This document shows, piece by piece, positions 1-64,000 of a stretch of DNA of 64,000 nt. How positions within the stretch are numbered: the stretch's first letter is position 1; every line of letters begins with the position of its first letter. Where the stretch lies: positions 4,030,001 to 4,094,000 of the forward strand of contig NZ_CP042912.1 of assembly GCF_008087665.1 (NCBI RefSeq), in the 5' to 3' direction. Origin of the DNA: Mariniblastus fucicola. GTDB taxonomy: Bacteria; Planctomycetota; Planctomycetia; Pirellulales; Pirellulaceae. A model generated the notes under the pieces. It saw nothing but the letters and a program-made list of their open reading frames with translations. It did no database searches and was not told the origin of the DNA. Position numbers and translations under genes: made by a program.

Positions 1-1
1 T

Positions 2-190
2 TTGATTCGACAGATCGAATCAACTCGCGGTCGACAGGCAGCCAGAAAAGCATTGGGCTTTGGCGGTGCCGCAATGATTTTGATTGGGGCATGGACCATG
101 TTTGGCCCATGGTTGAAATCTGGAAACGGCGAATCCTCCGTCCCATATCCGCCAACGACTGAGCTGCAGAATCAGCAGCTTGCCAGTTAG
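2..190 (+). CDS. C-terminal end of an unidentified membrane protein (cut by window edge)
   Basis: The reading frame is already open at the left edge and ends with TAG at 188-190, so this is most likely the tail of a longer gene. The visible 62 residues begin with a charged stretch (ESTRGRQAARKA), followed by one hydrophobic segment of about 20 residues (GGAAMILIGAWTMFGPWL). They end in a short Ser/Pro-rich tail. This looks like a last transmembrane helix with a short polar tail. The family cannot be recognised from so little sequence. The TTG at position 2 is not a convincing start. Confidence 0.5.
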   Translation: MIRQIESTRGRQAARKALGFGGAAMILIGAWTMFGPWLKSGNGESSVPYPPTTELQNQQLAS

Positions 191-290
191 TACATTACGC
201 GTGGAAAGTTTTGGTATCCATGCGTAGAATTAGCTTACAAGGTTCACACGTTTTACTTTTCATAGACATTTTCGCTTCAATGGTGCATTG

Positions 291-1988
291 ATGGCCGTAC
301 TGTCATCCTCCGACGATTCGGTAATCAAAAAGAACTATCGACTTTCGACCGATCCGGTCATCATCGGACGGCATCCGGAATGTTCGATTCAGATCGATGA
401 TGGTTCCGTCAGTCGTCACCACGCAAAAGTGGTCAGCGTCGAAGGCGCATGGTTTCTCGAAGACCTCGATAGTCGCAACGGGACCTTTCTTAACGGTCAG
501 GCGATCCAGAAACAGACTCGTCTGTTCGACGGTGCGATCATCAAAATCTGTGACATCGCGTTCAATTTTCACGCTGGAGACGGTGCCACGCGTGGCGATC
601 GTCCAACCCTTGAAGAGCGGGACTACAGCAAAGGACTGTTGCCCCGCCGCAGTTCCGTGGTGCTGTCGGATGATTCCGAATCGCATGTTATGTCACAGCT
701 CGATCCGCCGTCTCATCAGATGATTCAGACGTCGAAGGTCAGCGCGGAAGACAAACTTAATGCGATAACCAAAATCACGCACGCACTCAGTGAAGCCCTT
801 GGTCGCGACGAGATGTTGACGCAGATTCTCGATTTCCTGTTTGATCTGTTCAGCGAAGCCGATCGTGGCTTCATTATGCTCAAGGATGCCAACGGTGTGC
901 TTAAGCCGCTGGGATTCAAGACGCGCTATGCCCAGGATGACGAAGAGATTCGCATCAGCCGCACGATTTGCCAGAAAGTAATGGATTCGAAACAGCCCAT
1001 TCTTTCACGGGACGCGGGCAAAGACGACCGCTTTGACACCAGCCAGAGCGTGTTCGATTTCCGCATTCGCTCGATTATGTGCGCTCCGCTGCTCAACAGC
1101 AAAGACGAATCGATCGGCGTCGTGCAACTTGATTCGCTTCGTCGATCTATCGTGTTCAAGGAAGAAGACGTCGAAACTCTGGTCACGATCACGATGCAGG
1201 CTTCGCTCGCGATTCAGAAAGCCGACTTGTTCGAGCAGGCCCAGCAAAACCGCGAACTTCAGGCGGACTTGGAACTTGCTCACGAATTGCAGCAGCGATT
1301 TTTGCCGCAGCGACCACCCGAATTCCAAAACTATGAGTTCTTCTCATGGTATCGCCCGATGCAGCAGGTGGGTGGCGACTATTTCGATTACGTCCCGTTG
1401 GACAAAGATCGTTTGGGCATTGTCGTTGCCGATGTTGTTGGTCATGGTATTGCCGCGGCGATGCTAATGGCGAAAGTTTCGGCAGAGGCACGTTTCGCAC
1501 TGGCGACGTCCAGTACGCCAGAAGCAGCCGTTTGCATGATGAACAAAAGCCTGTCCAACATGAACCTCGACCGCTTCGTCACGTTGGCCGTTTGTTTGTT
1601 GGATCAGCGAAATGATTCTCTGACGATCGTCAACGCGGGCCATATGCCGCCAATCATTCGCCGTCAGGACGGCACAGTTGAAACGGTGGCAACGAAAGAA
1701 TCCGGTGTGCCGATCGGAATCCTTGAGGACTACCAGTACGAAAGTTTCACGACGTCGCTGCATGATGGCGATGTCGCGATTCTGTATACAGACGGTATCA
1801 ACGAAGCGATGAACGAATCGGATGAGCAACTTACGTCCGAAGCAATCGTCGAAGAGCTGAAGCATTGCCCGATCAAGACGCCGGTTGGCATCGGCGAAAA
1901 CCTGTGCACACTGGTCAATCAGCACATGGGATTCCGGCAGCCGATAGACGACATCTGCATGGTGTGTGTCGGGAAAAACCCTTCCTGA
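291..1988 (+). CDS. FHA-GAF-SpoIIE/PP2C protein serine/threonine phosphatase
   Basis: Predicted cytoplasmic signalling phosphatase of the RsbU/SpoIIE type, about 565 residues. An N-terminal FHA domain (about residues 10-95) has the phosphothreonine-binding signatures GRHPEC, SRHHAKV and SRNGTFLNG. A GAF domain follows at about 155-315. From about 340 to the end is a PP2C-like phosphatase with metal-binding motifs GGDYFDY, VADVVGHG and YTDGINEA. FHA domains bind phosphothreonine peptides, so the enzyme probably listens to Ser/Thr kinases, and the GAF domain may sense a ligand. SpoIIE-type phosphatases usually act on anti-sigma antagonists, but no such partner is adjacent, so the substrate is unknown. 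ATG at 291 is preferred over the TTG directly before it. The gene converges with the next one. Confidence 0.9.
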   Translation: MAVLSSSDDSVIKKNYRLSTDPVIIGRHPECSIQIDDGSVSRHHAKVVSVEGAWFLEDLDSRNGTFLNGQAIQKQTRLFDGAIIKICDIAFNFHAGDGATRGDRPTLEERDYSKGLLPRRSSVVLSDDSESHVMSQLDPPSHQMIQTSKVSAEDKLNAITKITHALSEALGRDEMLTQILDFLFDLFSEADRGFIMLKDANGVLKPLGFKTRYAQDDEEIRISRTICQKVMDSKQPILSRDAGKDDRFDTSQSVFDFRIRSIMCAPLLNSKDESIGVVQLDSLRRSIVFKEEDVETLVTITMQASLAIQKADLFEQAQQNRELQADLELAHELQQRFLPQRPPEFQNYEFFSWYRPMQQVGGDYFDYVPLDKDRLGIVVADVVGHGIAAAMLMAKVSAEARFALATSSTPEAAVCMMNKSLSNMNLDRFVTLAVCLLDQRNDSLTIVNAGHMPPIIRRQDGTVETVATKESGVPIGILEDYQYESFTTSLHDGDVAILYTDGINEAMNESDEQLTSEAIVEELKHCPIKTPVGIGENLCTLVNQHMGFRQPIDDICMVCVGKNPS

Positions 1989-2103
1989 TTGCGGCGCACT
2001 CGCCAGATCGCGACCCGGGATTCCGTTGAGCCAAGCTAACCAGATCGAAAACGGTTGATCGCTTTCACGGTTTTGGCTATGGCTCTGCCGGCTTTGAATT
2101 CGA

Positions 2104-3525
2104 CTACTTCGAACCGTAGATACGCTCCGAGACGTTCCGCAGCAATTCCAGCACAGGTTTTTCGTCACCCGTTTCAGTAACCAGTCCGCCACCCGGAAAG
2201 CGTTCGTCGTCGGAATCTTTCCATTGACGCCAGATGAAACCATGGACTCCGGGCCGGGCGATCATCATCGGCAAAAGCGTCTCCAGAATCGAAAGCCGTT
2301 GTTCGTCTGTCAATTCGCTGCGGACTTCATTGATCAATTGCCCCGAACGCGGAATCGCTGGCTTGGCCATCGTCGGCATGCGGAAGCAAAAGATCAGAGG
2401 CAATCCCAATTGCGACCAGATGTCGATCATATCAATCCATTGCAACGGATCTCGAACGACGCTGCCGCACGGCCAGTAGTCCAGATTCACGTCCAGACCG
2501 ATGAAGTTGATCGGAACGCCTTGTCGTAAAAGCGAATCCGCAATCTGCAGCGGATGGGCTCCTCCGACCGCCGTCGCCAATCGCTCTGCCCACGGATAGT
2601 CAAAACTGACCATCATCGGCACATCGATCTGGCTCTCATCGATCAGGTTCAGCATGTCGCTGGTAATTTGGGTTTGCTGCGGATAACTAAGATGTCGATG
2701 GCCCATTCCATTTAGCCCGCTAACGACGTGCAGTAACGAACTGGATGGGTTGAGCTGCCGAATGGTCTTGCGGCAGCGGTTGAGAATATAGTCCCGCCTC
2801 GCGAAAAAATCGTCCAACGCAACGATTTCCTCCTGCATACCGCCGGGGCTGGCGTCGAGAAATGGCCCGACGATCGTGCGTTTGTTTCCGGCTTCGGCTG
2901 CCGCATCCGCAAGCTCTGGTGCTGCCTGCACCAACTGAAACGGCTCTGCCTCACAATGTTCTGGTTTGACTTCATCGGCCCCGACCGCGTTGGCGAACCA
3001 AAATCGTGGCATGTCCGGCTGGGACGTTCGGTACTTCGAAACTTCTGCCCCAAACTGCTCGCTGACCTTCAGATTTGCAGACATCGCAATATGCAACGCG
3101 TCTCTGGAACCCTGATCCGATGCTGCCGGATCGGTTTGCATAATCGCCTGGCTGAGCAATCGAGTCGCCTGCCCGACCTGATCGTGGACTTCCTCGGCGA
3201 TCTCAAGTCCGCCTTCCTGCCAAATCGAAATCTGGTTCCTCAACCGGTTCAGCGTCCCCCTCGCGAGCTCAATCAGCAACTGGTAGGGCGTCTGAGATTC
3301 AGGGAGCGTTCCAGTCCCGATGGTGAATTCGCCAAAATCTTCAAACGGAAATGCAAGGAACACTTTTCCCGATTCATCGCGATTCCTCGCAATGGTCAAA
3401 ATGCCCTCGTCGGAGGAGACACGGCACGGCGACGGAACTCCATCGAGACCGATCACGTGGATCGATTTGGCCTGGCTGTTGGTTGGCTCCCAGTTGGAAG
3501 GAAGCCTGAATCTGAATTCGCCCAT
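2104..3525 (-). CDS. GH10-like TIM-barrel protein, catalytic residues apparently lost
   Basis: About 472 residues, no signal peptide visible. An N-terminal beta-rich part is followed by a helical stretch (about 110-200) and a C-terminal half that resembles glycoside hydrolase family 10. Supporting signs are GVPINFIGLDVNLDYWP and, near the end, HGFIWRQWKDSD followed by GGGLVTETGDEKPVLELL, which matches the last strand of xylanase-type barrels. The usual acid/base site (VxNE) reads VVSGLNG, and the nucleophile strand (TELD) reads IFCFRMP, so neither catalytic glutamate is visible. The protein may bind sugar without cleaving it, or use a different site. The frame is open up to ATG 3642, with another ATG at 3567. 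I chose 3525 because it leaves room for a promoter divergent from purC. The family assignment is by pattern recognition only. Confidence 0.6.
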   Translation of the reverse strand: MGEFRFRLPSNWEPTNSQAKSIHVIGLDGVPSPCRVSSDEGILTIARNRDESGKVFLAFPFEDFGEFTIGTGTLPESQTPYQLLIELARGTLNRLRNQISIWQEGGLEIAEEVHDQVGQATRLLSQAIMQTDPAASDQGSRDALHIAMSANLKVSEQFGAEVSKYRTSQPDMPRFWFANAVGADEVKPEHCEAEPFQLVQAAPELADAAAEAGNKRTIVGPFLDASPGGMQEEIVALDDFFARRDYILNRCRKTIRQLNPSSSLLHVVSGLNGMGHRHLSYPQQTQITSDMLNLIDESQIDVPMMVSFDYPWAERLATAVGGAHPLQIADSLLRQGVPINFIGLDVNLDYWPCGSVVRDPLQWIDMIDIWSQLGLPLIFCFRMPTMAKPAIPRSGQLINEVRSELTDEQRLSILETLLPMMIARPGVHGFIWRQWKDSDDERFPGGGLVTETGDEKPVLELLRNVSERIYGSK

Positions 3526-3666
3526 TTGAGTCAGCCGGCTGGCATGGCCAGTGATATCGAAACACATGTTGATTGAAAACGCAAATTCTACCACACCCGG
3601 TTTTGATTTGCAGGCGATGGCATTATCGTAGACAAACAACATTTTGAGGATTTACGGCAGAATCAA

Positions 3667-4521
3667 ATGACGCTAGTTCGGCAAGGCAAAGTCAGAGACG
3701 TTTACGACATCGGCGATCACTTTCTAATGGTCGCCAGTGACCGAATCAGCGCTTTCGACTGGGTGTTCCCCACCGCAATTCCGGACAAGGGCAGGGTACT
3801 GACTCAAATCAGTAAATTCTGGTTTGAAAAACTGGGTGTCGAAAATCATTTGCTGAGTGACGACCTTTCGAGCATCGAAATTCCTGACGGACTCAACGCC
3901 GACGATCTGGCCGGTCGCTCGATGATCGTTAAAAAATGCAAAGTCGTCCCCGTCGAATGCGTCGTCCGCGGATACCTTGTCGGCTCGGGATGGAAAGACT
4001 ATCAGGAATCGGGAGAAGTCTGCGGCATCAAACTGCCCGAGGGGCTGCCCAATTGTGCTGCGTTTCCCGATCCCATTTTCACACCGGCTACCAAGGCCGA
4101 AGCTGGACATGACGAGAACATTTCCTTCGAAACGATGGCCGAGAGCGTTGGCGCTGAGGTCGCCGATGAGCTTCGTACGAAAAGCATCATGGTTTACAAC
4201 AAAGGCCTGGAGCACGCGAAAAGCTGTGGCATCATCCTGGCTGATACAAAACTCGAATGGGGATGGCACGACGGCAAGTTAATCTTGATCGATGAAGTTC
4301 TGACGCCTGATAGTTCGCGATTCTGGCCGGCGGATCAGTACCAAGCCGGCCGCAACCAGCCATCTTTCGACAAGCAGTTTGTTCGTGAGTATCTGGAAAC
4401 CACGACTTGGGACAAAAACAGTTCTCCGCCGGAACTGCCTCAGCAGATCGTCGACAAAACGCGAGCGAAATACGTCGACGCCTACGAGCGGTTGACCGGA
4501 AGCAAGTTCCCCTGGTCTTAG
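3667..4521 (+). CDS. purC: phosphoribosylaminoimidazole-succinocarboxamide synthase (SAICAR synthetase)
   Basis: Catalyses the ATP-dependent joining of CAIR and aspartate to give SAICAR in purine biosynthesis, in the cytoplasm. The 284 residues fit the longer yeast/Ade1-like type. Recognisable signatures are QGKVRDVYDIGDHFLMVASD at the N-terminus, the SDRISAFDWVFP motif, the VVRGYLVGSGWKDYQ motif, and ADTKLEWG with LILIDEVLTPDSSRFWP, which carry the nucleotide and substrate contacts. The ATG at 3667 starts directly at the conserved core. It is a single gene, divergent from the GH10-like gene, and not part of a visible pur operon. Confidence 0.97.
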   Translation: MTLVRQGKVRDVYDIGDHFLMVASDRISAFDWVFPTAIPDKGRVLTQISKFWFEKLGVENHLLSDDLSSIEIPDGLNADDLAGRSMIVKKCKVVPVECVVRGYLVGSGWKDYQESGEVCGIKLPEGLPNCAAFPDPIFTPATKAEAGHDENISFETMAESVGAEVADELRTKSIMVYNKGLEHAKSCGIILADTKLEWGWHDGKLILIDEVLTPDSSRFWPADQYQAGRNQPSFDKQFVREYLETTTWDKNSSPPELPQQIVDKTRAKYVDAYERLTGSKFPWS

Positions 4522-4643
4522 CGGACTCAACGCGGATCGCGGCCTGCCCACTTCGCCTACCATCCGCATTTCGCCCATTCCTCGCACCTGTTTCGACTGC
4601 AATTGACTTTGCCTGAATTCGTCCCTAGTGTCCGCCAACTTAG

Positions 4644-7097
4644 TTGCGGCACCAAGGATTTTTCAAAAGCAAAGTGCAAACATCTGAACATCCAACTCGA
4701 CCTGACGACGAAGATCCGCGCGAAGAATCGAACGATTCGCCGTTGGGCGTTTCTGTCATTGTCTTCGAAGACGCAGAGCACCACGGCAAATTGATTGCCG
4801 ACATGCGTGCCTCGTTCCAGCGCCGCGGTACTCCGATCGAGTTCATCATCGTGTCGGCTGAGGGTCCGCGCCTAGCGCCGTTGTCTGGAACCCAGCACGC
4901 GGAATCCGTACAGAGCTTCGACGCCGCGATCAGGTTGGCTCGCCACGAAAACATTGCTGTCGCCGATGCCGTGTATGATTTTGACGCGGCTCACTGGCAA
5001 ATCGTCGATCCGGCCAATCGTCATGATGCTTTTCGGTCCTGGAGCTACTCACCGTCCAGGGCTCCGGGCTCGCGAAAACTTCTGGTTTGGATCTACTGTA
5101 TGGTTGTGCGGCTTCTGTTCGGAGTATCCAAAAATCCAATCGCACCAGGGATCGTCACATTTCGAAAGTCACAGCTGACTGGAATCGATACCAGCCGACT
5201 GGAACTCAATACGACGGACTCTGTCACACAACTGCTGGCGGTCGCGAAATCGAAAGGCCGTCGCGTTGAAGAACACCGCTGCAACTTTCGTCAACCGGAT
5301 CTTGAGTGGCATAAAAAGAACTCGATCGGGCCGCACTTTCCAAAATCAAAATCGATCAAGCGATCTATTAAACGCAACCTTCAGTTCTGGTTTAGTGAGC
5401 TTGCGTTTCCCGCGCGGCTGAATGAAACCAACCATGTTTCGTCTCCACGGAACCTTGCTATTGCGACGGCGATGCTGTTGATTGTGGCGGGCACGATGCT
5501 GTTTGCGAACAGCAGCTATCCACTGTTCGAACCTGACGAAACGCGCAATGCTCAATTGGCGATCAACATTGCCGAAACTGGCAACTGGGGATCGTTGTCT
5601 CTCGCGGATGAACCTTACTGGGACAAACCGCCGTTGCTGGCGTGGCTAACTGCGATCAGCTACGAGTGTTTTGGCATCAGCGAATGGGCGACGCGGCTTC
5701 CGTCCATCATCTCGAGTTTGTGCTTGCTAGGGCTGATGATGCTCGCCGGTACGAAACTGATTGGACTTCGGGCAACCACGTTTGGAGCCGCATCGCTTCT
5801 GCTGGCTTGGGGTTTCTCGTTCCAGACTCGCTACGCCACGATGGACGCGCTACTGATGCTGTTCACGACAGCCACGATTCTGGGGATTGCCGTCGGTGTA
5901 ATGCAGGACGGTTCGCGAAAGTTTCGAAAAGGCTGGCTAATTGTGTCCGGCATTTCACTGGGACTGGGACTGCTGACCAAAGGACCAATTTGTCTGGTGC
6001 TGACCGTGCCGCCGATCGTCGCCTGGATGGTTTTAAATCGAGACATCTCGCGCGACGCGAAACGCGCGACAATGAAGCTGGTTGCCATTCCAGCGATACT
6101 GGTCGCCGCGCCGTGGTTTGTGCTGACGACGTTGACGAACCCGGAATTCGCGTGGTACTTCCTGTGGAAGCATCATGTGTTGCGATTTTCTGACGCCTTC
6201 AACCATCAGGAACCGTTTTGGTACTACTTGCCAATCTTATGGCTGTTCATGTTTCCTGCTTCGATTCTGTTGCCAAGAGTCATCTATGTCGCAGTGGCTC
6301 GCAAGCAAAAGTATCGCCGATTTCAAACACCGACGCACGGGTTGTTGCTGATGTCGACGTTGTGGATCGTCGGATTCTTCTCGATGTCGCAGTGCAAACT
6401 TCCTGCCTACATATTGCCTGCGTTTCCGCTGATCGCTTTGCTGACCGGAGTGATCGCAAATTTCGAGATCGGTAGATCCACCGGAATCCGAACGCGCTTC
6501 GATCGTCTACCGAGGCGCATCGCGATCGGTGTGTGCGTGCTGACGTGGGTCGTGTCCGGAATTTCCATTCTGCAGTTCGGAAGCGTCGACTTTGGAAGCC
6601 TAACCTTGTTCGCGCTAGCAAACTTGGCCAGCGTCGTTCTGCTGGTTACTTTTCCGTTGAAGCGATCTTCGCCCAAAACGGCATCGTGGTTGGCGACTCT
6701 GGCGATTGGAATGATCTTTGTATTTCTGGGCGTGAACAAGCTTGTGCCATCTATCGCGTTGGATCGCTCCATCCTGCTTTCGATCGCACAGCAGCAAACA
6801 GCAGATCAGCCTCAAACCGTTGTGTATTTCGGCCGCGACGCATTTGGAGCTGGATTGTATTTGCCTGAGAGCAGTGTGGTGCAGATCGATGAAGATTCGC
6901 CTGAACAGGTTGGCCAAATCCTGGCCCAAAGCGGGGCCGCAACGATCGTGGCTTCGGACTCGAACATTTCAATGCTTAAGGCAACGTTCGGCGACGCGAT
7001 CTCAATCAGCCAACCGATCGGTCGGCACACTTTCCGTGTTTCAGCTTCTCCGGAACGTATCGCAACCGGCACTCGTCCGACGACGACGCATAAGTAA
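4644..7097 (+). CDS. GT39-family membrane glycosyltransferase with degenerate GT2-like N-terminal domain
   Basis: A two-part protein of about 817 residues. Residues about 35-230 resemble a dolichyl-phosphate-mannose-synthase-like GT2 fold (start GVSVIVFED; a membrane-proximal RKLLVWIYCMVVRLLFG near the end), but the metal-binding DxD is not evident. From about residue 270 the protein is a polytopic GT-C glycosyltransferase of family 39 (ArnT/PMT type). It has the first-loop acidic motif LFEPDETRNAQLA, the WDKPPLLAWLTA motif and about ten hydrophobic helices. A soluble C-terminal tail closes it. Such enzymes transfer sugars from polyprenyl-phosphate donors on the outer side of the inner membrane. 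The acceptor is unknown. The first possible start is TTG 4644, with GTG 4674 as an alternative. No ATG fits. Confidence 0.85.
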   Translation: MRHQGFFKSKVQTSEHPTRPDDEDPREESNDSPLGVSVIVFEDAEHHGKLIADMRASFQRRGTPIEFIIVSAEGPRLAPLSGTQHAESVQSFDAAIRLARHENIAVADAVYDFDAAHWQIVDPANRHDAFRSWSYSPSRAPGSRKLLVWIYCMVVRLLFGVSKNPIAPGIVTFRKSQLTGIDTSRLELNTTDSVTQLLAVAKSKGRRVEEHRCNFRQPDLEWHKKNSIGPHFPKSKSIKRSIKRNLQFWFSELAFPARLNETNHVSSPRNLAIATAMLLIVAGTMLFANSSYPLFEPDETRNAQLAINIAETGNWGSLSLADEPYWDKPPLLAWLTAISYECFGISEWATRLPSIISSLCLLGLMMLAGTKLIGLRATTFGAASLLLAWGFSFQTRYATMDALLMLFTTATILGIAVGVMQDGSRKFRKGWLIVSGISLGLGLLTKGPICLVLTVPPIVAWMVLNRDISRDAKRATMKLVAIPAILVAAPWFVLTTLTNPEFAWYFLWKHHVLRFSDAFNHQEPFWYYLPILWLFMFPASILLPRVIYVAVARKQKYRRFQTPTHGLLLMSTLWIVGFFSMSQCKLPAYILPAFPLIALLTGVIANFEIGRSTGIRTRFDRLPRRIAIGVCVLTWVVSGISILQFGSVDFGSLTLFALANLASVVLLVTFPLKRSSPKTASWLATLAIGMIFVFLGVNKLVPSIALDRSILLSIAQQQTADQPQTVVYFGRDAFGAGLYLPESSVVQIDEDSPEQVGQILAQSGAATIVASDSNISMLKATFGDAISISQPIGRHTFRVSASPERIATGTRPTTTHK

Positions 7098-7437
7098 TCC
7101 GGTAGTCCGTCGTGATACGGGATCAGATTTCGGGTTTGCATCAGCGATCCAGGCGACAGGTCTTTGCATCGAAGATGGATTGAACGCGATCAATCTCTGG
7201 CCATTCGGGCATGATTCCTGGTCAAGCTTCGGCAATCGAAGCCTGAAACGATAACGCAATCCGAACGAGCCGAACAAACGGACTTCTTTCGTGACCGTAA
7301 TCTTTTATCCAGGGCATTTTTTTGCTTTTGCCCCGTCATCTTCACCTAAGCGTGTATTTTTTCTGGTCGACACAAAGGAGGTGTTGATTGTAATCCTAAA
7401 TCGGACTGGTTCCCCTACCAAAAAGGTCATCAACATC
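7098..7437. other. intergenic stretch upstream of the histone-like gene
   Basis: 340 bases without a convincing gene. It holds a very strong Shine-Dalgarno-like AAAGGAGGT at 7374-7382, too far (56 bases) from the first ATG of the next gene. The downstream frame is open through this stretch from 7291. T-rich runs at 7315-7325 and 7350-7365 may belong to a promoter. No RNA gene was recognised. Confidence 0.5.
7374..7382 (+). promoter_or_regulatory. strong Shine-Dalgarno sequence with no ATG at the usual distance
   Basis: AAAGGAGGT is close to a perfect anti-16S match. At the normal spacing lie only an in-frame ATT (7387) and an out-of-frame TTG-TAA pair (7388-7393). The in-frame ATT would extend the histone-like protein by 17 codons. 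It may instead be a leader ribosome-standby site. This bears on the start of the next gene. Confidence 0.5.
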
Positions 7438-7974
7438 ATGCCAAAAGCAAGCAAAGCTCCTTCAGCCAAATCCCCTAAGTCGGCTGCCAAGAAAACAACT
7501 ACTGCCAAAGCCAAGAAGGCTCCTGCCAAAAAAGCAACGACGAAGAAAACGAAAGTGGCTGGCAAGTCGGCTGCCAAAACCAAGTCAAAAGTCGCCGCAA
7601 AATCCAAAGCCGCTCCCAAGGATACCGAGTCTCTTGAATTGTTGAACGAGACCGGTCGTCGCAAGGAAAACATCAAGCCACCGACCGAGCGTCGTAAGCG
7701 TCGCCGTCAGATCGATCCAACGACTTGCGAACGTGACTACAGCGATCCGGAAATCGAATTCATGCAAGCCATGGACGATTACAAGCGTCAGTCCGGCCGC
7801 ATGTTCCCAACTTGCAGTGAGATCCTGGAAGTCCTGATGAAGATCGGATATCGCCAAGTCGCTGAAGCATCGGAAGTGATGTTCGATCCAAACGAAGACA
7901 AAAAGAACGCCGTCGAAGAAGAGTCACTGAACACTCGGTTTGACGACGAAGAAGAGGACGAAGACGACGAATAG
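7438..7974 (+). CDS. histone H1-like lysine/alanine-rich DNA-binding protein with conserved C-terminal domain
   Basis: 178 residues. About the first 60 are a low-complexity tail of Lys, Ala, Thr and Ser with AAKK, PAKKA and KKTK blocks, like eukaryotic H1 tails and bacterial Hc1/AlgP tails. The tail probably binds DNA without sequence specificity. Residues about 65-150 form a non-repetitive domain ([20 protein letters not shown], then [22 protein letters not shown] and [16 protein letters not shown]). The C-terminus ends in a strongly acidic run of Asp/Glu. A nucleoid-associated or transcription-related role is inferred. The start at ATG 7438 follows a weak AAGG. A stronger ribosome site further upstream makes an earlier non-ATG start possible. 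Confidence 0.8.
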
Positions 7975-8011
7975 TCTGCAAACGGCCAGCAACAACTGAA
8001 ACATAAAACAG

Positions 8012-8057
8012 CCGCGGTTCACGCAGAGTCAAACTCTCGCCGAATCGCGGTTATTTT
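8012..8057 (+). terminator. hairpin downstream of the histone-like gene
   Basis: CCGCGGTTC at 8012-8020 pairs with GAATCGCGG at 8042-8050 (nine pairs, one G-T), with a smaller stem inside. It is followed by an imperfect T-rich run (TTATTTTATT). It lies 38 bases after the stop codon, so a transcription terminator is likely although the T-run is interrupted. Confidence 0.6.
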
Positions 8058-8379
8058 ATTGAGGTATCACTCTCAAGTGCGGTCGTCCGACCAAGTCGAT
8101 GTCAAGGGCTTGGCTTCGGCCGACGTGCGGTGAAAGTCTCTCAACTTGGCTCCACCGTTCATGACCGTTAGCCCGATTTGGCGATTCCTGGTGCTGCCAT
8201 CAACTTCTGGTCGAATGACCATATTTGCTGTTAAATTCGGCAATTTTCGAGACCAAAAAGCGATTTCTCATCGCTGAATAAATAACGAAGTCGATAGGTA
8301 AAAGGCGGGGCAAAGGCTAGCGCGTTTACTACGTTCGACCTGCAAGGCGTTTGACTAACCATCGATTTGAAAACCTACC
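8058..8379. other. intergenic leader of the RTX/LEPR-XLL gene
   Basis: 322 bases with no open reading frame worth calling. The last 90 bases before the next ATG hold a purine-rich block (GATAGGTAAAAGGCGGGG then CAAAGGCTAGCG, 8293-8322). It superficially resembles parts of known riboswitches but lacks their full architecture. No promoter hexamers stand out. Confidence 0.4.
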
Positions 8380-9852
8380 ATGATTCGTGTGAAACGCTTC
8401 TCATCGAACTTTGATTATTCATCACTCGAACCGCGTCAGCTTCTCACGTCGGTTACCCTGACCGAAGGCAGTCTGAGAATTGTCGGAACCTCCGCAAACG
8501 ATGCCGTGGAACTGACCAATGGTCCACAGAACTTCGACGTCGTTCGAGTCGACGTGAACGGCCAGCAATCAAAGCAGTTTCGCAGATCCGAAATAGACAG
8601 AATCGAGTTTTGGGGGCTCGATGGAAACGACAGGTTTCACGTTGTTCAGTCTTCGACCGATCCATTCGATCCGGTCTCTCTTGAGAAATTCGGGTTTTAC
8701 GGCGGCGAAGGAGATGACGAATTTTTCTTCAGCGCCAACTTCTTGGTCGACGAACTGATCGGAATTGGAGGTCTCGGGAACGATAACCTGCAGGCCAGAT
8801 CCGGTGGCTGGGGGTCTATTAATAGCTCGGTCACATTCTACGGAGGTGAAGGCAAAGATCACCTCCAAGGTGACAACGGAAACGATATTTTGTCGGGCCA
8901 GCAAGGAAATGACTTTCTCGCGGGAAAGTCGGGTGAAGATTTATTGTATGGCGGTTCTGGCAATGACCATTTGGAAGGCGGAGGCTCGAATGACGAACTC
9001 TACGGCGGCGAGGGAGACGACATTCTGAGCAACTCTTTTGAATCCAGCTTTTACTCCGGAGGAGGAAGCGACCGCCTGGTTGGAGGCGCCGGTAACGATT
9101 CAATCAATGGCGGTGACCTGCAAGATTTTATCTTTGGCGGTGAAGGCGACGACAGAATTTTTTCAGGCGATGGTGACGACTTGGTCTTCGCTGGTGCCGG
9201 AGATGATGAAGTGTTCGGCGAGGACGGAAACGATACGATTTACGGACAAGACGGAGACGACAAACTTGTCGGTAATGATGGAAACGATCGACAGTTCGGA
9301 GGGCGTGGCAACGATGAACTGCATGGTAAGTTTGGGAACGATACGCTCAGCGGTTTCACCGGCAACGACTTGATCTTCGGCGGCCTTGGCGCCGATGTCC
9401 TCGTCGGAGGATCCGGCAACGATATGCTCAATGGGTTCTCCGGTGGAGACACGCTTTTGGGTCAGGGAGGAGACGATCGGTTGGTTGCCGTCAGTGGATC
9501 AAATTATCTCAACGGAGGAGACGGCAACGATGTTTTGCACAGCGGCGATGGTTATGACCGAATGTTGGGCGGTCTTGGGGTCGATCGCTATATCGATTCG
9601 TTCGGTGATTTTGTGTTGTCCGACGCGGACGACATCGTGAAGCTCAGCGTCGACATGCCAGATTTCATTGGCCTTACGCTGGAAGAAGCAGGTGCGCTGG
9701 CGGAGTCGATTGATCGTCCTTGGCGAGTTTGCTTCATCGACGGCGAACCGCAAGTCAAGACACAAGACTATATCCCACGTCGACTTGGGTTTTCAATCGA
9801 CAACGACGTTGTGACTACCGTCAGGACCGATTCTGGAATCTTCTATTCATAG
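8380..9852 (+). CDS. LEPR-XLL secreted protein with RTX-type calcium-binding repeats
   Basis: 490 residues. The N-terminus carries the planctomycete export-associated signature [10 protein letters not shown] (about residues 15-24) in place of a classical hydrophobic signal peptide. Residues about 75-410 are rich in glycine/aspartate nonapeptides of the GGxGxDxxx type (for example [26 protein letters not shown]). These fold into a calcium-loaded parallel beta-roll, so the protein is expected outside the cytoplasm. The final 70 residues are non-repetitive, with a PASTA-like-looking segment ([20 protein letters not shown]). No enzyme domain is recognised; an adhesive or cell-surface role is inference. 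It is a single gene with its own leader. Confidence 0.85.
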
Positions 9853-10045
9853 CGTGATTGTGGATAAAGCGAAGAAGCCACTCGTCGCCTTTAGACGGCA
9901 ACCGTCTCGCAAGAGCATCATCTCCGTCGCCGGTTTCAATCGCGGACGGGCGATCCAACGCGATGCTGCCGACTCCGCTCGCTCCAAAACGCTGCCGTTT
10001 CACGGTCAGCTTGCCTCGGAATAGCCGGTTGAGTACCATTGCAGC

Positions 10046-10459
10046 ATGAAACCGCTCCGGTACATCTTGGTAGTCGTGGCTTGCCTTGCTTTGGCGATGC
10101 CGACGTACGCGTTTTCATCGTGTGCTTGCAGCGACAGCCCAACGGCAAGTTGCTCCTGCGCCAGTGCCTCGCAAAGTCCTTGCGGATGTTGCAACTCTGA
10201 AGCATCGAGATCGCCGTGTTGCGGTGATGTGGAGTCGGAAGACTGCTGCCCGAACTGCAATTGCTCGTTGGATGCGCCTACGGACGAAGCGGTTTTGCAA
10301 GACTTACGGCCCCAAGACAATGTTCTGGTCGCTCTTCTGCCAAGCTTCGAATTGGCACCTCGTTTACCCGTTCGATTGATCGCGGCGTGTCAACTTTGCA
10401 GACCGCCTCCGATCGAACACAACCGCAGACAGGCAACGCTCGGGGTCTGGCTGAAATAA
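10046..10459 (+). CDS. cysteine-rich secreted protein, unknown function
   Basis: 137 residues. The N-terminal signal peptide (MKPLRYILVVVACLALAMPT) ends in AxA at about residue 22. The next 50 residues hold 13 cysteines in CxC, CC and CxCC arrangements. The remainder is free of cysteine except for a CQLC near the C-terminus. This pattern suggests metal binding or dense disulphide bonding in the periplasm or outside the cell. No named family is recognised. It is followed 53 bases later by a second cysteine-rich secreted peptide on the same strand, so the two are probably co-transcribed. No good ribosome binding site is visible. Confidence 0.65.
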   Translation: MKPLRYILVVVACLALAMPTYAFSSCACSDSPTASCSCASASQSPCGCCNSEASRSPCCGDVESEDCCPNCNCSLDAPTDEAVLQDLRPQDNVLVALLPSFELAPRLPVRLIAACQLCRPPPIEHNRRQATLGVWLK

Positions 10460-10512
10460 TTCTTCATGTGGATTGCTGTTTTCTTTTTCAACAACAATTT
10501 ATGGAGAATTCC

Positions 10513-10737
10513 ATGATTCAAAAAACGCTTCTAGGCCTCGCACTTTGCAGTGCGTTGATTGTTACCCCTTTCGCATTCGCTTCTTTCAACGCCCCAGCGC
10601 CGACCGCGGCTTGCGAGTGTTGCGGAGATGCTTGTGAGTGTGACGTTTGCGTCTGTGACGCGAACGGCTGTGCTTGCGACACAGGCGGTGACTGCTTTTG
10701 CACCATCGATTGTTGCGCCGTTTGCTGTGACGACTAA
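10513..10737 (+). CDS. small cysteine-rich secreted peptide (metallothionein-like composition)
   Basis: 74 residues. A signal peptide (MIQKTLLGLALCSALIVTPF) is followed by AFASFNAPAPTA. The mature part of about 42 residues then contains 15 cysteines in CxCC, CECDVCVCD and CxC spacings, with many Asp and Gly. The composition is metallothionein-like, but export argues for extracytoplasmic metal binding or cross-linking. The start at 10513 is chosen because GGAG sits six bases before it; an in-frame ATG at 10501 lies within that site. It pairs with the preceding cysteine-rich gene and is closed by a strong terminator. Confidence 0.75.
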   Translation: MIQKTLLGLALCSALIVTPFAFASFNAPAPTAACECCGDACECDVCVCDANGCACDTGGDCFCTIDCCAVCCDD

Positions 10738-10764
10738 ACGATCACGTAAGCGATAAACACGTTG

Positions 10765-10800
10765 GGTCGTTCAAGCGAAATGCTTGAGCGGCCTTTTTTT
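10765..10800 (+). terminator. Rho-independent terminator after the cysteine-rich pair
   Basis: A 12-pair stem (10765-10776 with 10782-10793, two G-T pairs), loop GAAAT, followed directly by seven T. This is a textbook terminator 28 bases after the stop codon. Confidence 0.9.
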
Positions 10801-11060
10801 CTGCGCCGAGACAAGCCACATGTTGGCATGAGTTTCGGTTTAACGGCGAAGATCATCGACGAGAACTAAACGCAATTTTCTGCTCCCGATAATCGCGTGC
10901 CAAGGCATTCGGTCTTCAGTCGAGACGATTCCGTCGAGACGATTGACTCCTTGTTCACGATAAACCATCACCTATGATCGGCGACGCGAGTTAAATCCGC
11001 CGCTCTCCATGTTGACTGCAAATCGCTGGGACTCCCGTAATCTTCAACCGAAAGTATGCA
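10801..11060. other. intergenic region upstream of the VOC gene
   Basis: Together with the terminator this makes 323 bases without a gene. The only notable feature is a 14-base tandem direct repeat at 10919-10946. No promoter hexamers or RNA gene were recognised. Confidence 0.4.
10919..10946. repeat. 14-base tandem direct repeat GTCGAGACGATT
   Basis: GTCGAGACGATT occurs at 10919-10930 and again at 10933-10944, separated by CC. It lies about 115 bases before the VOC gene. It could be a direct-repeat operator for a regulator, or chance. Confidence 0.45.
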
Positions 11061-11567
11061 ATGACCTATCCACGTTCGTTCTCTCACATCGGAATCTCGG
11101 TAACTAATTTGGAACAGGCTGTTGAGTTCTACACCAAGACACTGGGGTGGTATGTGATCATGCCGCCAACGGAAATTGTGTCTGATGATTCTGCGATCGG
11201 AGTCATGTGTGACGACGTTTTCGGAGACGGTTGGGGCCGATTCAAGATCGCTCATTTGGCGACAGGAGACAAAATCGGCGTCGAGCTGTTTGAATTCGCC
11301 AATGCGGAAAAGCGAGAGAACAATTTCGAGTTCTGGAAGACCGGAGTGTTTCACTTTTGCGTTCAGGACCCGGACGTGGAAGGACTGGCGAAACGAATTG
11401 TGGAGAATGGCGGCAAACAACGAATGCCCGTCCGCGAATATTACCCCGGCGACAAGCCGTACAGAATGGTTTACTGCGAAGACCCGTTCGGCAACTTGAT
11501 CGAAATCTATTCGCACAGCTATGAGCTGACGTATTCCGCAGGCGCATACGACAGCGACTCCAAATAG
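11061..11567 (+). CDS. VOC-superfamily (glyoxalase/dioxygenase-like) protein
   Basis: 168 residues. A vicinal-oxygen-chelate fold is shown by the N-terminal SFSHIGISVTNLEQAVEFYT and the C-terminal YRMVYCEDPFGNLIEIYSHS. These give the expected metal-ligand pattern: His in SHIGI, Glu in IGVELFEF, His in GVFHFCV and Glu in LIEIYS. Two beta-alpha-beta-beta-beta modules fit in the length. Members include glyoxalase I, dioxygenases and epimerases, and the substrate cannot be read from the sequence. It is a single cytoplasmic gene with no enzyme neighbour to help. Confidence 0.85.
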   Translation: MTYPRSFSHIGISVTNLEQAVEFYTKTLGWYVIMPPTEIVSDDSAIGVMCDDVFGDGWGRFKIAHLATGDKIGVELFEFANAEKRENNFEFWKTGVFHFCVQDPDVEGLAKRIVENGGKQRMPVREYYPGDKPYRMVYCEDPFGNLIEIYSHSYELTYSAGAYDSDSK

Positions 11568-11621
11568 CGTAGTCGCGCACGCTGGAATTCGTGCTCTCGT
11601 ATAGGCGAGCGATCGCGCGGG

Positions 11622-12917
11622 TCAGACCGGTTCTTGACGAGGCAAAGGAAGCTTGAACGCGAACCAGATTGCGATCAACAAAGCCAATGTCAGGCTAATG
11701 CCGTTGACCGTTGTGATCGCCTGCCAGAGCCAATCGGACTGTTCGAAAGCAAGGGCGTTTCGCGCCGCTCGCGTAGACACGTAATTTAGCATCGGAACCG
11801 CCAGCAAAACGGCTGTCGCGATTGCAACGTATCGCGGCACTGCAGGAATCAACCGCCTGGAATTCAACAACATCGCGAACAGGATTGCGGCAGCGATCAG
11901 GCAGTCGTAGGAGTGGTGGTAGATTGTCACCAGCAACGCAAGGACAACAATCAGCGCGGTCAATCCTCCAGCACCCGAATCGGTCTCTCGCGACGAAGCT
12001 TTCCAAATCGCCACGCACGGCACGATCAACAGCAGCAGCATCACGCCCAAATACTCCGCCGTTCCCGGCACGCGGTTCATGCCTTTGGCAACGATTCCAG
12101 CGACATCGATTCGCGTCCAGGTGTTGACTGGTGATTCAGTTGGATCGTCGTGGAACGCTTGCTGTCCGGCCTGAATCCCTTCGACGACAGACGGGAAATC
12201 CGAGAAGGAAGCAAGCCAGCCAAAGCATCCGATCGCGATCATTGAAGTCAACGCAACGCCGATCGCGACGGCTTTGAAGTCCCGCCTGGCGAGCATCAGA
12301 ATCGTCAGCGGAATCGCATAAGTCGGCTTTACGGCGGCGAACAGAAACCCGACTCCTGCCAACCACGGATTCGACTTCGCGTAGTGCAATGCGACGACGA
12401 CTCCGATCGCCAACTGAACGGTGAAATACCCTGTGAATAGTGTCACATGCCCTGGACGACTGAACACCAGAAATCCAAACACCCAAACCCACAGCACCCA
12501 ATCGAATTTGATGCGGCTGATCGCGATGCACAATCGAGCCAACACACCAAACAGCATCCATGTGGAAACAAAGAACACGACGCTGGCGACTTTCAACGGC
12601 AAAAAAGTCAGCGGCACATAGGGCAAAAACGCGAACGGCGAAAACGGAGCAGCACTGCGGGGCACAATGTATTCCGGATGTTGCATGACGTCGGTCGAGT
12701 ACGGATTGACGCCATCAGCGAAAGCTTTCGAATAGTTAAAGAGCGTGTAGAAATCGCTCATCCCGCGGCTTTCCCAATCGAACTCGCGGGACGGTTCTGC
12801 AAAGTTCCGAAACGTCCGCAGGCTGACGAACGAAGTCGCCAACAGCAAAAACAGCACGCCGCCAATCGCCCAAACACGACGCTCAAACCAGGGCAATTTG
12901 ACTTCTGCGAGTTCCAT
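11622..12917 (-). CDS. GT87-family polyprenyl-phosphate mannosyltransferase-like membrane protein
   Basis: 431 residues with about ten hydrophobic helices. The first periplasmic loop carries SDFYTLFNYSKAFADGVNPY, characteristic of glycosyltransferase family 87 (DUF2029; PimE-like). Family members use a polyprenyl-phosphate sugar donor and act from within the membrane, with the acidic residue of the first loop catalytic. A further family sign is FAAVKPTYAIPL in the middle. Acceptor and sugar are unknown. It starts at an ATG just before a short cytoplasmic N-terminus and a first helix (VWAIGGVLFLLLATSFVSL). It converges with the VOC gene (54 bases between stops). Confidence 0.85.
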   Translation of the reverse strand: MELAEVKLPWFERRVWAIGGVLFLLLATSFVSLRTFRNFAEPSREFDWESRGMSDFYTLFNYSKAFADGVNPYSTDVMQHPEYIVPRSAAPFSPFAFLPYVPLTFLPLKVASVVFFVSTWMLFGVLARLCIAISRIKFDWVLWVWVFGFLVFSRPGHVTLFTGYFTVQLAIGVVVALHYAKSNPWLAGVGFLFAAVKPTYAIPLTILMLARRDFKAVAIGVALTSMIAIGCFGWLASFSDFPSVVEGIQAGQQAFHDDPTESPVNTWTRIDVAGIVAKGMNRVPGTAEYLGVMLLLLIVPCVAIWKASSRETDSGAGGLTALIVVLALLVTIYHHSYDCLIAAAILFAMLLNSRRLIPAVPRYVAIATAVLLAVPMLNYVSTRAARNALAFEQSDWLWQAITTVNGISLTLALLIAIWFAFKLPLPRQEPV

Positions 12918-13067
12918 CGTGTTGCTGTTAATTCAAAGGCAAAAAGGAACGGTGGGCTCCACCGCGTGCGGGATGAAGTTTTGAAAAACGACCGTTGGCG
13001 CGATCGCAGGCTCTAATCCGATGCCACCAGTTCGCTACCACAGCCACTCACGTGATCGCCCAACGCC

Positions 13068-13874
13068 CTAGTCGTCGTTTTCTTCGGACTCGGCACGGTA
13101 CTGAGCCTCCAGCTCCAGAGCTTTTTCGACAACGACCTCCCATGAGTCAACATAGTCAATTGGATCGCGTCGATCGAACTTGTGAAACGCCAGAATTCGC
13201 TCCACATCCGAACCCGTCAAACCGTGAGACCGGCCGGATGCATCGGGCTGGTAGCTCGTGCACGTATTTCGAAAAATGGTGTCGAAGTCCAAGCCCAGTT
13301 TTTCGATCGAAACCGCGGCCTCCTGCAGAATCGTGTACTTGTCGCCGTTGATGTACGGAATGTGCAAATGGACTTTTTCGTTGTCCCAGTTTCCAATCGA
13401 AAAAGCATGAAAGATCGACTGGTAAAATTCTGGCCGGCAATCGGGGTAGATCGCATGGTCGCCAGAATGAACCCCAAGACAAAAATCGACATGCGTATCG
13501 TGCTGGATCGCTATCGAAAGAGCATACCCGTAAGCGATGGACGCAAAAATTGCGTTGCGGTTGGGAACGACCGTCTGTCGCATGTTCTCCTGTTCGTAGT
13601 GACCTTTGGGAACCTGCCAGTTTGAGTCCGTAAGCGCTGAGTGAAAAAGATCGCCGAGCTTGGGAATCTCGATCGTCTCACAGCTCATCTCGATATCGTT
13701 CTCGCGAAGGTACTCGATATTGTCGTACAGTCGCTTAAGTTCGATACGGTGTTTCTGCCCGTAGTCGAAACACAGACCGAAGACCTTGCGTCGCTCGGCC
13801 AGCATTCGAACCAGCAGTGAAGTTGAATCCATTCCGCCACTTAGACAGATGACGGCAGGGCGTGGTCGTTCCAT
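13068..13874 (-). CDS. queC: QueC-like 7-cyano-7-deazaguanine synthase lacking the usual zinc cysteines
   Basis: 268 residues. It belongs to the ATP pyrophosphatase family that converts 7-carboxy-7-deazaguanine and ammonia to preQ0. The PP-loop is SGGMDS (about residues 12-17), and further QueC signatures are FDYGQKHRIEL, VPNRNAIFASIAYGYA, and GVHSGDHAIYPDCRPEF. The C-terminal zinc site, which normally has one Cys followed by a CxxCxxC cluster, reads NTCTSYQPDASGRSHGLTGS then DVERILAF, so only one cysteine remains. The domain is full length, so this is substitution, not truncation. The enzyme may work without zinc or may have shifted function. ATG 13874 is chosen; a TTG at 13946 would add an unconserved leader. 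No other queuosine gene is adjacent. Confidence 0.8.
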   Translation of the reverse strand: MERPRPAVICLSGGMDSTSLLVRMLAERRKVFGLCFDYGQKHRIELKRLYDNIEYLRENDIEMSCETIEIPKLGDLFHSALTDSNWQVPKGHYEQENMRQTVVPNRNAIFASIAYGYALSIAIQHDTHVDFCLGVHSGDHAIYPDCRPEFYQSIFHAFSIGNWDNEKVHLHIPYINGDKYTILQEAAVSIEKLGLDFDTIFRNTCTSYQPDASGRSHGLTGSDVERILAFHKFDRRDPIDYVDSWEVVVEKALELEAQYRAESEENDD

Positions 13875-14015
13875 GGTTGGTCTGATAGCAAAATTTGGCA
13901 AAAGTTGTGGCAGGCAGCCCACGATTCGTGCGCGGCTCGTTCCCAAAATCCTGGTCAGCCGTTAGGCTATTTCGGAGCCTAAGTGTATCCAGCATGTCCG
14001 GGAATTGTGAGCCCA

Positions 14016-15032
14016 ATGGCACGAAATGACCAATTGATTCGCCAGCACAAAGTTCTGCAAATTCTCGAGCGGGTTCGGTTTGGCAAGACGATTCAGGAGC
14101 TTCACGATGACGTCGTCGAGGAACTTGGATTGCCGTCGCTGCACAATCGAACGCTCAAACGCGACCTGGAGGCTTTGCAAGCTGCCGGCTTTGACGTCGA
14201 CCACCACGATTCGCCCCGCGGCAAAGTTTGGAAGCTGGGGCCACTGGCCAAAACGACGACTCATATCAGCTTTTCGTCAACCGAGTTGATCGCGTTGGCG
14301 CTTGGTCGCGAATTGATGCATCCGCTTTCGGGCACTCAATTTGGATCCGGCATCGAGTCTTTCTGGAACAAGGTCAAGGAAGAAGTTCCGGCCACGGTTT
14401 TAAGCCATTACGAAAAGTACCGGAAAACGTTTCGCGTCCAGGGCTTGCCGATCAAGTCGTACGAAAGCAAGCAGGGGATCATCAAAACGATCAATCGTGG
14501 GATTCTGGAACATCGACTGCTGGAAGTCGTTTACCAGAGCGAGGGCAAGCCGTCGAAGACCCGGAAAATCGAGCCTTACGAAGTGATCCTGTTTCGATCC
14601 AGCCTGTACACGATCGCGGCGGCTCACGAGGACGAAGACGAGAAAACTCGCGTGCGAGTCTGGAAGCTGGACCGGTTCGAGAAAGCCACGATTCTGGACG
14701 AGTGGTTCAAGCCACCGGAAGATCTGGACATGGACGAATTTTTCGGCAGCAGCCAAACCATTTTCCGATCCAGCGACGACGAGACTCCGTATAAAGTCAG
14801 GTTGACGTCGCGTGCTGCCGTTTGGGTGACGGAAGAACCGTGGCACCCCGAGCAAACGATTGAAAAGATTTCCGACGAGCACTCGGTGTTGACCGTTCCG
14901 GTTTCCAATCCGCGCGATGCGATTCCTCGAATCCTGCAATTGGGATCCGATGCGGAATTGCTTTCGCCAGAAGAAGCCCGCAAGGATCTGATCTCAATCG
15001 CAAACGAAATGCTTGAGCAGTACAAAGACTAA
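14016..15032 (+). CDS. WYL-domain transcriptional regulator (YafY/PafC type)
   Basis: 338 residues. The N-terminal winged helix-turn-helix (about 1-70) has NDQLIRQHKVLQILERVRFG and SLHNRTLKRDLEALQAAGF, as in DeoR-like HTH-11 domains. The middle WYL domain (about 150-240) runs from LLEVVYQSEG through RKIEPYEVILFRSSLYTIAA and ends at RVWKLDRF. A C-terminal WCX extension follows (VRLTSRAAVWVTEEPWHPEQ). WYL domains are thought to sense nucleic acid or small ligands. The target genes are not evident. ATG 14016 is chosen over GTG 13983. It is divergent from queC with about 140 bases between, so it could control that gene. Confidence 0.85.
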   Translation: MARNDQLIRQHKVLQILERVRFGKTIQELHDDVVEELGLPSLHNRTLKRDLEALQAAGFDVDHHDSPRGKVWKLGPLAKTTTHISFSSTELIALALGRELMHPLSGTQFGSGIESFWNKVKEEVPATVLSHYEKYRKTFRVQGLPIKSYESKQGIIKTINRGILEHRLLEVVYQSEGKPSKTRKIEPYEVILFRSSLYTIAAAHEDEDEKTRVRVWKLDRFEKATILDEWFKPPEDLDMDEFFGSSQTIFRSSDDETPYKVRLTSRAAVWVTEEPWHPEQTIEKISDEHSVLTVPVSNPRDAIPRILQLGSDAELLSPEEARKDLISIANEMLEQYKD

Positions 15033-15067
15033 CGCAGTACAAAGACTGCAAAACCAGAAACCACCAC

Positions 15068-17515
15068 ATGTTTCGCCTTTCAGTCATTCTGCTCGTCCTG
15101 ATCCCACTCGCCGGATGCAACAGCGAAAAATCGATCCAACGTCAGCCAACAGCCGCCGACGTACACCGCGAGACGATCGAGCAAATCATTCAGTCGGAAT
15201 CCACGATTCTGGATCTTGCTCCTTACGTGTCTAAAATCGCTGACTCGATGACCAAGTCCGGACAGGAATCGAAAGAATCGCTGCGGGAGATTTTCGCCGA
15301 CACGACCAACTACCTTCGCATCAACGCAAGCTCGCCAACCGCCACCAGCGAATTTTTGGACGAGCTTTGGCAGCCCTTTCTCGCAGAACGCAAGTTCGCT
15401 GAATGCCAGTTCGGAACGCTCTCCGGCACATTCGCCGAATCCGGTCAACGCTTTGACATGAAGACCAAATTCGAAGGCAAGATTCGCGATGGCCAAGCCA
15501 TCACGGGCGTCCAGGCGACTCAAACAATTACGTGGACTCGCATCAACAAACTCTGGACGATCACCGCCTGGACGCAGCATACTTTTGAAGTCAGTGAATC
15601 AGAACAACCGTTGTTTGCCGACGCGACGGACAGCTTCATTGCTGAGGCCGATACACGGTCAGCCGTAACCAGATCTTCGCACCAGCAACGCGTGCTCGAT
15701 GCAGTCAACGCAAAAACCGTGATGGAACCTCTGGTCGACGGACTGCCTGGCTTCAACGACTGGGAATCCGCCTGGCAATTCCCTTCGGTCAGCATCGTCG
15801 ACTACGACAACGACGGCTGGGACGATGTCTTCCTGACAGATCGCTGGGGCGGTGGCATGATGCTGCACAACGTCGAAGGAAAGCTGATCGACACGACCGC
15901 GGAATCAGGTTTGGATGTCGGCGCGGGTTCGAATTGCGTTGTCTTCGCGGACTTCGACAACGATGGAGATCCGGACGCGTTCGTGGGCCGCTCCCTCTCC
16001 GACAGCCAGTTTTTCATCAACGAAAACGGGACATTTCAGCTCGATTCGTTAACGACAGAAGGTTTGAGTTTCGTTCGACTGGTTACAGCCGGTTCGGTCG
16101 CGGATTTCAACGGAGACGGTTTGCTCGATTTGTATCTTTCGACTTACGTCTCGCCATCGGGCTTCGCGACAAAAGACTGGATCGGGAAAATGATTGCGGA
16201 ATCGGATCGTGAGAAGATGGCAAACATCGGCAGCCAACATCCGTTCATCGATCGCGGCGGTCCAGCAAACATTCTGCTGATCAATGAAAATGGAAAGCTG
16301 AAACGTTGCGATGCATCGGAATCGATCAAGCAATGGCGGAACAGTTATCAGAGCGTGTGGCATGATTGGGACAACGACGGTGATCCCGATCTGTTTGTCA
16401 GCAACGATTTTGCACCAGACTCGTTTCTTCGCAACGACACGGTCAAGGGAAGCAACAAGCCCGTGTTCGTGGACGTTACCAGGGAGTTGATTGGCCCTGA
16501 CATCATGGGTTACAGCATGGGCGCGTCGTGGGGAGACTTCGACAACGATGGCGATCTGGATTTGTACGTTTCAGAAATGTACTCCAAAGCGGGTAACCGG
16601 ATTCTGGAGCAGTTCTCCGAAGCGGATCGTCGCTCGGTGGAATCGGCCAAGGGTAATTTCCTGTTCCGCAACGATGGCGGAAGGTTTACGCAAGTCGCGG
16701 GCTCAGCTGAATCGAACCAACACGTTGCAAAAGTTGGCTGGTCGTTCGGCGGACAGTTTGCGGACTTCAACAACGACTGCTGGTTGGACCTGTACGTTCC
16801 CAGCGGATTTTATTCGGCTCCGAAATCCGTGCGTTGCGACGCAGATTTGTGATCGTGCAATTGGCGCGCGGTCGCGCGACTGGACCCACAACAACCAATC
16901 GAGTTCCGGGAACACGCTGCTTGGAGTGAACTCGATGACACGCTTTCCATTTTTCAGATTGATCCGGACACCGACGCGGTGAAAGGATTCTCGTTCAGCG
17001 GCAATGAGCGCAATCGTCTATTCCTGAATCGGGCGGGAACTTTCGAGGACGCGACGTTGACTTCCGGAGTCGATTTCACCGAAGACGGCAGAGGGTTCGC
17101 GGTATGCGATTTGAACAACGACGGAATCCTGGAAATGGGAATCGTCTCAAACCAGAGCCCTCGATTTCGAATCGCTCAGTTCAACGATCAGAAATTGGGC
17201 GGAAATCAGGCGACCGGCGGCAGCGTTCGAATTCGGCTGATCGGCGGAAATCAGTCGGCGACTCCGAATATGAAGCTGAGCCCTCGTGACCCGGTGGGAG
17301 CCATCGTGATTGCGAAAACAGACAACCAGACGCGAATGTTTCAGCTTTCCCGCGGCGAGGGGTTTTCCTCCCAAAATTCGCACTTCGTTCACGTTGGTCT
17401 GGGAGACCGTTCTCAAATTGACCAGCTGGAAATTCGTTGGCCCAGCGGAAAGATTACGGTTGAAGAAGGGATTCTCGACGGATCAGAGATTGAAATTTCA
17501 GAACCGCGGAATTGA
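15068..17515 (+). CDS. FG-GAP/ASPIC-UnbV lipoprotein with in-frame TGA: probable selenoprotein (or interrupted gene)
   Basis: The frame runs from ATG 15068 for 594 codons, meets TGA at 16850-16852, then continues in the same frame without another stop to 17515 (815 residues if read through). The N-terminus is a lipoprotein signal (MFRLSVILLVLIPLAGC). Residues about 30-200 look NTF2-like. From about 240 come several FG-GAP/VCBS repeats with calcium-type motifs (DYDNDGWDD, DFNGDGLLDLY, DWDNDGDPDLF). After the TGA come the conserved NRLFLNRAGTFED and a C-terminal ASPIC/UnbV domain (LSRGEGFSSQNSHFVHVGLG, LEIRWPSGK). The TGA would be residue 595 in the context DL-U-SCNWR. Loss of the TGA-to-end part would remove a whole domain, yet that part shows no decay. 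A SECIS-like hairpin follows the TGA. Alternatives are a recent nonsense mutation of a Cys codon or a sequencing error. The family role is unknown, and it is likely periplasmic or outer-membrane. Confidence 0.75.
16850..16883 (+). promoter_or_regulatory. candidate bacterial SECIS element after in-frame TGA
   Basis: Seventeen bases after the TGA (16850-16852) lies CGCGC-GGTC-GCGCG: a perfect five-pair GC stem (16865-16869 with 16874-16878) closed by a four-base GGTC loop. The lower stem can continue weakly past a bulged A at 16879. In E. coli fdhF the SECIS also shows a GGUC loop about 18 bases after the UGA. The spacing and loop therefore match the established bacterial pattern for SelB binding. 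This is sequence inspection only; no folding program was run. Confidence 0.6.
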
Positions 17516-17637
17516 AGTCGCCACGTTTCGGAAGAAGCCAAAAAAGGTTAAAATCCTGATTCTGAAACGGACATGAGAACTTCATCTCCGTTGGTTGCCA
17601 TTTACTCTTTAGCAGTGCCGCGAAGGAAAAAGTACAC

Positions 17638-18924
17638 ATGGGAGATGTCGCAAAACTCAGTTGCGAAGATCACGAACTTGAGCTTCCGATTGTTGTCGGG
17701 ACCGAGGACGAAAAGGCCATCGATATCGGGGCACTGCGAAAGCAAACCGGCATGGTCACGATCGACGAAGGCTATGTTAACACCGGTGCTGTTCAGAGCA
17801 GCGTGACGTTTCTCAACGGCGAAGAAGGCGTCCTGCGGTATCGCGGTTACCCAATCGAAGACCTTGCGGCCAATTGCGATTTCGTCGAAGTCGCCTATTT
17901 GTTGATCTACGGCGAGCTTCCATCCGAGGAAGAACTGGTGAAGTTCCGCGGAAAGATTCGTCGGCACACAATGCTGCACGAGGACCTGAAGTCCTTTTAC
18001 GACGGCTTTCCTCGTGATGCTCACCCGATGGCGATTCTTTCCAGCGTCGTGAGCGCGATGTCCACTTTCTATCAGGATTCACTGGATCCGCACGACCCGG
18101 AACAGGTCGAGGTCAGCATCCATCGGCTGTTGGCAAAGCTCCCGACGATCGCAGCGTTCTCGCACAAAAAATCGATGGGCCAGCCGTTTATCTATCCGAA
18201 CAACAACGCGAGCTACTGCGAGAATTTCCTGCAGATGATGTTCTCCGTTCCATGCGAAGACTATGAAGTTGACAAGACGTTCGTCGAAGCGCTGAACATG
18301 CTGCTGATCGTTCACGCGGATCACGAGCAAAACTGCAGCACGTCGACCGTACGCATGGTCGGTTCGGCGGACTCGAACATTTTCGCCAGTATCTCTGCCG
18401 GCATTTGTGCTCTTTGGGGACCACTTCACGGTGGTGCCAACGAAGCGGTCGTCAACATGCTGACTCAAATCCAGAACGATGGTGGAGACGTCGACAAGTA
18501 TGTCGACATGGCAAAAGACAAGGACAACGGCTTCCGCCTGATGGGATTCGGTCACCGCGTTTACAAGAACTTCGACCCGCGTGCGACGCTGATCAAAACG
18601 TCTTGCGATAAACTGTTGGAGAAGCTCGACATCGACGATCCGCTGTTTGAGATTGCTCAAAAGCTGGAGAAAGTCGCACTCGAGGACGAGTATTTCGTGA
18701 AACGGAAGCTGTACCCGAACGTGGACTTCTACTCTGGAGTCATCTATCGGGCGATGGGGATTCCTGTCGAAATGTTCACCGTTTTGTTTGCGATCGGTCG
18801 TCTGCCAGGATGGATTGCTCACTGGCGTGAGATGCAACTTTCGCCGACCAGTCGAATCTGTCGTCCGCGTCAGGTCTATCAGGGATCCACGAAACGTGAG
18901 TTCGTTCCTCTGGACAAGCGATAG
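17638..18924 (+). CDS. gltA: citrate synthase
   Basis: 428 residues. It condenses oxaloacetate and acetyl-CoA to citrate, the entry step of the TCA cycle, in the cytoplasm. The catalytic triad is visible: His264 in GPLHGGANE, His306 in MGFGHRVYKNFDPR and Asp363 in YPNVDFYSG. The oxaloacetate-binding His229 is in VHADHEQNCSTSTVR. The length and an N-terminal beta domain fit the hexameric type II enzymes of Gram-negative bacteria. The start ATG follows GAAGGA by about 10 bases. A small conserved-looking gene begins 28 bases after the stop on the same strand, so the two may be co-transcribed. Confidence 0.98.
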   Translation: MGDVAKLSCEDHELELPIVVGTEDEKAIDIGALRKQTGMVTIDEGYVNTGAVQSSVTFLNGEEGVLRYRGYPIEDLAANCDFVEVAYLLIYGELPSEEELVKFRGKIRRHTMLHEDLKSFYDGFPRDAHPMAILSSVVSAMSTFYQDSLDPHDPEQVEVSIHRLLAKLPTIAAFSHKKSMGQPFIYPNNNASYCENFLQMMFSVPCEDYEVDKTFVEALNMLLIVHADHEQNCSTSTVRMVGSADSNIFASISAGICALWGPLHGGANEAVVNMLTQIQNDGGDVDKYVDMAKDKDNGFRLMGFGHRVYKNFDPRATLIKTSCDKLLEKLDIDDPLFEIAQKLEKVALEDEYFVKRKLYPNVDFYSGVIYRAMGIPVEMFTVLFAIGRLPGWIAHWREMQLSPTSRICRPRQVYQGSTKREFVPLDKR

Positions 18925-18952
18925 CCGATAGCGGGGCAAGTCTGCGAGTGCC

Positions 18953-19219
18953 ATGATCAACCAGCAGGAAAATCCGGTCGCCTGGGCGATGCTGATGTAT
19001 GATCTGGACGATGCGAACGAGCATTTGTCGGAGTTGATTGATCAGATGTCAGAGGCCGGATGCGTTGATGTTGAGGACTATCGTGTTCAACTGGCACATG
19101 TATTTGCTCATCTGAACCGAGCCTGGAATGGGCGAGACGACGCTGAATTGGATCAGCCGTCCGATCTCACGAATTCAATGCGAAACCAGTTTCCGACGGA
19201 TCTGGAGCCAATCGGATGA
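18953..19219 (+). CDS. small hypothetical protein following citrate synthase
   Basis: 88 residues, acidic and mainly helical. It begins MINQQENPVAWAMLMYDLDD and continues with LSELIDQMSEAG and VQLAHVFAHLNRAWNGRDD. No transmembrane segment or known domain is recognised. The coding look (no low complexity, a clean ATG start, 28 bases after gltA) supports a real gene, and close spacing suggests transcription with gltA. The next gene begins 16 bases after its stop. Confidence 0.65.
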   Translation: MINQQENPVAWAMLMYDLDDANEHLSELIDQMSEAGCVDVEDYRVQLAHVFAHLNRAWNGRDDAELDQPSDLTNSMRNQFPTDLEPIG

Positions 19220-19235
19220 TGGATTGTCTTTCGCG

Positions 19236-19676
19236 ATGAAGACTCCCAAATCGGTCCACTCTGATTTCGCCAATGCGATTGAAACCGGCGATGTCGCCAA
19301 GGTAGAAACTCTGCTTTCGAGCCATCCAGAATTGGTGAACCATTGCGACTGGTCTCCGCCGCCGCTGCATTGTGCCGTGCTCTGGGATCAGCCGAAAGTG
19401 GCGGAAGCCCTTTTGAATCATGGTGCCGACATTGAGATGCTCGACCCGGATCGTCAGACGACGCCGCTGCGGTACGCGATCATGTATTGCAAACCAGCGC
19501 TGATCCCCGTCCTCATCTCCCACGGTGCCAATGCAGGCACTGTCAACGGAATGTCGGCGATGCAACTGGCTTGGCACGCGGCGACAGGAGCATACGAAGA
19601 GTTCGACGATCTGCCCCGACGGGATGCATATGCTGAAATCGTGGACGCTCTGAAGAACGTTGGATTGAACGACTGA
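19236..19676 (+). CDS. ankyrin-repeat protein
   Basis: 146 residues with about three ankyrin repeats. The repeat signs are DFANAIETGDVAKVETLLSS, PLHCAVLWDQPKVAEALLNH, TPLRYAIMYCKPALIPVLIS and MSAMQLAWHAATG. Each shows the TPLHxA-type helix start and a GA(D/N) turn (HGADIEML, HGANAGTV). Ankyrin domains bind other proteins and the partner is unknown. No signal peptide is present. ATG 19236 begins the protein just before the first repeat; an earlier in-frame start at 19128 would overlap the preceding gene. Confidence 0.85.
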   Translation: MKTPKSVHSDFANAIETGDVAKVETLLSSHPELVNHCDWSPPPLHCAVLWDQPKVAEALLNHGADIEMLDPDRQTTPLRYAIMYCKPALIPVLISHGANAGTVNGMSAMQLAWHAATGAYEEFDDLPRRDAYAEIVDALKNVGLND

Positions 19677-19731
19677 TTGAGTTGCGAATTGTGGACGATT
19701 CGCAGCAGTACCGATGATTGTCGCCTGAAAA

Positions 19732-19808
19732 CTGATTCCGGCGGAAATACGAGCCCGAATCTGGCTGGCATTACAACCAACTCGCAAAATCAGTGACCCC
19801 GGAATCAG
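19732..19808. repeat. 10-base inverted repeat between convergent genes
   Basis: CTGATTCCGG at 19732-19741 is perfectly complementary to CCGGAATCAG at 19799-19808, 57 bases apart. The right arm overlaps the stop codon of the CHRD gene. It could form a long-range hairpin in the 3' end of either transcript. There is no T-run. Confidence 0.4.
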
Positions 19809-20455
19809 ACGTTGTGGGTTCGACGACGTAGCAGACAACAGGCTCCGCAAGCGGCCAGCATCACGATCGAAGATGGCTCAGGAACCGCGACGACCTGACC
19901 GCGAATCGCAATGTCTCCGCCTTGTCCAGCCGAATGAATCGCAATGTAGATCTGCCCACTGATCAGATCGTCGACAAAGTTTGAGAACAATTTCGTTGTT
20001 CCGGGATTGTTCTGGTCGAACAGCATTCCGGTGTCTGGATCGATCGCGTCGTCATCATTGAAGACTCCATCAATCGATTCGTTGGTGAAATCGACGACCA
20101 TTTCGGAATCGTCTTCACTTGGCATGCCGAAAACATTCAATACATGAGGCCCAGATGTTCCCGAAAAACCGTTGTGCAAATGAATCGCCGTAACGTCACT
20201 GAACAACGTCCGTTCAGCCGCGACGGGTTTCAGATCCAAGCCAAAAATCTGAATCGAGTAGCTCAGATTTTCCTGAGCTTCATCAAGAACAAATGTCGCC
20301 ACCGCAGAACCGGGCTCTGAGGACGACCCAACTACCTGAGACGCATCGAGGTTGGCGACGAAAATATCGGCTTTGGCAACGCCAACCGAAGCACACCAAA
20401 TCAAAGCCAAAACGGAAAACAGTCGGATGCAGCGACTCACCAAATTTCTGTTCAT
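19805..20455 (-). CDS. CHRD-domain secreted protein with PEP-CTERM sorting signal
   Basis: 216 residues. The signal peptide (RCIRLFSVLALIWCASVGVA) ends in KADIF. The central part matches the CHRD domain, a beta-rich module first known in chordin (YSIQIFGLDLK, AIHLHNGFSGTSGPHVL, GQIYIAIHSAGQGGDIAIRG). The C-terminus is a typical PEP-CTERM signal: VPEPSS, a hydrophobic helix IVMLAACGACCLL, then RRRTHNV. Such tails direct exosortase-dependent export and cell-surface anchoring; no exosortase gene is in the window. It lies 59 bases downstream of the choice-of-anchor-B gene on the same strand, probably in one transcript. Confidence 0.9.
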   Translation of the reverse strand: MNRNLVSRCIRLFSVLALIWCASVGVAKADIFVANLDASQVVGSSSEPGSAVATFVLDEAQENLSYSIQIFGLDLKPVAAERTLFSDVTAIHLHNGFSGTSGPHVLNVFGMPSEDDSEMVVDFTNESIDGVFNDDDAIDPDTGMLFDQNNPGTTKLFSNFVDDLISGQIYIAIHSAGQGGDIAIRGQVVAVPEPSSIVMLAACGACCLLRRRTHNV

Positions 20456-20514
20456 CTCAAACTCTCTTCAGCATTTACCTTGCGCTCGTGTCAACCAGTT
20501 TGCCTGCGTTTTTG

Positions 20515-22461
20515 CTACTTTCGAAACGCACGATCAGTGACGGAAGAACCCTTTCCACCCTGATTTGTCTGTTTGAACTTTGCAAATGCGAAGGGCAACG
20601 TGTTTCCATATCGAGTCCGGAATGGCAGTAAATCGAAAACGTTGACCATGCCTCCAGCATCGAAGTCCATAGAGAAATCATAGTCTGGGTCGGCTGATGT
20701 CATACCGTAGGTTTTGCGGAAGGCCAGCAAATCGAAAACGTCCAGAGTCCGGTTGCCGTCCGAGTCGCCAAAAAAACTGAAAAAGCCGTCTGCTTCCTCA
20801 TCGCCAAAAACAAAATCTTCGCTCATCGGTATCCCCTCGCGAGTCACCAAAGACGCGGTCAAAGTGAGCTGATAGTTTCCGTCTTCCAAAGCGTTTTGCG
20901 AATTGCGTACGTGAGAGTCAAAAGTGACCGTAGCGACCGTTTCGCCGTTCGCAAAACTGTCGTTGACCGTTATCGACAACGGCTCAAACGTCTCCTCCGT
21001 CGCGGTGCTACGCTGGATCAAAGAGAAGGCCCCTGCTTCAATCGTCACATCGCCTTCAAAACGCAGCGAAATTGACTCGACAGCAGAACGCTGCTCTTCG
21101 CCGGCAAGATTTACATCGACTCCCATCACGGTCGGCGCTGGAACACGCTCCACGACAAACATTCCCCCTTGGCGATCGCTGATGATAATCACGTCGTCGT
21201 CGCCATAGTCAAAGAACGGATAGACGGACCACGCACCGTTGAAATTCACGTTGTCGTTCGCCATGAACGTGTCAAAGAAACCGTACTCGGTGAGCGATGT
21301 CGGATCGGCGCTGTCGATCTGAAGAATTCGCATGCCTGACGAATAGTTCGCCTGATAGATGAAGTCGCCTTTGACATACAGATTATGATCAATCGTCTTT
21401 TCGACGCCTTCATAGAAGCCTTCGTAGCTCGGATTGTCCAAGTCTTCCACGTTCCAGATGTGAGTCTTGGTGGGAATCGGGTCCCCGTCGTCATCGGTCC
21501 CAAAATCTCCATCCGGGCCGCGAGCGTGATTGTACTCATCCAGTTCATCGTTCAGATAAAAAAACCTGTGGTCCTCGGACAGCCAGCCTTGATGCGAGTA
21601 GCTCGATTCAGGATAAGGACTTCGAGCAACCAATGAAGTGTTGGATTTGTCAGTCACGTCAACGATCGACAACGTATCTTCGTTGCAGGCAAACACGATC
21701 TCTTTCCCGAGGTAAGTTGAGTCCGGACCGCTGTAGATGACCGCTTGAGCATCGTGCGTGTAGCCGTCGCCGGAAAATGAACCGACTTCGGTGATGTTGT
21801 TCGCGTCACTGAAATCCAGAATCGTCAGTCCGCCGCGGTGGTACCGGGAATTGTTCGCAGTGTTGGCTCCGACCACGTACCCGTATCCGGTGGCTTCGTT
21901 GATCACGACATTGTGCGACCACGCGAACCCTGAGTACACGCTGGTCGCCGTGAACGATTCCGGGGAGGCCGGGTCGACGGTTAGAAGCTGAGTCAGATCC
22001 AGAGTCTGGATGCCCTGATCGTTGCCGCTGCCATCGGCAACGATGAAAGCGTGATCGTTGTAAACTTTAACGTCACGCCAAGCCCGATTTTGTCCCGCTT
22101 CGGTGGTATCCAGCTTTCCCAGAAAAAGCGGATTCAGCGGATCGGTGACTTCGACGAAAGACGTCCCGTTCGTCAAACCGATGATCGCAAACTTTCGACT
22201 CGAAGCAGAATCGGTCCACCCCCAGCAATCGTTGGCGAGAACCGAACCGCCACCTCCGATCTCCTCCAGCGTCAAATTCGAAAGCAGATCAACTCGACTG
22301 GCCGCAAACGGACCGCCTCCGCCACTGCCCCCCGGCGCGGCGTTGCCAACTGATTTGGCGTCGTTGTCGTGAGCGAAAGTCGTGTTGGCCGGAGTCAGTA
22401 CAAGACTCAAGACAAAAAGAAGGAACGTGGCACGCGCGAAACAGAATGACGACAGTTGCAT
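20515..22461 (-). CDS. choice-of-anchor B (LVIVD-type repeat) secreted protein with dockerin-like C-terminus
   Basis: 648 residues. The signal peptide is MQLSSFCFARATFLLFVLSL with cleavage near FAHDND. The large middle part (about 40-440) is a beta-propeller-like region of the choice-of-anchor-B family. Its signs are ANDCWGWTDSASSRKFAIIG, WRDVKVYNDHAFIVADGSG, WSHNVVINEATGYGYVVG, YTHDAQAVIYSGP, YSHQGWLSEDHRFFYLNDE and TIDHNLYVKGDFIYQANYSS. The C-terminal part has two calcium-type repeats like dockerin I (GDSDGNRTLDVFDLLAFRKT and MDFDAGGMVNVFDLLPFRTR). The protein is therefore exported and surface-bound by a dockerin-type module, not a PEP-CTERM tail. Function is unknown. ATG 22461 is chosen over an earlier ATG at 22527 because it begins the signal peptide. 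Confidence 0.88.
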   Translation of the reverse strand: MQLSSFCFARATFLLFVLSLVLTPANTTFAHDNDAKSVGNAAPGGSGGGGPFAASRVDLLSNLTLEEIGGGGSVLANDCWGWTDSASSRKFAIIGLTNGTSFVEVTDPLNPLFLGKLDTTEAGQNRAWRDVKVYNDHAFIVADGSGNDQGIQTLDLTQLLTVDPASPESFTATSVYSGFAWSHNVVINEATGYGYVVGANTANNSRYHRGGLTILDFSDANNITEVGSFSGDGYTHDAQAVIYSGPDSTYLGKEIVFACNEDTLSIVDVTDKSNTSLVARSPYPESSYSHQGWLSEDHRFFYLNDELDEYNHARGPDGDFGTDDDGDPIPTKTHIWNVEDLDNPSYEGFYEGVEKTIDHNLYVKGDFIYQANYSSGMRILQIDSADPTSLTEYGFFDTFMANDNVNFNGAWSVYPFFDYGDDDVIIISDRQGGMFVVERVPAPTVMGVDVNLAGEEQRSAVESISLRFEGDVTIEAGAFSLIQRSTATEETFEPLSITVNDSFANGETVATVTFDSHVRNSQNALEDGNYQLTLTASLVTREGIPMSEDFVFGDEEADGFFSFFGDSDGNRTLDVFDLLAFRKTYGMTSADPDYDFSMDFDAGGMVNVFDLLPFRTRYGNTLPFAFAKFKQTNQGGKGSSVTDRAFRK

Positions 22462-22679
22462 GGGCTTCTCGTTAAGGTAGGCCATTCCGCAAGGAACGGA
22501 ATGGAAACAGATGGCCAGAACGTCCAAAAGGAGACTGTCCTGCCATAATATCCACTATCTCGCGTTTTTCCATCCCAAACGCACGACGCCCTCGTCTAAC
22601 ATCCGCGACGACGGTCGTTTTCACCGAACATCGCACCAGATGTCGTACGGCTTTTTTAAATCAAAGCGAGTCCTTGATT

Positions 22680-24191
22680 TCAATCAAACTGCGCTTTGGA
22701 GCGCAGAATGTGGTGGTAGTGCTGTGCAAAGCGGTGGGCTTCGTCGCGGACGTATTGCAGCAGCCTGAGGCTAAAAGCGTGACGACTTAGCCGAATCGGT
22801 TCGGATTCGCCTGGCCGATAGATTTCTTCGTTCTTCTTGGCCAGCGAAAGCAAAATCGGCGGCTCGATCTCAAGAGCCTCAAACGCCGCGACAGCGCTGC
22901 TAAGCTGACCTTTGCCGCCGTCAATCAAAAGAATATCCGGGAACACATCGTTTTCATCCGACAGTCGTTTGAATCGCCGCGCGACGACTTCGTGAATGCT
23001 GCGGAAATCGTCCACGCCATCCACGCCCTTGATTTTGAATCGACGATAGCCAGGCTTGAAAGGCAGTCCGTCGATGAACTGCACCAAACTGGCAACCGTT
23101 TCGTTGCCGCCGAGATGAGCGATGTCGACGCCTTCGATCGAGCGCGGCGTTTCGGAAAGCTTGAGGACTTGCCGCAACCCCGTCAGCCCCTTCTTGGGAT
23201 CGATATGAAAGACTTCTGGCTGAACATGCGTGTCAAGTTCACCGCGGCGGTCAAGCGACTCCAGCATTTCAATTTCGTCCCGAAGCCTGGCGGCTTTTTC
23301 AAACTGCAGTTCTTTCGACGCTTCCAGCATTTCGCTTTTCATCTCGCCCAGCAGTTTTTTCTTGTTGCCCATCAGGACTTGCTGCAATCGCCGAATGTCC
23401 TTGCGATAGTCCTCTTTGGAAATGCGCAAATTACACGGCGCGGTGCATTGCTTGATGCTGGCCAACAGGCACGGACGATACCATTTCCATCGCTGATCGT
23501 TTTCATCGATGTCCAGCGAACAGGTGCGAAATTTAAAGATACGTTGCAGCACCTGGACCGCCCCGCGAAGCGAACCAGCGCTGGCGAACGGACCGTAGAG
23601 CTTCACTCCGGAAGTCATGGGCTCGCGCGTGACTTCGATGCGAGGAAAGTCTTCGTGGGTCGTGATCTGCAGATACGGAAACGTCTTGTCGTCTTTGAGA
23701 ATCTTGTTGTGCTGCGGTTGGATGTCCTTGATCAAACGTGACTCAACCAGCAACGCATCAACCTCGCTGTCGCACTCGATGAAATCTGCGTCGGCGATCA
23801 GCCTGACCCAATCCGCAGTTCGGGACTCTTCGCTGGCGGCTTTGAGAAAATAGCTACCGGCTCGCGATCGCAGATTCGTTGCCTTGCCGACGTAGATCAC
23901 AACGCCAGCGGAATCCTTCATCAGGTAGACGCCAGGCGACTGAGGAAACGTGCGGACTTTTTCCGCAGTGGCTTCGAACGGATTGAGCGAACGAGTAACG
24001 TCGCCGGCGACGGTTTGCTCAGGAACAAAATCAGCCGTTTCGTACACACTTGGCGTTTCAGAAACAGAATCGGCGGTTGCCGAATCGACGTCACCTACAG
24101 TGCTGGCGGACTTCTTTGCGGACTTGCCGGCCGTTTTTTTGGCTAACTTTTTTGTCGACGCCTTTTTCGATTTCGATTTCTTTTTCGCCAT
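22680..24191 (-). CDS. uvrC: UvrC excinuclease subunit, with lysine-rich N-terminal tail and no C-terminal HhH domain
   Basis: 503 residues, against about 600 for the usual enzyme. UvrC makes the two incisions beside a lesion bound by UvrAB in nucleotide excision repair. The order is an extra Lys/Ala/Ser-rich tail (residues 1-35, MAKKKSKSKKASTKKLAKK) and a GIY-YIG nuclease from about 82 (SPGVYLMKDSAGVVIYVGKA, then NLRSRAGSYF). Next come a cysteine-containing region (CLLASIKQCTAPCNLRIS), a UVR motif (ASKELQFEKAARLRDEIEML) and the RNase-H-like endonuclease (GVDIAHLGGNET, DILLIDGGKGQLSSAV, RDEAHRFAQHYH). It stops right there, and the bases after the TGA encode no tandem helix-hairpin-helix. panD lies 16 bases upstream in the same direction, so the pair is probably an operon. 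Confidence 0.95.
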   Translation of the reverse strand: MAKKKSKSKKASTKKLAKKTAGKSAKKSASTVGDVDSATADSVSETPSVYETADFVPEQTVAGDVTRSLNPFEATAEKVRTFPQSPGVYLMKDSAGVVIYVGKATNLRSRAGSYFLKAASEESRTADWVRLIADADFIECDSEVDALLVESRLIKDIQPQHNKILKDDKTFPYLQITTHEDFPRIEVTREPMTSGVKLYGPFASAGSLRGAVQVLQRIFKFRTCSLDIDENDQRWKWYRPCLLASIKQCTAPCNLRISKEDYRKDIRRLQQVLMGNKKKLLGEMKSEMLEASKELQFEKAARLRDEIEMLESLDRRGELDTHVQPEVFHIDPKKGLTGLRQVLKLSETPRSIEGVDIAHLGGNETVASLVQFIDGLPFKPGYRRFKIKGVDGVDDFRSIHEVVARRFKRLSDENDVFPDILLIDGGKGQLSSAVAAFEALEIEPPILLSLAKKNEEIYRPGESEPIRLSRHAFSLRLLQYVRDEAHRFAQHYHHILRSKAQFD

Positions 24192-24207
24192 GACGTCGTT
24201 TGAAAGT

Positions 24208-24594
24208 TTACCCGGGCTTGAGGTTGTCTTTTGATTTTTCGACCGAGCGAACGATCTCGTTCTTTTCGTTCACCAACACGATTTGCGCTGAATGGTTTTC
24301 GACTTCTTCTTCGTTAAACTGCCCGTAGCAGCAAATGATAACCATGTCGTCAACTTTGACGAGCCGCGCGGCGGCTCCGTTGATGCAGATCTTTCCCGAT
24401 CCGGCGACGCCTGGAATCACGTAAGTCGTCAAGCGATTGCCGTTGGTCACATTGAGAATGTCAACGACTTCGAACGGAATCATTTTGGCTTCGTTCATCA
24501 GATCGGTGTCGATCGTAATGCTGCCTTCATAGTTGAGGTCAGCCTGGGTGACGTGAGCGCGGTGGATTTTCGAACGAAGCAGTCTACGGAGCAT
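24208..24594 (-). CDS. panD: aspartate 1-decarboxylase (pyruvoyl enzyme)
   Basis: 128 residues, normal length. It makes beta-alanine from aspartate for pantothenate and coenzyme A. The proenzyme is cleaved between Gly24 and Ser25 (NYEGSITID), with Ser25 becoming the pyruvoyl group. The catalytic Arg54, Thr57 and Tyr58 are all present (NRLTTY). The conserved GSGKICINGAAARLV segment follows. The gene is 16 bases upstream of uvrC on the same strand. No other pantothenate gene is near. Confidence 0.97.
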   Translation of the reverse strand: MLRRLLRSKIHRAHVTQADLNYEGSITIDTDLMNEAKMIPFEVVDILNVTNGNRLTTYVIPGVAGSGKICINGAAARLVKVDDMVIICCYGQFNEEEVENHSAQIVLVNEKNEIVRSVEKSKDNLKPG

Positions 24595-24789
24595 TTGTGG
24601 GGCCAGTGAAAGGTCAGGTGTAATAACTCATTGTGCCAGTTTCACCGAACAAGGCAAGCCGCGCCGCTGAGATTCAACTTTCAGCCGCCAAATATCAGCC
24701 CGCCGATAGCAACGCATCGATAGAACGGCATGGGGACGCTTTCGCCGCACAAGCGGAGCCTGCCAAAGCCCATTTCATGCCCGCAGGAG

Positions 24790-26193
24790 TTAAGCGGCTT
24801 TGGCGACCGAGCCAGCGGATTCACCCGATTGCGGCGGGACGGCGGAAAAGGATTTCGGCAGGAATCGACGCAACTGTGGCCACAGCAGCAAGCCGTTCTG
24901 TTTGACGTAGCGGGCTCTGAAATAAAACTTCTCAAAACACTTCCCGTGCATCTCGGCCACTTCCGCGGACGTCAGATTTTCGTACTTCATCACCGGTTGA
25001 TAGACGCTGTACTTTGAGAAATCGTGATCTTCGATTTGGTCTTCGACTTCGTTGTAAAACTCGGTACCAGGGTAGGGCGTCACGATGTTGAAGTTTGCAT
25101 ACGTCGGATTGACCAGTCGAGCATAATTCAAAACATCCCAGATGGATTGCCGCGTGTCACCCGGGAAACCAACCATGAACCCGGCCACAGTGCGGATGCC
25201 GAGTTTCCGACAGAGCGCCACAAAATCCCGTTGCCGGTCGTCGTTGATCGCGACGCGAGAGTAACGCTTCAGCGTGGCTTCGTCGGGCGTTTCGATGCCG
25301 ATCGTAATCGCAGTCAGACCAGCGTCCTTGAGTTCGCGAAGCGTTTCCTCTCGCATCAGGTCGACGCGAGTTTCGATCGAGAACTGAATTTTGCGAGGCA
25401 GCTTTCGAATCCCTTCCGCGAGCGTTAAAGCTTTCTTTCGGTTCAAACCGAATAACGGATCACGAAACTTGAAGGACTCGAAACCGTAGCGTTCCATCCC
25501 GAAACGCATTTCTTCAACGACGGCCTCCGGATCGCGAAAGCGAGTTTTGCTTTCGATCATAATATATGGGCAGTAGTTGCACTTGAATGTGCATCCACGG
25601 CTTTGCTGGATGTAGGCCGTGGGGAATCGCCAGAAGTCATAGTTAATTCGAAATCGTTTGTACTGGAACTGCGACCAGTCCGGGTTGGGCAGCGTGTTGA
25701 GATCGCTGACGCTGCCGATGTCGATAATCGAATCGGTGGATTGCATCACGTCGTCCCAGCGAGTCAGCAGTTGCTCGGGTTCGCCTTTAAGGATCGTTAC
25801 ATTCTGCTCCAACAGCGATTCCGCGAGCGATTCGGCAAGCGCGAACGCGACCTGGCCGACGACGAAGATCCTGGCCAACGGATTGCGCGAACGCACGCTT
25901 TTGATGGTTTCGAGTTCGATGTCCAACGTGACCAGCGCCGGATTGAAGATGTAGACGTCAGCCGTTGGTGGCTGCGGTTGATCCAGTGAGTAGATCGGCG
26001 TGTGGCCCAACTGCTTGATCACGGCAATCAGGTACGCAAAATTCAGCGGAGTGGGGCGATAATCTCGCAAGTACATTTGCCGAATGATTTTTCCCCGGAT
26101 TCCGCCTGTGCCAGGATGCATCCCGACGCCCATGCCTCCAGCGAAGTCTTTTTGCGCGTTGTTGCGACGTGTATCCCAAAGGACGACGTTCAT
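24790..26193 (-). CDS. B12-binding-domain radical SAM enzyme
   Basis: 467 residues. The N-terminal half (about 1-165) has a Rossmann-like cobalamin-binding domain (LNFAYLIAVIKQLGH; DVYIFNPALVTLDIELETI). The radical SAM domain begins at about 195, and its iron-sulphur cluster is held by Cys201, Cys205 and Cys208 (RGCTFKCNYCPY). Further radical-SAM signs are SFKFRDPLFGLNRKKALTLA, FSIETRVDLM, AITIGIETPDE and VAGFMVGFPGDT. Enzymes of this type methylate unactivated carbons or build lipids, and the product is not known. It is followed 46 bases later (upstream in transcription) by a GT21-like glycosyltransferase on the same strand, which hints at a lipid or glycolipid pathway. Confidence 0.9.
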   Translation of the reverse strand: MNVVLWDTRRNNAQKDFAGGMGVGMHPGTGGIRGKIIRQMYLRDYRPTPLNFAYLIAVIKQLGHTPIYSLDQPQPPTADVYIFNPALVTLDIELETIKSVRSRNPLARIFVVGQVAFALAESLAESLLEQNVTILKGEPEQLLTRWDDVMQSTDSIIDIGSVSDLNTLPNPDWSQFQYKRFRINYDFWRFPTAYIQQSRGCTFKCNYCPYIMIESKTRFRDPEAVVEEMRFGMERYGFESFKFRDPLFGLNRKKALTLAEGIRKLPRKIQFSIETRVDLMREETLRELKDAGLTAITIGIETPDEATLKRYSRVAINDDRQRDFVALCRKLGIRTVAGFMVGFPGDTRQSIWDVLNYARLVNPTYANFNIVTPYPGTEFYNEVEDQIEDHDFSKYSVYQPVMKYENLTSAEVAEMHGKCFEKFYFRARYVKQNGLLLWPQLRRFLPKSFSAVPPQSGESAGSVAKAA

Positions 26194-26240
26194 AGTGATT
26201 CCGTGTAACTTGTAGGTGCGACTGAGTCTGGATTGAGGTC

Positions 26241-27650
26241 TTAAACCGATCGCTCGACGGTCGGTGTAGCTGTATTTGCGAAGACGTTGGTTCCCGGCAC
26301 GCCAGTCGCCGTGGGCAAATCTGCCGTCTCGGGTTTGGCTTTGGAATTCCTAAAACGGGAAAGCTTTGGATCCGGAACGACCGATGCTGTTCGGACTGGC
26401 CAGGACTCTGATTCGACGTTGCGGCCGAGCACCATCGTGCGACCGCCGGACTGAATTCGATAGTGAATGTTGCTCCAGGAGATCCGCTTTCCGACCGATG
26501 ACTCGATCAGCGCGACCAGTGCGAACAATCCAGTAACCGGCCAGGCAAACAGGTCGAATCGGCGTGCTTGCCGTTGCTTTCTCCAACCTGGAATCAGACG
26601 TCGGGCCATATTTTGGCGAATCGCTGCCCGCGCAGTCGCCAACAAATAGATTCCGATGAACGAAAACATCAACGTAGTCGGCAACCACCCTCGGTCTCCG
26701 GAACTCATGACGGCGATCCACGCGACGACGCTGCCCCAGAACGCGAACTGAGTCACAAGGCTGTTGAGCGTTGCGACGGTCCAGTGCCGCGGTGCGTAGA
26801 GCCGCGTGATTTTGAGCTGTCGAACGATAAATTCCATCAGCGACGACCAGCCAAAGTTAACTGTCGTTTCGCAGAGACATTGTGGCTCGAATTGAATCTT
26901 CAGAAGCTTGCCGGCGAAAGTCGAATTGCGAATCGTACGGCTGGCCACGAAATCGTCACTCAACACTTGCGCCCACGCCTCACGCATCCCAGTCTGCTCA
27001 AACACTTTCCGGTGAATCGCCCATGAACCGCCCCACACAAGGTTGTGACTGCCTTTTCCCAGACACGCGGCAACGGAATTGTTTAACGTAACGCCGATCA
27101 GCGTCGGCAAATTGTTTTTGCCCGGCACCATCCAGCGATAACCCGTGCGAGCACCCACTTGTTCGCGTCCGACTCCGATCGTCAACCAACGCAACCAGGA
27201 TGGCTTGACCAACGCGTCCATGTCGGCGAAAGCAAGTACGTCGACTTCGACCTGTAGCTTGGCAATCGCAGCCAAAAGATTGTGGACTTTCTGACCGCAA
27301 TGGGTTGCGCGACCAGCGACGACGATCGAAGACTCAACGAAGCGGTTCTCTTTTTGAAGCTCACGAATGAGCGGCACGACCGGATCGGTCGCGGCTTCAA
27401 CCGCAAACGAGATTCGGAAATGGGGATGGTCCTGAAAGAAGAACGCTTCGAGTTTACGCCGCGTATCGTCTGCGACGCCTTTGCACGGCACGATCAGGTT
27501 GACTTTTGCGGTCTGTTGTTCGAAAGGCGTGCCGCGTTGCTGGTGCCGTTTCCAGAATCGATGATTTTCAACAGTCAACGCCAACAGCAGCGCACCTGAA
27601 ACCAGGGCTGCAACGATACATATAGCTAATGCAAGAAAAAACGTGACCAC
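26241..27650 (-). CDS. GT2/GT21 (ceramide glucosyltransferase-like) membrane glycosyltransferase
   Basis: 469 residues. An N-terminal membrane helix (TFFLALAICIVAALVSGALL) precedes a GT-A domain with the GT21 acidic motifs. These are KVNLIVPCKG, ISFAVEAATDP (D1), VLAFADMDALVKPSWL (D2) and VLSDDFVASR (D3). After them comes the membrane-side RQLKITRLYA, which replaces the usual RxxRW motif. Two or three C-terminal helices follow, then an unstructured tail of about 60 residues. GT21 enzymes put a sugar on a lipid at the cytoplasmic face. The acceptor is unknown; hopanoid or sphingolipid-like lipids are candidates. The start is GTG 27650, preceded by AAGGA. It lies directly upstream of the B12/radical-SAM gene and is probably co-transcribed. 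Confidence 0.85.
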   Translation of the reverse strand: MVTFFLALAICIVAALVSGALLLALTVENHRFWKRHQQRGTPFEQQTAKVNLIVPCKGVADDTRRKLEAFFFQDHPHFRISFAVEAATDPVVPLIRELQKENRFVESSIVVAGRATHCGQKVHNLLAAIAKLQVEVDVLAFADMDALVKPSWLRWLTIGVGREQVGARTGYRWMVPGKNNLPTLIGVTLNNSVAACLGKGSHNLVWGGSWAIHRKVFEQTGMREAWAQVLSDDFVASRTIRNSTFAGKLLKIQFEPQCLCETTVNFGWSSLMEFIVRQLKITRLYAPRHWTVATLNSLVTQFAFWGSVVAWIAVMSSGDRGWLPTTLMFSFIGIYLLATARAAIRQNMARRLIPGWRKQRQARRFDLFAWPVTGLFALVALIESSVGKRISWSNIHYRIQSGGRTMVLGRNVESESWPVRTASVVPDPKLSRFRNSKAKPETADLPTATGVPGTNVFANTATPTVERSV

Positions 27651-28137
27651 TGGACTTCCTTGTCAGACGGGACGCAATCAGTACTTGTTCGACTTTTCAG
27701 TTGGCGAAGTTTAGCGATTAGGCAGAGATTCCCGAATGCTGTTCTTTCTGGTTGGCGACGCTGTCATTGGCCGTGGCGATCGAAAATCGCCAGCACTTAA
27801 TCTCGAACCCGATTCAGTTCCAGCTCGTTTCGCGCGGACGGTCGAGTCAACATCAGTTTCACCGGTGAATTGAAAATCAACCCCAGAATTTACAGCGGCA
27901 TATCTTTTACAAATCGATCGAAGAATCAATTTGGAGTTCGTTTCAACCTTGGCACCCGAAACCCGTTTTGATACTTTTTGAACTTCGCGGAGGGCGATGC
28001 CAAACGATCTGAAAAAGTTCAAAGGTTGAGCCTTCTTGCTGCCGAAAAGGATTGAGTTAGGCAAGAGATTCGGATTAGGTTGAAGCCTCTGCCCTGGGCA
28101 GTAAAAGGATTAAATCCACACCGCCGACCACGTAAGA
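27651..28137. other. intergenic region between divergent genes, no gene recognised
   Basis: 487 bases. A minus-strand open frame of 117 codons (27711-28064) exists, but it has no known domain, an Arg/Ser-rich chance-like composition and no ribosome site. A 10-codon open frame with a good GGAGG (27997-28029, plus strand) is also too short to trust. The stretch probably holds the promoters of the glycosyltransferase (minus) and rimI (plus). Confidence 0.4.
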
Positions 28138-28683
28138 ATGAGACAAAGGATGTCGCCGATGGGCATGGAAGCTGAGTTTGACATGAACGTGCATATTCGC
28201 TGGATGATTCGGCGAGACATGCCGGAGGTACTCTCGATCGAACAATCGAGTTTTGAGTTCCCCTGGTCTGAGGAAGACTTCATTCGTTGCCTTCGTCAGC
28301 GAAACTGTATCGGCATGGTGGCCGAATATGACGAACGAGTCGTTGGATTTATGATTTACGAACTGCATAAAGACCAGCTTCACGTACTGAACTTTTCTGT
28401 CCGCCCGGACGTTCGCCGACGCCACATCGGCGAACAGATGGTGAACAAGCTGGTCAGCAAACTTTCTCAGCAGCGTCGCAACAAGATTTTGCTTGAGATC
28501 CGTGAGACGAATCTGGCGGCTCAGTTGTTCTTCAGAAACCTGGGCTTCAAGGCCACGTCGGTTCTGAGAGATTACTACGACGATACTGTCGAAGACGCTT
28601 ACGTGATGCAGTTCCGCTTCATGAGCGAAGCCGAGAAACAGTTCGAGCCTGTAAACCGCATCGCCAGACGACTTGCTGGCTGA
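28138..28683 (+). CDS. rimI: ribosomal-protein-alanine N-acetyltransferase-like GNAT protein
   Basis: 181 residues. A GNAT fold carries RimI signatures: MPEVLSIEQSSFEFPWSEED at the N-terminus, VVGFMIYELHKDQLHVLNFS in the core, and the acetyl-CoA pyrophosphate loop VRPDVRRRHIGEQMV. The last strand region has ILLEIRETNLAAQLFFRNLG followed by FKATSVLRDYY. RimI acetylates the N-terminal alanine of ribosomal protein S18; in bacteria the same family also acts more broadly. In-frame ATGs at 28150, 28159 and 28165 are alternative starts, 28159 being the one with an AAAGGA upstream. The domain itself starts near residue 18. A strong terminator follows. Confidence 0.85.
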   Translation: MRQRMSPMGMEAEFDMNVHIRWMIRRDMPEVLSIEQSSFEFPWSEEDFIRCLRQRNCIGMVAEYDERVVGFMIYELHKDQLHVLNFSVRPDVRRRHIGEQMVNKLVSKLSQQRRNKILLEIRETNLAAQLFFRNLGFKATSVLRDYYDDTVEDAYVMQFRFMSEAEKQFEPVNRIARRLAG

Positions 28684-28737
28684 GCCTGCCGACGACTGAG
28701 TTCGTTTCAAATCCGAACGCATTGCAAACACACCAAG

Positions 28738-28773
28738 CCGCGCCGACCAGGATTCCTGAGGCGCGGTTTTTTT
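28738..28773 (+). terminator. Rho-independent terminator after rimI
   Basis: CCGCGCC at 28738-28744 pairs with GGCGCGG at 28760-28766, then seven T. It lies 54 bases after the stop codon. Confidence 0.9.
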
Positions 28774-29054
28774 GTGCGCAGCGTCAAACTGAGGCTCTTT
28801 CGATCGTGATCAGACCAAATTCATTCACATCGATTCGGCAAAGTTTTGCAGCAGAGAGCGAAAACTTTCCAGGATCACCGCAGCGTTGGCGAACAAGGCA
28901 GCGGCAACAAATTGTCGACGCATGGCGTCAACATGTCGGCTTCGCGGACATAAGGGCAGTGACAAACCTGGCTATTCAGGCTGTCCGGTTATTCAGATAA
29001 CCGCCGACTGTCCGAAGACGAAACCAGTGGGTACCGAGAGTCTGGAGAGTAGAG
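28774..29054. other. rest of the convergent interval between rimI and lptF/G-like
   Basis: Together with the terminator this makes 371 bases without a gene. The open frames here are short and chance-like. No RNA gene or repeat was recognised. Confidence 0.4.
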
Positions 29055-30278
29055 CTACTTTCGGAGTTCGTGCCGCAACAGCAAGACGCCAACCAGGGCA
29101 CAGGCGACGTTCCCCAGCCACACCGACCACGCTGGCAACGTTCCCATCTTGGCTCCATTGAGCCCGAACATGAATAGCGGATAATACAGCAAAAGAATCG
29201 GCACGAAACAGGCGCCGAACGTCGTGGCGTAGTTTCCAGTTCTCAGACGCAAGGCTACCGGCACGCCAATAATGGCAAACGCGAGGCAACTAAAACCATT
29301 CGCCCAACGCCGATGCGGCACGACTTTCAGCCGCGCCAGACGATAGCGGGCGTCGTCCAGTTTCCTGTTTAGCGCGGCCCAGCCTTCGTGCGACAGGCCA
29401 ACAATATCGCCGGTCATCCATTGAGCCGTCGCTTCCAAAGTCAGTTGCGATTCGAGTGATTCGAGCTTGCGTTGTTGGGCGACAACCGCGCCGGTGATCT
29501 GACTGAGATACAGATGGGATGGACTGGAATCCTTGGCCAAATCGTCGGGCGAACGCAACGGAATGTCGATGCTGGAATGCTCTCCATCGACCAGCCTAAA
29601 ATTGCTGTCGCTGTCGATCGATCCATGATCCATGCGAAACTGCAAACTGTGTGTGTCTGGATCATAAGTCAGACTCCCGGACGCCGCGGCCACACGGATG
29701 TTGGCACCCGAGTTGACGGTGACGATTGGCTGAATCAGTGTCCGCCCGTCGACCTGACCGACTTCGATTGAAAACTGATCGTTTTTAAAGCTACCTTCCT
29801 GCTGCAACACGCTGTAAACGATCCGATCGGTACTTTGCAGGACGACGCGTTCAATCCCAAAATGGCTCCACGCATAAGCAACGTCGTTCAGCCAAACGGC
29901 TCCCAAACTTAGGCCGAACGCCATCAGCAGCGCCGGCATAACCACCATGGATTTGGACAGCCCGAGTGACTCAAGCGCAGTGACTTCGTTGTCGGCTGCC
30001 ATGCGTCCGAAAACGACACAGACACTGAACAGCGACGTGGCAGGGATCGCGAACATCAAAGCTTCGGGGACAAGAAACGGGATCAGCTGCATCACGATGT
30101 CCGGGCCAATGCCGTACTCGCGAGCCTTTTGAGCCAAACCCACCAACAGCATCAACAGGACGAACGCCGACGATGATACGATGAAAACTTTGAGCAGTTC
30201 CCATACGACGTATCGAGTTATCAGCTTTGGAATCAAGTTGGTTCTCGTTTGGTGCCCGGTGCGCCTGTTTGGCGACAA
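29055..30278 (-). CDS. LptF/LptG-family (YjgP/YjgQ) permease
   Basis: 407 residues. Inner-membrane component of the lipopolysaccharide transport ABC system (LptB2FG), which extracts LPS from the inner membrane. The family N-terminus is ITRYVVWELLKVFIVSSSAF. It is followed by a second helix pair (IPFLVPEALMFAIPATSLFS), the LESLGLSKSMVVMPAL coupling segment, a periplasmic beta-jellyroll part (about 140-290), and two C-terminal helices (FSCLAFAIIGVPVALRL and FGACFVPILLLYYPLFMFG). One permease lies here and its partner is elsewhere. The longest frame begins at TTG 30278; no ATG precedes the first helix, so the exact start is uncertain. The mscS gene ends 50 bases upstream on the same strand. Confidence 0.85.
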   Translation of the reverse strand: MSPNRRTGHQTRTNLIPKLITRYVVWELLKVFIVSSSAFVLLMLLVGLAQKAREYGIGPDIVMQLIPFLVPEALMFAIPATSLFSVCVVFGRMAADNEVTALESLGLSKSMVVMPALLMAFGLSLGAVWLNDVAYAWSHFGIERVVLQSTDRIVYSVLQQEGSFKNDQFSIEVGQVDGRTLIQPIVTVNSGANIRVAAASGSLTYDPDTHSLQFRMDHGSIDSDSNFRLVDGEHSSIDIPLRSPDDLAKDSSPSHLYLSQITGAVVAQQRKLESLESQLTLEATAQWMTGDIVGLSHEGWAALNRKLDDARYRLARLKVVPHRRWANGFSCLAFAIIGVPVALRLRTGNYATTFGACFVPILLLYYPLFMFGLNGAKMGTLPAWSVWLGNVACALVGVLLLRHELRK

Positions 30279-30328
30279 CCTGGTGGATTGGTGTTCCGTA
30301 GTCTCGCGACCCGTTTTGCGAACGTCGA

Positions 30329-31324
30329 CTAAGCTGATTTCGCCAGCAATTTGCCACCGACGTGAACGTCAAGCTGTGGAAATGGAATTCCAATTCCAGC
30401 GATGTCCATTTCTTTTTTCGCGTTGGCCACGAGTTGCTCTCGAACTGCCCAGTAGTCCGAAGTTTTGCACCAAGCACGCAGTTGCCAGTCGACCGAAGAG
30501 GCACCCAAACCAATCAGGTAGACGTATCCGCAAGGCTCAGCGACGCAGTCAGATTTCTCGATGGCTCGTTCGAGCGCGGCTCGGGTCCGATCAAGGTCTG
30601 CCGAGTAGGCTGCACCGACGTTAACGTCAACGCGGCGCAGTTCGTTTCGCGTATAGTTCTCCAGCTTGCTGCCGAAGATCTCGCTGTTGGGAATAATGAT
30701 GTGGCGATTGTCGAGCGTATTGATTCGAGTTGTGAACAAATCGATCTCTTCAACCGTTCCCTGAGTATCTGCAACGACGATGAAGTCATCGACTTTGAAA
30801 GGACGGAACATCAGCAGCATGATGCCGGATGCGAAATTCCCCAACGTGCCTTGCAAGGCCATACCGATGGCGAAACCGAGAGCAGCCAGCACGGCGGCGA
30901 AGCTGGTTACATCCACCTTGAAATAGCCCAACACGCCGATGGCAACGACGACCATCAACAGGTTCCGCACGGCTTTGGTCAGAAACTTGCCGAGTGTAAG
31001 GTCGACTTTCTTTGAAACCATGCCACCGACATAGCGCCCGATCGAAGACGCAACGGTCCAGGTCAGAACCAGTGCCGCCAACAGGATAATGGCTGGGATC
31101 AGTTTGGTCTGAACGAGGATATCGATCGATGGACGATCGCCGCCGATGGCTCCTCGCACGAGCTCAACAATCGAAGCCGTATGTTCAGAGGCTCCTTGAG
31201 AAAGCTGTTTGGCCATTTCTGCATCCCACGCCATTGCGACGCCTGGAAGCAGAAGCACAGCGAAGAACGCTGCTAGCAGCACATAGCCAGTTGTTGAATT
31301 TGATTTTCTCATGCGTCCGTACAT
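30329..31324 (-). CDS. MscS-family small-conductance mechanosensitive channel
   Basis: 331 residues. A possible signal peptide or first helix (GYVLLAAFFAVLLLPGVAMA) is followed by a short periplasmic loop and three helices. The pore-lining helix has the Gly/Ala-rich MscS pattern (AVLAALGFAIGMALQGTLGN followed by FASGIMLLMFRPF). The beta domain (DDFIVVADTQGTVEEIDLFT; IIIPNSEIFGSKLENYTR) and alpha/beta C-terminus (VDVNVGAAYSADLDRTRA) complete it. It opens on hypo-osmotic shock. The start may be ATG 31324 or the ATG four codons later. The flhA gene is divergent, 191 bases away. Confidence 0.9.
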   Translation of the reverse strand: MYGRMRKSNSTTGYVLLAAFFAVLLLPGVAMAWDAEMAKQLSQGASEHTASIVELVRGAIGGDRPSIDILVQTKLIPAIILLAALVLTWTVASSIGRYVGGMVSKKVDLTLGKFLTKAVRNLLMVVVAIGVLGYFKVDVTSFAAVLAALGFAIGMALQGTLGNFASGIMLLMFRPFKVDDFIVVADTQGTVEEIDLFTTRINTLDNRHIIIPNSEIFGSKLENYTRNELRRVDVNVGAAYSADLDRTRAALERAIEKSDCVAEPCGYVYLIGLGASSVDWQLRAWCKTSDYWAVREQLVANAKKEMDIAGIGIPFPQLDVHVGGKLLAKSA

Positions 31325-31515
31325 TGCCGAGTCCTTGGTCTGAATTAGTCGGGCGAGTTTAGAAAATTGAAAGTTAAGCTCAAGGTCAGTTGTGCTAGCG
31401 ACGCTGATGTTACAGGGACTGCTTGCCTGCTGCTCTCATCATCTCTGGACCGATGGTTCGCATCTCTCTACCTTTCCGCGATTGATGTAAAAAGTACACG
31501 CGCGAATATTGAACC

Positions 31516-33600
31516 ATGAATCTGCAGAAACGATGGCCTGACTTTCTGATCCCCGCAGGGCTGATTGCCTGTTTGACTGTCATTCTTGTTCCGCTGCCGC
31601 CGGCGCTAATGGATGTGCTGCTGGCCGCGAACCTGACGCTGGCGATCGTGATGTTGCTGAGTACGATCTACGCCAAATCGCCGATGGAGCTGAGCCTGTT
31701 CCCGGCTTTTCTGCTTGGCACGACGCTCGCCAGACTGGCACTCAACATTGGAACTACGCGATTGATTCTGACTCGCGGACCGCAGGACCACGAACAGGCT
31801 GCCGGCGACGTGATCGCCAGTTTCTCCAACTTTGTGACGGGAGATTCGATTGCAATCGGGCTGGTAATTTTCTCCATTATCGTTGTCGTTCAGTTTGTCG
31901 TCATCGCCAAAGGTGCGACTCGGATCAGTGAAGTATCCGCGCGATTTTCGCTGGACGGAATGCCTGGCCGACAGATGGCGATCGAAGCAGAACTGAACTC
32001 GGGCGCGATCGACGCCGAACAAGCCAAAGCACTTCGTCGCGAAGCATCGGAACAGGCTGATTTTTACGGAGCCATGGACGGAGCAAGCAAGTTCGTCCGC
32101 GGCGATGCGATTGCTGGCGTACTGATCACGCTGATCAACATCGTGGGTGGATTGACGATCGGTCTGACGCACAACATGTCCCTGCCCGATGCGGCGGCAA
32201 CGTTTACCAAACTGACAATCGGTGACGGTTTGGTCAGCCAACTTCCGGCGCTGTTGATCGCTCTGGCGGCCGGCATTCTGGTTACAAGAAGTCATCGCAA
32301 AACGGATCTTTCGCGGGAAGCCGTCCAACAGGTTTTGGCCAAGCCTATCGTTCTGGTCACTGCTGCAGTATTTCTCGGCTTGCTGGTCCTGACCAAGCTT
32401 CCGATGATTCCGCTGTTATCTGTCGGAGCAATCTGTCTGTTGTTTGCGTGGACCGGAAGCCAACAGAAATCGAATTCTGAGTCCGATACGGCACCCGAGC
32501 CACCTGCGCCGGTCAAGGAAATTTCGATCGACCGATTACTGACCAATGACTTGATGGAAATCGAACTGGGCCTGGACCTGATTCGACTGGTGGATGCAAA
32601 ACAGGGAGGCACGTTGTTGCAAGGCGTCAGCAGCGTACGCCAACAGGTGGCCGCGGAACTGGGAATCATCCTTCCCAAAATTCGAATCCGCGACAATTTA
32701 AAACTTGGACGTAAAGAGTATCGCGTCATGATCCAGGGCAATGCGGTCGAGCGTGCGTCGCTGGAGCCGGATCATCTGCTGGCAATGGACTGCGGTTCGG
32801 CAACGAAGCCACTGGAGAATGGCGTCGTTGTAGGGCTTGCGTCGGAATCGATTGCGCAGCCCGGATACTGGATTGAGGCCTCTGCCTGGGAGCAAACGGA
32901 ACTGGCCGGCTATCGAATCCGCTCTTGCACCGAGGTGCTGACAGCACAGCTAAAGAAATGCTCAATCGCCAACGCGAATGAATTGCTGACTCGAGACGCG
33001 ACGGCTCAGCTGATGGATGAGCTGAAAAAATCTTCGCCAACCATCGTCAACGAAATCGTGCCCGATGTTCTGCCGCTGGCCGATGTCCAAACGGTGCTGC
33101 AGTCGCTGCTGGAAGAAGGCGTTTCGATTCGCCCGCTGCATTTGATCATGGAAACAATCGGCTCGGTGGCGCCGAAGACGAAAACGCTGACGCAACTGGT
33201 CGAGAAAATCCGAATGAAACTGGCTCGGCATATCTCTGGCGGATTGGCAACGGATTCTCATGGAGCGATCTCCGTGTTCACGATTTCGGAAGAGCTACAA
33301 AATCGAATTGCTTGTGCGTGGTCGGACGAAGGAGACGAACTCCACCTCGACATGCCGAACTCGATTGTGGAGATGTTGATTGTTGCGATGAACGATGCGT
33401 CATCTCGCATGTCGGCGGCTGGCTTACGTCCGGTGGCGTTGGTCGATCAATCGATTCGACCTGTCGTTGCGGAGCTGTGTCGGAAAATCGGTAGCAATCC
33501 GTTCGTGATCGGCGATCGAGAGCTGGAAGGCGTTCACGCGACCGTGTTTGGCGAAATCACCTCGGAACAGTTGTCGCGTCTGGAACGTTCCGCAGCGTAG
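31516..33600 (+). CDS. flhA: flagellar export apparatus protein FlhA
   Basis: 694 residues, the usual length. Central membrane component of the flagellar type III export gate. Eight N-terminal helices include the strongly conserved MLLSTIYAKSPMELSLFPAF, TTLARLALNIGTTRLIL and TRISEVSARFSLDGMPGRQM. The intracellular loop NSGAIDAEQAKALRREASEQ then ADFYGAMDGASKFVRGDAIA fits the FHIPEP family. The cytoplasmic C-terminal domain starts near 330 (EISIDRLLTNDLMEIELGLD) and is complete to LSRLERSAA. It is followed 584 bases later by fliA on the same strand, so it belongs to a small flagellar group. It lacks flhB or flhF beside it. Confidence 0.97.
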   Translation: MNLQKRWPDFLIPAGLIACLTVILVPLPPALMDVLLAANLTLAIVMLLSTIYAKSPMELSLFPAFLLGTTLARLALNIGTTRLILTRGPQDHEQAAGDVIASFSNFVTGDSIAIGLVIFSIIVVVQFVVIAKGATRISEVSARFSLDGMPGRQMAIEAELNSGAIDAEQAKALRREASEQADFYGAMDGASKFVRGDAIAGVLITLINIVGGLTIGLTHNMSLPDAAATFTKLTIGDGLVSQLPALLIALAAGILVTRSHRKTDLSREAVQQVLAKPIVLVTAAVFLGLLVLTKLPMIPLLSVGAICLLFAWTGSQQKSNSESDTAPEPPAPVKEISIDRLLTNDLMEIELGLDLIRLVDAKQGGTLLQGVSSVRQQVAAELGIILPKIRIRDNLKLGRKEYRVMIQGNAVERASLEPDHLLAMDCGSATKPLENGVVVGLASESIAQPGYWIEASAWEQTELAGYRIRSCTEVLTAQLKKCSIANANELLTRDATAQLMDELKKSSPTIVNEIVPDVLPLADVQTVLQSLLEEGVSIRPLHLIMETIGSVAPKTKTLTQLVEKIRMKLARHISGGLATDSHGAISVFTISEELQNRIACAWSDEGDELHLDMPNSIVEMLIVAMNDASSRMSAAGLRPVALVDQSIRPVVAELCRKIGSNPFVIGDRELEGVHATVFGEITSEQLSRLERSAA

Positions 33601-34184
33601 CCAACGATTCGTCTAATTTCTTGTCGCTGTATTGGCGTATTCTGTTGTTGGTGGATTCAGTGCCTGGACATGGCTCCGACGACCACGAATGCCGCCGCTG
33701 AAGCCGCGACCAAGACCGCAAGCATGTTCACGCAAGCGTGAATATCGCGTCTGTCACCAAGCCTTCTCACACGCCCCACAGCGTGGCAGAACTTGCCAAA
33801 CACAGCACCGCTGTGGAACCTTGCTACGGCCGTCCATGATTATTCGGTTTCCCCTCAAAGTTTGTCCATCGGGAAAATTGCAAACTTTTGATGGACTGTT
33901 GGCCAACCGAACGCCGATGTTTTTCGAAAGCGAATTCTATGCGCACGTCTGCGCGTACTTTGCTTTGTGGTTTCTGACTGGCTTCCCGTCGCGGTTTTTC
34001 GCAAAAATTACGAACCTTGTAATTTGTTCATTGACGTGATGAAGCGATTTTTGATAACTACTCCCCCGTCAGGTTGCTCTCACAAGTAACTTTGATGAAC
34101 TGAAATCATAAATCCGGTCGCGTTGGTCAGTAGCTTGCCTGGCGTGGAACCAAAAGATATCGCGAGCCAATCACGGAGGATTGA
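33601..34184. other. long intergenic region between flhA and fliA
   Basis: 584 bases. Two tiny overlapping open frames lie at 33670-33741 (23 residues, Ala/Thr-rich) and 33738-33839 (33 residues, GTG start overlapping the first stop as GTGA). A 135-codon open frame at 33632-34039 is Arg/Cys-rich and looks like chance. Upstream of fliA are a candidate sigma-54-like -24/-12 element (34124-34138) and a strong ribosome site. No RNA gene is evident. Confidence 0.4.
34124..34138 (+). promoter_or_regulatory. weak candidate sigma-54-type promoter upstream of fliA
   Basis: TGGTCA-GTAGC-TTGC keeps the invariant GG and GC ten bases apart, as in -24/-12 promoters. The CAC of the -24 box is not conserved. 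It lies 47 bases before the fliA ATG. Sigma-54 control of middle flagellar genes is common in bacteria, but this match alone could be chance. Confidence 0.25.
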
Positions 34185-34988
34185 ATGGCGACAACGGTTG
34201 CAAAAAACGAAGAGATCCTTGAAGTCTGGAAAAAGTACAAACCAGACTGCAGCGACAAACAGCTGCGGAATACTCTTATGGAACGGTACTTCCCTCTGGT
34301 GAAGTACAACGGAGAAAGAATCTGGCAAAGATTGCCGGATGGTGTCGAACTCGACGACTTGATCTCGGCCGGAGTCTTCGGACTGATGGACGCGATCGAC
34401 GCTTTCGATCTGGAGCGTGGGGTCAAGTTCGAAACGTATTGCGTGCCGCGTATTCGCGGTGCGATGCTCGATGAATTGCGAACCATGGATTGGGTGCCTC
34501 GCCTCGTCCGCTCCAAGGCCAGCAAAGTCGGAAACGCAACCAAGCGTCTGGAAACCAAGATGGGTCGCAAGCCCACCATCCAGGAATTGGCTGCGGAGAT
34601 GGAACTGACGGTTCCGGAGACCGAGAAAATGATCAGCGATGCCAACGCGGTTGGTCTGATCAGCCTGAACAAGAAATGGTACGAAACCGACAGCTACAAG
34701 GACGTTCGAGAAATCGATATCCTTGAAGACAAAAAGGGCGAAGACCCAACGCGTCGGATTCAAAAGAATGATTTGATGCGTCTGGTGACCAAAGGTCTCA
34801 ATCGCAACGAGCGTCTGATCATCATTCTTTATTACTACGAAGAGTTGACGATGAAAGAGATCGGGCAAACGCTTGATCTGAGCGAGAGTCGCGTGAGCCA
34901 GATGCATAGCAGCATCGTGCAACGCCTCCAGCATCAACTTGGTACTCGTCGCAACGAGTTTGGCCGCGGTGGCGGTCGAATCAAGTAG
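34185..34988 (+). CDS. fliA: flagellar sigma factor 28 (FliA/WhiG family)
   Basis: 267 residues. Region 2 (MERYFPLVKYNGERIWQRLP then ELDDLISAGVFGLMDAIDAF, with KFETYCVPRIRGAMLDELRT), region 3 (ATKRLETKMGRKPTIQELAA) and region 4 (LNRNERLIIILYYYEELTMK, then LDLSESRVSQMHSSIVQRL) are all complete. It directs RNA polymerase to late flagellar and chemotaxis promoters. GGAGG lies nine bases before the ATG. Its predicted antagonist flgM lies about 1 kb downstream. A strong terminator follows the stop. Confidence 0.95.
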   Translation: MATTVAKNEEILEVWKKYKPDCSDKQLRNTLMERYFPLVKYNGERIWQRLPDGVELDDLISAGVFGLMDAIDAFDLERGVKFETYCVPRIRGAMLDELRTMDWVPRLVRSKASKVGNATKRLETKMGRKPTIQELAAEMELTVPETEKMISDANAVGLISLNKKWYETDSYKDVREIDILEDKKGEDPTRRIQKNDLMRLVTKGLNRNERLIIILYYYEELTMKEIGQTLDLSESRVSQMHSSIVQRLQHQLGTRRNEFGRGGGRIK

Positions 34989-35014
34989 TCATGATTTGGC
35001 TTGAAAATCAAAAA

Positions 35015-35046
35015 AGCAGCTGTCGGTTTCGGCGGCTGCTTTTTTT
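35015..35046 (+). terminator. Rho-independent terminator after fliA
   Basis: An AGCAGC-type stem (35015-35025 with 35031-35040, wobble pairs) closes a short TTTC-containing loop and is followed by a run of T (35040-35046). It lies 27 bases after the stop codon. Confidence 0.85.
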
Positions 35047-35132
35047 GTAACTCAAATCGGTATCGCTTCAGCCTTCATCGCAGGACTCAAAGGAATCGAG
35101 TCGCCAGCGATTAAGTTCAACGATCATGCTGA

Positions 35133-35411
35133 CTACATCCAGCGGGCGTCGATATCGAGGTCGCGTTCGTCATGCTGTGTACCGATCGAAGCTTTCAACG
35201 CCAGTTCTCTCTCAAGCGAAACGACAGGCTGTTCTGGACGATGTTTGTCCTCCAGTTCCATCAACGCTTCCGCGAAGGAAAAGCTGAAGTCAAAGAACCG
35301 TTCCATGTCGACTTTGACGGGACGATCAACAGTCAACGTCAGCTTGGGACGTTGGCAGAGTTGGGCTGTTGAAATTTTTGATTCAAGAAGGTGGGCGATT
35401 CGATTGCGCAT
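35133..35411 (-). CDS. small hypothetical protein between fliA and flgM
   Basis: 92 residues, no signal peptide or membrane segment. It reads MRNRIAHLLESKISTAQLCQ at the start, then an acidic-aromatic middle (MERFFDFSFSFAEALMELED) and a charged end (DERDLDIDARWM). No domain is recognised. The start at 35411 has GGAG six bases upstream; another ATG four codons earlier is possible. Both flanking genes belong to flagellar regulation, which may be a hint, but it is on the opposite strand. The stop lies 87 bases from the fliA terminator. Confidence 0.55.
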   Translation of the reverse strand: MRNRIAHLLESKISTAQLCQRPKLTLTVDRPVKVDMERFFDFSFSFAEALMELEDKHRPEQPVVSLERELALKASIGTQHDERDLDIDARWM

Positions 35412-35423
35412 AACTGTCTCCAT

Positions 35424-35948
35424 TTGTTTGGGTCACCATCCCTGAATGAAGCAGTCGCAATCTTTGCGACACATATTATAACGTCGGAGGCCACAATTCA
35501 GTTCACTGATTTTTCGGGGCAACCAAACTGCCAGCATGCAAATCCATTTTCGTTTTCTCATGAACCATCGATCCGACGGCACGTACTTAGCGTCAGTCAA
35601 CCATCTTCGGTATCAAATTGCCCAGAAAGCGTTGAACAACACTGAACAAACTGAACGAATCACCGCCGTTACGTGATTCGAAGAATCCATCCCCAAAACA
35701 AAGGACTCCAGATTCGCTAGCACTCCGGTCGATACCATTCATGTTCGCACTGCATTGGTCGCTTGACACATGGATGGCACATTCATCGACTGAGTTTGCA
35801 TTGGAAAGTTGGCTTCAACGGATGGAGCAAAAAACAACTGCCGATCGCGAAAATGGAATTGTGCTAAATCCAAAATAATGGAATCCTGTGCGTGAATGAA
35901 AACATTCGCGAGTGGAAACCTCAACCCCCGAAACCGGGAGAGACCAAA
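35424..35948. other. intergenic region upstream of flgM
   Basis: 525 bases between a minus-strand start and a plus-strand start, so both promoters should be here. A 46-codon open frame at 35537-35677 (plus) has no ribosome site and no recognisable domain. The flgM frame is open back to 35892. I see no clear sigma-28 (TAAA...GCCGATAA) or sigma-54 box. Confidence 0.4.
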
Positions 35949-36215
35949 ATGCAAATCAGACCTACATCAAACGTTCAGTCAACTTCTTCAGTTAATCTGC
36001 ACGCCAACAACGCGACCTCTTCGACAGACACGAACCACTCGATCCCTGTCGACCAGGTGGATATCTCTTCAGAAGCTCAATCGATCACCCAAACTGGTAC
36101 CGATTTCCGCAGCGACCGAGTCAACGAAATTCGTGCTCAGATCAGCAGCGGTGTCTACGAAACGCCAGCCAAGATCGATGCTGCAATCAGCCGATTGCTG
36201 GACGAGATCGCCTAA
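35949..36215 (+). CDS. flgM: anti-sigma-28 factor FlgM
   Basis: 88 residues. The N-terminal half is a Ser/Thr/Asn-rich disordered segment. The C-terminal half is the sigma-28-binding region: DQVDISSEAQSI, then RSDRVNEIRAQISSGVYETP and KIDAAISRLLDEIA, which matches the FlgM family (R-x-I-x-x-G-x-Y and a final helix). FlgM holds FliA inactive until the hook is complete and is then exported. GGGAGAG eight bases upstream supports ATG 35949 over the earlier in-frame ATG at 35892. A bidirectional terminator follows. Confidence 0.9.
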   Translation: MQIRPTSNVQSTSSVNLHANNATSSTDTNHSIPVDQVDISSEAQSITQTGTDFRSDRVNEIRAQISSGVYETPAKIDAAISRLLDEIA

Positions 36216-36241
36216 CGCGATTCCAGAAAATATCTCCATCG

Positions 36242-36277
36242 AACCTCCGATTTGCGTTTGCAAGCCGGAGGTTTTTT
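36242..36277. terminator. bidirectional terminator between flgM and the PVC cytochrome
   Basis: AACCTCCG (36242-36249) pairs with CGGAGGTT (36266-36273), with an inner TTGC/GCAA hairpin, followed by T on the plus strand (to 36277). It serves flgM and ends four bases before the stop of the convergent cytochrome gene. Confidence 0.8.
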
Positions 36278-36281
36278 CGTG

Positions 36282-39017
36282 CTACAGGCTTCTCAACCAA
36301 GCCCACAGATCCGCAACGTCCTGATCCGTGGCTTCACGCAGCAACCCCTCGGGCATCAGCGACTCGTTGGACTTCCGACTAAGCTCGATGTCTTCCGCAG
36401 CGACCCGAACGACTTCGCCAGTTTCTGTCGCCAACAGGATTCCAGCCATCGACTCATAGACGACGCTGCCACGGAATAGCTGACCGTCTTCGGTTGCGAC
36501 CACGAACGCGCGATAGCGATCAGGAACATTATCATTTGGATCCGCGATCGCTTTCAGGACATCATCCCGTGAGAAACGCGATGCGATTCCCGCAAGCGAA
36601 GGGCCTGAGTTCTGTCCGCCGCCATCGTGACACGTCGCACACTGAAACTTTTTGTAGGCGAGACTTCCGCGAGCTGTGTCGCCGGTTGAAAAATCGATCT
36701 TGGAGAATCGCGTCAGCATTTCAGCCGCGGAACCGCTCGATTTGATATCGACCGAATGTTTGTTGACCAGATGCTGTTTCCAAAGCTCAAAGCTCGACCG
36801 CTGTTCACGTTTCGCGACTTCACTCAAATCGTAGCGGCGGATGGGATACCGAAAACTTGTTCCGGTCCATTTCTGCAACAGCATCACGATCTGATCGCGA
36901 ACGGAAATCTCCGGATTGGTCCAGCCAAGCATTCCTTCGAGAGCCAACAAAGCTTCAAAATCCGACTTGGTGGCACCGTGGTTCGCGAGCTTCTGCAATC
37001 CGATCAAACTGGCTTTGTTAACGGTCAAGCTGAACGACTTGAGTCCTCGCATCAACAAGTCACGGTCTTCGGGCTGCGGACTTCGATGAACACTCATGAC
37101 GACGACATCCATGAATTCATCACGATCAGCAAACATCCGCAGCAATTTCATAAAGCGAGGATCACGCGAAATACTTTGCAGCTGCGACTTCGTTGCTGCG
37201 TCGGGATCGGCTTCGATTTTTGCCGCGATTTTAACGCGAGCGACGTTACGAAAGATCTCGGGTAGCGAATCGTAGATCCAGATATCTGACGCGGCACCAA
37301 ACGTCGGGTTCTGCACGATCGATTCCGGAATTCGCATGTCACGAAACAGAGCTTCTGCCAATTGCTGCATCCGCGGTTTCCAGTTTCGATCCACTGGCAA
37401 ATCAGCAGCGTCGATTTCGCGTCGGACTCGCAGCAACCCATTCGCAATACCCGACGCCGAATCAGATTCGAGCTTGCCGCCGGCGACCGCGAGGCAATTC
37501 AGGTAGTGAATTCGTTGGACGGGGTCGTTTTCTCTATTCGCTATCGCCGCCAGAGCGTTGGCAACTGCACCATTCTCCAGGTTGATCATACCTGCCAAAC
37601 GAGCGCACTCGAACATATCGCCGTCACGCTTCAGCATCGCCAGCAGCTTGTTTGAAATTGTGGCCTTCGCTCCTCCTTCAGCCGTGAAGGCATGTTTTGC
37701 CTGATGTCCAGCAAACATGCGATCGCCATCGCAGCCACCAAGGAATAGCTGCAACCCGCGAATGATCATTTCGAGGTCAGGTCCGCTCGACGTCTCCGCT
37801 TTGTCGAGCCACGCGATAAACGCGGAGCCTCTAGCGGCCCCATTTGACTTCAAATCATTGACCAGGCTTTTTTTCAGCTGCTCATTAAGTTGATTGTTAG
37901 GCTGTGCATCGCGAAGGGTGACGTTTTGGGCCTCCGAATCCAACACCGAACCGTCTTTCCAAATTCGATAGAGCGCACCTTCTGTGCCACGTCCGCCCGT
38001 GGTGATGAAGAGCGAACCATCTTTCGAAAACTCCAGGTCCGTCACCGCGAAGCCAAAGTTCCCGGTCGGTTTTGCGAAGATCTGAACTTCTTTCCCCAGC
38101 TTCGCGACACCGATGCGACCGAAGGTCCAATCGCCAACGAAAACGGCGTCCTGATAGGCTGGACCGAAGCGATTGGTTCGGCACGTCGCCACTCCAGTCG
38201 GGCTGCCGCGCCCCATTTCACCAACGAGAGTTGGCATGTCGAAGAAACTGGCGGGTCGTTTCCAACTGGCAGAAACCCAGCCAGCATCGTCTCCCGGTTT
38301 TGTATTGAAGATTCGGGTTGGACGATACCAGGGAAGCGAAACGTCGCGTTCGCCATCACTATCGTACACGTAGGCGTTCCCGTCGGCATCGAAATCAAAG
38401 TCGTATGGATTGCGAAAGCCATGGTTCACGATCTCAGCCGCGAAATTTGCACCCACGCCAACATCGGCAGGAAATCGCATCAAAAATCCGGCGCGAGGTT
38501 CCTTAACCGGAGAGCTTGGCAGAGAGTAATACTCTGGGCGAATCTGCGTGGCGTTGCCGCAAATGACATACCACCATTTCTTGTCAGCACTTCGCCGAAT
38601 AGCGTGCGAACCGTGCTCAGCGTTCGTCGTGATCGGAACGATGTCCTCAAATACGAATGGCTGGCCTTCTTCGCGCGAAACCGACCTTTTGATCGCGCCG
38701 TCGACAGTCAGCCACATTTGCGATCCGTCAAACCAAACTCCCTGGGCAATGCCTTTGGTGACAGCAAGCGTTTCGAATTTCTCAAAAACGCCGTCGCCAT
38801 CTTCGTCCAGCATCCGTCGCACGTAGCCAGGACCTGATACGATCGGCGCTCCGTCCGGATCAACCGTCATCGCGGAAGCATCCGGTACGAGGTCGTTGCC
38901 AGCGACCTTTTTGATTGAGTAACCGTCGGGCAATTCTACCGGGACGTTCTGGCAAACGGCGGTTTGCAATGCCCACGCCAATGCAACGATGGACAGGTTT
39001 AGGTGCGTTGTTCTCAT
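36282..39017 (-). CDS. PVC-type membrane-associated dehydrogenase/cytochrome c with CxxCH haem site
   Basis: 911 residues. A signal peptide (LNLSIVALAWALQTAVCQN) is followed by a six-bladed propeller-like sorbosone-dehydrogenase region (about 25-370). Its signs are ELPDGYSIKKVAGNDLVPD, DEDGDGVFEKFETLA, AEHGSHAIRRSADKKWWYV, VNHGFRNPYDFDFDADGNAY and DLEFSKDGSLFITTGGRGTE. The middle is helical and repeat-like. Near the C-terminus is one haem c site CATCHDGG with the distal region LAGIASRFSRDDVLKAIADP. Planctomycetes encode many such periplasmic proteins; they are thought to oxidise sugars or alcohols, but the substrate is unknown. It is a single gene, 31 bases after the start-to-stop boundary with the ABC permease gene, so it may be transcribed after it. 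Confidence 0.9.
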   Translation of the reverse strand: MRTTHLNLSIVALAWALQTAVCQNVPVELPDGYSIKKVAGNDLVPDASAMTVDPDGAPIVSGPGYVRRMLDEDGDGVFEKFETLAVTKGIAQGVWFDGSQMWLTVDGAIKRSVSREEGQPFVFEDIVPITTNAEHGSHAIRRSADKKWWYVICGNATQIRPEYYSLPSSPVKEPRAGFLMRFPADVGVGANFAAEIVNHGFRNPYDFDFDADGNAYVYDSDGERDVSLPWYRPTRIFNTKPGDDAGWVSASWKRPASFFDMPTLVGEMGRGSPTGVATCRTNRFGPAYQDAVFVGDWTFGRIGVAKLGKEVQIFAKPTGNFGFAVTDLEFSKDGSLFITTGGRGTEGALYRIWKDGSVLDSEAQNVTLRDAQPNNQLNEQLKKSLVNDLKSNGAARGSAFIAWLDKAETSSGPDLEMIIRGLQLFLGGCDGDRMFAGHQAKHAFTAEGGAKATISNKLLAMLKRDGDMFECARLAGMINLENGAVANALAAIANRENDPVQRIHYLNCLAVAGGKLESDSASGIANGLLRVRREIDAADLPVDRNWKPRMQQLAEALFRDMRIPESIVQNPTFGAASDIWIYDSLPEIFRNVARVKIAAKIEADPDAATKSQLQSISRDPRFMKLLRMFADRDEFMDVVVMSVHRSPQPEDRDLLMRGLKSFSLTVNKASLIGLQKLANHGATKSDFEALLALEGMLGWTNPEISVRDQIVMLLQKWTGTSFRYPIRRYDLSEVAKREQRSSFELWKQHLVNKHSVDIKSSGSAAEMLTRFSKIDFSTGDTARGSLAYKKFQCATCHDGGGQNSGPSLAGIASRFSRDDVLKAIADPNDNVPDRYRAFVVATEDGQLFRGSVVYESMAGILLATETGEVVRVAAEDIELSRKSNESLMPEGLLREATDQDVADLWAWLRSL

Positions 39018-39048
39018 CCCGAAAGTATAACGTCGATTCAGCGCGATT

Positions 39049-41364
39049 TCATTCGATAGTCACGACATTCGTATGGCGTGTGGATCGAATCACAATCATC
39101 AAGCCGAACGCCGCTACCGCGCACGCGACCAAGCCCCACGTCGGCGGTATCTTCTCTGCTTCTTTGGGGAACCAGGAAAGTTCACTCAGCTGTTTTTGAT
39201 AGTAGCCCAAAAACGCGACCGTCCCGTTGTGCAACGCGTGCAAAATGAAGCCCGGCCAAATCGAATTCGACTTCCACGCGAGATAGCCCAGCAGAATTCC
39301 GATCAGCATCGTTGGCAGAAACCGGTCCAGTGAAATGGCACTGTTGGACAGAATGTGAAAGACGCCGAACAGTATCGCTGTCGTCGCAATCGCACTCCAG
39401 GCTTTCCACTCTTTGGCGAGTGACCGCAGCAGCATTCCTCGAAAAAACCACTCCTCGCAGAAAGCCGGGATGAGCGAAAAGCATAATGCAATGATCGCCG
39501 GTGACACCTGACGGAATCGCTCAACCTGTTCGCCGCTTAACTTCACCAGCAACTCATGCCGCTCCGACGCAGCGGCTTCTCCCGCCAGCATTCCGTAGAT
39601 CGCGTAAGTGCCTTCTACCATCAACATCACAATCGGCCACAGACTCAGGCCCAGCACAATCGCGGCGACAAAGTAGCTCCATTTGGTGCTGTTCAAACCA
39701 AAGGCGGTTCGAAAACTGACTCGATTCATCCACGCGACAAACGAAGGGATGACGAAAAACGACGCGATCGTGAACGCCGCCATCAACAAACAGAACAGTG
39801 AGAAGTTTTCTGCAAGAGCCTTGCCAACCCGCCCCAAAACGCCAATGGAGACCATATTGAATGGCAACAACAGAACGAGGCACAGCAACGCAGAGACAAT
39901 CGGGACGAAAGCAGCAACACGCTTGGGACGTTTTAGCAGACTCGAAACATTGACCTGCTGAGAATACAAAATGGAGTCGGCACCGAATGTTCTGGCCGCG
40001 ATCGACAACGCCACGAAGGCGTATACCAAAGTTGAGATTACGGCGATCGCTGCGGCGCCGGCTTGAACTTCGCCCTGCATGACGTCCCGAGCCAGCACCA
40101 ACAAGTTCATCATCGGCGTCACGGCAGTTAGCCCCCCAAGCTGAACAGTGGGAGACATCGCCAACAGTCCCGGGCCGAGCGAAAGTAAAATGATGGGCAC
40201 GAGGTAGGCTTGAGCTTCTTTGAACGATCGGGCAAAGCTGGTCACCATCAGCAAGCACGCTGCGAAGAAACAGGCGAACAGGACCAACAGCAGGAACACT
40301 TTGAAAATGATTCCAACGCTCAATCCTCCTCCGGGCAGCATCGTGTCGAGCTGAAAGACCCACATCACGATCGTCATCCCGATAAGGTTCAGGATCGCGG
40401 TCAGCACCGCCACCGTCACCACGGCCACGAATTTGGCCAGCAAGATTCCCATTCGCGGAACCGGCGCGGCCATCAGTGTTTCCAACGTACCGCGTTCACG
40501 TTCGCCAGCGGTCAGATCGATCGCCGGATAAACGGCTCCGGTGATGGTCATCAAAACCAAAGCCAACGGAATCAGCGACGCAATTGTGCCACCGGCTGAC
40601 TTGTTTTCACCAATTTCGATTTTGCTGACAACCGGTTCGCAAACGGGCAAGGTTCCGCCCTGGTCCTGAAAAACTTTTCGGATGAAAACGTCGTTCCATT
40701 GCCGGAATCTGTTTCGAATATAGTTCGCGGCTTCTTCCGAAATACGATCGTCGCGCCGCAGAATCCGGAACCCGGTGACCTGAAGTTTCTGCAGATCGAT
40801 TTCCAGTTCCAACCCGACATCGGCGTCGCCTTGAGCCACAATCTGAGCCATGTCGCCATTGCCCTGGCCGTTGAGGAACATCCAATTGTTGTTCTCAAGC
40901 GACGGACCAAGATCAGAATTTGCATCGCTGACCTGATAGTCGAGATTGGCTTCTTCAGCCGAGTTTCCATCCGCGAAAACTTCGCCGGCGGCAATGCCTT
41001 GCGAGTCTGACTCTGCCACGCCTTCGCCAGCGTCACCGTTGCTCGAGTCTGTTACGTAATCGACTTCATCGAGGGCACGTGAGACCCGCAGCAAAAAAGC
41101 CCTGACTTCGTCATCGCTCAAATTCGAAGCGAAAACAATTCCGTAGCCGGGCTCTTCTTCACCAGGCAGTTGCTTGAGCGACGACAGCAGGAAATTCTGG
41201 AACACGAGGCTGAGGATTGGATACACCAACAACGGCATCAGGATCAGAGTGACGATCGTTCTCCGATCGCGCAATGTCTCCCGAAGCTCCTTTCGTGCCA
41301 GTCGCCAAATTCTGGCAATTCCACCTCTGGTTTGTGTTCGGCTGGTTGTTTCTGGAGCGTTCAA
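39049..41364 (-). CDS. ABC-2 exporter permease (NatB-like) fused to a CPBP intramembrane protease
   Basis: 771 residues. The N-terminal part (about 15-500) is an ABC-2 permease: cytoplasmic LARKELRETLRDRRTIVTLI, a first helix, a large extracytoplasmic domain (about 70-260), then five helices including LTAGERERGTLETLMAAPVP. From about 510 a second set of helices leads to a CPBP/CAAX-type glutamic protease with all motifs: Glu637-Glu638...Arg642 (CEEWFFRG), FxxxH at 666-670 (FGVFH) and HxxxN at 709-713 (HALHN). The protease half may cut signal peptides or the exported cargo, or mature a peptide. The substrate is unknown. It starts at TTG eight bases after the stop of the ATPase gene, so translation is probably coupled. 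Confidence 0.9.
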   Translation of the reverse strand: MNAPETTSRTQTRGGIARIWRLARKELRETLRDRRTIVTLILMPLLVYPILSLVFQNFLLSSLKQLPGEEEPGYGIVFASNLSDDEVRAFLLRVSRALDEVDYVTDSSNGDAGEGVAESDSQGIAAGEVFADGNSAEEANLDYQVSDANSDLGPSLENNNWMFLNGQGNGDMAQIVAQGDADVGLELEIDLQKLQVTGFRILRRDDRISEEAANYIRNRFRQWNDVFIRKVFQDQGGTLPVCEPVVSKIEIGENKSAGGTIASLIPLALVLMTITGAVYPAIDLTAGERERGTLETLMAAPVPRMGILLAKFVAVVTVAVLTAILNLIGMTIVMWVFQLDTMLPGGGLSVGIIFKVFLLLVLFACFFAACLLMVTSFARSFKEAQAYLVPIILLSLGPGLLAMSPTVQLGGLTAVTPMMNLLVLARDVMQGEVQAGAAAIAVISTLVYAFVALSIAARTFGADSILYSQQVNVSSLLKRPKRVAAFVPIVSALLCLVLLLPFNMVSIGVLGRVGKALAENFSLFCLLMAAFTIASFFVIPSFVAWMNRVSFRTAFGLNSTKWSYFVAAIVLGLSLWPIVMLMVEGTYAIYGMLAGEAAASERHELLVKLSGEQVERFRQVSPAIIALCFSLIPAFCEEWFFRGMLLRSLAKEWKAWSAIATTAILFGVFHILSNSAISLDRFLPTMLIGILLGYLAWKSNSIWPGFILHALHNGTVAFLGYYQKQLSELSWFPKEAEKIPPTWGLVACAVAAFGLMIVIRSTRHTNVVTIE

Positions 41365-41372
41365 TCAATAAC

Positions 41373-42155
41373 TCAAACAGATGATTCTTCCGGCGCCGAA
41401 ATCTCTTTCGACGAGTACTTTCCCTCGATGATGTCGACAAAAATTTCGACAAGATCCTGTCGCCCAGTCTGCTGTTGCAACTCAGCCAGCGTTCCGCCAA
41501 GCACCAATTTTCCTTCATGCAACAAGCCGAACCGATCGCAGACCCGCTGTGCCTGCTCAAGTCGGTGGGTGCACAAAATGATGGCTTTGCCCTGATCACG
41601 TAACAGATCGATATGCCGAAAGATGACCTGGCTGCCGACAACATCCAGTCCGAGCGTCGGTTCGTCAAAGATCATCACGCTGGGGTCGTGGATCATCGCA
41701 CGAGCGAGATTGATCCGTTGCTTTTCTCCGGTGCTTAGGCCGGCACATCGCCGATGCAAAAATTTCTCAAACCCCAACAGCTCTGACAGAAGCTCGATTC
41801 TGGCTTCACAGTCTTCCGGGCTCATGCCATATACGTCTCCGAAAAAGCTGAGCATCTCATGCGCGGTCAGCCATTGATAGACTCCTGCGGATGAGGAAAC
41901 AAAGCCAACGCGACGTTTGACTTCTTCGGGCTGATCGTCAGAACGAAAGCCGTGGATTTCTGCGAATCCGGAGTTCGCTTTCAACAGCCCCAGAATCATC
42001 CGCATCGAAGTCGTTTTGCCGGCTCCGTTGGGCCCCAGCAAGCCGAAGACTTCTCCGGCTCCGACGTGAAAAGAAATGCTATCCGCCGCGACAACATCGC
42101 GATCCGGCAGTTCGAATCGTCTGGTGAGCTCATGGACGTTGATGACGTTTGACAT
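41373..42155 (-). CDS. ABC transporter ATPase (NatA-like) paired with the permease-CPBP fusion
   Basis: 260 residues. Walker A GLLGPNGAGKTTSMRM, the Q-loop segment VGFVSSSAGVYQWLT, signature LSTGEKQRINLARA (with T in place of the second G), Walker B VMIFDEPTLGLD and H-loop ILCTHRLEQAQ are all present. It powers the permease encoded eight bases downstream. NatAB-type systems export sodium or, in Firmicutes, peptides and antimicrobials. The substrate is not readable here. ATG 42155 is chosen; an earlier frame extension to 42227 has no homology-like sequence. recQ is divergent, with a 232-base interval that contains a long palindrome. Confidence 0.93.
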   Translation of the reverse strand: MSNVINVHELTRRFELPDRDVVAADSISFHVGAGEVFGLLGPNGAGKTTSMRMILGLLKANSGFAEIHGFRSDDQPEEVKRRVGFVSSSAGVYQWLTAHEMLSFFGDVYGMSPEDCEARIELLSELLGFEKFLHRRCAGLSTGEKQRINLARAMIHDPSVMIFDEPTLGLDVVGSQVIFRHIDLLRDQGKAIILCTHRLEQAQRVCDRFGLLHEGKLVLGGTLAELQQQTGRQDLVEIFVDIIEGKYSSKEISAPEESSV

Positions 42156-42212
42156 GAATAGATTGGAATCACTATCGAAGTTGAAAGCCACGGGGGATGA
42201 ACAGATTTTTCT

Positions 42213-42224
42213 GTACGTACGTAC
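42213..42224. repeat. 12-base perfect palindrome upstream of natA-like and recQ genes
   Basis: GTACGTACGTAC is a perfect palindrome placed 58 bases before the ATPase start and about 160 bases before recQ. It could be a dimeric-regulator operator. It may also be a chance simple repeat. Confidence 0.4.
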
Positions 42225-42347
42225 CACGTTTCGGTTTGATTAAATTTATCCAGCCTGTTCCGCTGAATTTTTCAGTTTTGGCGTCACAGCCAGACAATCA
42301 AAATCAAGGAAACCGCCAACATGGCTTCGAGCGGCGAAGAATTGCGC

Positions 42348-42353
42348 TATAAT
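42348..42353 (+). promoter_or_regulatory. sigma-70-like -10 box upstream of recQ
   Basis: TATAAT, a perfect -10 match, 34 bases before the GTG start of recQ. The region 16-18 bases upstream has no good TTGACA, so the -35 is weak or replaced. Planctomycete promoters are poorly defined, so this is a candidate only. Confidence 0.4.
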
Positions 42354-42387
42354 CCATGCCTTCCCAGACCTGTCAGCCCCCCATGCC

Positions 42388-45090
42388 GTGACCAACAAAC
42401 CGCTCAATCCAGATGACTGGCTACCGAACTTTGGCCTGCCGGGATTTCGCCCCGGTCAGCGTCAGGTCATCGATGCTGTGATCTCCGGCCGAGACACGCT
42501 TTGTATCATGCCGACCGGCGGAGGCAAAAGCCTCTGTTTCCAGCTGCCGACGATCGCGCGTTCCGGCATGGCGATCGTGATCTCGCCGTTGATCGCTTTG
42601 ATGAAAGATCAGGTCGACTCCCTCAACGCCATCGACGTACCCGCAACTTTCATCAACAGTTCACTGTCGCAAGACGAGCAACAGAACCGATTGGCCAGGA
42701 TGGCGGCCGGCCAGTACAAGCTGGTTTACATCGCGCCCGAGAGATTACGCAGCAACGCATTCATGCGGGCGATCAGCAAGATTGAGATTCAGCTGCTGGC
42801 CGTCGATGAAGCTCACTGCATCAGCCAGTGGGGGCACGATTTCCGTCCGGACTACGCAAGACTTGGAAAGTTCCGGGAACGCATCGGCAATCCCCAAACG
42901 GTAGCCCTCACCGCAACGGCGACCAAGCTGGTTCAGGACGACATTGCCAAGATTTTGGGCATGAAGGATCCGGCAACGTTTGTGACCGGGTTCGCTCGAG
43001 ACAATCTTTCGCTGTGCGTTGAGAATCCGAACGGCAACCACGAGAAAGATCAACGGCTGCTTGAGTACCTGAAAGAAACGAAAGGCGCAGGAATTATCTA
43101 CGCATCGACGCGGAAAAATTGCGAGCACCTGGTCGAGCTGCTGGAATCGAACCTCGACCGCAAGCTCGCCTTTTATCATGGCGGCCTGTCACCTGACCAG
43201 CGTCGCATGGTTCAGGAAAACTTTATGTCGGGCGAAACGCCGATCATTGTTGCGACAAACGCGTTCGGGATGGGAATCGATAAACCAGACCTTCGCTTCG
43301 TTGTGCACTACAACATGCCTGGCAGCGTGGAGGCGTATTACCAGGAAGCGGGCAGGGCGGGGCGAGATGGCAAACCTTCCCAATGTCTGATGCTGTTTTC
43401 GTATCAGGACAAGTTCATTCAGGAGTTCTTCATCGAGAACTCGTATCCGTCCCGCGAAATGGTTCGCGACGTGTACGAATTCCTGCGAGCAATCCCTGCA
43501 GACCCGATCGAGATGACGCTGCAGGAAATCAAAGAGGAACTGGACCTTTCGATCGGTACGTCGGGCATCGCGACCTGCGAGAATTTGCTGGAGAAAGCCG
43601 GCGCGATCGAGCGTTTGGACTCGAAGAATAACGCGGCAGGGATTCGTATCGATTCGGACATGAGAACGCTGATCGACTTGCTTCCTCCGGGCCAAAAAAC
43701 GCGGCGACACGTGCTTCGCGGACTGGAAAAACTCGTCGGCGAGTTTCGCGGCGAAGTGGTTCTGTTCCAGCCAAAATGGTTGGCAGAACGGCTTGAGATG
43801 AAGTGGACGACGGTCAATCAGCACATTCGCGAACTCACGAAACTGGAACCCGTCAGCTTCGTGCCGCCGTTTCGCGGGAAAGCTGTTCATCTGCGGTGTC
43901 GCGACAAGGCCTTTGGCGATCTGGAAATCGATTTTGCGGAACTTGAACGGCGCCAAAAAGCCGAGATGGAAAAGCTGCAATCGGTGATTCGGCTGGGGAC
44001 GACGCAGCGTTGTCGGCAGTTGGAGATTCTCGAGTACTTCGGTGATCCCGACCGTCGGCGATGTGGTTCTTGCGACAATTGTGACAAACGACCGAAACCG
44101 AATAAGGGAAATTCCAAGTTCGCGGATCCGGATGCGAGCCTGTACGCGGCTCAAGTTGCACTTAGCGGCATCGCCCGCACGCACGGACGAATCGGCAAAA
44201 CGCTGGTCGCCCAGATGCTGAAGGGTTCGACGCAAAAGAAGCTGAAAGGGTTGGGGCTCGATCGGCTCAGCACTTTCGGATTGCTGAAACGTTTGCGCGT
44301 CGACGATATCGTGCAGTTGATTGAGTTCCTGATCGACAACGGCTACGCGGATCAGGTCGAAACGACGAAGTTCCGCCCAACAGTGCAGATCAACGATGAA
44401 GGCAAGATGTTGATGTTAGGCGAGTTGAACATCGATCTGACGGACCGGATGTCAACGAAACTGGTCGACCAAATCGGCATCAAACTGAAGGGCAAGCAAC
44501 CGCATTTGTTGCCAACGCGAGATCAGGCTGACGCGGAATCAGAACCAGAAGGTGACGTGGATTCCAGCGATTCCGACGAAGACAATAGCGGTGTGGCGGA
44601 CGCCGAGACCGACGACGTAGAAGCAGACTCGGTTGAAGAAACGACAGAATTACCCGATTCAGATTCGGATGAACAGCCTGATTCGGTTCGCGAATCGTCT
44701 AATCCACCGGTAGCGCCCGAGCCAAAAGTCAGAATTGACGCAGCGGAACAGTCGCTTCCCGGTCCCGGCCAGGTTCGTCCGAACTTTTTCTGGACTTGGC
44801 GTTTGTTCAAAGAAGGCTACTCGATGGAACACGTCATTCAGGCTCGGCAGCTTGACGACGAGACCGTGTTTGAGCATATGCTTCGTGCGGCCGACGACGG
44901 CTATCCGATCGACATCGCGTGGCTGATCAGCGAAGACGTTCAGCAATCGTTGCATTCGTTTGTTAGCGAAAACGAAGGAAAGCGTTTGCCGCAATTGTTG
45001 GCGTCGCTGCCGGATGGCGTCGAGTCAAACGAATTGATGCTGTTTCTGAAGCAGAGCCCAACAACCGAAGTTGCTGCCTCGGATCTGTAG
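42388..45090 (+). CDS. recQ: RecQ-family ATP-dependent DNA helicase with extended acidic linker and C-terminal HTH
   Basis: 900 residues, about 300 longer than E. coli RecQ. A superfamily-2 helicase core: [20 protein letters not shown] (motif 0), Walker [35 protein letters not shown], then [34 protein letters not shown] and [12 protein letters not shown]. The zinc-binding RQC part has [11 protein letters not shown] and CGSCDNC. Next come a winged-helix segment ([20 protein letters not shown]), an acidic Ser/Asp/Glu-rich linker (about 710-790), and a last domain that looks like a helicase-associated HTH ([20 protein letters not shown]). No HRDC domain is obvious. It unwinds 3'-5' in recombination and replication restart. 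The start is GTG; an ATG five bases earlier is out of frame. Confidence 0.95.
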
Positions 45091-45151
45091 CAAGTGGCAC
45101 AGCCTGGCTTTGGGGAGCCACGTCCCTCGCATAGCGAAACCGGCGCGATTC

Positions 45152-45319
45152 TTACTTACGCAGCTCTGCAATCTCAGCTTTGATCTTCTCAAACTCGTCT
45201 TCGAGCTTTTGAATCTCATCCGGCTCATCCGTTTGAGCTCGGGCATCCTTGAGCAACTTCTGATACTTCTCCTGCTTTTGACGCAGGACTTCCAGACGCT
45301 TTTTAGTTTTCTTGTCCAC
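45152..45319 (-). CDS. 55-residue coiled-coil mini-protein
   Basis: A short gene too small for routine calls. GTG 45319 is preceded in frame by a TGA, and the stop is TAA at 45152. The protein starts MDKKTKKRLEVLRQKQEKYQ (GTG read as Met) and continues as an almost uninterrupted charged helix (LLKDARAQT, then DEIQKLEDEFEKIKAEIAEL). It fits a heptad-like coiled coil with a break at DEP. The composition and reading frame are very unlike chance, and it is on the strand opposite to recQ, convergent with it. No family name can be given; a coiled-coil binding partner is expected. Confidence 0.7.
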   Translation of the reverse strand: MDKKTKKRLEVLRQKQEKYQKLLKDARAQTDEPDEIQKLEDEFEKIKAEIAELRK

Positions 45320-45539
45320 GACGGCAGCTCAACAGTTGGAAATGATCGCTCCCGGCCCAAACGAAACTGGAACCGGGTTGGAAAAACTTGACTAGTGTCG
45401 CGTCAATTCTAATCGTCATCGGCGCAAAACGGCGCTTGGAAAATTGCCGCATGGTCATTCGCACCAAATTTCGGTGCTCAATTGCCACGAATGCCGGAAT
45501 GTCGAAACCGGCGAACCGAAAATCAAGCTCTGACGTACA

Positions 45540-45815
45540 CTAGCGAGGTTTTACTTCACGAGTCTTGCGTTGAAAACCGATCGCAGCAAGCGACTTGTAG
45601 ACTTCTTCCAACGTCTTTTCGCCAAAGTTTGAAATGCTGAGCAACTCAGAGCGAGTCGTATTGAGCAAATCCTTGACGGTAAAGATGCCTTTTTCCTCAA
45701 GGCAATTCGTCGTGCGAACGGTCAATCCGATCTCAGCGGTGCTGAGTTCAAGTTTCTCACGCAAGTCACGAGCTTCTTCTTCAGCAGAGCTAAGCGGAAT
45801 TCTGGTTCTGGCCAT
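45540..45815 (-). CDS. stand-alone RNA polymerase alpha C-terminal-domain-like protein
   Basis: 91 residues. Residues 25-81 match the alpha-CTD of RNA polymerase: IGLTVRTTNCLEEKGIFTVK, DLLNTTRSELLSISNFGEKT and LEEVYKSLAAIGF. The DNA-contact residues known from E. coli alpha (R265, N268, C269, G296, K298, E302) correspond to Arg34, Asn37, Cys38, Gly65, Lys67 and Glu71, and are conserved. There is no N-terminal assembly domain, so it cannot build polymerase itself. It could bind UP-element-like DNA or activators on its own. The start is supported by GGGAGGG eight bases upstream. It is the first of two minus-strand genes, the other being the coiled-coil mini-protein about 220 bases downstream. 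Confidence 0.9.
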   Translation of the reverse strand: MARTRIPLSSAEEEARDLREKLELSTAEIGLTVRTTNCLEEKGIFTVKDLLNTTRSELLSISNFGEKTLEEVYKSLAAIGFQRKTREVKPR

Positions 45816-46071
45816 CTGGGGTCCCTCCCTAAATTCGGATGAAAGAATTCATGAAACTGGAGCGACCACCGGCGACATCGTTGTCGATCGATCTGCATAC
45901 GGGAGATGCGTTTGTCGTCCTTGTTTCAAACTGCGATGGTTATACCATAAGGCAATCGGGCTCAAAGCGGACGGACACAATTTCACCGAGTTTTCCCGAG
46001 CCAACCGCTAGCAAACCATCCACATCAAACCGCGAGCTTCCAGCCCCGCCGCAGGCCCCAACGATCAAATT

Positions 46072-48471
46072 ATGGCAGTCGAAACGCAACAGGAATTACT
46101 TGACGGGCTAAATGAGCCGCAGCGAACCGCCGTCCAACATATCGACGGCCCGATGCTGATTCTGGCTGGACCCGGTAGCGGAAAAACGCGAGTGATCACG
46201 CACCGCATTGCGCATATGATCGCCCAGGGGATTCCTTCGTGGCAAATCGTTGCACTGACATTTACCAACAAAGCCGCTGACGAGATGCGGAACCGATTGA
46301 AGAAACTTTCGCCGGGCAACCTTTCCTGGACCGGAACGTTTCACAGATTCTGTTCCAGACTGCTGCGGCATTACGCGACGCTGGTTGGCTTGCAAGAGAA
46401 TTACTCGATCTACGACATGAAGGACAGCAAGAAAGTCCTGAAGCAGGCGATCGCCAACGCCGAGATCGACGTCAAGCATTTCTCCGCCGACAAAATTGGC
46501 AACGAAGTCAGCAACCTGAAGAACCACGGCGTCTCGGTCGAGCAATTCATACCGCGGCCCGGCAACGTGATGGACAAGATTCTGTCCAAGGTTTACCCGG
46601 AGTATCAGAAACTGTTGCAGATGGCAAACGGCGTCGACTTTGACGATTTGTTGTTGCACTGTGTTGACTTGCTGCGAAACAACCCGGAACTCCGCGAGTC
46701 GCTGGATCTGAAATACACCTACATGATGGTGGACGAGTACCAGGACACGAACCGGGCTCAATACCAATTGATTCGACTGCTGAATCACAACGTGCAGAAT
46801 CTGGCTGTGACGGGCGATCCAGACCAGTCAATTTACGGCTGGCGCGGCGCGAATTTGAACAACATTCTGGACTTTGAAAAGGACTACCCGAAGGTTCAAG
46901 TCGTTCGACTGGAAGAGAACTACCGCAGCACCAAATCGATTCTGCGCGTCGCGGATCAGTTGATTGAAAACAACGTTCGCCGCAAAAAGAAGTCCTTGAT
47001 CACGCAAAACGAGGAAGGGAACGCTGTCAAACTGGTCGCCTTTCCGTCGCCGCAGGACGAAGCCGCCGACGTCGCGGACTCGATCGCGCTGGCGATTCAG
47101 AAAGGAAAACGTCGCGCGAAAGATTTCGCAATCCTGTACCGCACGAACTGGTTGTCTCGTTCGTTTGAGCATACGTTGCGTCAATGCGGCGTACCGTATC
47201 AGGTTCTCAACGGGCACGAGTTCTATCAGCGTAAAGAAATCAAAGACATCATTGCTTACCTTCATTTGCTGAACAATCCTGACGACAGCGTGGCCTTTGA
47301 GCGAGTCGTCAATGTGCCGTCGCGGAAAATCGGCAAGGTCACGTTGACTCGACTGCAACGCCACGCCCGCGAGAATTCGGTCTCGATGTTGGCGGCAGCT
47401 CGCGACTGCGAACAGAATGACACGATCAAGAAAGCGGTTGGCAATCGAATTCTGAGCTTTGTCGAGCTGATCGATCGGCTGTCCAAACAGGTCGGCGATG
47501 AAGTCGAGCCAGTGATCCGCAACGTCTTGGCCGAAACGGGATACCGCGACTGGTTGACCGAAGACGGCAGCGAGGAAGCATACGAACGGGCGGGCAACGT
47601 TGATGAACTGGTTGTCGCGGCTCAGGAATTCGACAACGAACATCCGGAAGACGGCGGCCTGGGACGATATCTGGAACAGGCGGCTCTGGTTTCCGACACC
47701 GACGTGTGGGAATCCGATGCGGATTACGTGACGATGATGACGATGCACGCCGCCAAGGGACTTGAGTTTCCTTGCGTGTACATTGTCGGTCTGGAAGACG
47801 GGATTTTGCCTCATGAGCGAAGCACCGGCAACGATGATGAAGTCGAGGAAGAGCGTCGGTTGCTGTTCGTGGGCATCACGCGGGCTGAGAAAGAGCTGCA
47901 ATTTTCTCGCTGCCTGAACCGTTTTCGTCGAGGGAGCTATTGGCCTGCGATTCCCAGCCGTTTCCTGATGGAGTTGCCTCGCGATGAGATGGAAATCTTC
48001 GGCGCCCAGCACCAACAGGCTGGTATGACGGCAGAAGATTTGCAACGGACCATCGATGCGATGGATATCTCAAACGAGACCCATTACGAGGACCTTCCGG
48101 CGATCGACATCAATCTCAGCGACGCGGCGAACGCAGCAACCGGCGGTACGCTGTTCGCAACCGAGGCTGAAGATGAATCGGACAGGGACAGCAGTGACGC
48201 CGATGTACAGGTGCCGAAGACAAAGCCATCATTGTCCAACATGATGACGGGCGCTGAACTTGCAAAACAACACGCGGCAAATCCGGCTGATCGCCTGACG
48301 CCCGAAAAATGCGAAGTCGGCCTGGAGGTCGAGCATGTGGAATACGGGATCGGCAAAATCATCGCCATGACCGGCGCGGAACGTAAGCTGACTGCCACAA
48401 TTAACTTTCCCAAGGTCGGCAACAAACGCATCCGACTGGCGTTCAGCAATCTGCGTCTGCCAAAGAACTAG
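46072..48471 (+). CDS. pcrA: UvrD/PcrA/Rep-family DNA helicase
   Basis: 799 residues. Superfamily-1A 3'-5' helicase with all motifs: Q-motif LNEPQRTAVQHIDGPMLILA, Walker A GPGSGKTRVI, ALTFTNKAADEMRNR, TGTFHRFCSRLLRHY, VDEYQDTNRAQYQLIR, VTGDPDQSIYGWRGA, LEENYRSTKSILRVAD, TMHAAKGLEFPCVYIVGLED and LFVGITRAEKEL. The C-terminal tail (about 745-799, EVGLEVEHVEYGIGKIIAMT) is the Tudor-like PcrA/UvrD fold that binds RNA polymerase. It works in nucleotide excision and replication conflict repair. The ATG 46072 begins directly at the family N-terminus. The uvrD/pcrA distinction is by the long tail and is not certain. Confidence 0.96.
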   Translation: MAVETQQELLDGLNEPQRTAVQHIDGPMLILAGPGSGKTRVITHRIAHMIAQGIPSWQIVALTFTNKAADEMRNRLKKLSPGNLSWTGTFHRFCSRLLRHYATLVGLQENYSIYDMKDSKKVLKQAIANAEIDVKHFSADKIGNEVSNLKNHGVSVEQFIPRPGNVMDKILSKVYPEYQKLLQMANGVDFDDLLLHCVDLLRNNPELRESLDLKYTYMMVDEYQDTNRAQYQLIRLLNHNVQNLAVTGDPDQSIYGWRGANLNNILDFEKDYPKVQVVRLEENYRSTKSILRVADQLIENNVRRKKKSLITQNEEGNAVKLVAFPSPQDEAADVADSIALAIQKGKRRAKDFAILYRTNWLSRSFEHTLRQCGVPYQVLNGHEFYQRKEIKDIIAYLHLLNNPDDSVAFERVVNVPSRKIGKVTLTRLQRHARENSVSMLAAARDCEQNDTIKKAVGNRILSFVELIDRLSKQVGDEVEPVIRNVLAETGYRDWLTEDGSEEAYERAGNVDELVVAAQEFDNEHPEDGGLGRYLEQAALVSDTDVWESDADYVTMMTMHAAKGLEFPCVYIVGLEDGILPHERSTGNDDEVEEERRLLFVGITRAEKELQFSRCLNRFRRGSYWPAIPSRFLMELPRDEMEIFGAQHQQAGMTAEDLQRTIDAMDISNETHYEDLPAIDINLSDAANAATGGTLFATEAEDESDRDSSDADVQVPKTKPSLSNMMTGAELAKQHAANPADRLTPEKCEVGLEVEHVEYGIGKIIAMTGAERKLTATINFPKVGNKRIRLAFSNLRLPKN

Positions 48472-48590
48472 GCATGTTTGACAAATTGACTTTCATGTCG
48501 TCAACGCGGCCAAACATGAGCGGCAGCTCCCTGCGCGACAATGCTGCGCTGCCAGAATTTGACACACGGCAGATGTGGATAGGTAGCAAG

Positions 48591-48998
48591 CTACTGATTT
48601 TGGTCAGCCAGTTGTGAAAGCACGATCATCGCGTCGGCAGATCGTTCGGCTGGCACGAAAATGTGGTCGTGATAGAAGCCGGCGACAACGTTCGCGCTAA
48701 TGCCTTCTTGCGAGAACGCCGTTGCAATCGCAGCGGTCAAGCCAACCGCATGTAAGTCCGAATGGACAGTCAGGCCGATCCGCCGGAACTCACCGTCGTA
48801 CGTATCACCGGAGGCATTTGCCATCTCTTTGCGAACGATGAGCGTCAAACCTTCGACTTCAGCCACCGAAGCGATCGGCTCAAGCTCTACGCCGTCACCA
48901 TAGACGGCCGTCGGTCGCGACACGAACACATAGCACTCGGGATCGAGAACCGGAGCCAAGGTCGCGAGCAACGTAGCGAGATCAGAAATACCGTTCAT
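48591..48998 (-). CDS. ACT-domain protein (ACT_7/CASTOR-like)
   Basis: 135 residues with two ACT-like halves (GISDLATLLATLAPVLDPEC; FRRIGLTVHSDLHAVGLTAA and IATAFSQEGISANVVAGFYH). This resembles the small family of proteins with tandem ACT domains known from aspartokinase-like regulators (PF13840). ACT domains bind amino acids. It may be a free-standing sensor or modulator of an unlinked enzyme. ATG 48998 begins the family start (MNGISDLATLLA). It converges with pcrA (119 bases between stops). A lipoprotein gene lies upstream on the same strand. Confidence 0.8.
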   Translation of the reverse strand: MNGISDLATLLATLAPVLDPECYVFVSRPTAVYGDGVELEPIASVAEVEGLTLIVRKEMANASGDTYDGEFRRIGLTVHSDLHAVGLTAAIATAFSQEGISANVVAGFYHDHIFVPAERSADAMIVLSQLADQNQ

Positions 48999-49049
48999 GT
49001 GAGCTTTAAACTGCAACGCAACAGTGCACATCGTGTCGAAGCAAATCGG

Positions 49050-49583
49050 CTATTCAGACTCTTCCGGTTTTGGCTTTGTAGCCACGATCGCGGTTTGACA
49101 TTCGCCTTCTCCGGCCTTCGAACCGCCTCGCATACTGGTGACAGAAAACGTTTCACCGTTCTCGCGGACGCCAGAAACTTTGGCACTCGATTCGTCGTTG
49201 TGTTTACCAACGGTTGGCGTAAACCCATGATCGGCTAACGCTTTTTCGTAGAACTCGACGACTTCCAACGTCGTCCCTTTGGCGATGATCGTCGCGATTG
49301 CTTCCGGACCACGCCTCTTGGTCGGCTTTGAGAAATCCATACCGCTTTTGTATCGAGCTCCGGGCATCATCGGCATGTCGAACGGTAGCTTGGCGACGGG
49401 TTCGGTCTCGGGTTCGGCTTCGGTCTCGGGCTCAGCAACCGGCACGTCCTCATCCTCGTGAGTTTTACTACTGGACCCCATCGAGCTTGTAGGATTCTGG
49501 TCCGAGGGAGCTTGTTTCCCTGATTGCTCGGCGCCACAGCCCATCAACAACATCATCGACGACAGCAAAATTAATTTACGCAT
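49050..49583 (-). CDS. putative lipoprotein, unknown function
   Basis: 177 residues. A type II signal peptide (MRKLILLSSMMLLMGCGAEQ) ends at a lipobox LMGC, so the protein is probably lipid-anchored. A low-complexity linker follows, rich in Pro, Glu, Thr and Val (EPETEAEPETEPVAK). The C-terminal globular part (about 75-165) reads LPFDMPMMPGARYKSGMDFS, then TLEVVEFYEKALADHGF and EGECQTAIVATK. The segment FYEKALADHGF recalls small periplasmic repeat domains, but no family is certain. ATG 49583 with AGGG upstream is chosen over TTG 49598. Confidence 0.75.
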   Translation of the reverse strand: MRKLILLSSMMLLMGCGAEQSGKQAPSDQNPTSSMGSSSKTHEDEDVPVAEPETEAEPETEPVAKLPFDMPMMPGARYKSGMDFSKPTKRRGPEAIATIIAKGTTLEVVEFYEKALADHGFTPTVGKHNDESSAKVSGVRENGETFSVTSMRGGSKAGEGECQTAIVATKPKPEESE

Positions 49584-49809
49584 GTTAGCCCTGTTCAAAT
49601 GTTCGATTGAAGTTGCCGCACGGAGAATGCTCGACTTGGAAGATTCGAATTGAGCACGCAGCTGCGACGACGCTGAAGTCTACCACTTCGATGCCTGCGG
49701 ACCAAACTACACAACGAATACATCGCGGCTTGGACGGAAATAAAGTCTGACACCGTAGCGAAGCCCACGTGAACAGCGAAGAATTTTCGCAAAACCATGG
49801 TGATTAAAC

Positions 49810-50232
49810 TCACTCAGCTGGACCAATGATCCAGCACGAATCATGTTTTCGCATCCCGATATGCCCGTAGTATTCACGAGCCGCCGGGGCTGCTAACAGG
49901 ATTAGCGTCGTCGCCAGCCCAGCCGCCGAATGCGTCCGCTCGATCAGCCGCTTTCCAATTCCGCGTCGCTGAAAGGCTTCATCGACCGCCAGATCAGAAA
50001 GATACGTGCAGTAGTGAAAGTCAGTAATTGCACGGGAAACTCCCACAAGCAAGCCTTCGGTGTCACGGGCCGTTACGACAACGTTCGCGTTGCGAAGCAT
50101 GCCCTCGATTCGTTCGATGTCTTCGACAGGCCTACGCTGAGACAACGTAGAGCGCTGCAGGACGTCAATAAACTCCGAAGCCTGCAACTCAGGTTCGATA
50201 TCAAGAACGGTATACAAGAGAAAACGCCTCAA
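49810..50232 (-). CDS. GNAT-family N-acetyltransferase
   Basis: 140 residues. GNAT core signs: [40 protein letters not shown] and [20 protein letters not shown]. The pyrophosphate-binding loop [13 protein letters not shown] is intact and the C-terminal [10 protein letters not shown] closes the fold. The substrate is unknown. The first start is TTG 50232 with no clear ribosome site. A minus-strand gene (DUF2293) lies 138 bases upstream in transcription and may or may not share a transcript. Confidence 0.85.
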
Positions 50233-50370
50233 TCACAACAATGGAAAGTTCGAGTCACGATCAGCGAACAAACGAGCCCGATTGCGGACAATTCTAGCGA
50301 CGCCAGGCCGCGCGGCCAAACATCAAAGCAGAACCGAAAGCGAAAGTCGCTTCAGACTTGCGTTTTCAAT

Positions 50371-51066
50371 TCAACCTCGTGGCGATCCAGTATCTGCAAC
50401 CGCTCGGGCGAGAGGGCATTTTTCAAAGTCTACAATTTCTCCGGTACGGTACTTGCGTAAGACTGCTTTGGATTCTTCCGCCAACATCCGACGGACTTCG
50501 CGGCGCTTTCCTTTGACTCGCGGGATCGACATATGATCGTAAGCGGTCGTTTGATGACGCATCCAGGCGATAACCGCTGAGGCAGCCCGACGCTCGATCG
50601 GGATACGCTGCGTTCGGGCTACCGTTCCGCTGCCGACAGGAGTCGCGTGCTCGCTGACGGCGTTCGCCAACTGAGCGGCCAACGTCGAATACCGGTCGTC
50701 AAAATCCAGAAACTTCAAGATCGCCGCTGTGAAGTCTTCCACGTATTCGGCCTGTTTTTTTTCGCGACGCTTCGCTGCAGAAGCCTGCTTTTTGGCGTAC
50801 GCATCGGTGCTCCGTTCGGCTTCAAATTCGGCTTTGACTTCGGCGATTCGCTCTTTCAGCGCCCACACGCCAAGCGAAAAAACTCGGCGGCCTTTCTTCT
50901 CCTTCATCGTCCAGCTTGGCCCGCGGGACTTCACGCGACGAGTCACACCAGCGTCCCCCGGTGGCAGCAACTCCCAATTTTTGGGCACGTTGAGGACTTT
51001 CCCGTCGTCGGTTCGAACGGTAAACGGCTTGGGGCCAGGAGAGACGATACGGGTTTCAGTTGGCAT
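50371..51066 (-). CDS. DUF2293 domain protein
   Basis: 231 residues. The central and C-terminal part has the DUF2293 signature: ATPVGSGTVARTQRIPIERR, AAVIAWMRHQTTAYDHMSIP then RVKGKRREVRRMLAEESKAV. The N-terminal half reads FTVRTDDGKVLNVPKNWELL, then SRGPSWTMKEKKGRRVFSLG and a charged helical linker. DUF2293 is common in Gram-negative bacteria and its function is not known; the basic composition suggests nucleic acid binding. ATG 51066 is used; an open frame further upstream (to 51156) would overlap a divergent gene's promoter region. The divergent tandem-GGDEF gene begins 105 bases away. Confidence 0.75.
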   Translation of the reverse strand: MPTETRIVSPGPKPFTVRTDDGKVLNVPKNWELLPPGDAGVTRRVKSRGPSWTMKEKKGRRVFSLGVWALKERIAEVKAEFEAERSTDAYAKKQASAAKRREKKQAEYVEDFTAAILKFLDFDDRYSTLAAQLANAVSEHATPVGSGTVARTQRIPIERRAASAVIAWMRHQTTAYDHMSIPRVKGKRREVRRMLAEESKAVLRKYRTGEIVDFEKCPLARAVADTGSPRG

Positions 51067-51171
51067 GGTTGCGGCAGGCTTCGTGATACAAATTTCGGTT
51101 CGCGATTTCCCACGATTATCCAGATTGAAACGATTTGCCAAGTCCTCACCGGGCATCGTGTACTAGAGTTT

Positions 51172-52560
51172 ATGAAACCAGCAAGTTTCGGATTTAAGAT
51201 GGCCCATTCGATAAATCTGCAAACGCCGCAAGTCGCGACGCTCAACGTCTGCGATTTCGCCTCGTTTCAATCTCTTCAATCAGCAATCAACTCGGCCACC
51301 GATCCGGTGTTGCTCGTCGCGTCCGCCTCGGAGTTGCCGGAAGTCCTCGCTCTGCTCAGGGACCGCGATGACGTTTGCTTACAGGACGATCCTGAGTCGT
51401 TGAAGAGTTTTCGGCAAGACCGTTTGGCTCGAATGAAACATTTGACACGGCCCGGAAAAGACTGCGTAGACCCGCTGACTCAAGTCCACAACCGTCAAAC
51501 GTTTGTGCACTTCCTGAGAGACATGGCGGGAATGGCATCGATCGAGCATCCTGTTTCGCTACTGATGTGCGACGTCGATCATTTCAAGAAAACGAACGAC
51601 GAAAATGGCCACGCCGCAGGCGATGAAGTGCTTTGCGAGCTCGCCAATTGTCTCCAACAAGCGACCGGAGACAGAGGATCGGTTGGACGGATGGGAGGTG
51701 ACGAGTTCGGAATCGTTTCCGACTGCAGCAATGACGAAGCCAAGACATTGGCAGAAAACCTGAGGCTTGCAGCGGACAAAATTCGGGTCGCGTCGGGCGC
51801 TACGACAACGCTGAGCATCGGGATCGCGTCTGCCCAACAACCGCAGCGGGGAAGTGAGTTGCTGGAGCGTGCGACGAAGGCGTTGTATGCTGCCAAGTCC
51901 AAGGGCCGGAATCGTTGGTTCTGCATTGGCGATTTGGAGACTCAGTCAAAAGTTGAAGGGAATGACATTGAAGTCGCTGGGCTGGAGAACATGGCGAGGG
52001 TGCTGGTGGAACGGGTGGCGAATGTGATTACGTCGCGAAGCCGAAAATTGCTCCACGACGCGCGCGAGGAGGCTTTGATCGACGGGCTGACTGGCTGTTT
52101 CAATCGGCGCTACCTCGATCGCAGGCTCAAAGCAGAGTTTGATGAGCGAGGGGACAGTCCGCTGAGCGTAGCGTTTTTGGACCTGGACTACTTTGGACAC
52201 GTGAACAAGGAACATGGCTGGAGCACAGGCGACAAGCTTTTGATCGAGGTCTGCGAATTGATTCGGCAGCAGGTACGCAAGGAAGATTGGTTGGGACGAT
52301 ACGGCGGCGAAGAGTTTTGCATTGTGATGCCGACAACCAATGCTGTTGAATGCGAGATCGTGTTGAATCGAATTCGCGAGAAGGTGGCGTCAAGCGATTT
52401 TCGATCCGCGAGATCTGAGCCGGTGACGATGACGGTCAGTATCGGAGCAACGAGTGCTTGCGAGAACGACAGGGACTACTCGGAGATGCTCGAACGGGCC
52501 AGCGAGATGGCTTTGCTGGCGAAACGAAGCGGCAGGAACCAGGTTTGTGTCGGGAAGTAG
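51172..52560 (+). CDS. tandem GGDEF-domain protein (diguanylate cyclase-like)
   Basis: 462 residues, no transmembrane segment and no other known domain. Residues about 10-90 are an unassigned N-terminal part. Then come two complete GGDEF domains. The first (about 98-255) has LMCDVDHFKKTNDENGHAAG, the GGDEF signature RMGGDEFG and SIGIAS. The second (about 295-460) has FLDLDYFGHVNKEHGWSTG, GRYGGEEFC and SIGATS. Both keep the catalytic loop residues and the D-x-D metal site. A single polypeptide could therefore form an intramolecular active dimer making cyclic di-GMP. ATG 51172 or the internal ATG 51199 is the start. The longer open frame reaching back to 50647 would run antisense through the DUF2293 gene and is rejected. 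Confidence 0.88.
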   Translation: MKPASFGFKMAHSINLQTPQVATLNVCDFASFQSLQSAINSATDPVLLVASASELPEVLALLRDRDDVCLQDDPESLKSFRQDRLARMKHLTRPGKDCVDPLTQVHNRQTFVHFLRDMAGMASIEHPVSLLMCDVDHFKKTNDENGHAAGDEVLCELANCLQQATGDRGSVGRMGGDEFGIVSDCSNDEAKTLAENLRLAADKIRVASGATTTLSIGIASAQQPQRGSELLERATKALYAAKSKGRNRWFCIGDLETQSKVEGNDIEVAGLENMARVLVERVANVITSRSRKLLHDAREEALIDGLTGCFNRRYLDRRLKAEFDERGDSPLSVAFLDLDYFGHVNKEHGWSTGDKLLIEVCELIRQQVRKEDWLGRYGGEEFCIVMPTTNAVECEIVLNRIREKVASSDFRSARSEPVTMTVSIGATSACENDRDYSEMLERASEMALLAKRSGRNQVCVGK

Positions 52561-52596
52561 ACGCCTTTTCCGGCTGGCAACTTCATTCGCAGAGGC

Positions 52597-52673
52597 GAGT
52601 CTGTCTCAGACTCACAACGTCTTGGGACAGGTCGTCGTTAAACGACGCAAACGTCAGTCTGGAACAGACTGAC
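52597..52673. repeat. triple hairpin element (REP-like) between convergent genes
   Basis: Three near-consecutive perfect inverted repeats: GAGTCTG-TCT-CAGACTC (52597-52613), CGTCG-TTAAA-CGACG (52633-52647) and GTCAGTCTG-GAA-CAGACTGAC (52653-52673). The first and third share the arm core AGTCTG/CAGACT. The element fills the gap after the GGDEF stop. It may be an extragenic palindromic repeat or a double terminator, though there is no T-run. Confidence 0.65.
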
Positions 52674-52682
52674 CTATTTGGC

Positions 52683-53093
52683 CTACCAGGTTCGCCAATT
52701 GTAGGCGTTGCCACGCAAGCCGATGTCGCCTGAAGGGATGCCAAGGTTCTGAAAATGGCTCTGGTGAAATCCGCCGATGTATCGCGAATCGACTTCCACG
52801 GGATCGCGGTACTTGCGAGTCATCTTACCGTCGAGAATGCGAGAGATCACTGGATTACGGCTATCGGCGTAGTACGAATCGGCCGGAAACACGGTCGGTC
52901 CGGATCGATCCTGAGGCACGTAAGTTCCAACATGGCCAGCCGGCTTTACGAAAATCGGAGGCGCAACATTCGGTTGCCGAGCCGCGGTGTTCTGAGTGAA
53001 ACGGCCGCGGAAAAGCTGAGCTTCACAGTCATTCGAACTGAAAACGCCAAAGCAGATAATTCCCAGAAGCGTGGTGGCCAAAGTTCGCATCAT
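52683..53093 (-). CDS. small secreted protein, unknown function
   Basis: 136 residues. The signal peptide (MMRTLATTLLGIICFGVFSS then NDCEAQLFRG) has a probable cleavage near CEA/QLF. The mature part is Pro/Gly/Arg-rich with APPIFVKPAGHVGTYVPQD, then VISRILDGKMTRKYRDP and a C-terminal FHQSHFQNLGIPSGDIGLRG. No domain is recognised. The first Met of MMRTL (53093) is preferred to an earlier frame start at 53123. It converges with the GGDEF gene across the triple hairpin. Confidence 0.7.
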   Translation of the reverse strand: MMRTLATTLLGIICFGVFSSNDCEAQLFRGRFTQNTAARQPNVAPPIFVKPAGHVGTYVPQDRSGPTVFPADSYYADSRNPVISRILDGKMTRKYRDPVEVDSRYIGGFHQSHFQNLGIPSGDIGLRGNAYNWRTW

Positions 53094-53259
53094 TGATCTC
53101 CCGAAACCGAAAAGTGTGTTCACACAAAATGGTTTCGGAAATGAGAAGCATGCGGGGGCAGTTTATGCCCACGAAGCGTTTCAACTCAGACAAGCAGATC
53201 TGGCAGAGTTAGCAGACTCAACCGATCGCACGGAACGTCTACTACAACCGCCAAGCAAA

Positions 53260-53314
53260 CAAAAGCGGCCTGCACGCCTTTCACGCCGTCGCCGCGTGAA
53301 AGATTCGCCAGGCC
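53260..53314 (-). terminator. nested hairpin terminator for the WecG/TagA operon
   Basis: An inner nine-pair stem CTTTCACGC (53278-53286) with GCGTGAAAG (53294-53302) sits inside an outer GGCCTG (53267-53272)/CAGGCC (53309-53314) stem. On the minus strand the stem is followed by CTTTTGTTTG. It lies just after the stop of the transferase gene. Confidence 0.7.
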
Positions 53315-53337
53315 TTGAACAGTCGCCAACAATCGTT

Positions 53338-54144
53338 CTAGCCGTACAGCACTTCCGATGTCGGCGTTTCGGTCGCTTGCGGATCGAACTTTCGCAAGCC
53401 CAGCTTCTGCAACGCGACCAGCGAAACGTAATATGGATTGAGCACCATGTAGCGATGAAACAACCGACGCGGCTCTTTCGTAAACCGGAACAACCACTCC
53501 AAACCGTACTTCTGCATAATCGGAGGCGCCTGAGCCAGTTGTCCGGCGTGAAAGTTGAATGCGGCTCCAACGGCCAGGACAGGCATCTTCAAATCGCCTT
53601 TAAATTCGTACGCCCAGACCTCCTGTCGCGGACAACCGAGGCCAACCATTGTGATCGCGGCACCGCTGGCGTTAATCGTTTCGATGATTTCCTGTTTCTC
53701 TTCCGCTGATACGGTACGGAATTTGGACGGAAGCACGCCCGCAATTTTTAGGTCGGGATACTTCTTCAACAGGTTCGCTGAAAGGTCGTCCAGCAATTCC
53801 TGCTTGCCGCCGAACAGGAAAATCGATATTCCTTCTTCAGCCGCCGCCTTGCACGTTTCCAGCATCAGGTTCGGACCGTAAACGCGGTCTTTCAGTTTGG
53901 TCCCGTGAATCATGTTCAATGCCCAGCGAACAGGCTGACCATCGGGGACGACCAACTCCAGCTGGTTCAAGCGATGACGATGAACGTTGTCCATCACGCC
54001 AGTCATTACGCCGTGCACGGCGAGCGCCGAAACTCCCAACGGTGTCCGATTTTTGGCTGCGTCAACGATTCTCGATGTTGCGGCCTCGTAGTCCACAGCA
54101 TGAATGTTCACGCCAACGAGATTGTGCTTTCCACGCTCGATCAT
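53338..54144 (-). CDS. WecG/TagA/CpsF-family glycosyltransferase
   Basis: 268 residues. GT26 fold with family signs: [78 protein letters not shown] and [20 protein letters not shown]. The motif [11 protein letters not shown] carries the catalytic Asp, and AFNFHAGQ holds the C-terminal binding loop. Members add ManNAc or similar sugars to undecaprenyl-linked intermediates of capsule, teichoic acid or ECA. The start ATG at 54144 overlaps the TGA of the epimerase gene by ATGA, so the two are translationally coupled. Confidence 0.92.
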
Positions 54145-55223
54145 GATTTCACAACCTCGTCTTCCCAACGCTCAACATTGTGGCCGTGGATTTCAGAAAG
54201 GATCGTTTTCACATCCTTGGTCAGTTTCCAGTCCGGATAGTGGTTCTGGAATTTGCTAACGTCGCTGACGTACCAGATGTGATCGCCCATGCGGTTGTCG
54301 TCCGCATAAGTGTATTCCAGCTTGTTGCCGGTGATCTCCTCACACATTTGAATGGCTTCCATCATCGAGCAGTGACTGAAGCGACTGCCGCCGATGTTGT
54401 AGACTTCGCCTTTTCGCGGGTTGCGATAGAAGTGATCGAAGGCTTGAATCAAATCATAGCTATGAATATTGTCGCGAACCTGTTTGCCTTTGTAGCCAAA
54501 GACCGTGTAGGGCCGACCGGTCATGGTGCACTTCATCAAATACGCCAAAAACCCGTGCAGCTGAGTTCCGCTGTGATTCGGCCCGGTCAGACATCCGCCA
54601 CGGAAGGCCGCGGTGTTCATGTCAAAGTACTTGCCGTACTCCTGAACCAGAATGTCGGCGGCAACTTTTGATGCGCCGAACAGGCTGTGCATGCAGCTGT
54701 CGATCGACATGTCTTCCTTGATGCCGTTGTTATATTCGTGCGAAGGATCGATCTCCCATCGCAGCTCTTTCTCCTCAAGTGGCAATCGGTTTGGCGTGTC
54801 GCCGTAAACCTTGTTGGTCGAAGTGAAGATAAAACACGCTTTGGGGCTGCTTTCGCGGCAAGCCTGCAACAGATTTAGCGTCCCGTTCGCATTGACGGTG
54901 AAGTCTTTCTTGGGATCACGAGCTGCCCAATCGTGGGACGGCTGGGCCGCGGTGTGGACGATCAGCTTGATGTCCGAGCTGTACTTTTTGAACAGATTGT
55001 CGATCACTTCATCGTCGCGAATGTCGGCGCTGAGGTGTTCGTAGTTGTCGCCAAGTTCTTTCTCTAGCTGGCTTCGCTGCCAGGCGGTCGATGCTTCGGG
55101 CCCAAAGAACTCGGCACGCATGTCGTTATCGATGCCGATAACCTTGAGCCCCTGAGTGGCGAAATGGCGGCTGGCTTCAGAGCCAATGAGTCCGGCAGAA
55201 CCGGTGACGATTGCAATGCTCAT
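54141..55223 (-). CDS. NAD-dependent nucleotide-sugar epimerase (CDP-paratose/tyvelose epimerase-like)
   Basis: 360 residues. Extended short-chain dehydrogenase. The Rossmann motif is [20 protein letters not shown], and the family motifs [35 protein letters not shown] and [12 protein letters not shown] follow. The usual YxxxK active site appears as [11 protein letters not shown], so the tyrosine is Phe and the Lys is kept. The sugar-binding C-terminal part reads [20 protein letters not shown], then [20 protein letters not shown] and [20 protein letters not shown]. It likely makes an unusual sugar for the polymer built by the coupled WecG/TagA enzyme. ATG 55223 begins the domain; the earlier start (55259) adds nothing conserved. 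Confidence 0.88.
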
Positions 55224-55479
55224 AATTTTGGTGGGAGTGCCGTTGCTGAATGGTGGCAAGAAAAAGAACGCGACCGATCAGAGGACCGTTTGCGACAGTG
55301 GGCCATTCTAGTCCCGTAGCCCGCTTGGTCAACGAAAAGAAAACGCGGCGATCCGATGAATTTCGCGTGAAGGAACGTTTGCGACAGTTCTCACCACAAA
55401 ACAACCCGATGCGTCGAAATCTACCCCTTCAACACATCCGGGAATCAGCTTTACGATCCAATCGAGGTTCCGTCTGGAA

Positions 55480-56697
55480 CTATTCGTAAGAGAACTGATG
55501 GACAGTCGTGTGGGTCATCGTTTGACCAGGCTTCAAAAGCGTGGTTGGGAAATCAGGATGGTTCGGAGTATCCGGATAATGCTGGGACTCAAAACAGATA
55601 GCGCCATGCTTTTCAAAGCCACCGCTGCCCGGTTGTCCGTTGAAATGGTTGGCTGTGTACAGCTGTACGCCCGGTTGAGTCGTAAAGACTGTCATTGTGC
55701 GACCTGATTTCGGATCTCGCACGCTTCCGATAAGAGCCAGCTCATTGGCGGCTGAACGTTTGACGACAAAGCAATGATCATAGCCGTTGGCTCCCGATGG
55801 AGCAGCCTTCATTCCGGCGCTCAGTGGCTTGGCCGTCGAGTAATCGAAGAACGCGTCTCCCTGAGTCTTCAAAATCTTCCCGGTCGGAATCAGAGTCTCG
55901 TCGCACTCCAGAACCTCTTCGCAGGCAAGTTGCAGTTCGTGGTCCATCACTGATCCGGATCCGGCCCCTGCGATATTCCAGTAGTTATGATTGCAAAGGT
56001 TCACGTGAGTCGGCGAATCAGTCGTCGCAGTGAAAACCATCTTCAACTGATTCTTTTCATCGAGCGTGTATTCGGCGACCGCTTTGACTTCGCCCGGATA
56101 TCCTTCATCGCCATCGGGGCTGGTCAATGAAAATCGAACTCCGACAGCGTCATCCGTGCGGATGACTTCGCTGCTCCAGACCTGTTTATCGAACCCGGCA
56201 GCTCCACCATGAAGATGATGAGGCCCGCCGTTTTTGGCCAACGCATACTCCTTGCCGTCGATCGAGAATTTTCCGTCGGCGATTCGATTGCAATATCGCC
56301 CAACCGTGCAGCCAAAGAATGAACTGCAGGCGCTGTAGCCTGCCATGTCGTTGCAGTTAAGCGCTACGTTAACCGTTGCTTCGCCGTCTTTGCCTGGCAC
56401 CTTCATCGCAACGATGGCGGCACCGTAGTCCATCATCTCAAGCGTATAGCCCTGGCTGTTTGTGCAGATAAATTTCTGCACTGGCCGACCATCGGATGTT
56501 TCACCAAAGGGGTGTTTGACGACGTCAAGAATCTGAGGCTCTTGCGTCGATTCCTGGTTTTCAGATAACGAGAACTCTTCGACGTCAGCCACGTCGCTGG
56601 ACCCGTTGTCGGCGTTTGCATTCTTTGGAGCAACGCGGATGAACGCGGTTGCAATGCAACCAAATGTGAACGCAAGTAAAATGATTCCCAATCTCAT
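55480..56697 (-). CDS. galM: secreted galactose mutarotase-like (aldose 1-epimerase) protein
   Basis: 405 residues, longer than cytoplasmic GalM (about 345). An N-terminal hydrophobic segment (RLGIILLAFTFGCIATAFIR) and a polar linker of 45 residues precede the domain. The galactose-mutarotase fold starts near 60. The catalytic pair is present: His in NLCNHNYWNIAG and Glu in ICFESQHYPD. Other signs are MMDYGAAIVAMKVPGKDG, SACSSFFGCTVGRYCNRI and LHGGAAGFDKQVWSSEV. GalM interconverts alpha and beta anomers of hexoses. Export suggests periplasmic sugar processing. The symbol is by family. A single gene, upstream of the epimerase pair on the same strand but 256 bases away, so a shared operon is not clear. 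Confidence 0.9.
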   Translation of the reverse strand: MRLGIILLAFTFGCIATAFIRVAPKNANADNGSSDVADVEEFSLSENQESTQEPQILDVVKHPFGETSDGRPVQKFICTNSQGYTLEMMDYGAAIVAMKVPGKDGEATVNVALNCNDMAGYSACSSFFGCTVGRYCNRIADGKFSIDGKEYALAKNGGPHHLHGGAAGFDKQVWSSEVIRTDDAVGVRFSLTSPDGDEGYPGEVKAVAEYTLDEKNQLKMVFTATTDSPTHVNLCNHNYWNIAGAGSGSVMDHELQLACEEVLECDETLIPTGKILKTQGDAFFDYSTAKPLSAGMKAAPSGANGYDHCFVVKRSAANELALIGSVRDPKSGRTMTVFTTQPGVQLYTANHFNGQPGSGGFEKHGAICFESQHYPDTPNHPDFPTTLLKPGQTMTHTTVHQFSYE

Positions 56698-56913
56698 GGT
56701 GTCCCTCAGAGCATCCTGGTGGAATGTGGCAGAGACGTCTCAAATCTCGATGCCGGGGGCGACGGCAAGCCACTCGTTGGCTGCCGTGAAGTTGGGCCGC
56801 ATTATGTCGATGACTGGACCTAAAGGCAATAACCGAACGGTTTTCCTCGTAAAATCCGGGTTACTTTGGGAGGTCTCCGCGATTTTTGACGACGTCAGTT
56901 CCGATTTTGCATG

Positions 56914-56946
56914 AAAAAAGCCCTCGAAAGCAAGGCCTCCGAGAGC
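56914..56946 (-). terminator. Rho-independent terminator after the DUF11 gene
   Basis: On the minus strand a stem GCTCTCG (56946-56940) pairs with CGAGGGC (56926-56920, one G-T pair) and is followed by six T (56919-56914). The stop codon of the DUF11-repeat gene is 25 bases away. Confidence 0.8.
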
Positions 56947-56971
56947 TCAATTTTTCAGATGGCTGGATCCA

Positions 56972-59224
56972 TTAACGTTTGAATTCGTTGGATGCAGCAG
57001 CCTGGTTGGCGGTCGCTGTTTCACGATTGGACTCAACATCGAACTCGTCGCCAAAGAACTTGGTCGTGCCTTCCGCGACTTCTCGAGAATCAGATTCGTC
57101 GCAAGAAAGGAAAGCCCGGAACACGTGCGTGCCTCGCTTGTTCGCGATCGCAGTGATCTTGAAAGTCATCGACTGCCCCGGATCGATTTGAGCGATCGGA
57201 GCAAAAATCACCTGGCCCGGAACGATGCGGTTTTGCAGTCCCGTCGCCTTGCTCGGTTCGATGCCTTCAGAGAACTGCATCAGCAACTCGACGCCTTTGG
57301 CCGATCGGCTTCCGCGGTTCTGAACGGAAATCTGATAGTCGGTTTCTTCGCCTGTTGGCAATGGTCCTTTAGGGTCTTGCACTGTCAGCACGAGGTCAGC
57401 AATGGTTTCGACCGCGGTAACGCATGCCGCTGCTGCCGTGGCGACTTTCGTTGGGTCATCTTTGTGGCGGACGCCGGCTTCAAATTGAAGATCGCCGCTT
57501 CCAACGAGCTCACAATCAATCTCGAATGTTTTGCTCTGGTTGGGATCAAGCGATCCGATCTGCCAGAGAATTCCTCCGTCCGATGTCTTGGCACCATCGA
57601 TTCCGCCCAGGTAGTTGGCACCTTGAGGGAATGCGATCGCAGTTTCCAGGCTGTTGCCCGCAGCGTCACCATTGTTGGTCACGGTGACTTTGTAACGCCC
57701 CATGGTACCGGAATATTTCAAAGCCGGACCTTCGATCGTGATTCCAAGGACGGCTCGTCGAACGACGACATCCTGAGACGCGTCAGTCGCAAGGTTTCCG
57801 TCGGCAGAGGCGTTCGTGGTCAAAGTCAACTGGCCAGCAGTGCGTGCGGCAAGTTCGATATCGAAAGTTGATTCTTTTCCAGCAGGAATGTTTCCAATCG
57901 CCGCGCGGTCTCCGCCGAATTCTTCGGGAAGCATCACGACGACGTTCTCAGCCATTCCCGTTCCCGGGTTGCGAACGGTGACCGTGTAGACAGCCGTTTC
58001 GCCAAAGAGAACTTCTCCCGGACCCGACATCATCATTTCCAAACGTGGCTCGGTGACCTGAATGTCTACTGAACCCATGCGAGGAACCAAAGTCCACTCG
58101 ACGGACAGTCCGAAGCCTTGAGCTTTTCGTGGCACGGCAACTACGGTCGCAGTGTGCTTCTGTCCGGCAGGAATTCGATCAATTGTCCACAGGATACGAG
58201 CCTGTTCCTGACCGCCAGTGATTTCTTTTTTGCCCGTTGTCAGGTTGGTGTTTTGTACATCAACCCACTCAGGAACATTGATTCCAACCAAAACGTTTTC
58301 CGCATCGGTGCGGCTGTTGTTGTTGACTTCGACCCGGAAAGAAGCTGGCTTGTTAAGCCCGATGGTTTGTGGACCGAAGGTTTCGACTTCGATTCCAGGA
58401 GCGTTGAGCGACATCGTGGCTTTGTCTTTGTTTTGCTCAAGCGATTCAACCTGACGTGAGACAGGACGGACATTCCGGTCGATCATTCGTTGAGTCGGTT
58501 TGTACTTCGGAGCTGATTCCTGATTCACGACGGCAGGCTTCGCGGCGAAATCGCTGGACTTTTTCGCGGCGGCAGGACGCGGATTGGCAGCCGTTTGCTT
58601 CGCCGCCGGTTTTGGCGTCGACGTCGGTCGTGCTGGTGGCTTGAACTCACTGACTTGCGGCTGGGCCATTCTGTTTTGACTTGTCGCGAGCGGCTCTGTT
58701 TTGACCTGCGTTGGAGGTGCCGTTTTTGGAGCGTTCATCGGAGCACGCAACGGTGAGCCAACGATCGGGCTGACATCGGGGCCGTCCGTTCTCATTTGAT
58801 TGACCTGTGAGGCAAATCGCTCAACCGAAGACGCCGACGCAGATCGTGCTGCGGAGAATCCGTTGGCGGCCTGGTTGGCCATGCTGGAAGGTGCTCCCGC
58901 AAGAACAGCAGGAACGGCTGGTTCCTGAGTTGCGGCCGGTTGCTGGTAACTGGTTTGTGCGATCGTGCCTGGCTGGTTGCTCCACTGAGACAACGACTGA
59001 TCGCTGAGGCTGCGACGCAACTTTTGAGTCCCCGGCAGTCGACGTGCTTCACCTGGTGCGATATGTACCGAAGGCGGCGCGGTTTGTGCCTGAGCCGGTT
59101 CGTAACGCTGCGAAGGCGGCACGACCTGTTGTTGATCTTGGGCGAGCAGTGAGTCAGCGGAGATTGCGATGAGCAACGTCAGCACTGACCATGAGACGAT
59201 TTTGGAGATACGTTGAGCTAGCAT
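56972..59224 (-). CDS. exported DUF11/CARDB-type repeat protein
   Basis: 750 residues. The signal peptide (MLAQRISKIVSWSVLTLLIA then ISADSLLAQDQQ) is followed by a long low-complexity Pro/Ala/Gln/Ser/Lys region (about 30-260). Four immunoglobulin-like DUF11/CARDB repeats come after about 270, with units such as KPASFRVEVNNNSRTDAENV, TAVYTVTVRNPGTGMAENVV, MGRYKVTVTNNGDAAGNSLE and ETDYQISVQNRGSRSAKGVE. DUF11 repeats are surface or adhesion modules. The C-terminus is short and Ala-rich with no anchor signal recognised. ATG 59224 begins the signal peptide and is chosen over 59260. A terminator follows. Confidence 0.85.
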   Translation of the reverse strand: MLAQRISKIVSWSVLTLLIAISADSLLAQDQQQVVPPSQRYEPAQAQTAPPSVHIAPGEARRLPGTQKLRRSLSDQSLSQWSNQPGTIAQTSYQQPAATQEPAVPAVLAGAPSSMANQAANGFSAARSASASSVERFASQVNQMRTDGPDVSPIVGSPLRAPMNAPKTAPPTQVKTEPLATSQNRMAQPQVSEFKPPARPTSTPKPAAKQTAANPRPAAAKKSSDFAAKPAVVNQESAPKYKPTQRMIDRNVRPVSRQVESLEQNKDKATMSLNAPGIEVETFGPQTIGLNKPASFRVEVNNNSRTDAENVLVGINVPEWVDVQNTNLTTGKKEITGGQEQARILWTIDRIPAGQKHTATVVAVPRKAQGFGLSVEWTLVPRMGSVDIQVTEPRLEMMMSGPGEVLFGETAVYTVTVRNPGTGMAENVVVMLPEEFGGDRAAIGNIPAGKESTFDIELAARTAGQLTLTTNASADGNLATDASQDVVVRRAVLGITIEGPALKYSGTMGRYKVTVTNNGDAAGNSLETAIAFPQGANYLGGIDGAKTSDGGILWQIGSLDPNQSKTFEIDCELVGSGDLQFEAGVRHKDDPTKVATAAAACVTAVETIADLVLTVQDPKGPLPTGEETDYQISVQNRGSRSAKGVELLMQFSEGIEPSKATGLQNRIVPGQVIFAPIAQIDPGQSMTFKITAIANKRGTHVFRAFLSCDESDSREVAEGTTKFFGDEFDVESNRETATANQAAASNEFKR

Positions 59225-59506
59225 GACTTCCTGCCTTGGAATTCGAGTTTGTCCGTCCATGGATCATCGAGTTTAACGATTGCGCGGGATTAGCAAATTT
59301 CGGAAACTTTTCCGATTTACCAAACTTTGTGCTTTAAGCCAGCATCTCAAAAATCGCTCTGGCACCGCGAACCAGAACTCTATTAGCGGAATGCTTGCTG
59401 CAAGACAATCGCGATTCTGACCGTTGCGGTTTCCCAGATCACGATCCTTGGGCCAGCGAAGCCAAGAAGTTTGCGTCGGCTTGCGGCGAAGCTTTTCGAT
59501 CACCAA

Positions 59507-61084
59507 CTATTCCGTGTCCAGAACAACCCATGTTTTTGATACCAGGTCGTGCAAGCTGCGGCCGTGGTGGTAGAGCATCATGACTCCGATATCGAGCAGC
59601 GTGAAGACGACAGCGGAAGTCAGCACGAGGTTGGCGGCGAAGTCTGCCCAGCCGCCGGTTTCGGACGAAACGTTGGCCAACGTGATAAACCACATCACAA
59701 TCATTCGCATCAGACTACGCGTGCCCATACGTTGACCTGTGACGGTAAGTCCATGTTCGTTGACGACCCGAACGTGCATCAGTTTTCTGCCAGGTGACTG
59801 TTTCCAAAACATGACCAAAGTCGTGTAAGCCACAATCGCGCCGAACTCGAACAGCAGCAAGATGATGGCGGTCAAAGTGCTCTGCGAAAGGTATTCTTCG
59901 ACCGCCGGCATGCCTCTGAGAATCTGAAATGGAGCGATCAACAATCCGACCAAAGTACAGTCGATCGCCGCAGCAACCAGACGCGGAACTCGCTTGGCCG
60001 GAATCGGAGCCGCTGGTTCGATTTGTTCGAGCGCTTCTTCGACTGCTGCCCAGGAACTGAATCGATCAGCAGGATCTTTGGCCAGCAATCGACTCAGCAC
60101 TTCTTGCCAGCCTTTCGCCAAATGCTCTGGCCATGGATTCGGAAATTCAACCGGCGCCTGTTGATGACAGTCCAACCATTGCTCGACGGTCCGCCCGGAA
60201 ACGGTGACTGGCAAACGTCCAAACGTCATCTCGAACAAGGTCACTCCGAGAGCGTACATGTCGGACTGGATCGACGGCGTATCGCCTTGCATCAGCTCGG
60301 GTGCCAGATAATTTGGCGTCCCACCGACGGATTTTTTCTCCGCTTTGGATACACGACGAGCCATTCCAAAGTCAGAAAGCTTGGCAATCCCGTTCTGCTG
60401 CAGCATTATGTTCGACGGTTTGATGTCGCCATGAATGATGTCGAGCTCGTGCGAGAATTTCAGCGCAGAAGTCATCTGGCTGGCGATCGAGTGCAGCTGT
60501 GAGTAAGGCATCGGGCCATCTTCGACCAGCTCGGCGACCGTTTTTCCGATGATCAGCTCCATCGCCAGAAACGGGGCTTCCTCGTGTTTGCCGACATAGT
60601 AAATCGTGACGATGTTGGGATGCGTGACACGCGCTTGCGAAACGGCTTCCTGCAACAGCATTTCAATGTCACCGTCGGAGCTACTTTCCTTTGTCGCGTC
60701 GACTCCCGAACGAAGAATTTTTACGGCCACGTATCGCCGCAGCGAAGTATCCAGCGCCCGGAAGACGTGTCCCATGCCTCCGGTACCCAACGGATCGATG
60801 ATCTTGAAGTGACCGAATTCGCGACCGACCATCGCGGCTTCGAGCTTGGCGGCTTCGACCGGATCGGTCTCCAACTTTGAATTCTCAAAATACAACGTGC
60901 CGCCGCAGGCTGGTCCTGTCGGCAGCGTTCCCAGCGTCATCGTCGTCGCCAGATCGTGGTTCAACAGTTTGGGCGAAACAACGTGGCCGCATTCCTGGCA
61001 CTGTCCACCGATGTCTTCGATCAGCTCCATTTGGTGCCCGCAGCTACACTGGTAGAGCACTCGCGTGTTTTCGGATTCGGCCAT
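59507..61084 (-). CDS. Ser/Thr protein kinase with zinc-ribbon N-terminus and RDD-type membrane domain
   Basis: 525 residues. The N-terminus has a zinc ribbon (LYQCSCGHQMELIEDIGGQC then QECGHVVSP). A Hanks-type kinase domain starts near 95: GTGGMGHVFRALDTSLRRYV, VAVKIL with the catalytic Lys, LAMELIIGKTVAELVEDG, the catalytic loop IIHGDIKPSNIMLQ (HGD in place of HRD), LSDFGMARRVSKAEKK, GTPNYLAPELMQGDTPSIQS and DMYALGVTLFEMTFGRLP. After about 375 a C-terminal RDD-like membrane domain has about four hydrophobic segments (VAAAIDCTLVGLLIAPFQIL, AIILLLFEFGAIVAYTTLVM). It is thus membrane-anchored at its C-terminus. The FHA phosphatase near 0.3-2 kb is a possible opponent in principle, but 57 kb away. 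ATG 61084 is chosen. uvrA is divergent, 176 bases away. Confidence 0.9.
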   Translation of the reverse strand: MAESENTRVLYQCSCGHQMELIEDIGGQCQECGHVVSPKLLNHDLATTMTLGTLPTGPACGGTLYFENSKLETDPVEAAKLEAAMVGREFGHFKIIDPLGTGGMGHVFRALDTSLRRYVAVKILRSGVDATKESSSDGDIEMLLQEAVSQARVTHPNIVTIYYVGKHEEAPFLAMELIIGKTVAELVEDGPMPYSQLHSIASQMTSALKFSHELDIIHGDIKPSNIMLQQNGIAKLSDFGMARRVSKAEKKSVGGTPNYLAPELMQGDTPSIQSDMYALGVTLFEMTFGRLPVTVSGRTVEQWLDCHQQAPVEFPNPWPEHLAKGWQEVLSRLLAKDPADRFSSWAAVEEALEQIEPAAPIPAKRVPRLVAAAIDCTLVGLLIAPFQILRGMPAVEEYLSQSTLTAIILLLFEFGAIVAYTTLVMFWKQSPGRKLMHVRVVNEHGLTVTGQRMGTRSLMRMIVMWFITLANVSSETGGWADFAANLVLTSAVVFTLLDIGVMMLYHHGRSLHDLVSKTWVVLDTE

Positions 61085-61260
61085 CGAGCGGACAATGAAA
61101 ATGAACTGGATCGGCGCGAAGTTTCCTCGGCCTCGAGATGATGACCGATATCTTATCATCTCGCGTCATTTTTGCCGGGGAGCAGAGCTCATTTTCTCAT
61201 TTGCTCTGCTGACGCGAGAGTTGCGAAAATTTGCTAGGATTCTCGCCCGGAGAATTCTGA

Positions 61261-63777
61261 ATGCCCAATGCAAATATTGAACTGACTCACGTTCGAGTCA
61301 ACAACCTGAAAGAACTGTGCTTGACCATCCCGCACGGGCAGTGGCTTTCGCTGTGCGGACTTAGTGGCAGTGGCAAATCGAGCCTTGCCTTCGACACGCT
61401 CTACGCCGAAGGCCAGCGGCGATACATGGAAGCGCTTTCAGTAAAGACGCGACAGTTCGTGCAGCAGCTGAATCGTCCGGAAGCAGATCATATCTCGGGC
61501 TTGCCTCCCGCGATCGCAATCCGGGCTCCGAAAGGTACGCCTGGCCCTCGGACCACGCTGGCTTCAGCCTCCGAAATCGATCCGATGTTGCGTTTGTTGT
61601 TTGCAAAAGTCGCCGATTCGTTTTGCCCGAATTGTGGTCGCCCCGTTTCTCGCGACACGCCTCAATCGGTTGCCGATTGGCTATTGGAATCCGAAGCAGG
61701 TCACCGCGCGGTGATCGCCTGGCCTGTCGCACTCGACGCAGACCTCGTCGAAGTCTTCGCGGACGCGATCAGAGAAGGATTCGTTCGCGCGATCGTCGGA
61801 GGAAAGTTCGTTGACCTGGAAAACCTGAGCGGCATTTCGCTGCCGAACGGGTCCAGTTCCGTTTACATCGTGGTCGATCGTGTCAAAACCGGCGACGCAA
61901 ATCCGCAGCGGATCACGGAATCGCTCGAGTCCACTTTCTTTTGCGGCAGTGGCATGGCGACGGTGTTCATCCAGAGTGAAGCGGGAAATCAGGAAATCGA
62001 TGGCACGAACTACGAGCAGCATTCTTTCTCCACCGAAGCCGCTTGCGCGAATTGCGACATTACGTTACCGGTCCTCGAACCGCGATTGTTTTCTACTTCG
62101 AATCCGCAATCCGCGTGTGCGACTTGCAAAGGCACCGGCTTACTCCGTGACACGCTCGAACCCTGCCACGCCTGCGCGGCGACGCGATTTCAAACGCTGC
62201 CTCTTGCGTTTCGTGTCGGCGGCAAGAATTTTGCTCAAATCTGTTCGCTGAGCGTTTCGCAGACGATTGATTTTCTGGAATCGCTTCGGCTTTCAGAAAT
62301 GAAACAGCAAACCGTCGCTTCGGTCATCGAACAGATGAAAACGCGGCTTGGATATCTGCAGGAAACGGGACTGGGCTACCTCACTCTCGATCGATCACTG
62401 CGAACGCTCAGTTCCGGCGAAGCCCAACGTGTGCTGCTGACAACCGTGCTTGGCACGACTTTGGTCAATGTGCTGTTCGTGCTGGACGAACCCTCAATCG
62501 GGCTGCATTCGCAGGACGTTGAGCGTCTTGTTCGTTCGATCGGCGACCTGCATTCTCGTGGCAATACGGTTGTCGTGGTGGATCATGAGCCCGACGTGAT
62601 TCGCGCTGCGGAGCGGATTGTGGAGATTGGTCCCGGCGCGGGCGGAGAAGGCGGTGAAGTTGTTTTCGATGGCAATCTGGACGAGATTCTGGTTGATGAG
62701 AAATCGTTGACCGGACAGTATCTTTCGCGGCGGCGCGGGCAAAGCGCTGGCCAGGAAAACCGTCGCAAGTCACATCGGTTTATGAAACTGATCGGAGCCA
62801 GCGGCAACAATCTGAAGAACATCAACATCGAGTTTCCGCTGGGCGTTTTGTGTGCAGTGACCGGAGTCAGCGGCGCGGGGAAAACGTCGCTGGTGCAGAA
62901 CACGCTGTTCGGCGCGGTCAGCAAAAAGTTCGACACCGATATCGCGGGCACACTGCCGTACGAAGAAATCCACGGTGCCGATTGGGTTAGCGAAGTCGTG
63001 CTGGTCGATGCGTCACCGATTGGAAAGTCTTCACGCAGCAACCCGGTGACTTACGTCAAAGCGTTTTCCGAGATCAGAAATTGCTTTGCGGAAACGCCGG
63101 ACGCTAACAAGCGAAACTTTGGGCCAGGCAAGTTCAGTTTCAATGTTGCTGGCGGACGCTGTGAAAAATGTCGCGGCGACGGACAGCTTTCGTTGAACAT
63201 GCAGTTCATGGCGGACTTGTGGGTGACCTGCGATCAGTGCAGCGGCACGCGATATCGGGAAGACGTTCTTGCAGTTCGATATCGCGATCGAAACATTGCT
63301 CAGGTTTTGGCGATGACGGTTCGCCAAGCGTTTCCTTTCTTCCGCGGCCATCCGGCGGTGCAGACAAAACTGAAAGCGCTGATCGATGTTGGTTTGGAAT
63401 ACATTCAGCTTGGCCAGGCCGCAAACACGCTCTCCTCGGGCGAATCGCAGAGATTAAAACTGGCTCACTATTTAAACACGGCCAAGAACCGGAGAGTGTT
63501 GTTCATCATGGATCAGCCGACGACGGGCTTGCATCCGCACGACATCATTCGATTGCTGGATTGCTTCAACAGCCTGATCTCAGTCGGGCATTCGATGATT
63601 GTGGTGGAACACAATTTGAACTTCATCAAGCACGCGGACTGGATCGTCGATCTTGGTCCGGGAGCAGCAGAGCAGGGCGGTACGGTTGTGGCGACCGGGA
63701 CGCCGGAGCAGGTCTCTGCAAATGAAGCTTCCGTTACGGGTCAATATTTGCGAGAAGTCATCGCGGCGAGTGGGTAG
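61261..63777 (+). CDS. uvrA: divergent UvrA-family ABC ATPase (paralogue type)
   Basis: 838 residues, about 100 shorter than canonical UvrA. Two ABC modules each with Walker A (GLSGSGKS at 33-40; GVSGAGKT at 535-542) and signature LSSGE at 383-387 and 724-728, in place of the usual LSGGE. Zinc-binding pairs are Cys262/265 with 286/289 and Cys634/637 with 657/660; Cys122/125 and 302/305 also form pairs. Walker B of NBD1 is LFVLDEPSIGLH, but NBD2 reads LFIMDQPTTGLH, with Gln752 in place of the catalytic Glu. UvrA finds damaged DNA and loads UvrB. This copy may be a regulatory or specialised paralogue. ATG has GGAG eight bases upstream. The symbol is by family, with the canonical copy expected elsewhere. 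Confidence 0.9.
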   Translation: MPNANIELTHVRVNNLKELCLTIPHGQWLSLCGLSGSGKSSLAFDTLYAEGQRRYMEALSVKTRQFVQQLNRPEADHISGLPPAIAIRAPKGTPGPRTTLASASEIDPMLRLLFAKVADSFCPNCGRPVSRDTPQSVADWLLESEAGHRAVIAWPVALDADLVEVFADAIREGFVRAIVGGKFVDLENLSGISLPNGSSSVYIVVDRVKTGDANPQRITESLESTFFCGSGMATVFIQSEAGNQEIDGTNYEQHSFSTEAACANCDITLPVLEPRLFSTSNPQSACATCKGTGLLRDTLEPCHACAATRFQTLPLAFRVGGKNFAQICSLSVSQTIDFLESLRLSEMKQQTVASVIEQMKTRLGYLQETGLGYLTLDRSLRTLSSGEAQRVLLTTVLGTTLVNVLFVLDEPSIGLHSQDVERLVRSIGDLHSRGNTVVVVDHEPDVIRAAERIVEIGPGAGGEGGEVVFDGNLDEILVDEKSLTGQYLSRRRGQSAGQENRRKSHRFMKLIGASGNNLKNINIEFPLGVLCAVTGVSGAGKTSLVQNTLFGAVSKKFDTDIAGTLPYEEIHGADWVSEVVLVDASPIGKSSRSNPVTYVKAFSEIRNCFAETPDANKRNFGPGKFSFNVAGGRCEKCRGDGQLSLNMQFMADLWVTCDQCSGTRYREDVLAVRYRDRNIAQVLAMTVRQAFPFFRGHPAVQTKLKALIDVGLEYIQLGQAANTLSSGESQRLKLAHYLNTAKNRRVLFIMDQPTTGLHPHDIIRLLDCFNSLISVGHSMIVVEHNLNFIKHADWIVDLGPGAAEQGGTVVATGTPEQVSANEASVTGQYLREVIAASG

Positions 63778-63886
63778 AGTTTGTACGTAGTGCAGGGCCC
63801 TTCGACCTGGTCAAACTACCAGCTTTTATTCACACCACCCCAACCGTGATAGCATTTAGGACACAGTTCCGAAAAAGAGAGACACC

Positions 63887-64000
63887 ATGAACGACGACTT
63901 TGCTGCTGACGCCACCACCATCGGCACCTACACCGTTTCCGGCACGCCGCTTTCTGCACAGTTCGAAGTCGCCAACGACGAAGACTGGATTCGGGTCAAA
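63887..64000 (+). CDS. start of an unidentified, probably exported repeat protein (cut by window edge)
   Basis: The frame is open from ATG 63887 to the end of the window (38 codons). GAGAG upstream supports the start. The protein reads MNDDFAADATTIGTYTVSGT, then PLSAQFEVANDEDWIRV. The pattern DDFAADATTIGTY and FEVANDEDWIRV resembles the beta-sandwich modules found in RTX-type and pre-peptidase C-terminal-like secreted proteins of planctomycetes and proteobacteria. No signal peptide is visible at this start, which fits RTX-type export. The rest lies outside the window. Confidence 0.6.
   Translation, partial: MNDDFAADATTIGTYTVSGTPLSAQFEVANDEDWIRVK

Follow-up and report, generated by a model that had tools for sequence, protein, structure and literature searches.

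A gene in the 64,000-nucleotide stretch of the Mariniblastus fucicola genome analysed here (hereafter the window; contig NZ_CP042912.1, positions 4,030,001 to 4,094,000) almost certainly belongs to a family of selenoproteins. Its frame runs from an ATG at 15068 to a stop at 17513-17515 and is interrupted only once, by a TGA at 16850-16852, so that read-through yields 594 amino acids before this codon and 220 after it. In the explanation that we consider very probable as a whole, the product is an exported protein of the CRTAC1 fold in which UGA 595 would specify selenocysteine (Sec) by means of SelB, tRNA-Sec and a downstream hairpin, and the selenol would serve in redox chemistry. The sequence-only reading that drew attention to the locus had proposed one new selenoprotein; the comparison supports a selenoprotein, not as a single gene but as a family that spans several phyla and occurs in multiple copies.

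The gene and its product

The features of the gene are the following:

15068..17515, + strand: complete coding sequence with the TGA read as Sec, a predicted exported FG-GAP / ASPIC-UnbV (CRTAC1-fold) selenoprotein of 815 amino acids (translation, homologues, tree)
15068..15121, + strand: N-terminal signal with a lipobox-like L-A-G-C (residues 15-18, Cys18; translation read by eye)
15800..15985, + strand: best FG-GAP_3 stretch upstream of the TGA, one of four there (Pfam)
16850..16852, + strand: in-frame TGA, predicted Sec595 (same column in homologues)
16856..16858, + strand: Cys597 of U-S-C, a candidate for the resolving cysteine in stand-alone forms (from the translation)
16865..16878, + strand: SECIS-like hairpin with stem 16865-16869 / 16874-16878 and loop GGTC 16870-16873 (sequence and conservation)
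17000..17137, + strand: FG-GAP_3 stretch downstream of the TGA (Pfam)
17294..17473, + strand: UnbV_ASPIC domain (Pfam, E 6.7e-17)

The initial description of one frame with a single TGA and both sides intact is borne out by the translation and by Pfam, which detects FG-GAP_3 repeats upstream as well as downstream of the TGA, with UnbV_ASPIC at the C-terminal end. The protein, which ends 220 residues past the TGA, has no Pfam match to an AhpC-TSA/Redoxin domain with CxxC and, as its sequence suggests, is probably exported and lipid-anchored. Its predicted fold matches murine CRTAC1 (propeller and C-terminal domain, PDB 9etn) over 456 residues. FG-GAP_3 repeats, with the ASPIC domain behind the propeller, are common to both proteins, whereas the window protein differs in having an additional N-terminal domain and in its motif D-x-U-x-x-x-W, and the CRTAC1 profile alignment leaves out the Sec-bearing stretch (profile 527-649, Sec at 577).

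By itself, an open frame past a stop is weak evidence, since at least 100 open codons follow the stop in 3 of the window's 37 long non-overlapping frames, one of the 3 being this gene. The gene is raised above chance by the TGA column, by codon-like substitution and by conservation of the hairpin against a synonymous null model. Between the gene and its nearest relative, differences at codon positions 1/2/3 number 104/77/280 upstream and 52/41/117 downstream of the TGA, so that the substitution pattern past this codon looks coding, as it does before it. Elsewhere in the window (10046-10737, + strand), two overlapping Cys-rich small frames of 137 and 158 amino acids lie in different reading frames.

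The TGA column and the downstream hairpin

The position of the codon was compared in an alignment of 113 fetched loci that were picked for bearing TGA (L019-L048 and L170-L252; 114 rows), a selection that tests the position of the column and not how frequent TGA is. In all 114 TGA-bearing rows the codon occupies one identical column within the motif D-x-U-x-x-x-W; of the 113 distinct segments in this alignment, every one has Asp at -2 and Trp at +4. Five proteins carry Cys at the Sec column, in the motif D-Y-C-[ST]-x-[FY]-W, and form one separate divergent clade on a long branch of the tree. The column holds E, A, Q or G in the 11 long paralogues that lack the TGA and R or N in the five stand-alone ones; for one locus (L254) the residue depends on the alignment, being V in one (same gene as L160) and E in two others. 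The expectation that homologues would show TGA or Cys here is thus confirmed for the TGA-bearing rows and the five-member clade but not for the diverged paralogues, with their E, A, Q, R, G and N.

Several further observations concern the surroundings of the codon. Three distant TGA-bearing subtypes (L170, L171 and L280) have D-G-U-[RS]-C-V-W. In another family copy (L169, G006:C288:20430-21628), in a stretch that contains no N, the match passes from query residue 282 directly to residue 610 over some 12 bases, and this apparent internal deletion takes out the Sec site. Next to the TGA, the family favours TTG for Leu-1 (80 of 84 cases, background 0.27) and AGT for Ser+1 (65 of 105 cases, background 0.16), a bias that represents a UGA context beyond what the hairpin accounts for.

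The hairpin of the window gene consists of a five-pair CGCGC/GCGCG stem and a GGTC loop. The sequence-only reading had described this stem and loop correctly and put the hairpin 17 nt after the TGA; it is the GGTC loop that lies at 17 nt, whereas the stem begins at 12 nt. The SECIS of E. coli fdhF likewise has a GGUC apical loop at a similar distance after its UGA; compared with it, the stem sequence in the new family is different and the loop occurs in a 4- or 5-base register. A scan of the window at Rfam gathering thresholds gave no match, and folded alone the window hairpin is not above chance (z 0.13, with 102 of 200 shuffles equally good). The proposed folding check accordingly finds its support in comparison and not in single-sequence folding, which does no better than shuffles.

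The comparative evidence comes from 110 homologues set against 500 sets of synonymous-codon shuffles. At the fixed position, 62% of these sequences form a stem with five or more pairs, vs 12% in the shuffles (maximum 22%); the loop is GGTC in 68% vs 11%. The codon for Val+7 is GTC in 87 of 94 homologues (0.33 elsewhere in the same proteins) and that for Val+8 is GTG in 86 of 103 (0.29 elsewhere in the same proteins). The remaining 38% fail the five-pair test, many U-S-C members among them through a T-T mismatch. Across the family the hairpin occurs in two registers, with a 4-base or a 5-base loop. In the five-base-loop register (n=53), columns 18-28 pair as A-T, G-T, G-C and C-G, and columns 19-27 as C-G and G-T; in the other register a T-T mismatch at 19-26 is present in 17 of 57 sequences. 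Judged by this comparison, the hairpin is conserved beyond the constraint on the protein, and guidance of Sec insertion at UGA 595 by the predicted GGUC-loop hairpin is strongly supported.

Distribution of the family and of the Sec machinery

The genes on which the proposed decoding depends, selA, selB, selD and selC (tRNA-Sec), are all present in the source genome over the curated cut-offs, and the claim that the in-frame TGA is decoded as Sec now draws on this machinery together with the shared column and the conserved hairpin. When 60 related genomes, including the source, were searched with the read-through protein, matches were obtained in 36, most of the listed rows having exactly one internal TGA. 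Among the matches listed, TGA-bearing rows occur in at least 34 of the 60 genomes; G006 has no such row, and the one weak family match of G024 is absent among the matches listed. Over cut-off, selA was found in 41, selB in 42 and tRNA-Sec in 40 of the 60; combined, 46 genomes have at least one Sec marker and 14 have none. The TGA form is present in 34 of the 46 marker-bearing genomes vs 0 of the 14 markerless ones, among the matches listed (Fisher p 6e-7, or 1e-6 without G024, a test that treats kin rows as independent). Three of the genomes counted as markerless (G030, G042, G059) have full-length selA-like matches below cut-off, and in two genomes with the TGA form (G002, G029) tRNA-Sec is the only marker found. 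Of 29 named TGA-bearing genomes, 26 have selB over cut-off, the exceptions being G365, G368 and G373; G365, with 22 verified family copies (L074), has no selB at threshold. Incomplete assemblies are a likely candidate reason for missing markers in TGA-bearing genomes.

A strict 23-base motif matches in 43 of 59 genomes, with 2 matches in total for the reversed control; these are 43 of the 45 genomes picked as bearers, vs 0 of 14 without selB and tRNA-Sec. In G365, 22 of 23 strict-motif matches belong to the family and carry TGA at the column, the other (L299) failing to align, and G031 has at least 22 members, namely 15 in the column alignment and 7 of 7 further strict-motif matches. None of five doubtful-looking matches (in G044, G360, G353, G018 and G207) aligned to the family, which together with L299 means that the strict motif gives some chance matches.

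A pattern scan of species genomes yielded at least 109 stretches, 104 of which aligned to the family directly; two others (L097, L101) contain family members at the edge of the fetched DNA, and three (L096 from Bacteroidales, L124 from Arenibacter, and L153) gave no alignment to the family. The phyla named among the matches listed are Planctomycetota, Verrucomicrobiota (e.g., Akkermansiaceae, Roseibacillus, Verrucomicrobiales, Limisphaerales) and Acidobacteriota (e.g., Holophagales, Thermoanaerobaculia, Terriglobia). In a planctomycete sample, 68 of 294 genomes had profile matches at E <= 1e-100 in a search that scored about three candidates per genome. In the Verrucomicrobiota sample, 1 of 145 genomes, the centre genome itself, matched at the same threshold, and the family is therefore probably confined to some lineages of this phylum. 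The source genome contains a second family copy (L172, G000:C1:15133-17253), with TGA in D-T-U-S-C-L-W-R. The family is also present, with 7 strict-motif matches, in a 4.7 Mb genome labelled Akkermansia muciniphila (L116), a size which, against that usual for this species, suggests what we take to be a misnamed MAG.

Architectures, proposed mechanism and significance

The six long relatives scanned with Pfam all contain FG-GAP, UnbV_ASPIC and AhpC-TSA matches, and four of the six contain TPR; in NCBIfam the same number of relatives gave sub-cut-off matches only, mostly to thioredoxin and TPR models. The AhpC-TSA/Redoxin matches and a WATWCxxC-type motif are common to the fused domain and to TlpA and ResA, the NCBIfam models of which match this domain below cut-off. 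It differs from TlpA and ResA in being fused, behind the Sec site, and it is missing from the window protein. The architectures were tabulated for 210 distinct rows, from which 85 that run off the fetched DNA were excluded, leaving 125 (one of these, L056_+_4545, is not a family member), with CxxC scored by text pattern. Cys at +2 occurs in 28 stand-alone and 0 fused rows, and another residue at +2 in 90 fused rows with CxxC, 4 fused rows without it and 2 stand-alone rows. In 77 fused rows the CxxC lies downstream of Sec at a median distance of 274 residues (range 249-300). The U-x-C context noted at the outset is therefore real in the window protein, as U-S-C, but not general: it marks the stand-alone forms, which are essentially one clade, and U-x-C as a family-wide redox motif was dropped.

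In fused paralogues without Sec, the thioredoxin-like domain is recognisable and CxxC is lost in 11 of 11 (e.g., LWATWDAPS). These paralogues form two clades of 7 and 4 on the tree; the clade of 4, which includes a paralogue from the source genome, lacks M484, M504, W558 and E647, and the clade of 7 retains all four. Because the non-Sec fused forms amount to two clades, the coupling between Sec and CxxC is suggestive only, with few independent events; an independent-pairs test offered one or two pairs and had no power. A fused paralogue of 1400 amino acids in the source genome (L253, G000:C1:2122500-2131000) carries Gln in place of Sec, lacks CxxC and has lost Met484, Met504 and Trp558; it is perhaps a dead or repurposed relative. 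Near it, on the minus strand, is a 357-amino-acid frame for a separate TlpA-like protein with FWGTWCGPC.

In the proposed mechanism, SelB and tRNA-Sec would decode UGA 595 as selenocysteine, directed by the downstream GGUC-loop hairpin. In the predicted structure, Sec would start a helix within a propeller region that has no counterpart in the sequence alignment to CRTAC1, and the selenol of Sec595 may act as a redox nucleophile. In the stand-alone forms, Cys597 of U-x-C could resolve the oxidised Sec; in most members this role could fall to the WATWCxxC-type site of the TlpA-like domain fused behind the ASPIC domain. That the family consists of redox selenoenzymes is suggested by these sequence features, and we favour with some confidence a redox mechanism that involves either a resolving Cys or a fused thioredoxin. 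Alternatively, Sec could be inserted as a metal ligand or a substrate-binding residue, for instance together with the invariant Met484 and Met504, with no thiol cycling. The two invariant Met and two Trp are equally compatible with a metal or substrate pocket, but CxxC is retained by 90 of the 94 fused proteins that bear Sec, vs 0 of 11 fused non-Sec paralogues, which is not expected of a pure ligand, and we regard this alternative as unlikely.

The explanations that dispense with Sec are far less probable. The UGA might be read without selenium, by near-cognate read-through, which requires no hairpin, or by reassignment to Trp or Cys; however, the TGA form tracks selA, selB and tRNA-Sec across genomes, the hairpin is conserved, Trp stands at the column in no row read, and TGA is a working stop in the source genome because 12 of the 37 long window frames, this gene included, terminate in it. 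These points leave such readings very improbable. Slightly less probable again is the production of two proteins, a 594-amino-acid product ending at the TGA and a separate C-terminal protein, e.g., from GTG 16979: a GTG-started frame of 178 amino acids does exist, but the stretch between the TGA and this GTG is conserved and contains the invariant W599, and since the TGA is flanked by FG-GAP repeats and lies inside one predicted CRTAC1-type fold, neither split product would make up a complete fold. A sequencing error or a recent nonsense mutation in a pseudogene, which is how the frame would look from one genome alone, has a negligible probability given the same-column TGA in more than 100 other genes from other assemblies and the codon-like substitution downstream.

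With known prokaryotic selenoproteins the new family, read as encoding Sec, has in common a UGA followed by a hairpin, a Sec/Cys pair and co-occurrence with the Sec machinery. It is a beta-propeller, unlike the thioredoxin-like fold that a recent review attributes to most characterised selenoproteins (PMC13188914). The table of 119 prokaryotic selenoprotein families in that review (2026), compared in all rows, includes no FG-GAP, CRTAC1 or ASPIC-UnbV family; the families of Haft & Gwadz 2023 and Haft & Tolstoy 2025 were compared as listed there. A word search in available text of the deep-Sep paper (PMC12013277) found none of these three terms, and NCBIfam 20.0 gave no match for the window protein and none over cut-off for six relatives. 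A 2016 study describes Sec machinery and selenoprotein candidates in two planctomycetes (PMC4807772); the section compared, which does not include candidate table S9, names no candidate of the FG-GAP/ASPIC-UnbV kind. Within the scope of the PMC13188914 table, NCBIfam 20.0 and literature searches, the family is apparently uncatalogued. Annotated members of the family may exist in GenBank. We lean towards a group of uncatalogued extracytoplasmic CRTAC1-propeller selenoenzymes, with more than 20 copies in some planctomycetes and mostly with a fused TlpA-like module or a resolving Cys.

Planctomycetes, verrucomicrobia and acidobacteria commonly encode ASPIC-UnbV proteins, for which we know of no assigned function. 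If the explanation is true, these proteins gain a catalytic site: the invariant Sec column would indicate a catalytic centre and open ASPIC-UnbV chemistry to testing. That members tend to have either U-x-C or a fused thioredoxin domain, and that Sec and CxxC are missing together, would suggest a route of extracytoplasmic re-reduction. Among published bacterial selenoproteomes, the largest that the deep-Sep paper names comprises 46 selenoproteins (PMC12013277); a bacterium with more than 20 copies would obtain from this single family about half that number. Conventional gene finders would break the genes of the family in two or cut them short, so that in environmental bacteria a whole class of multi-copy selenoproteins, together with the selenium it requires, could go unnoticed.
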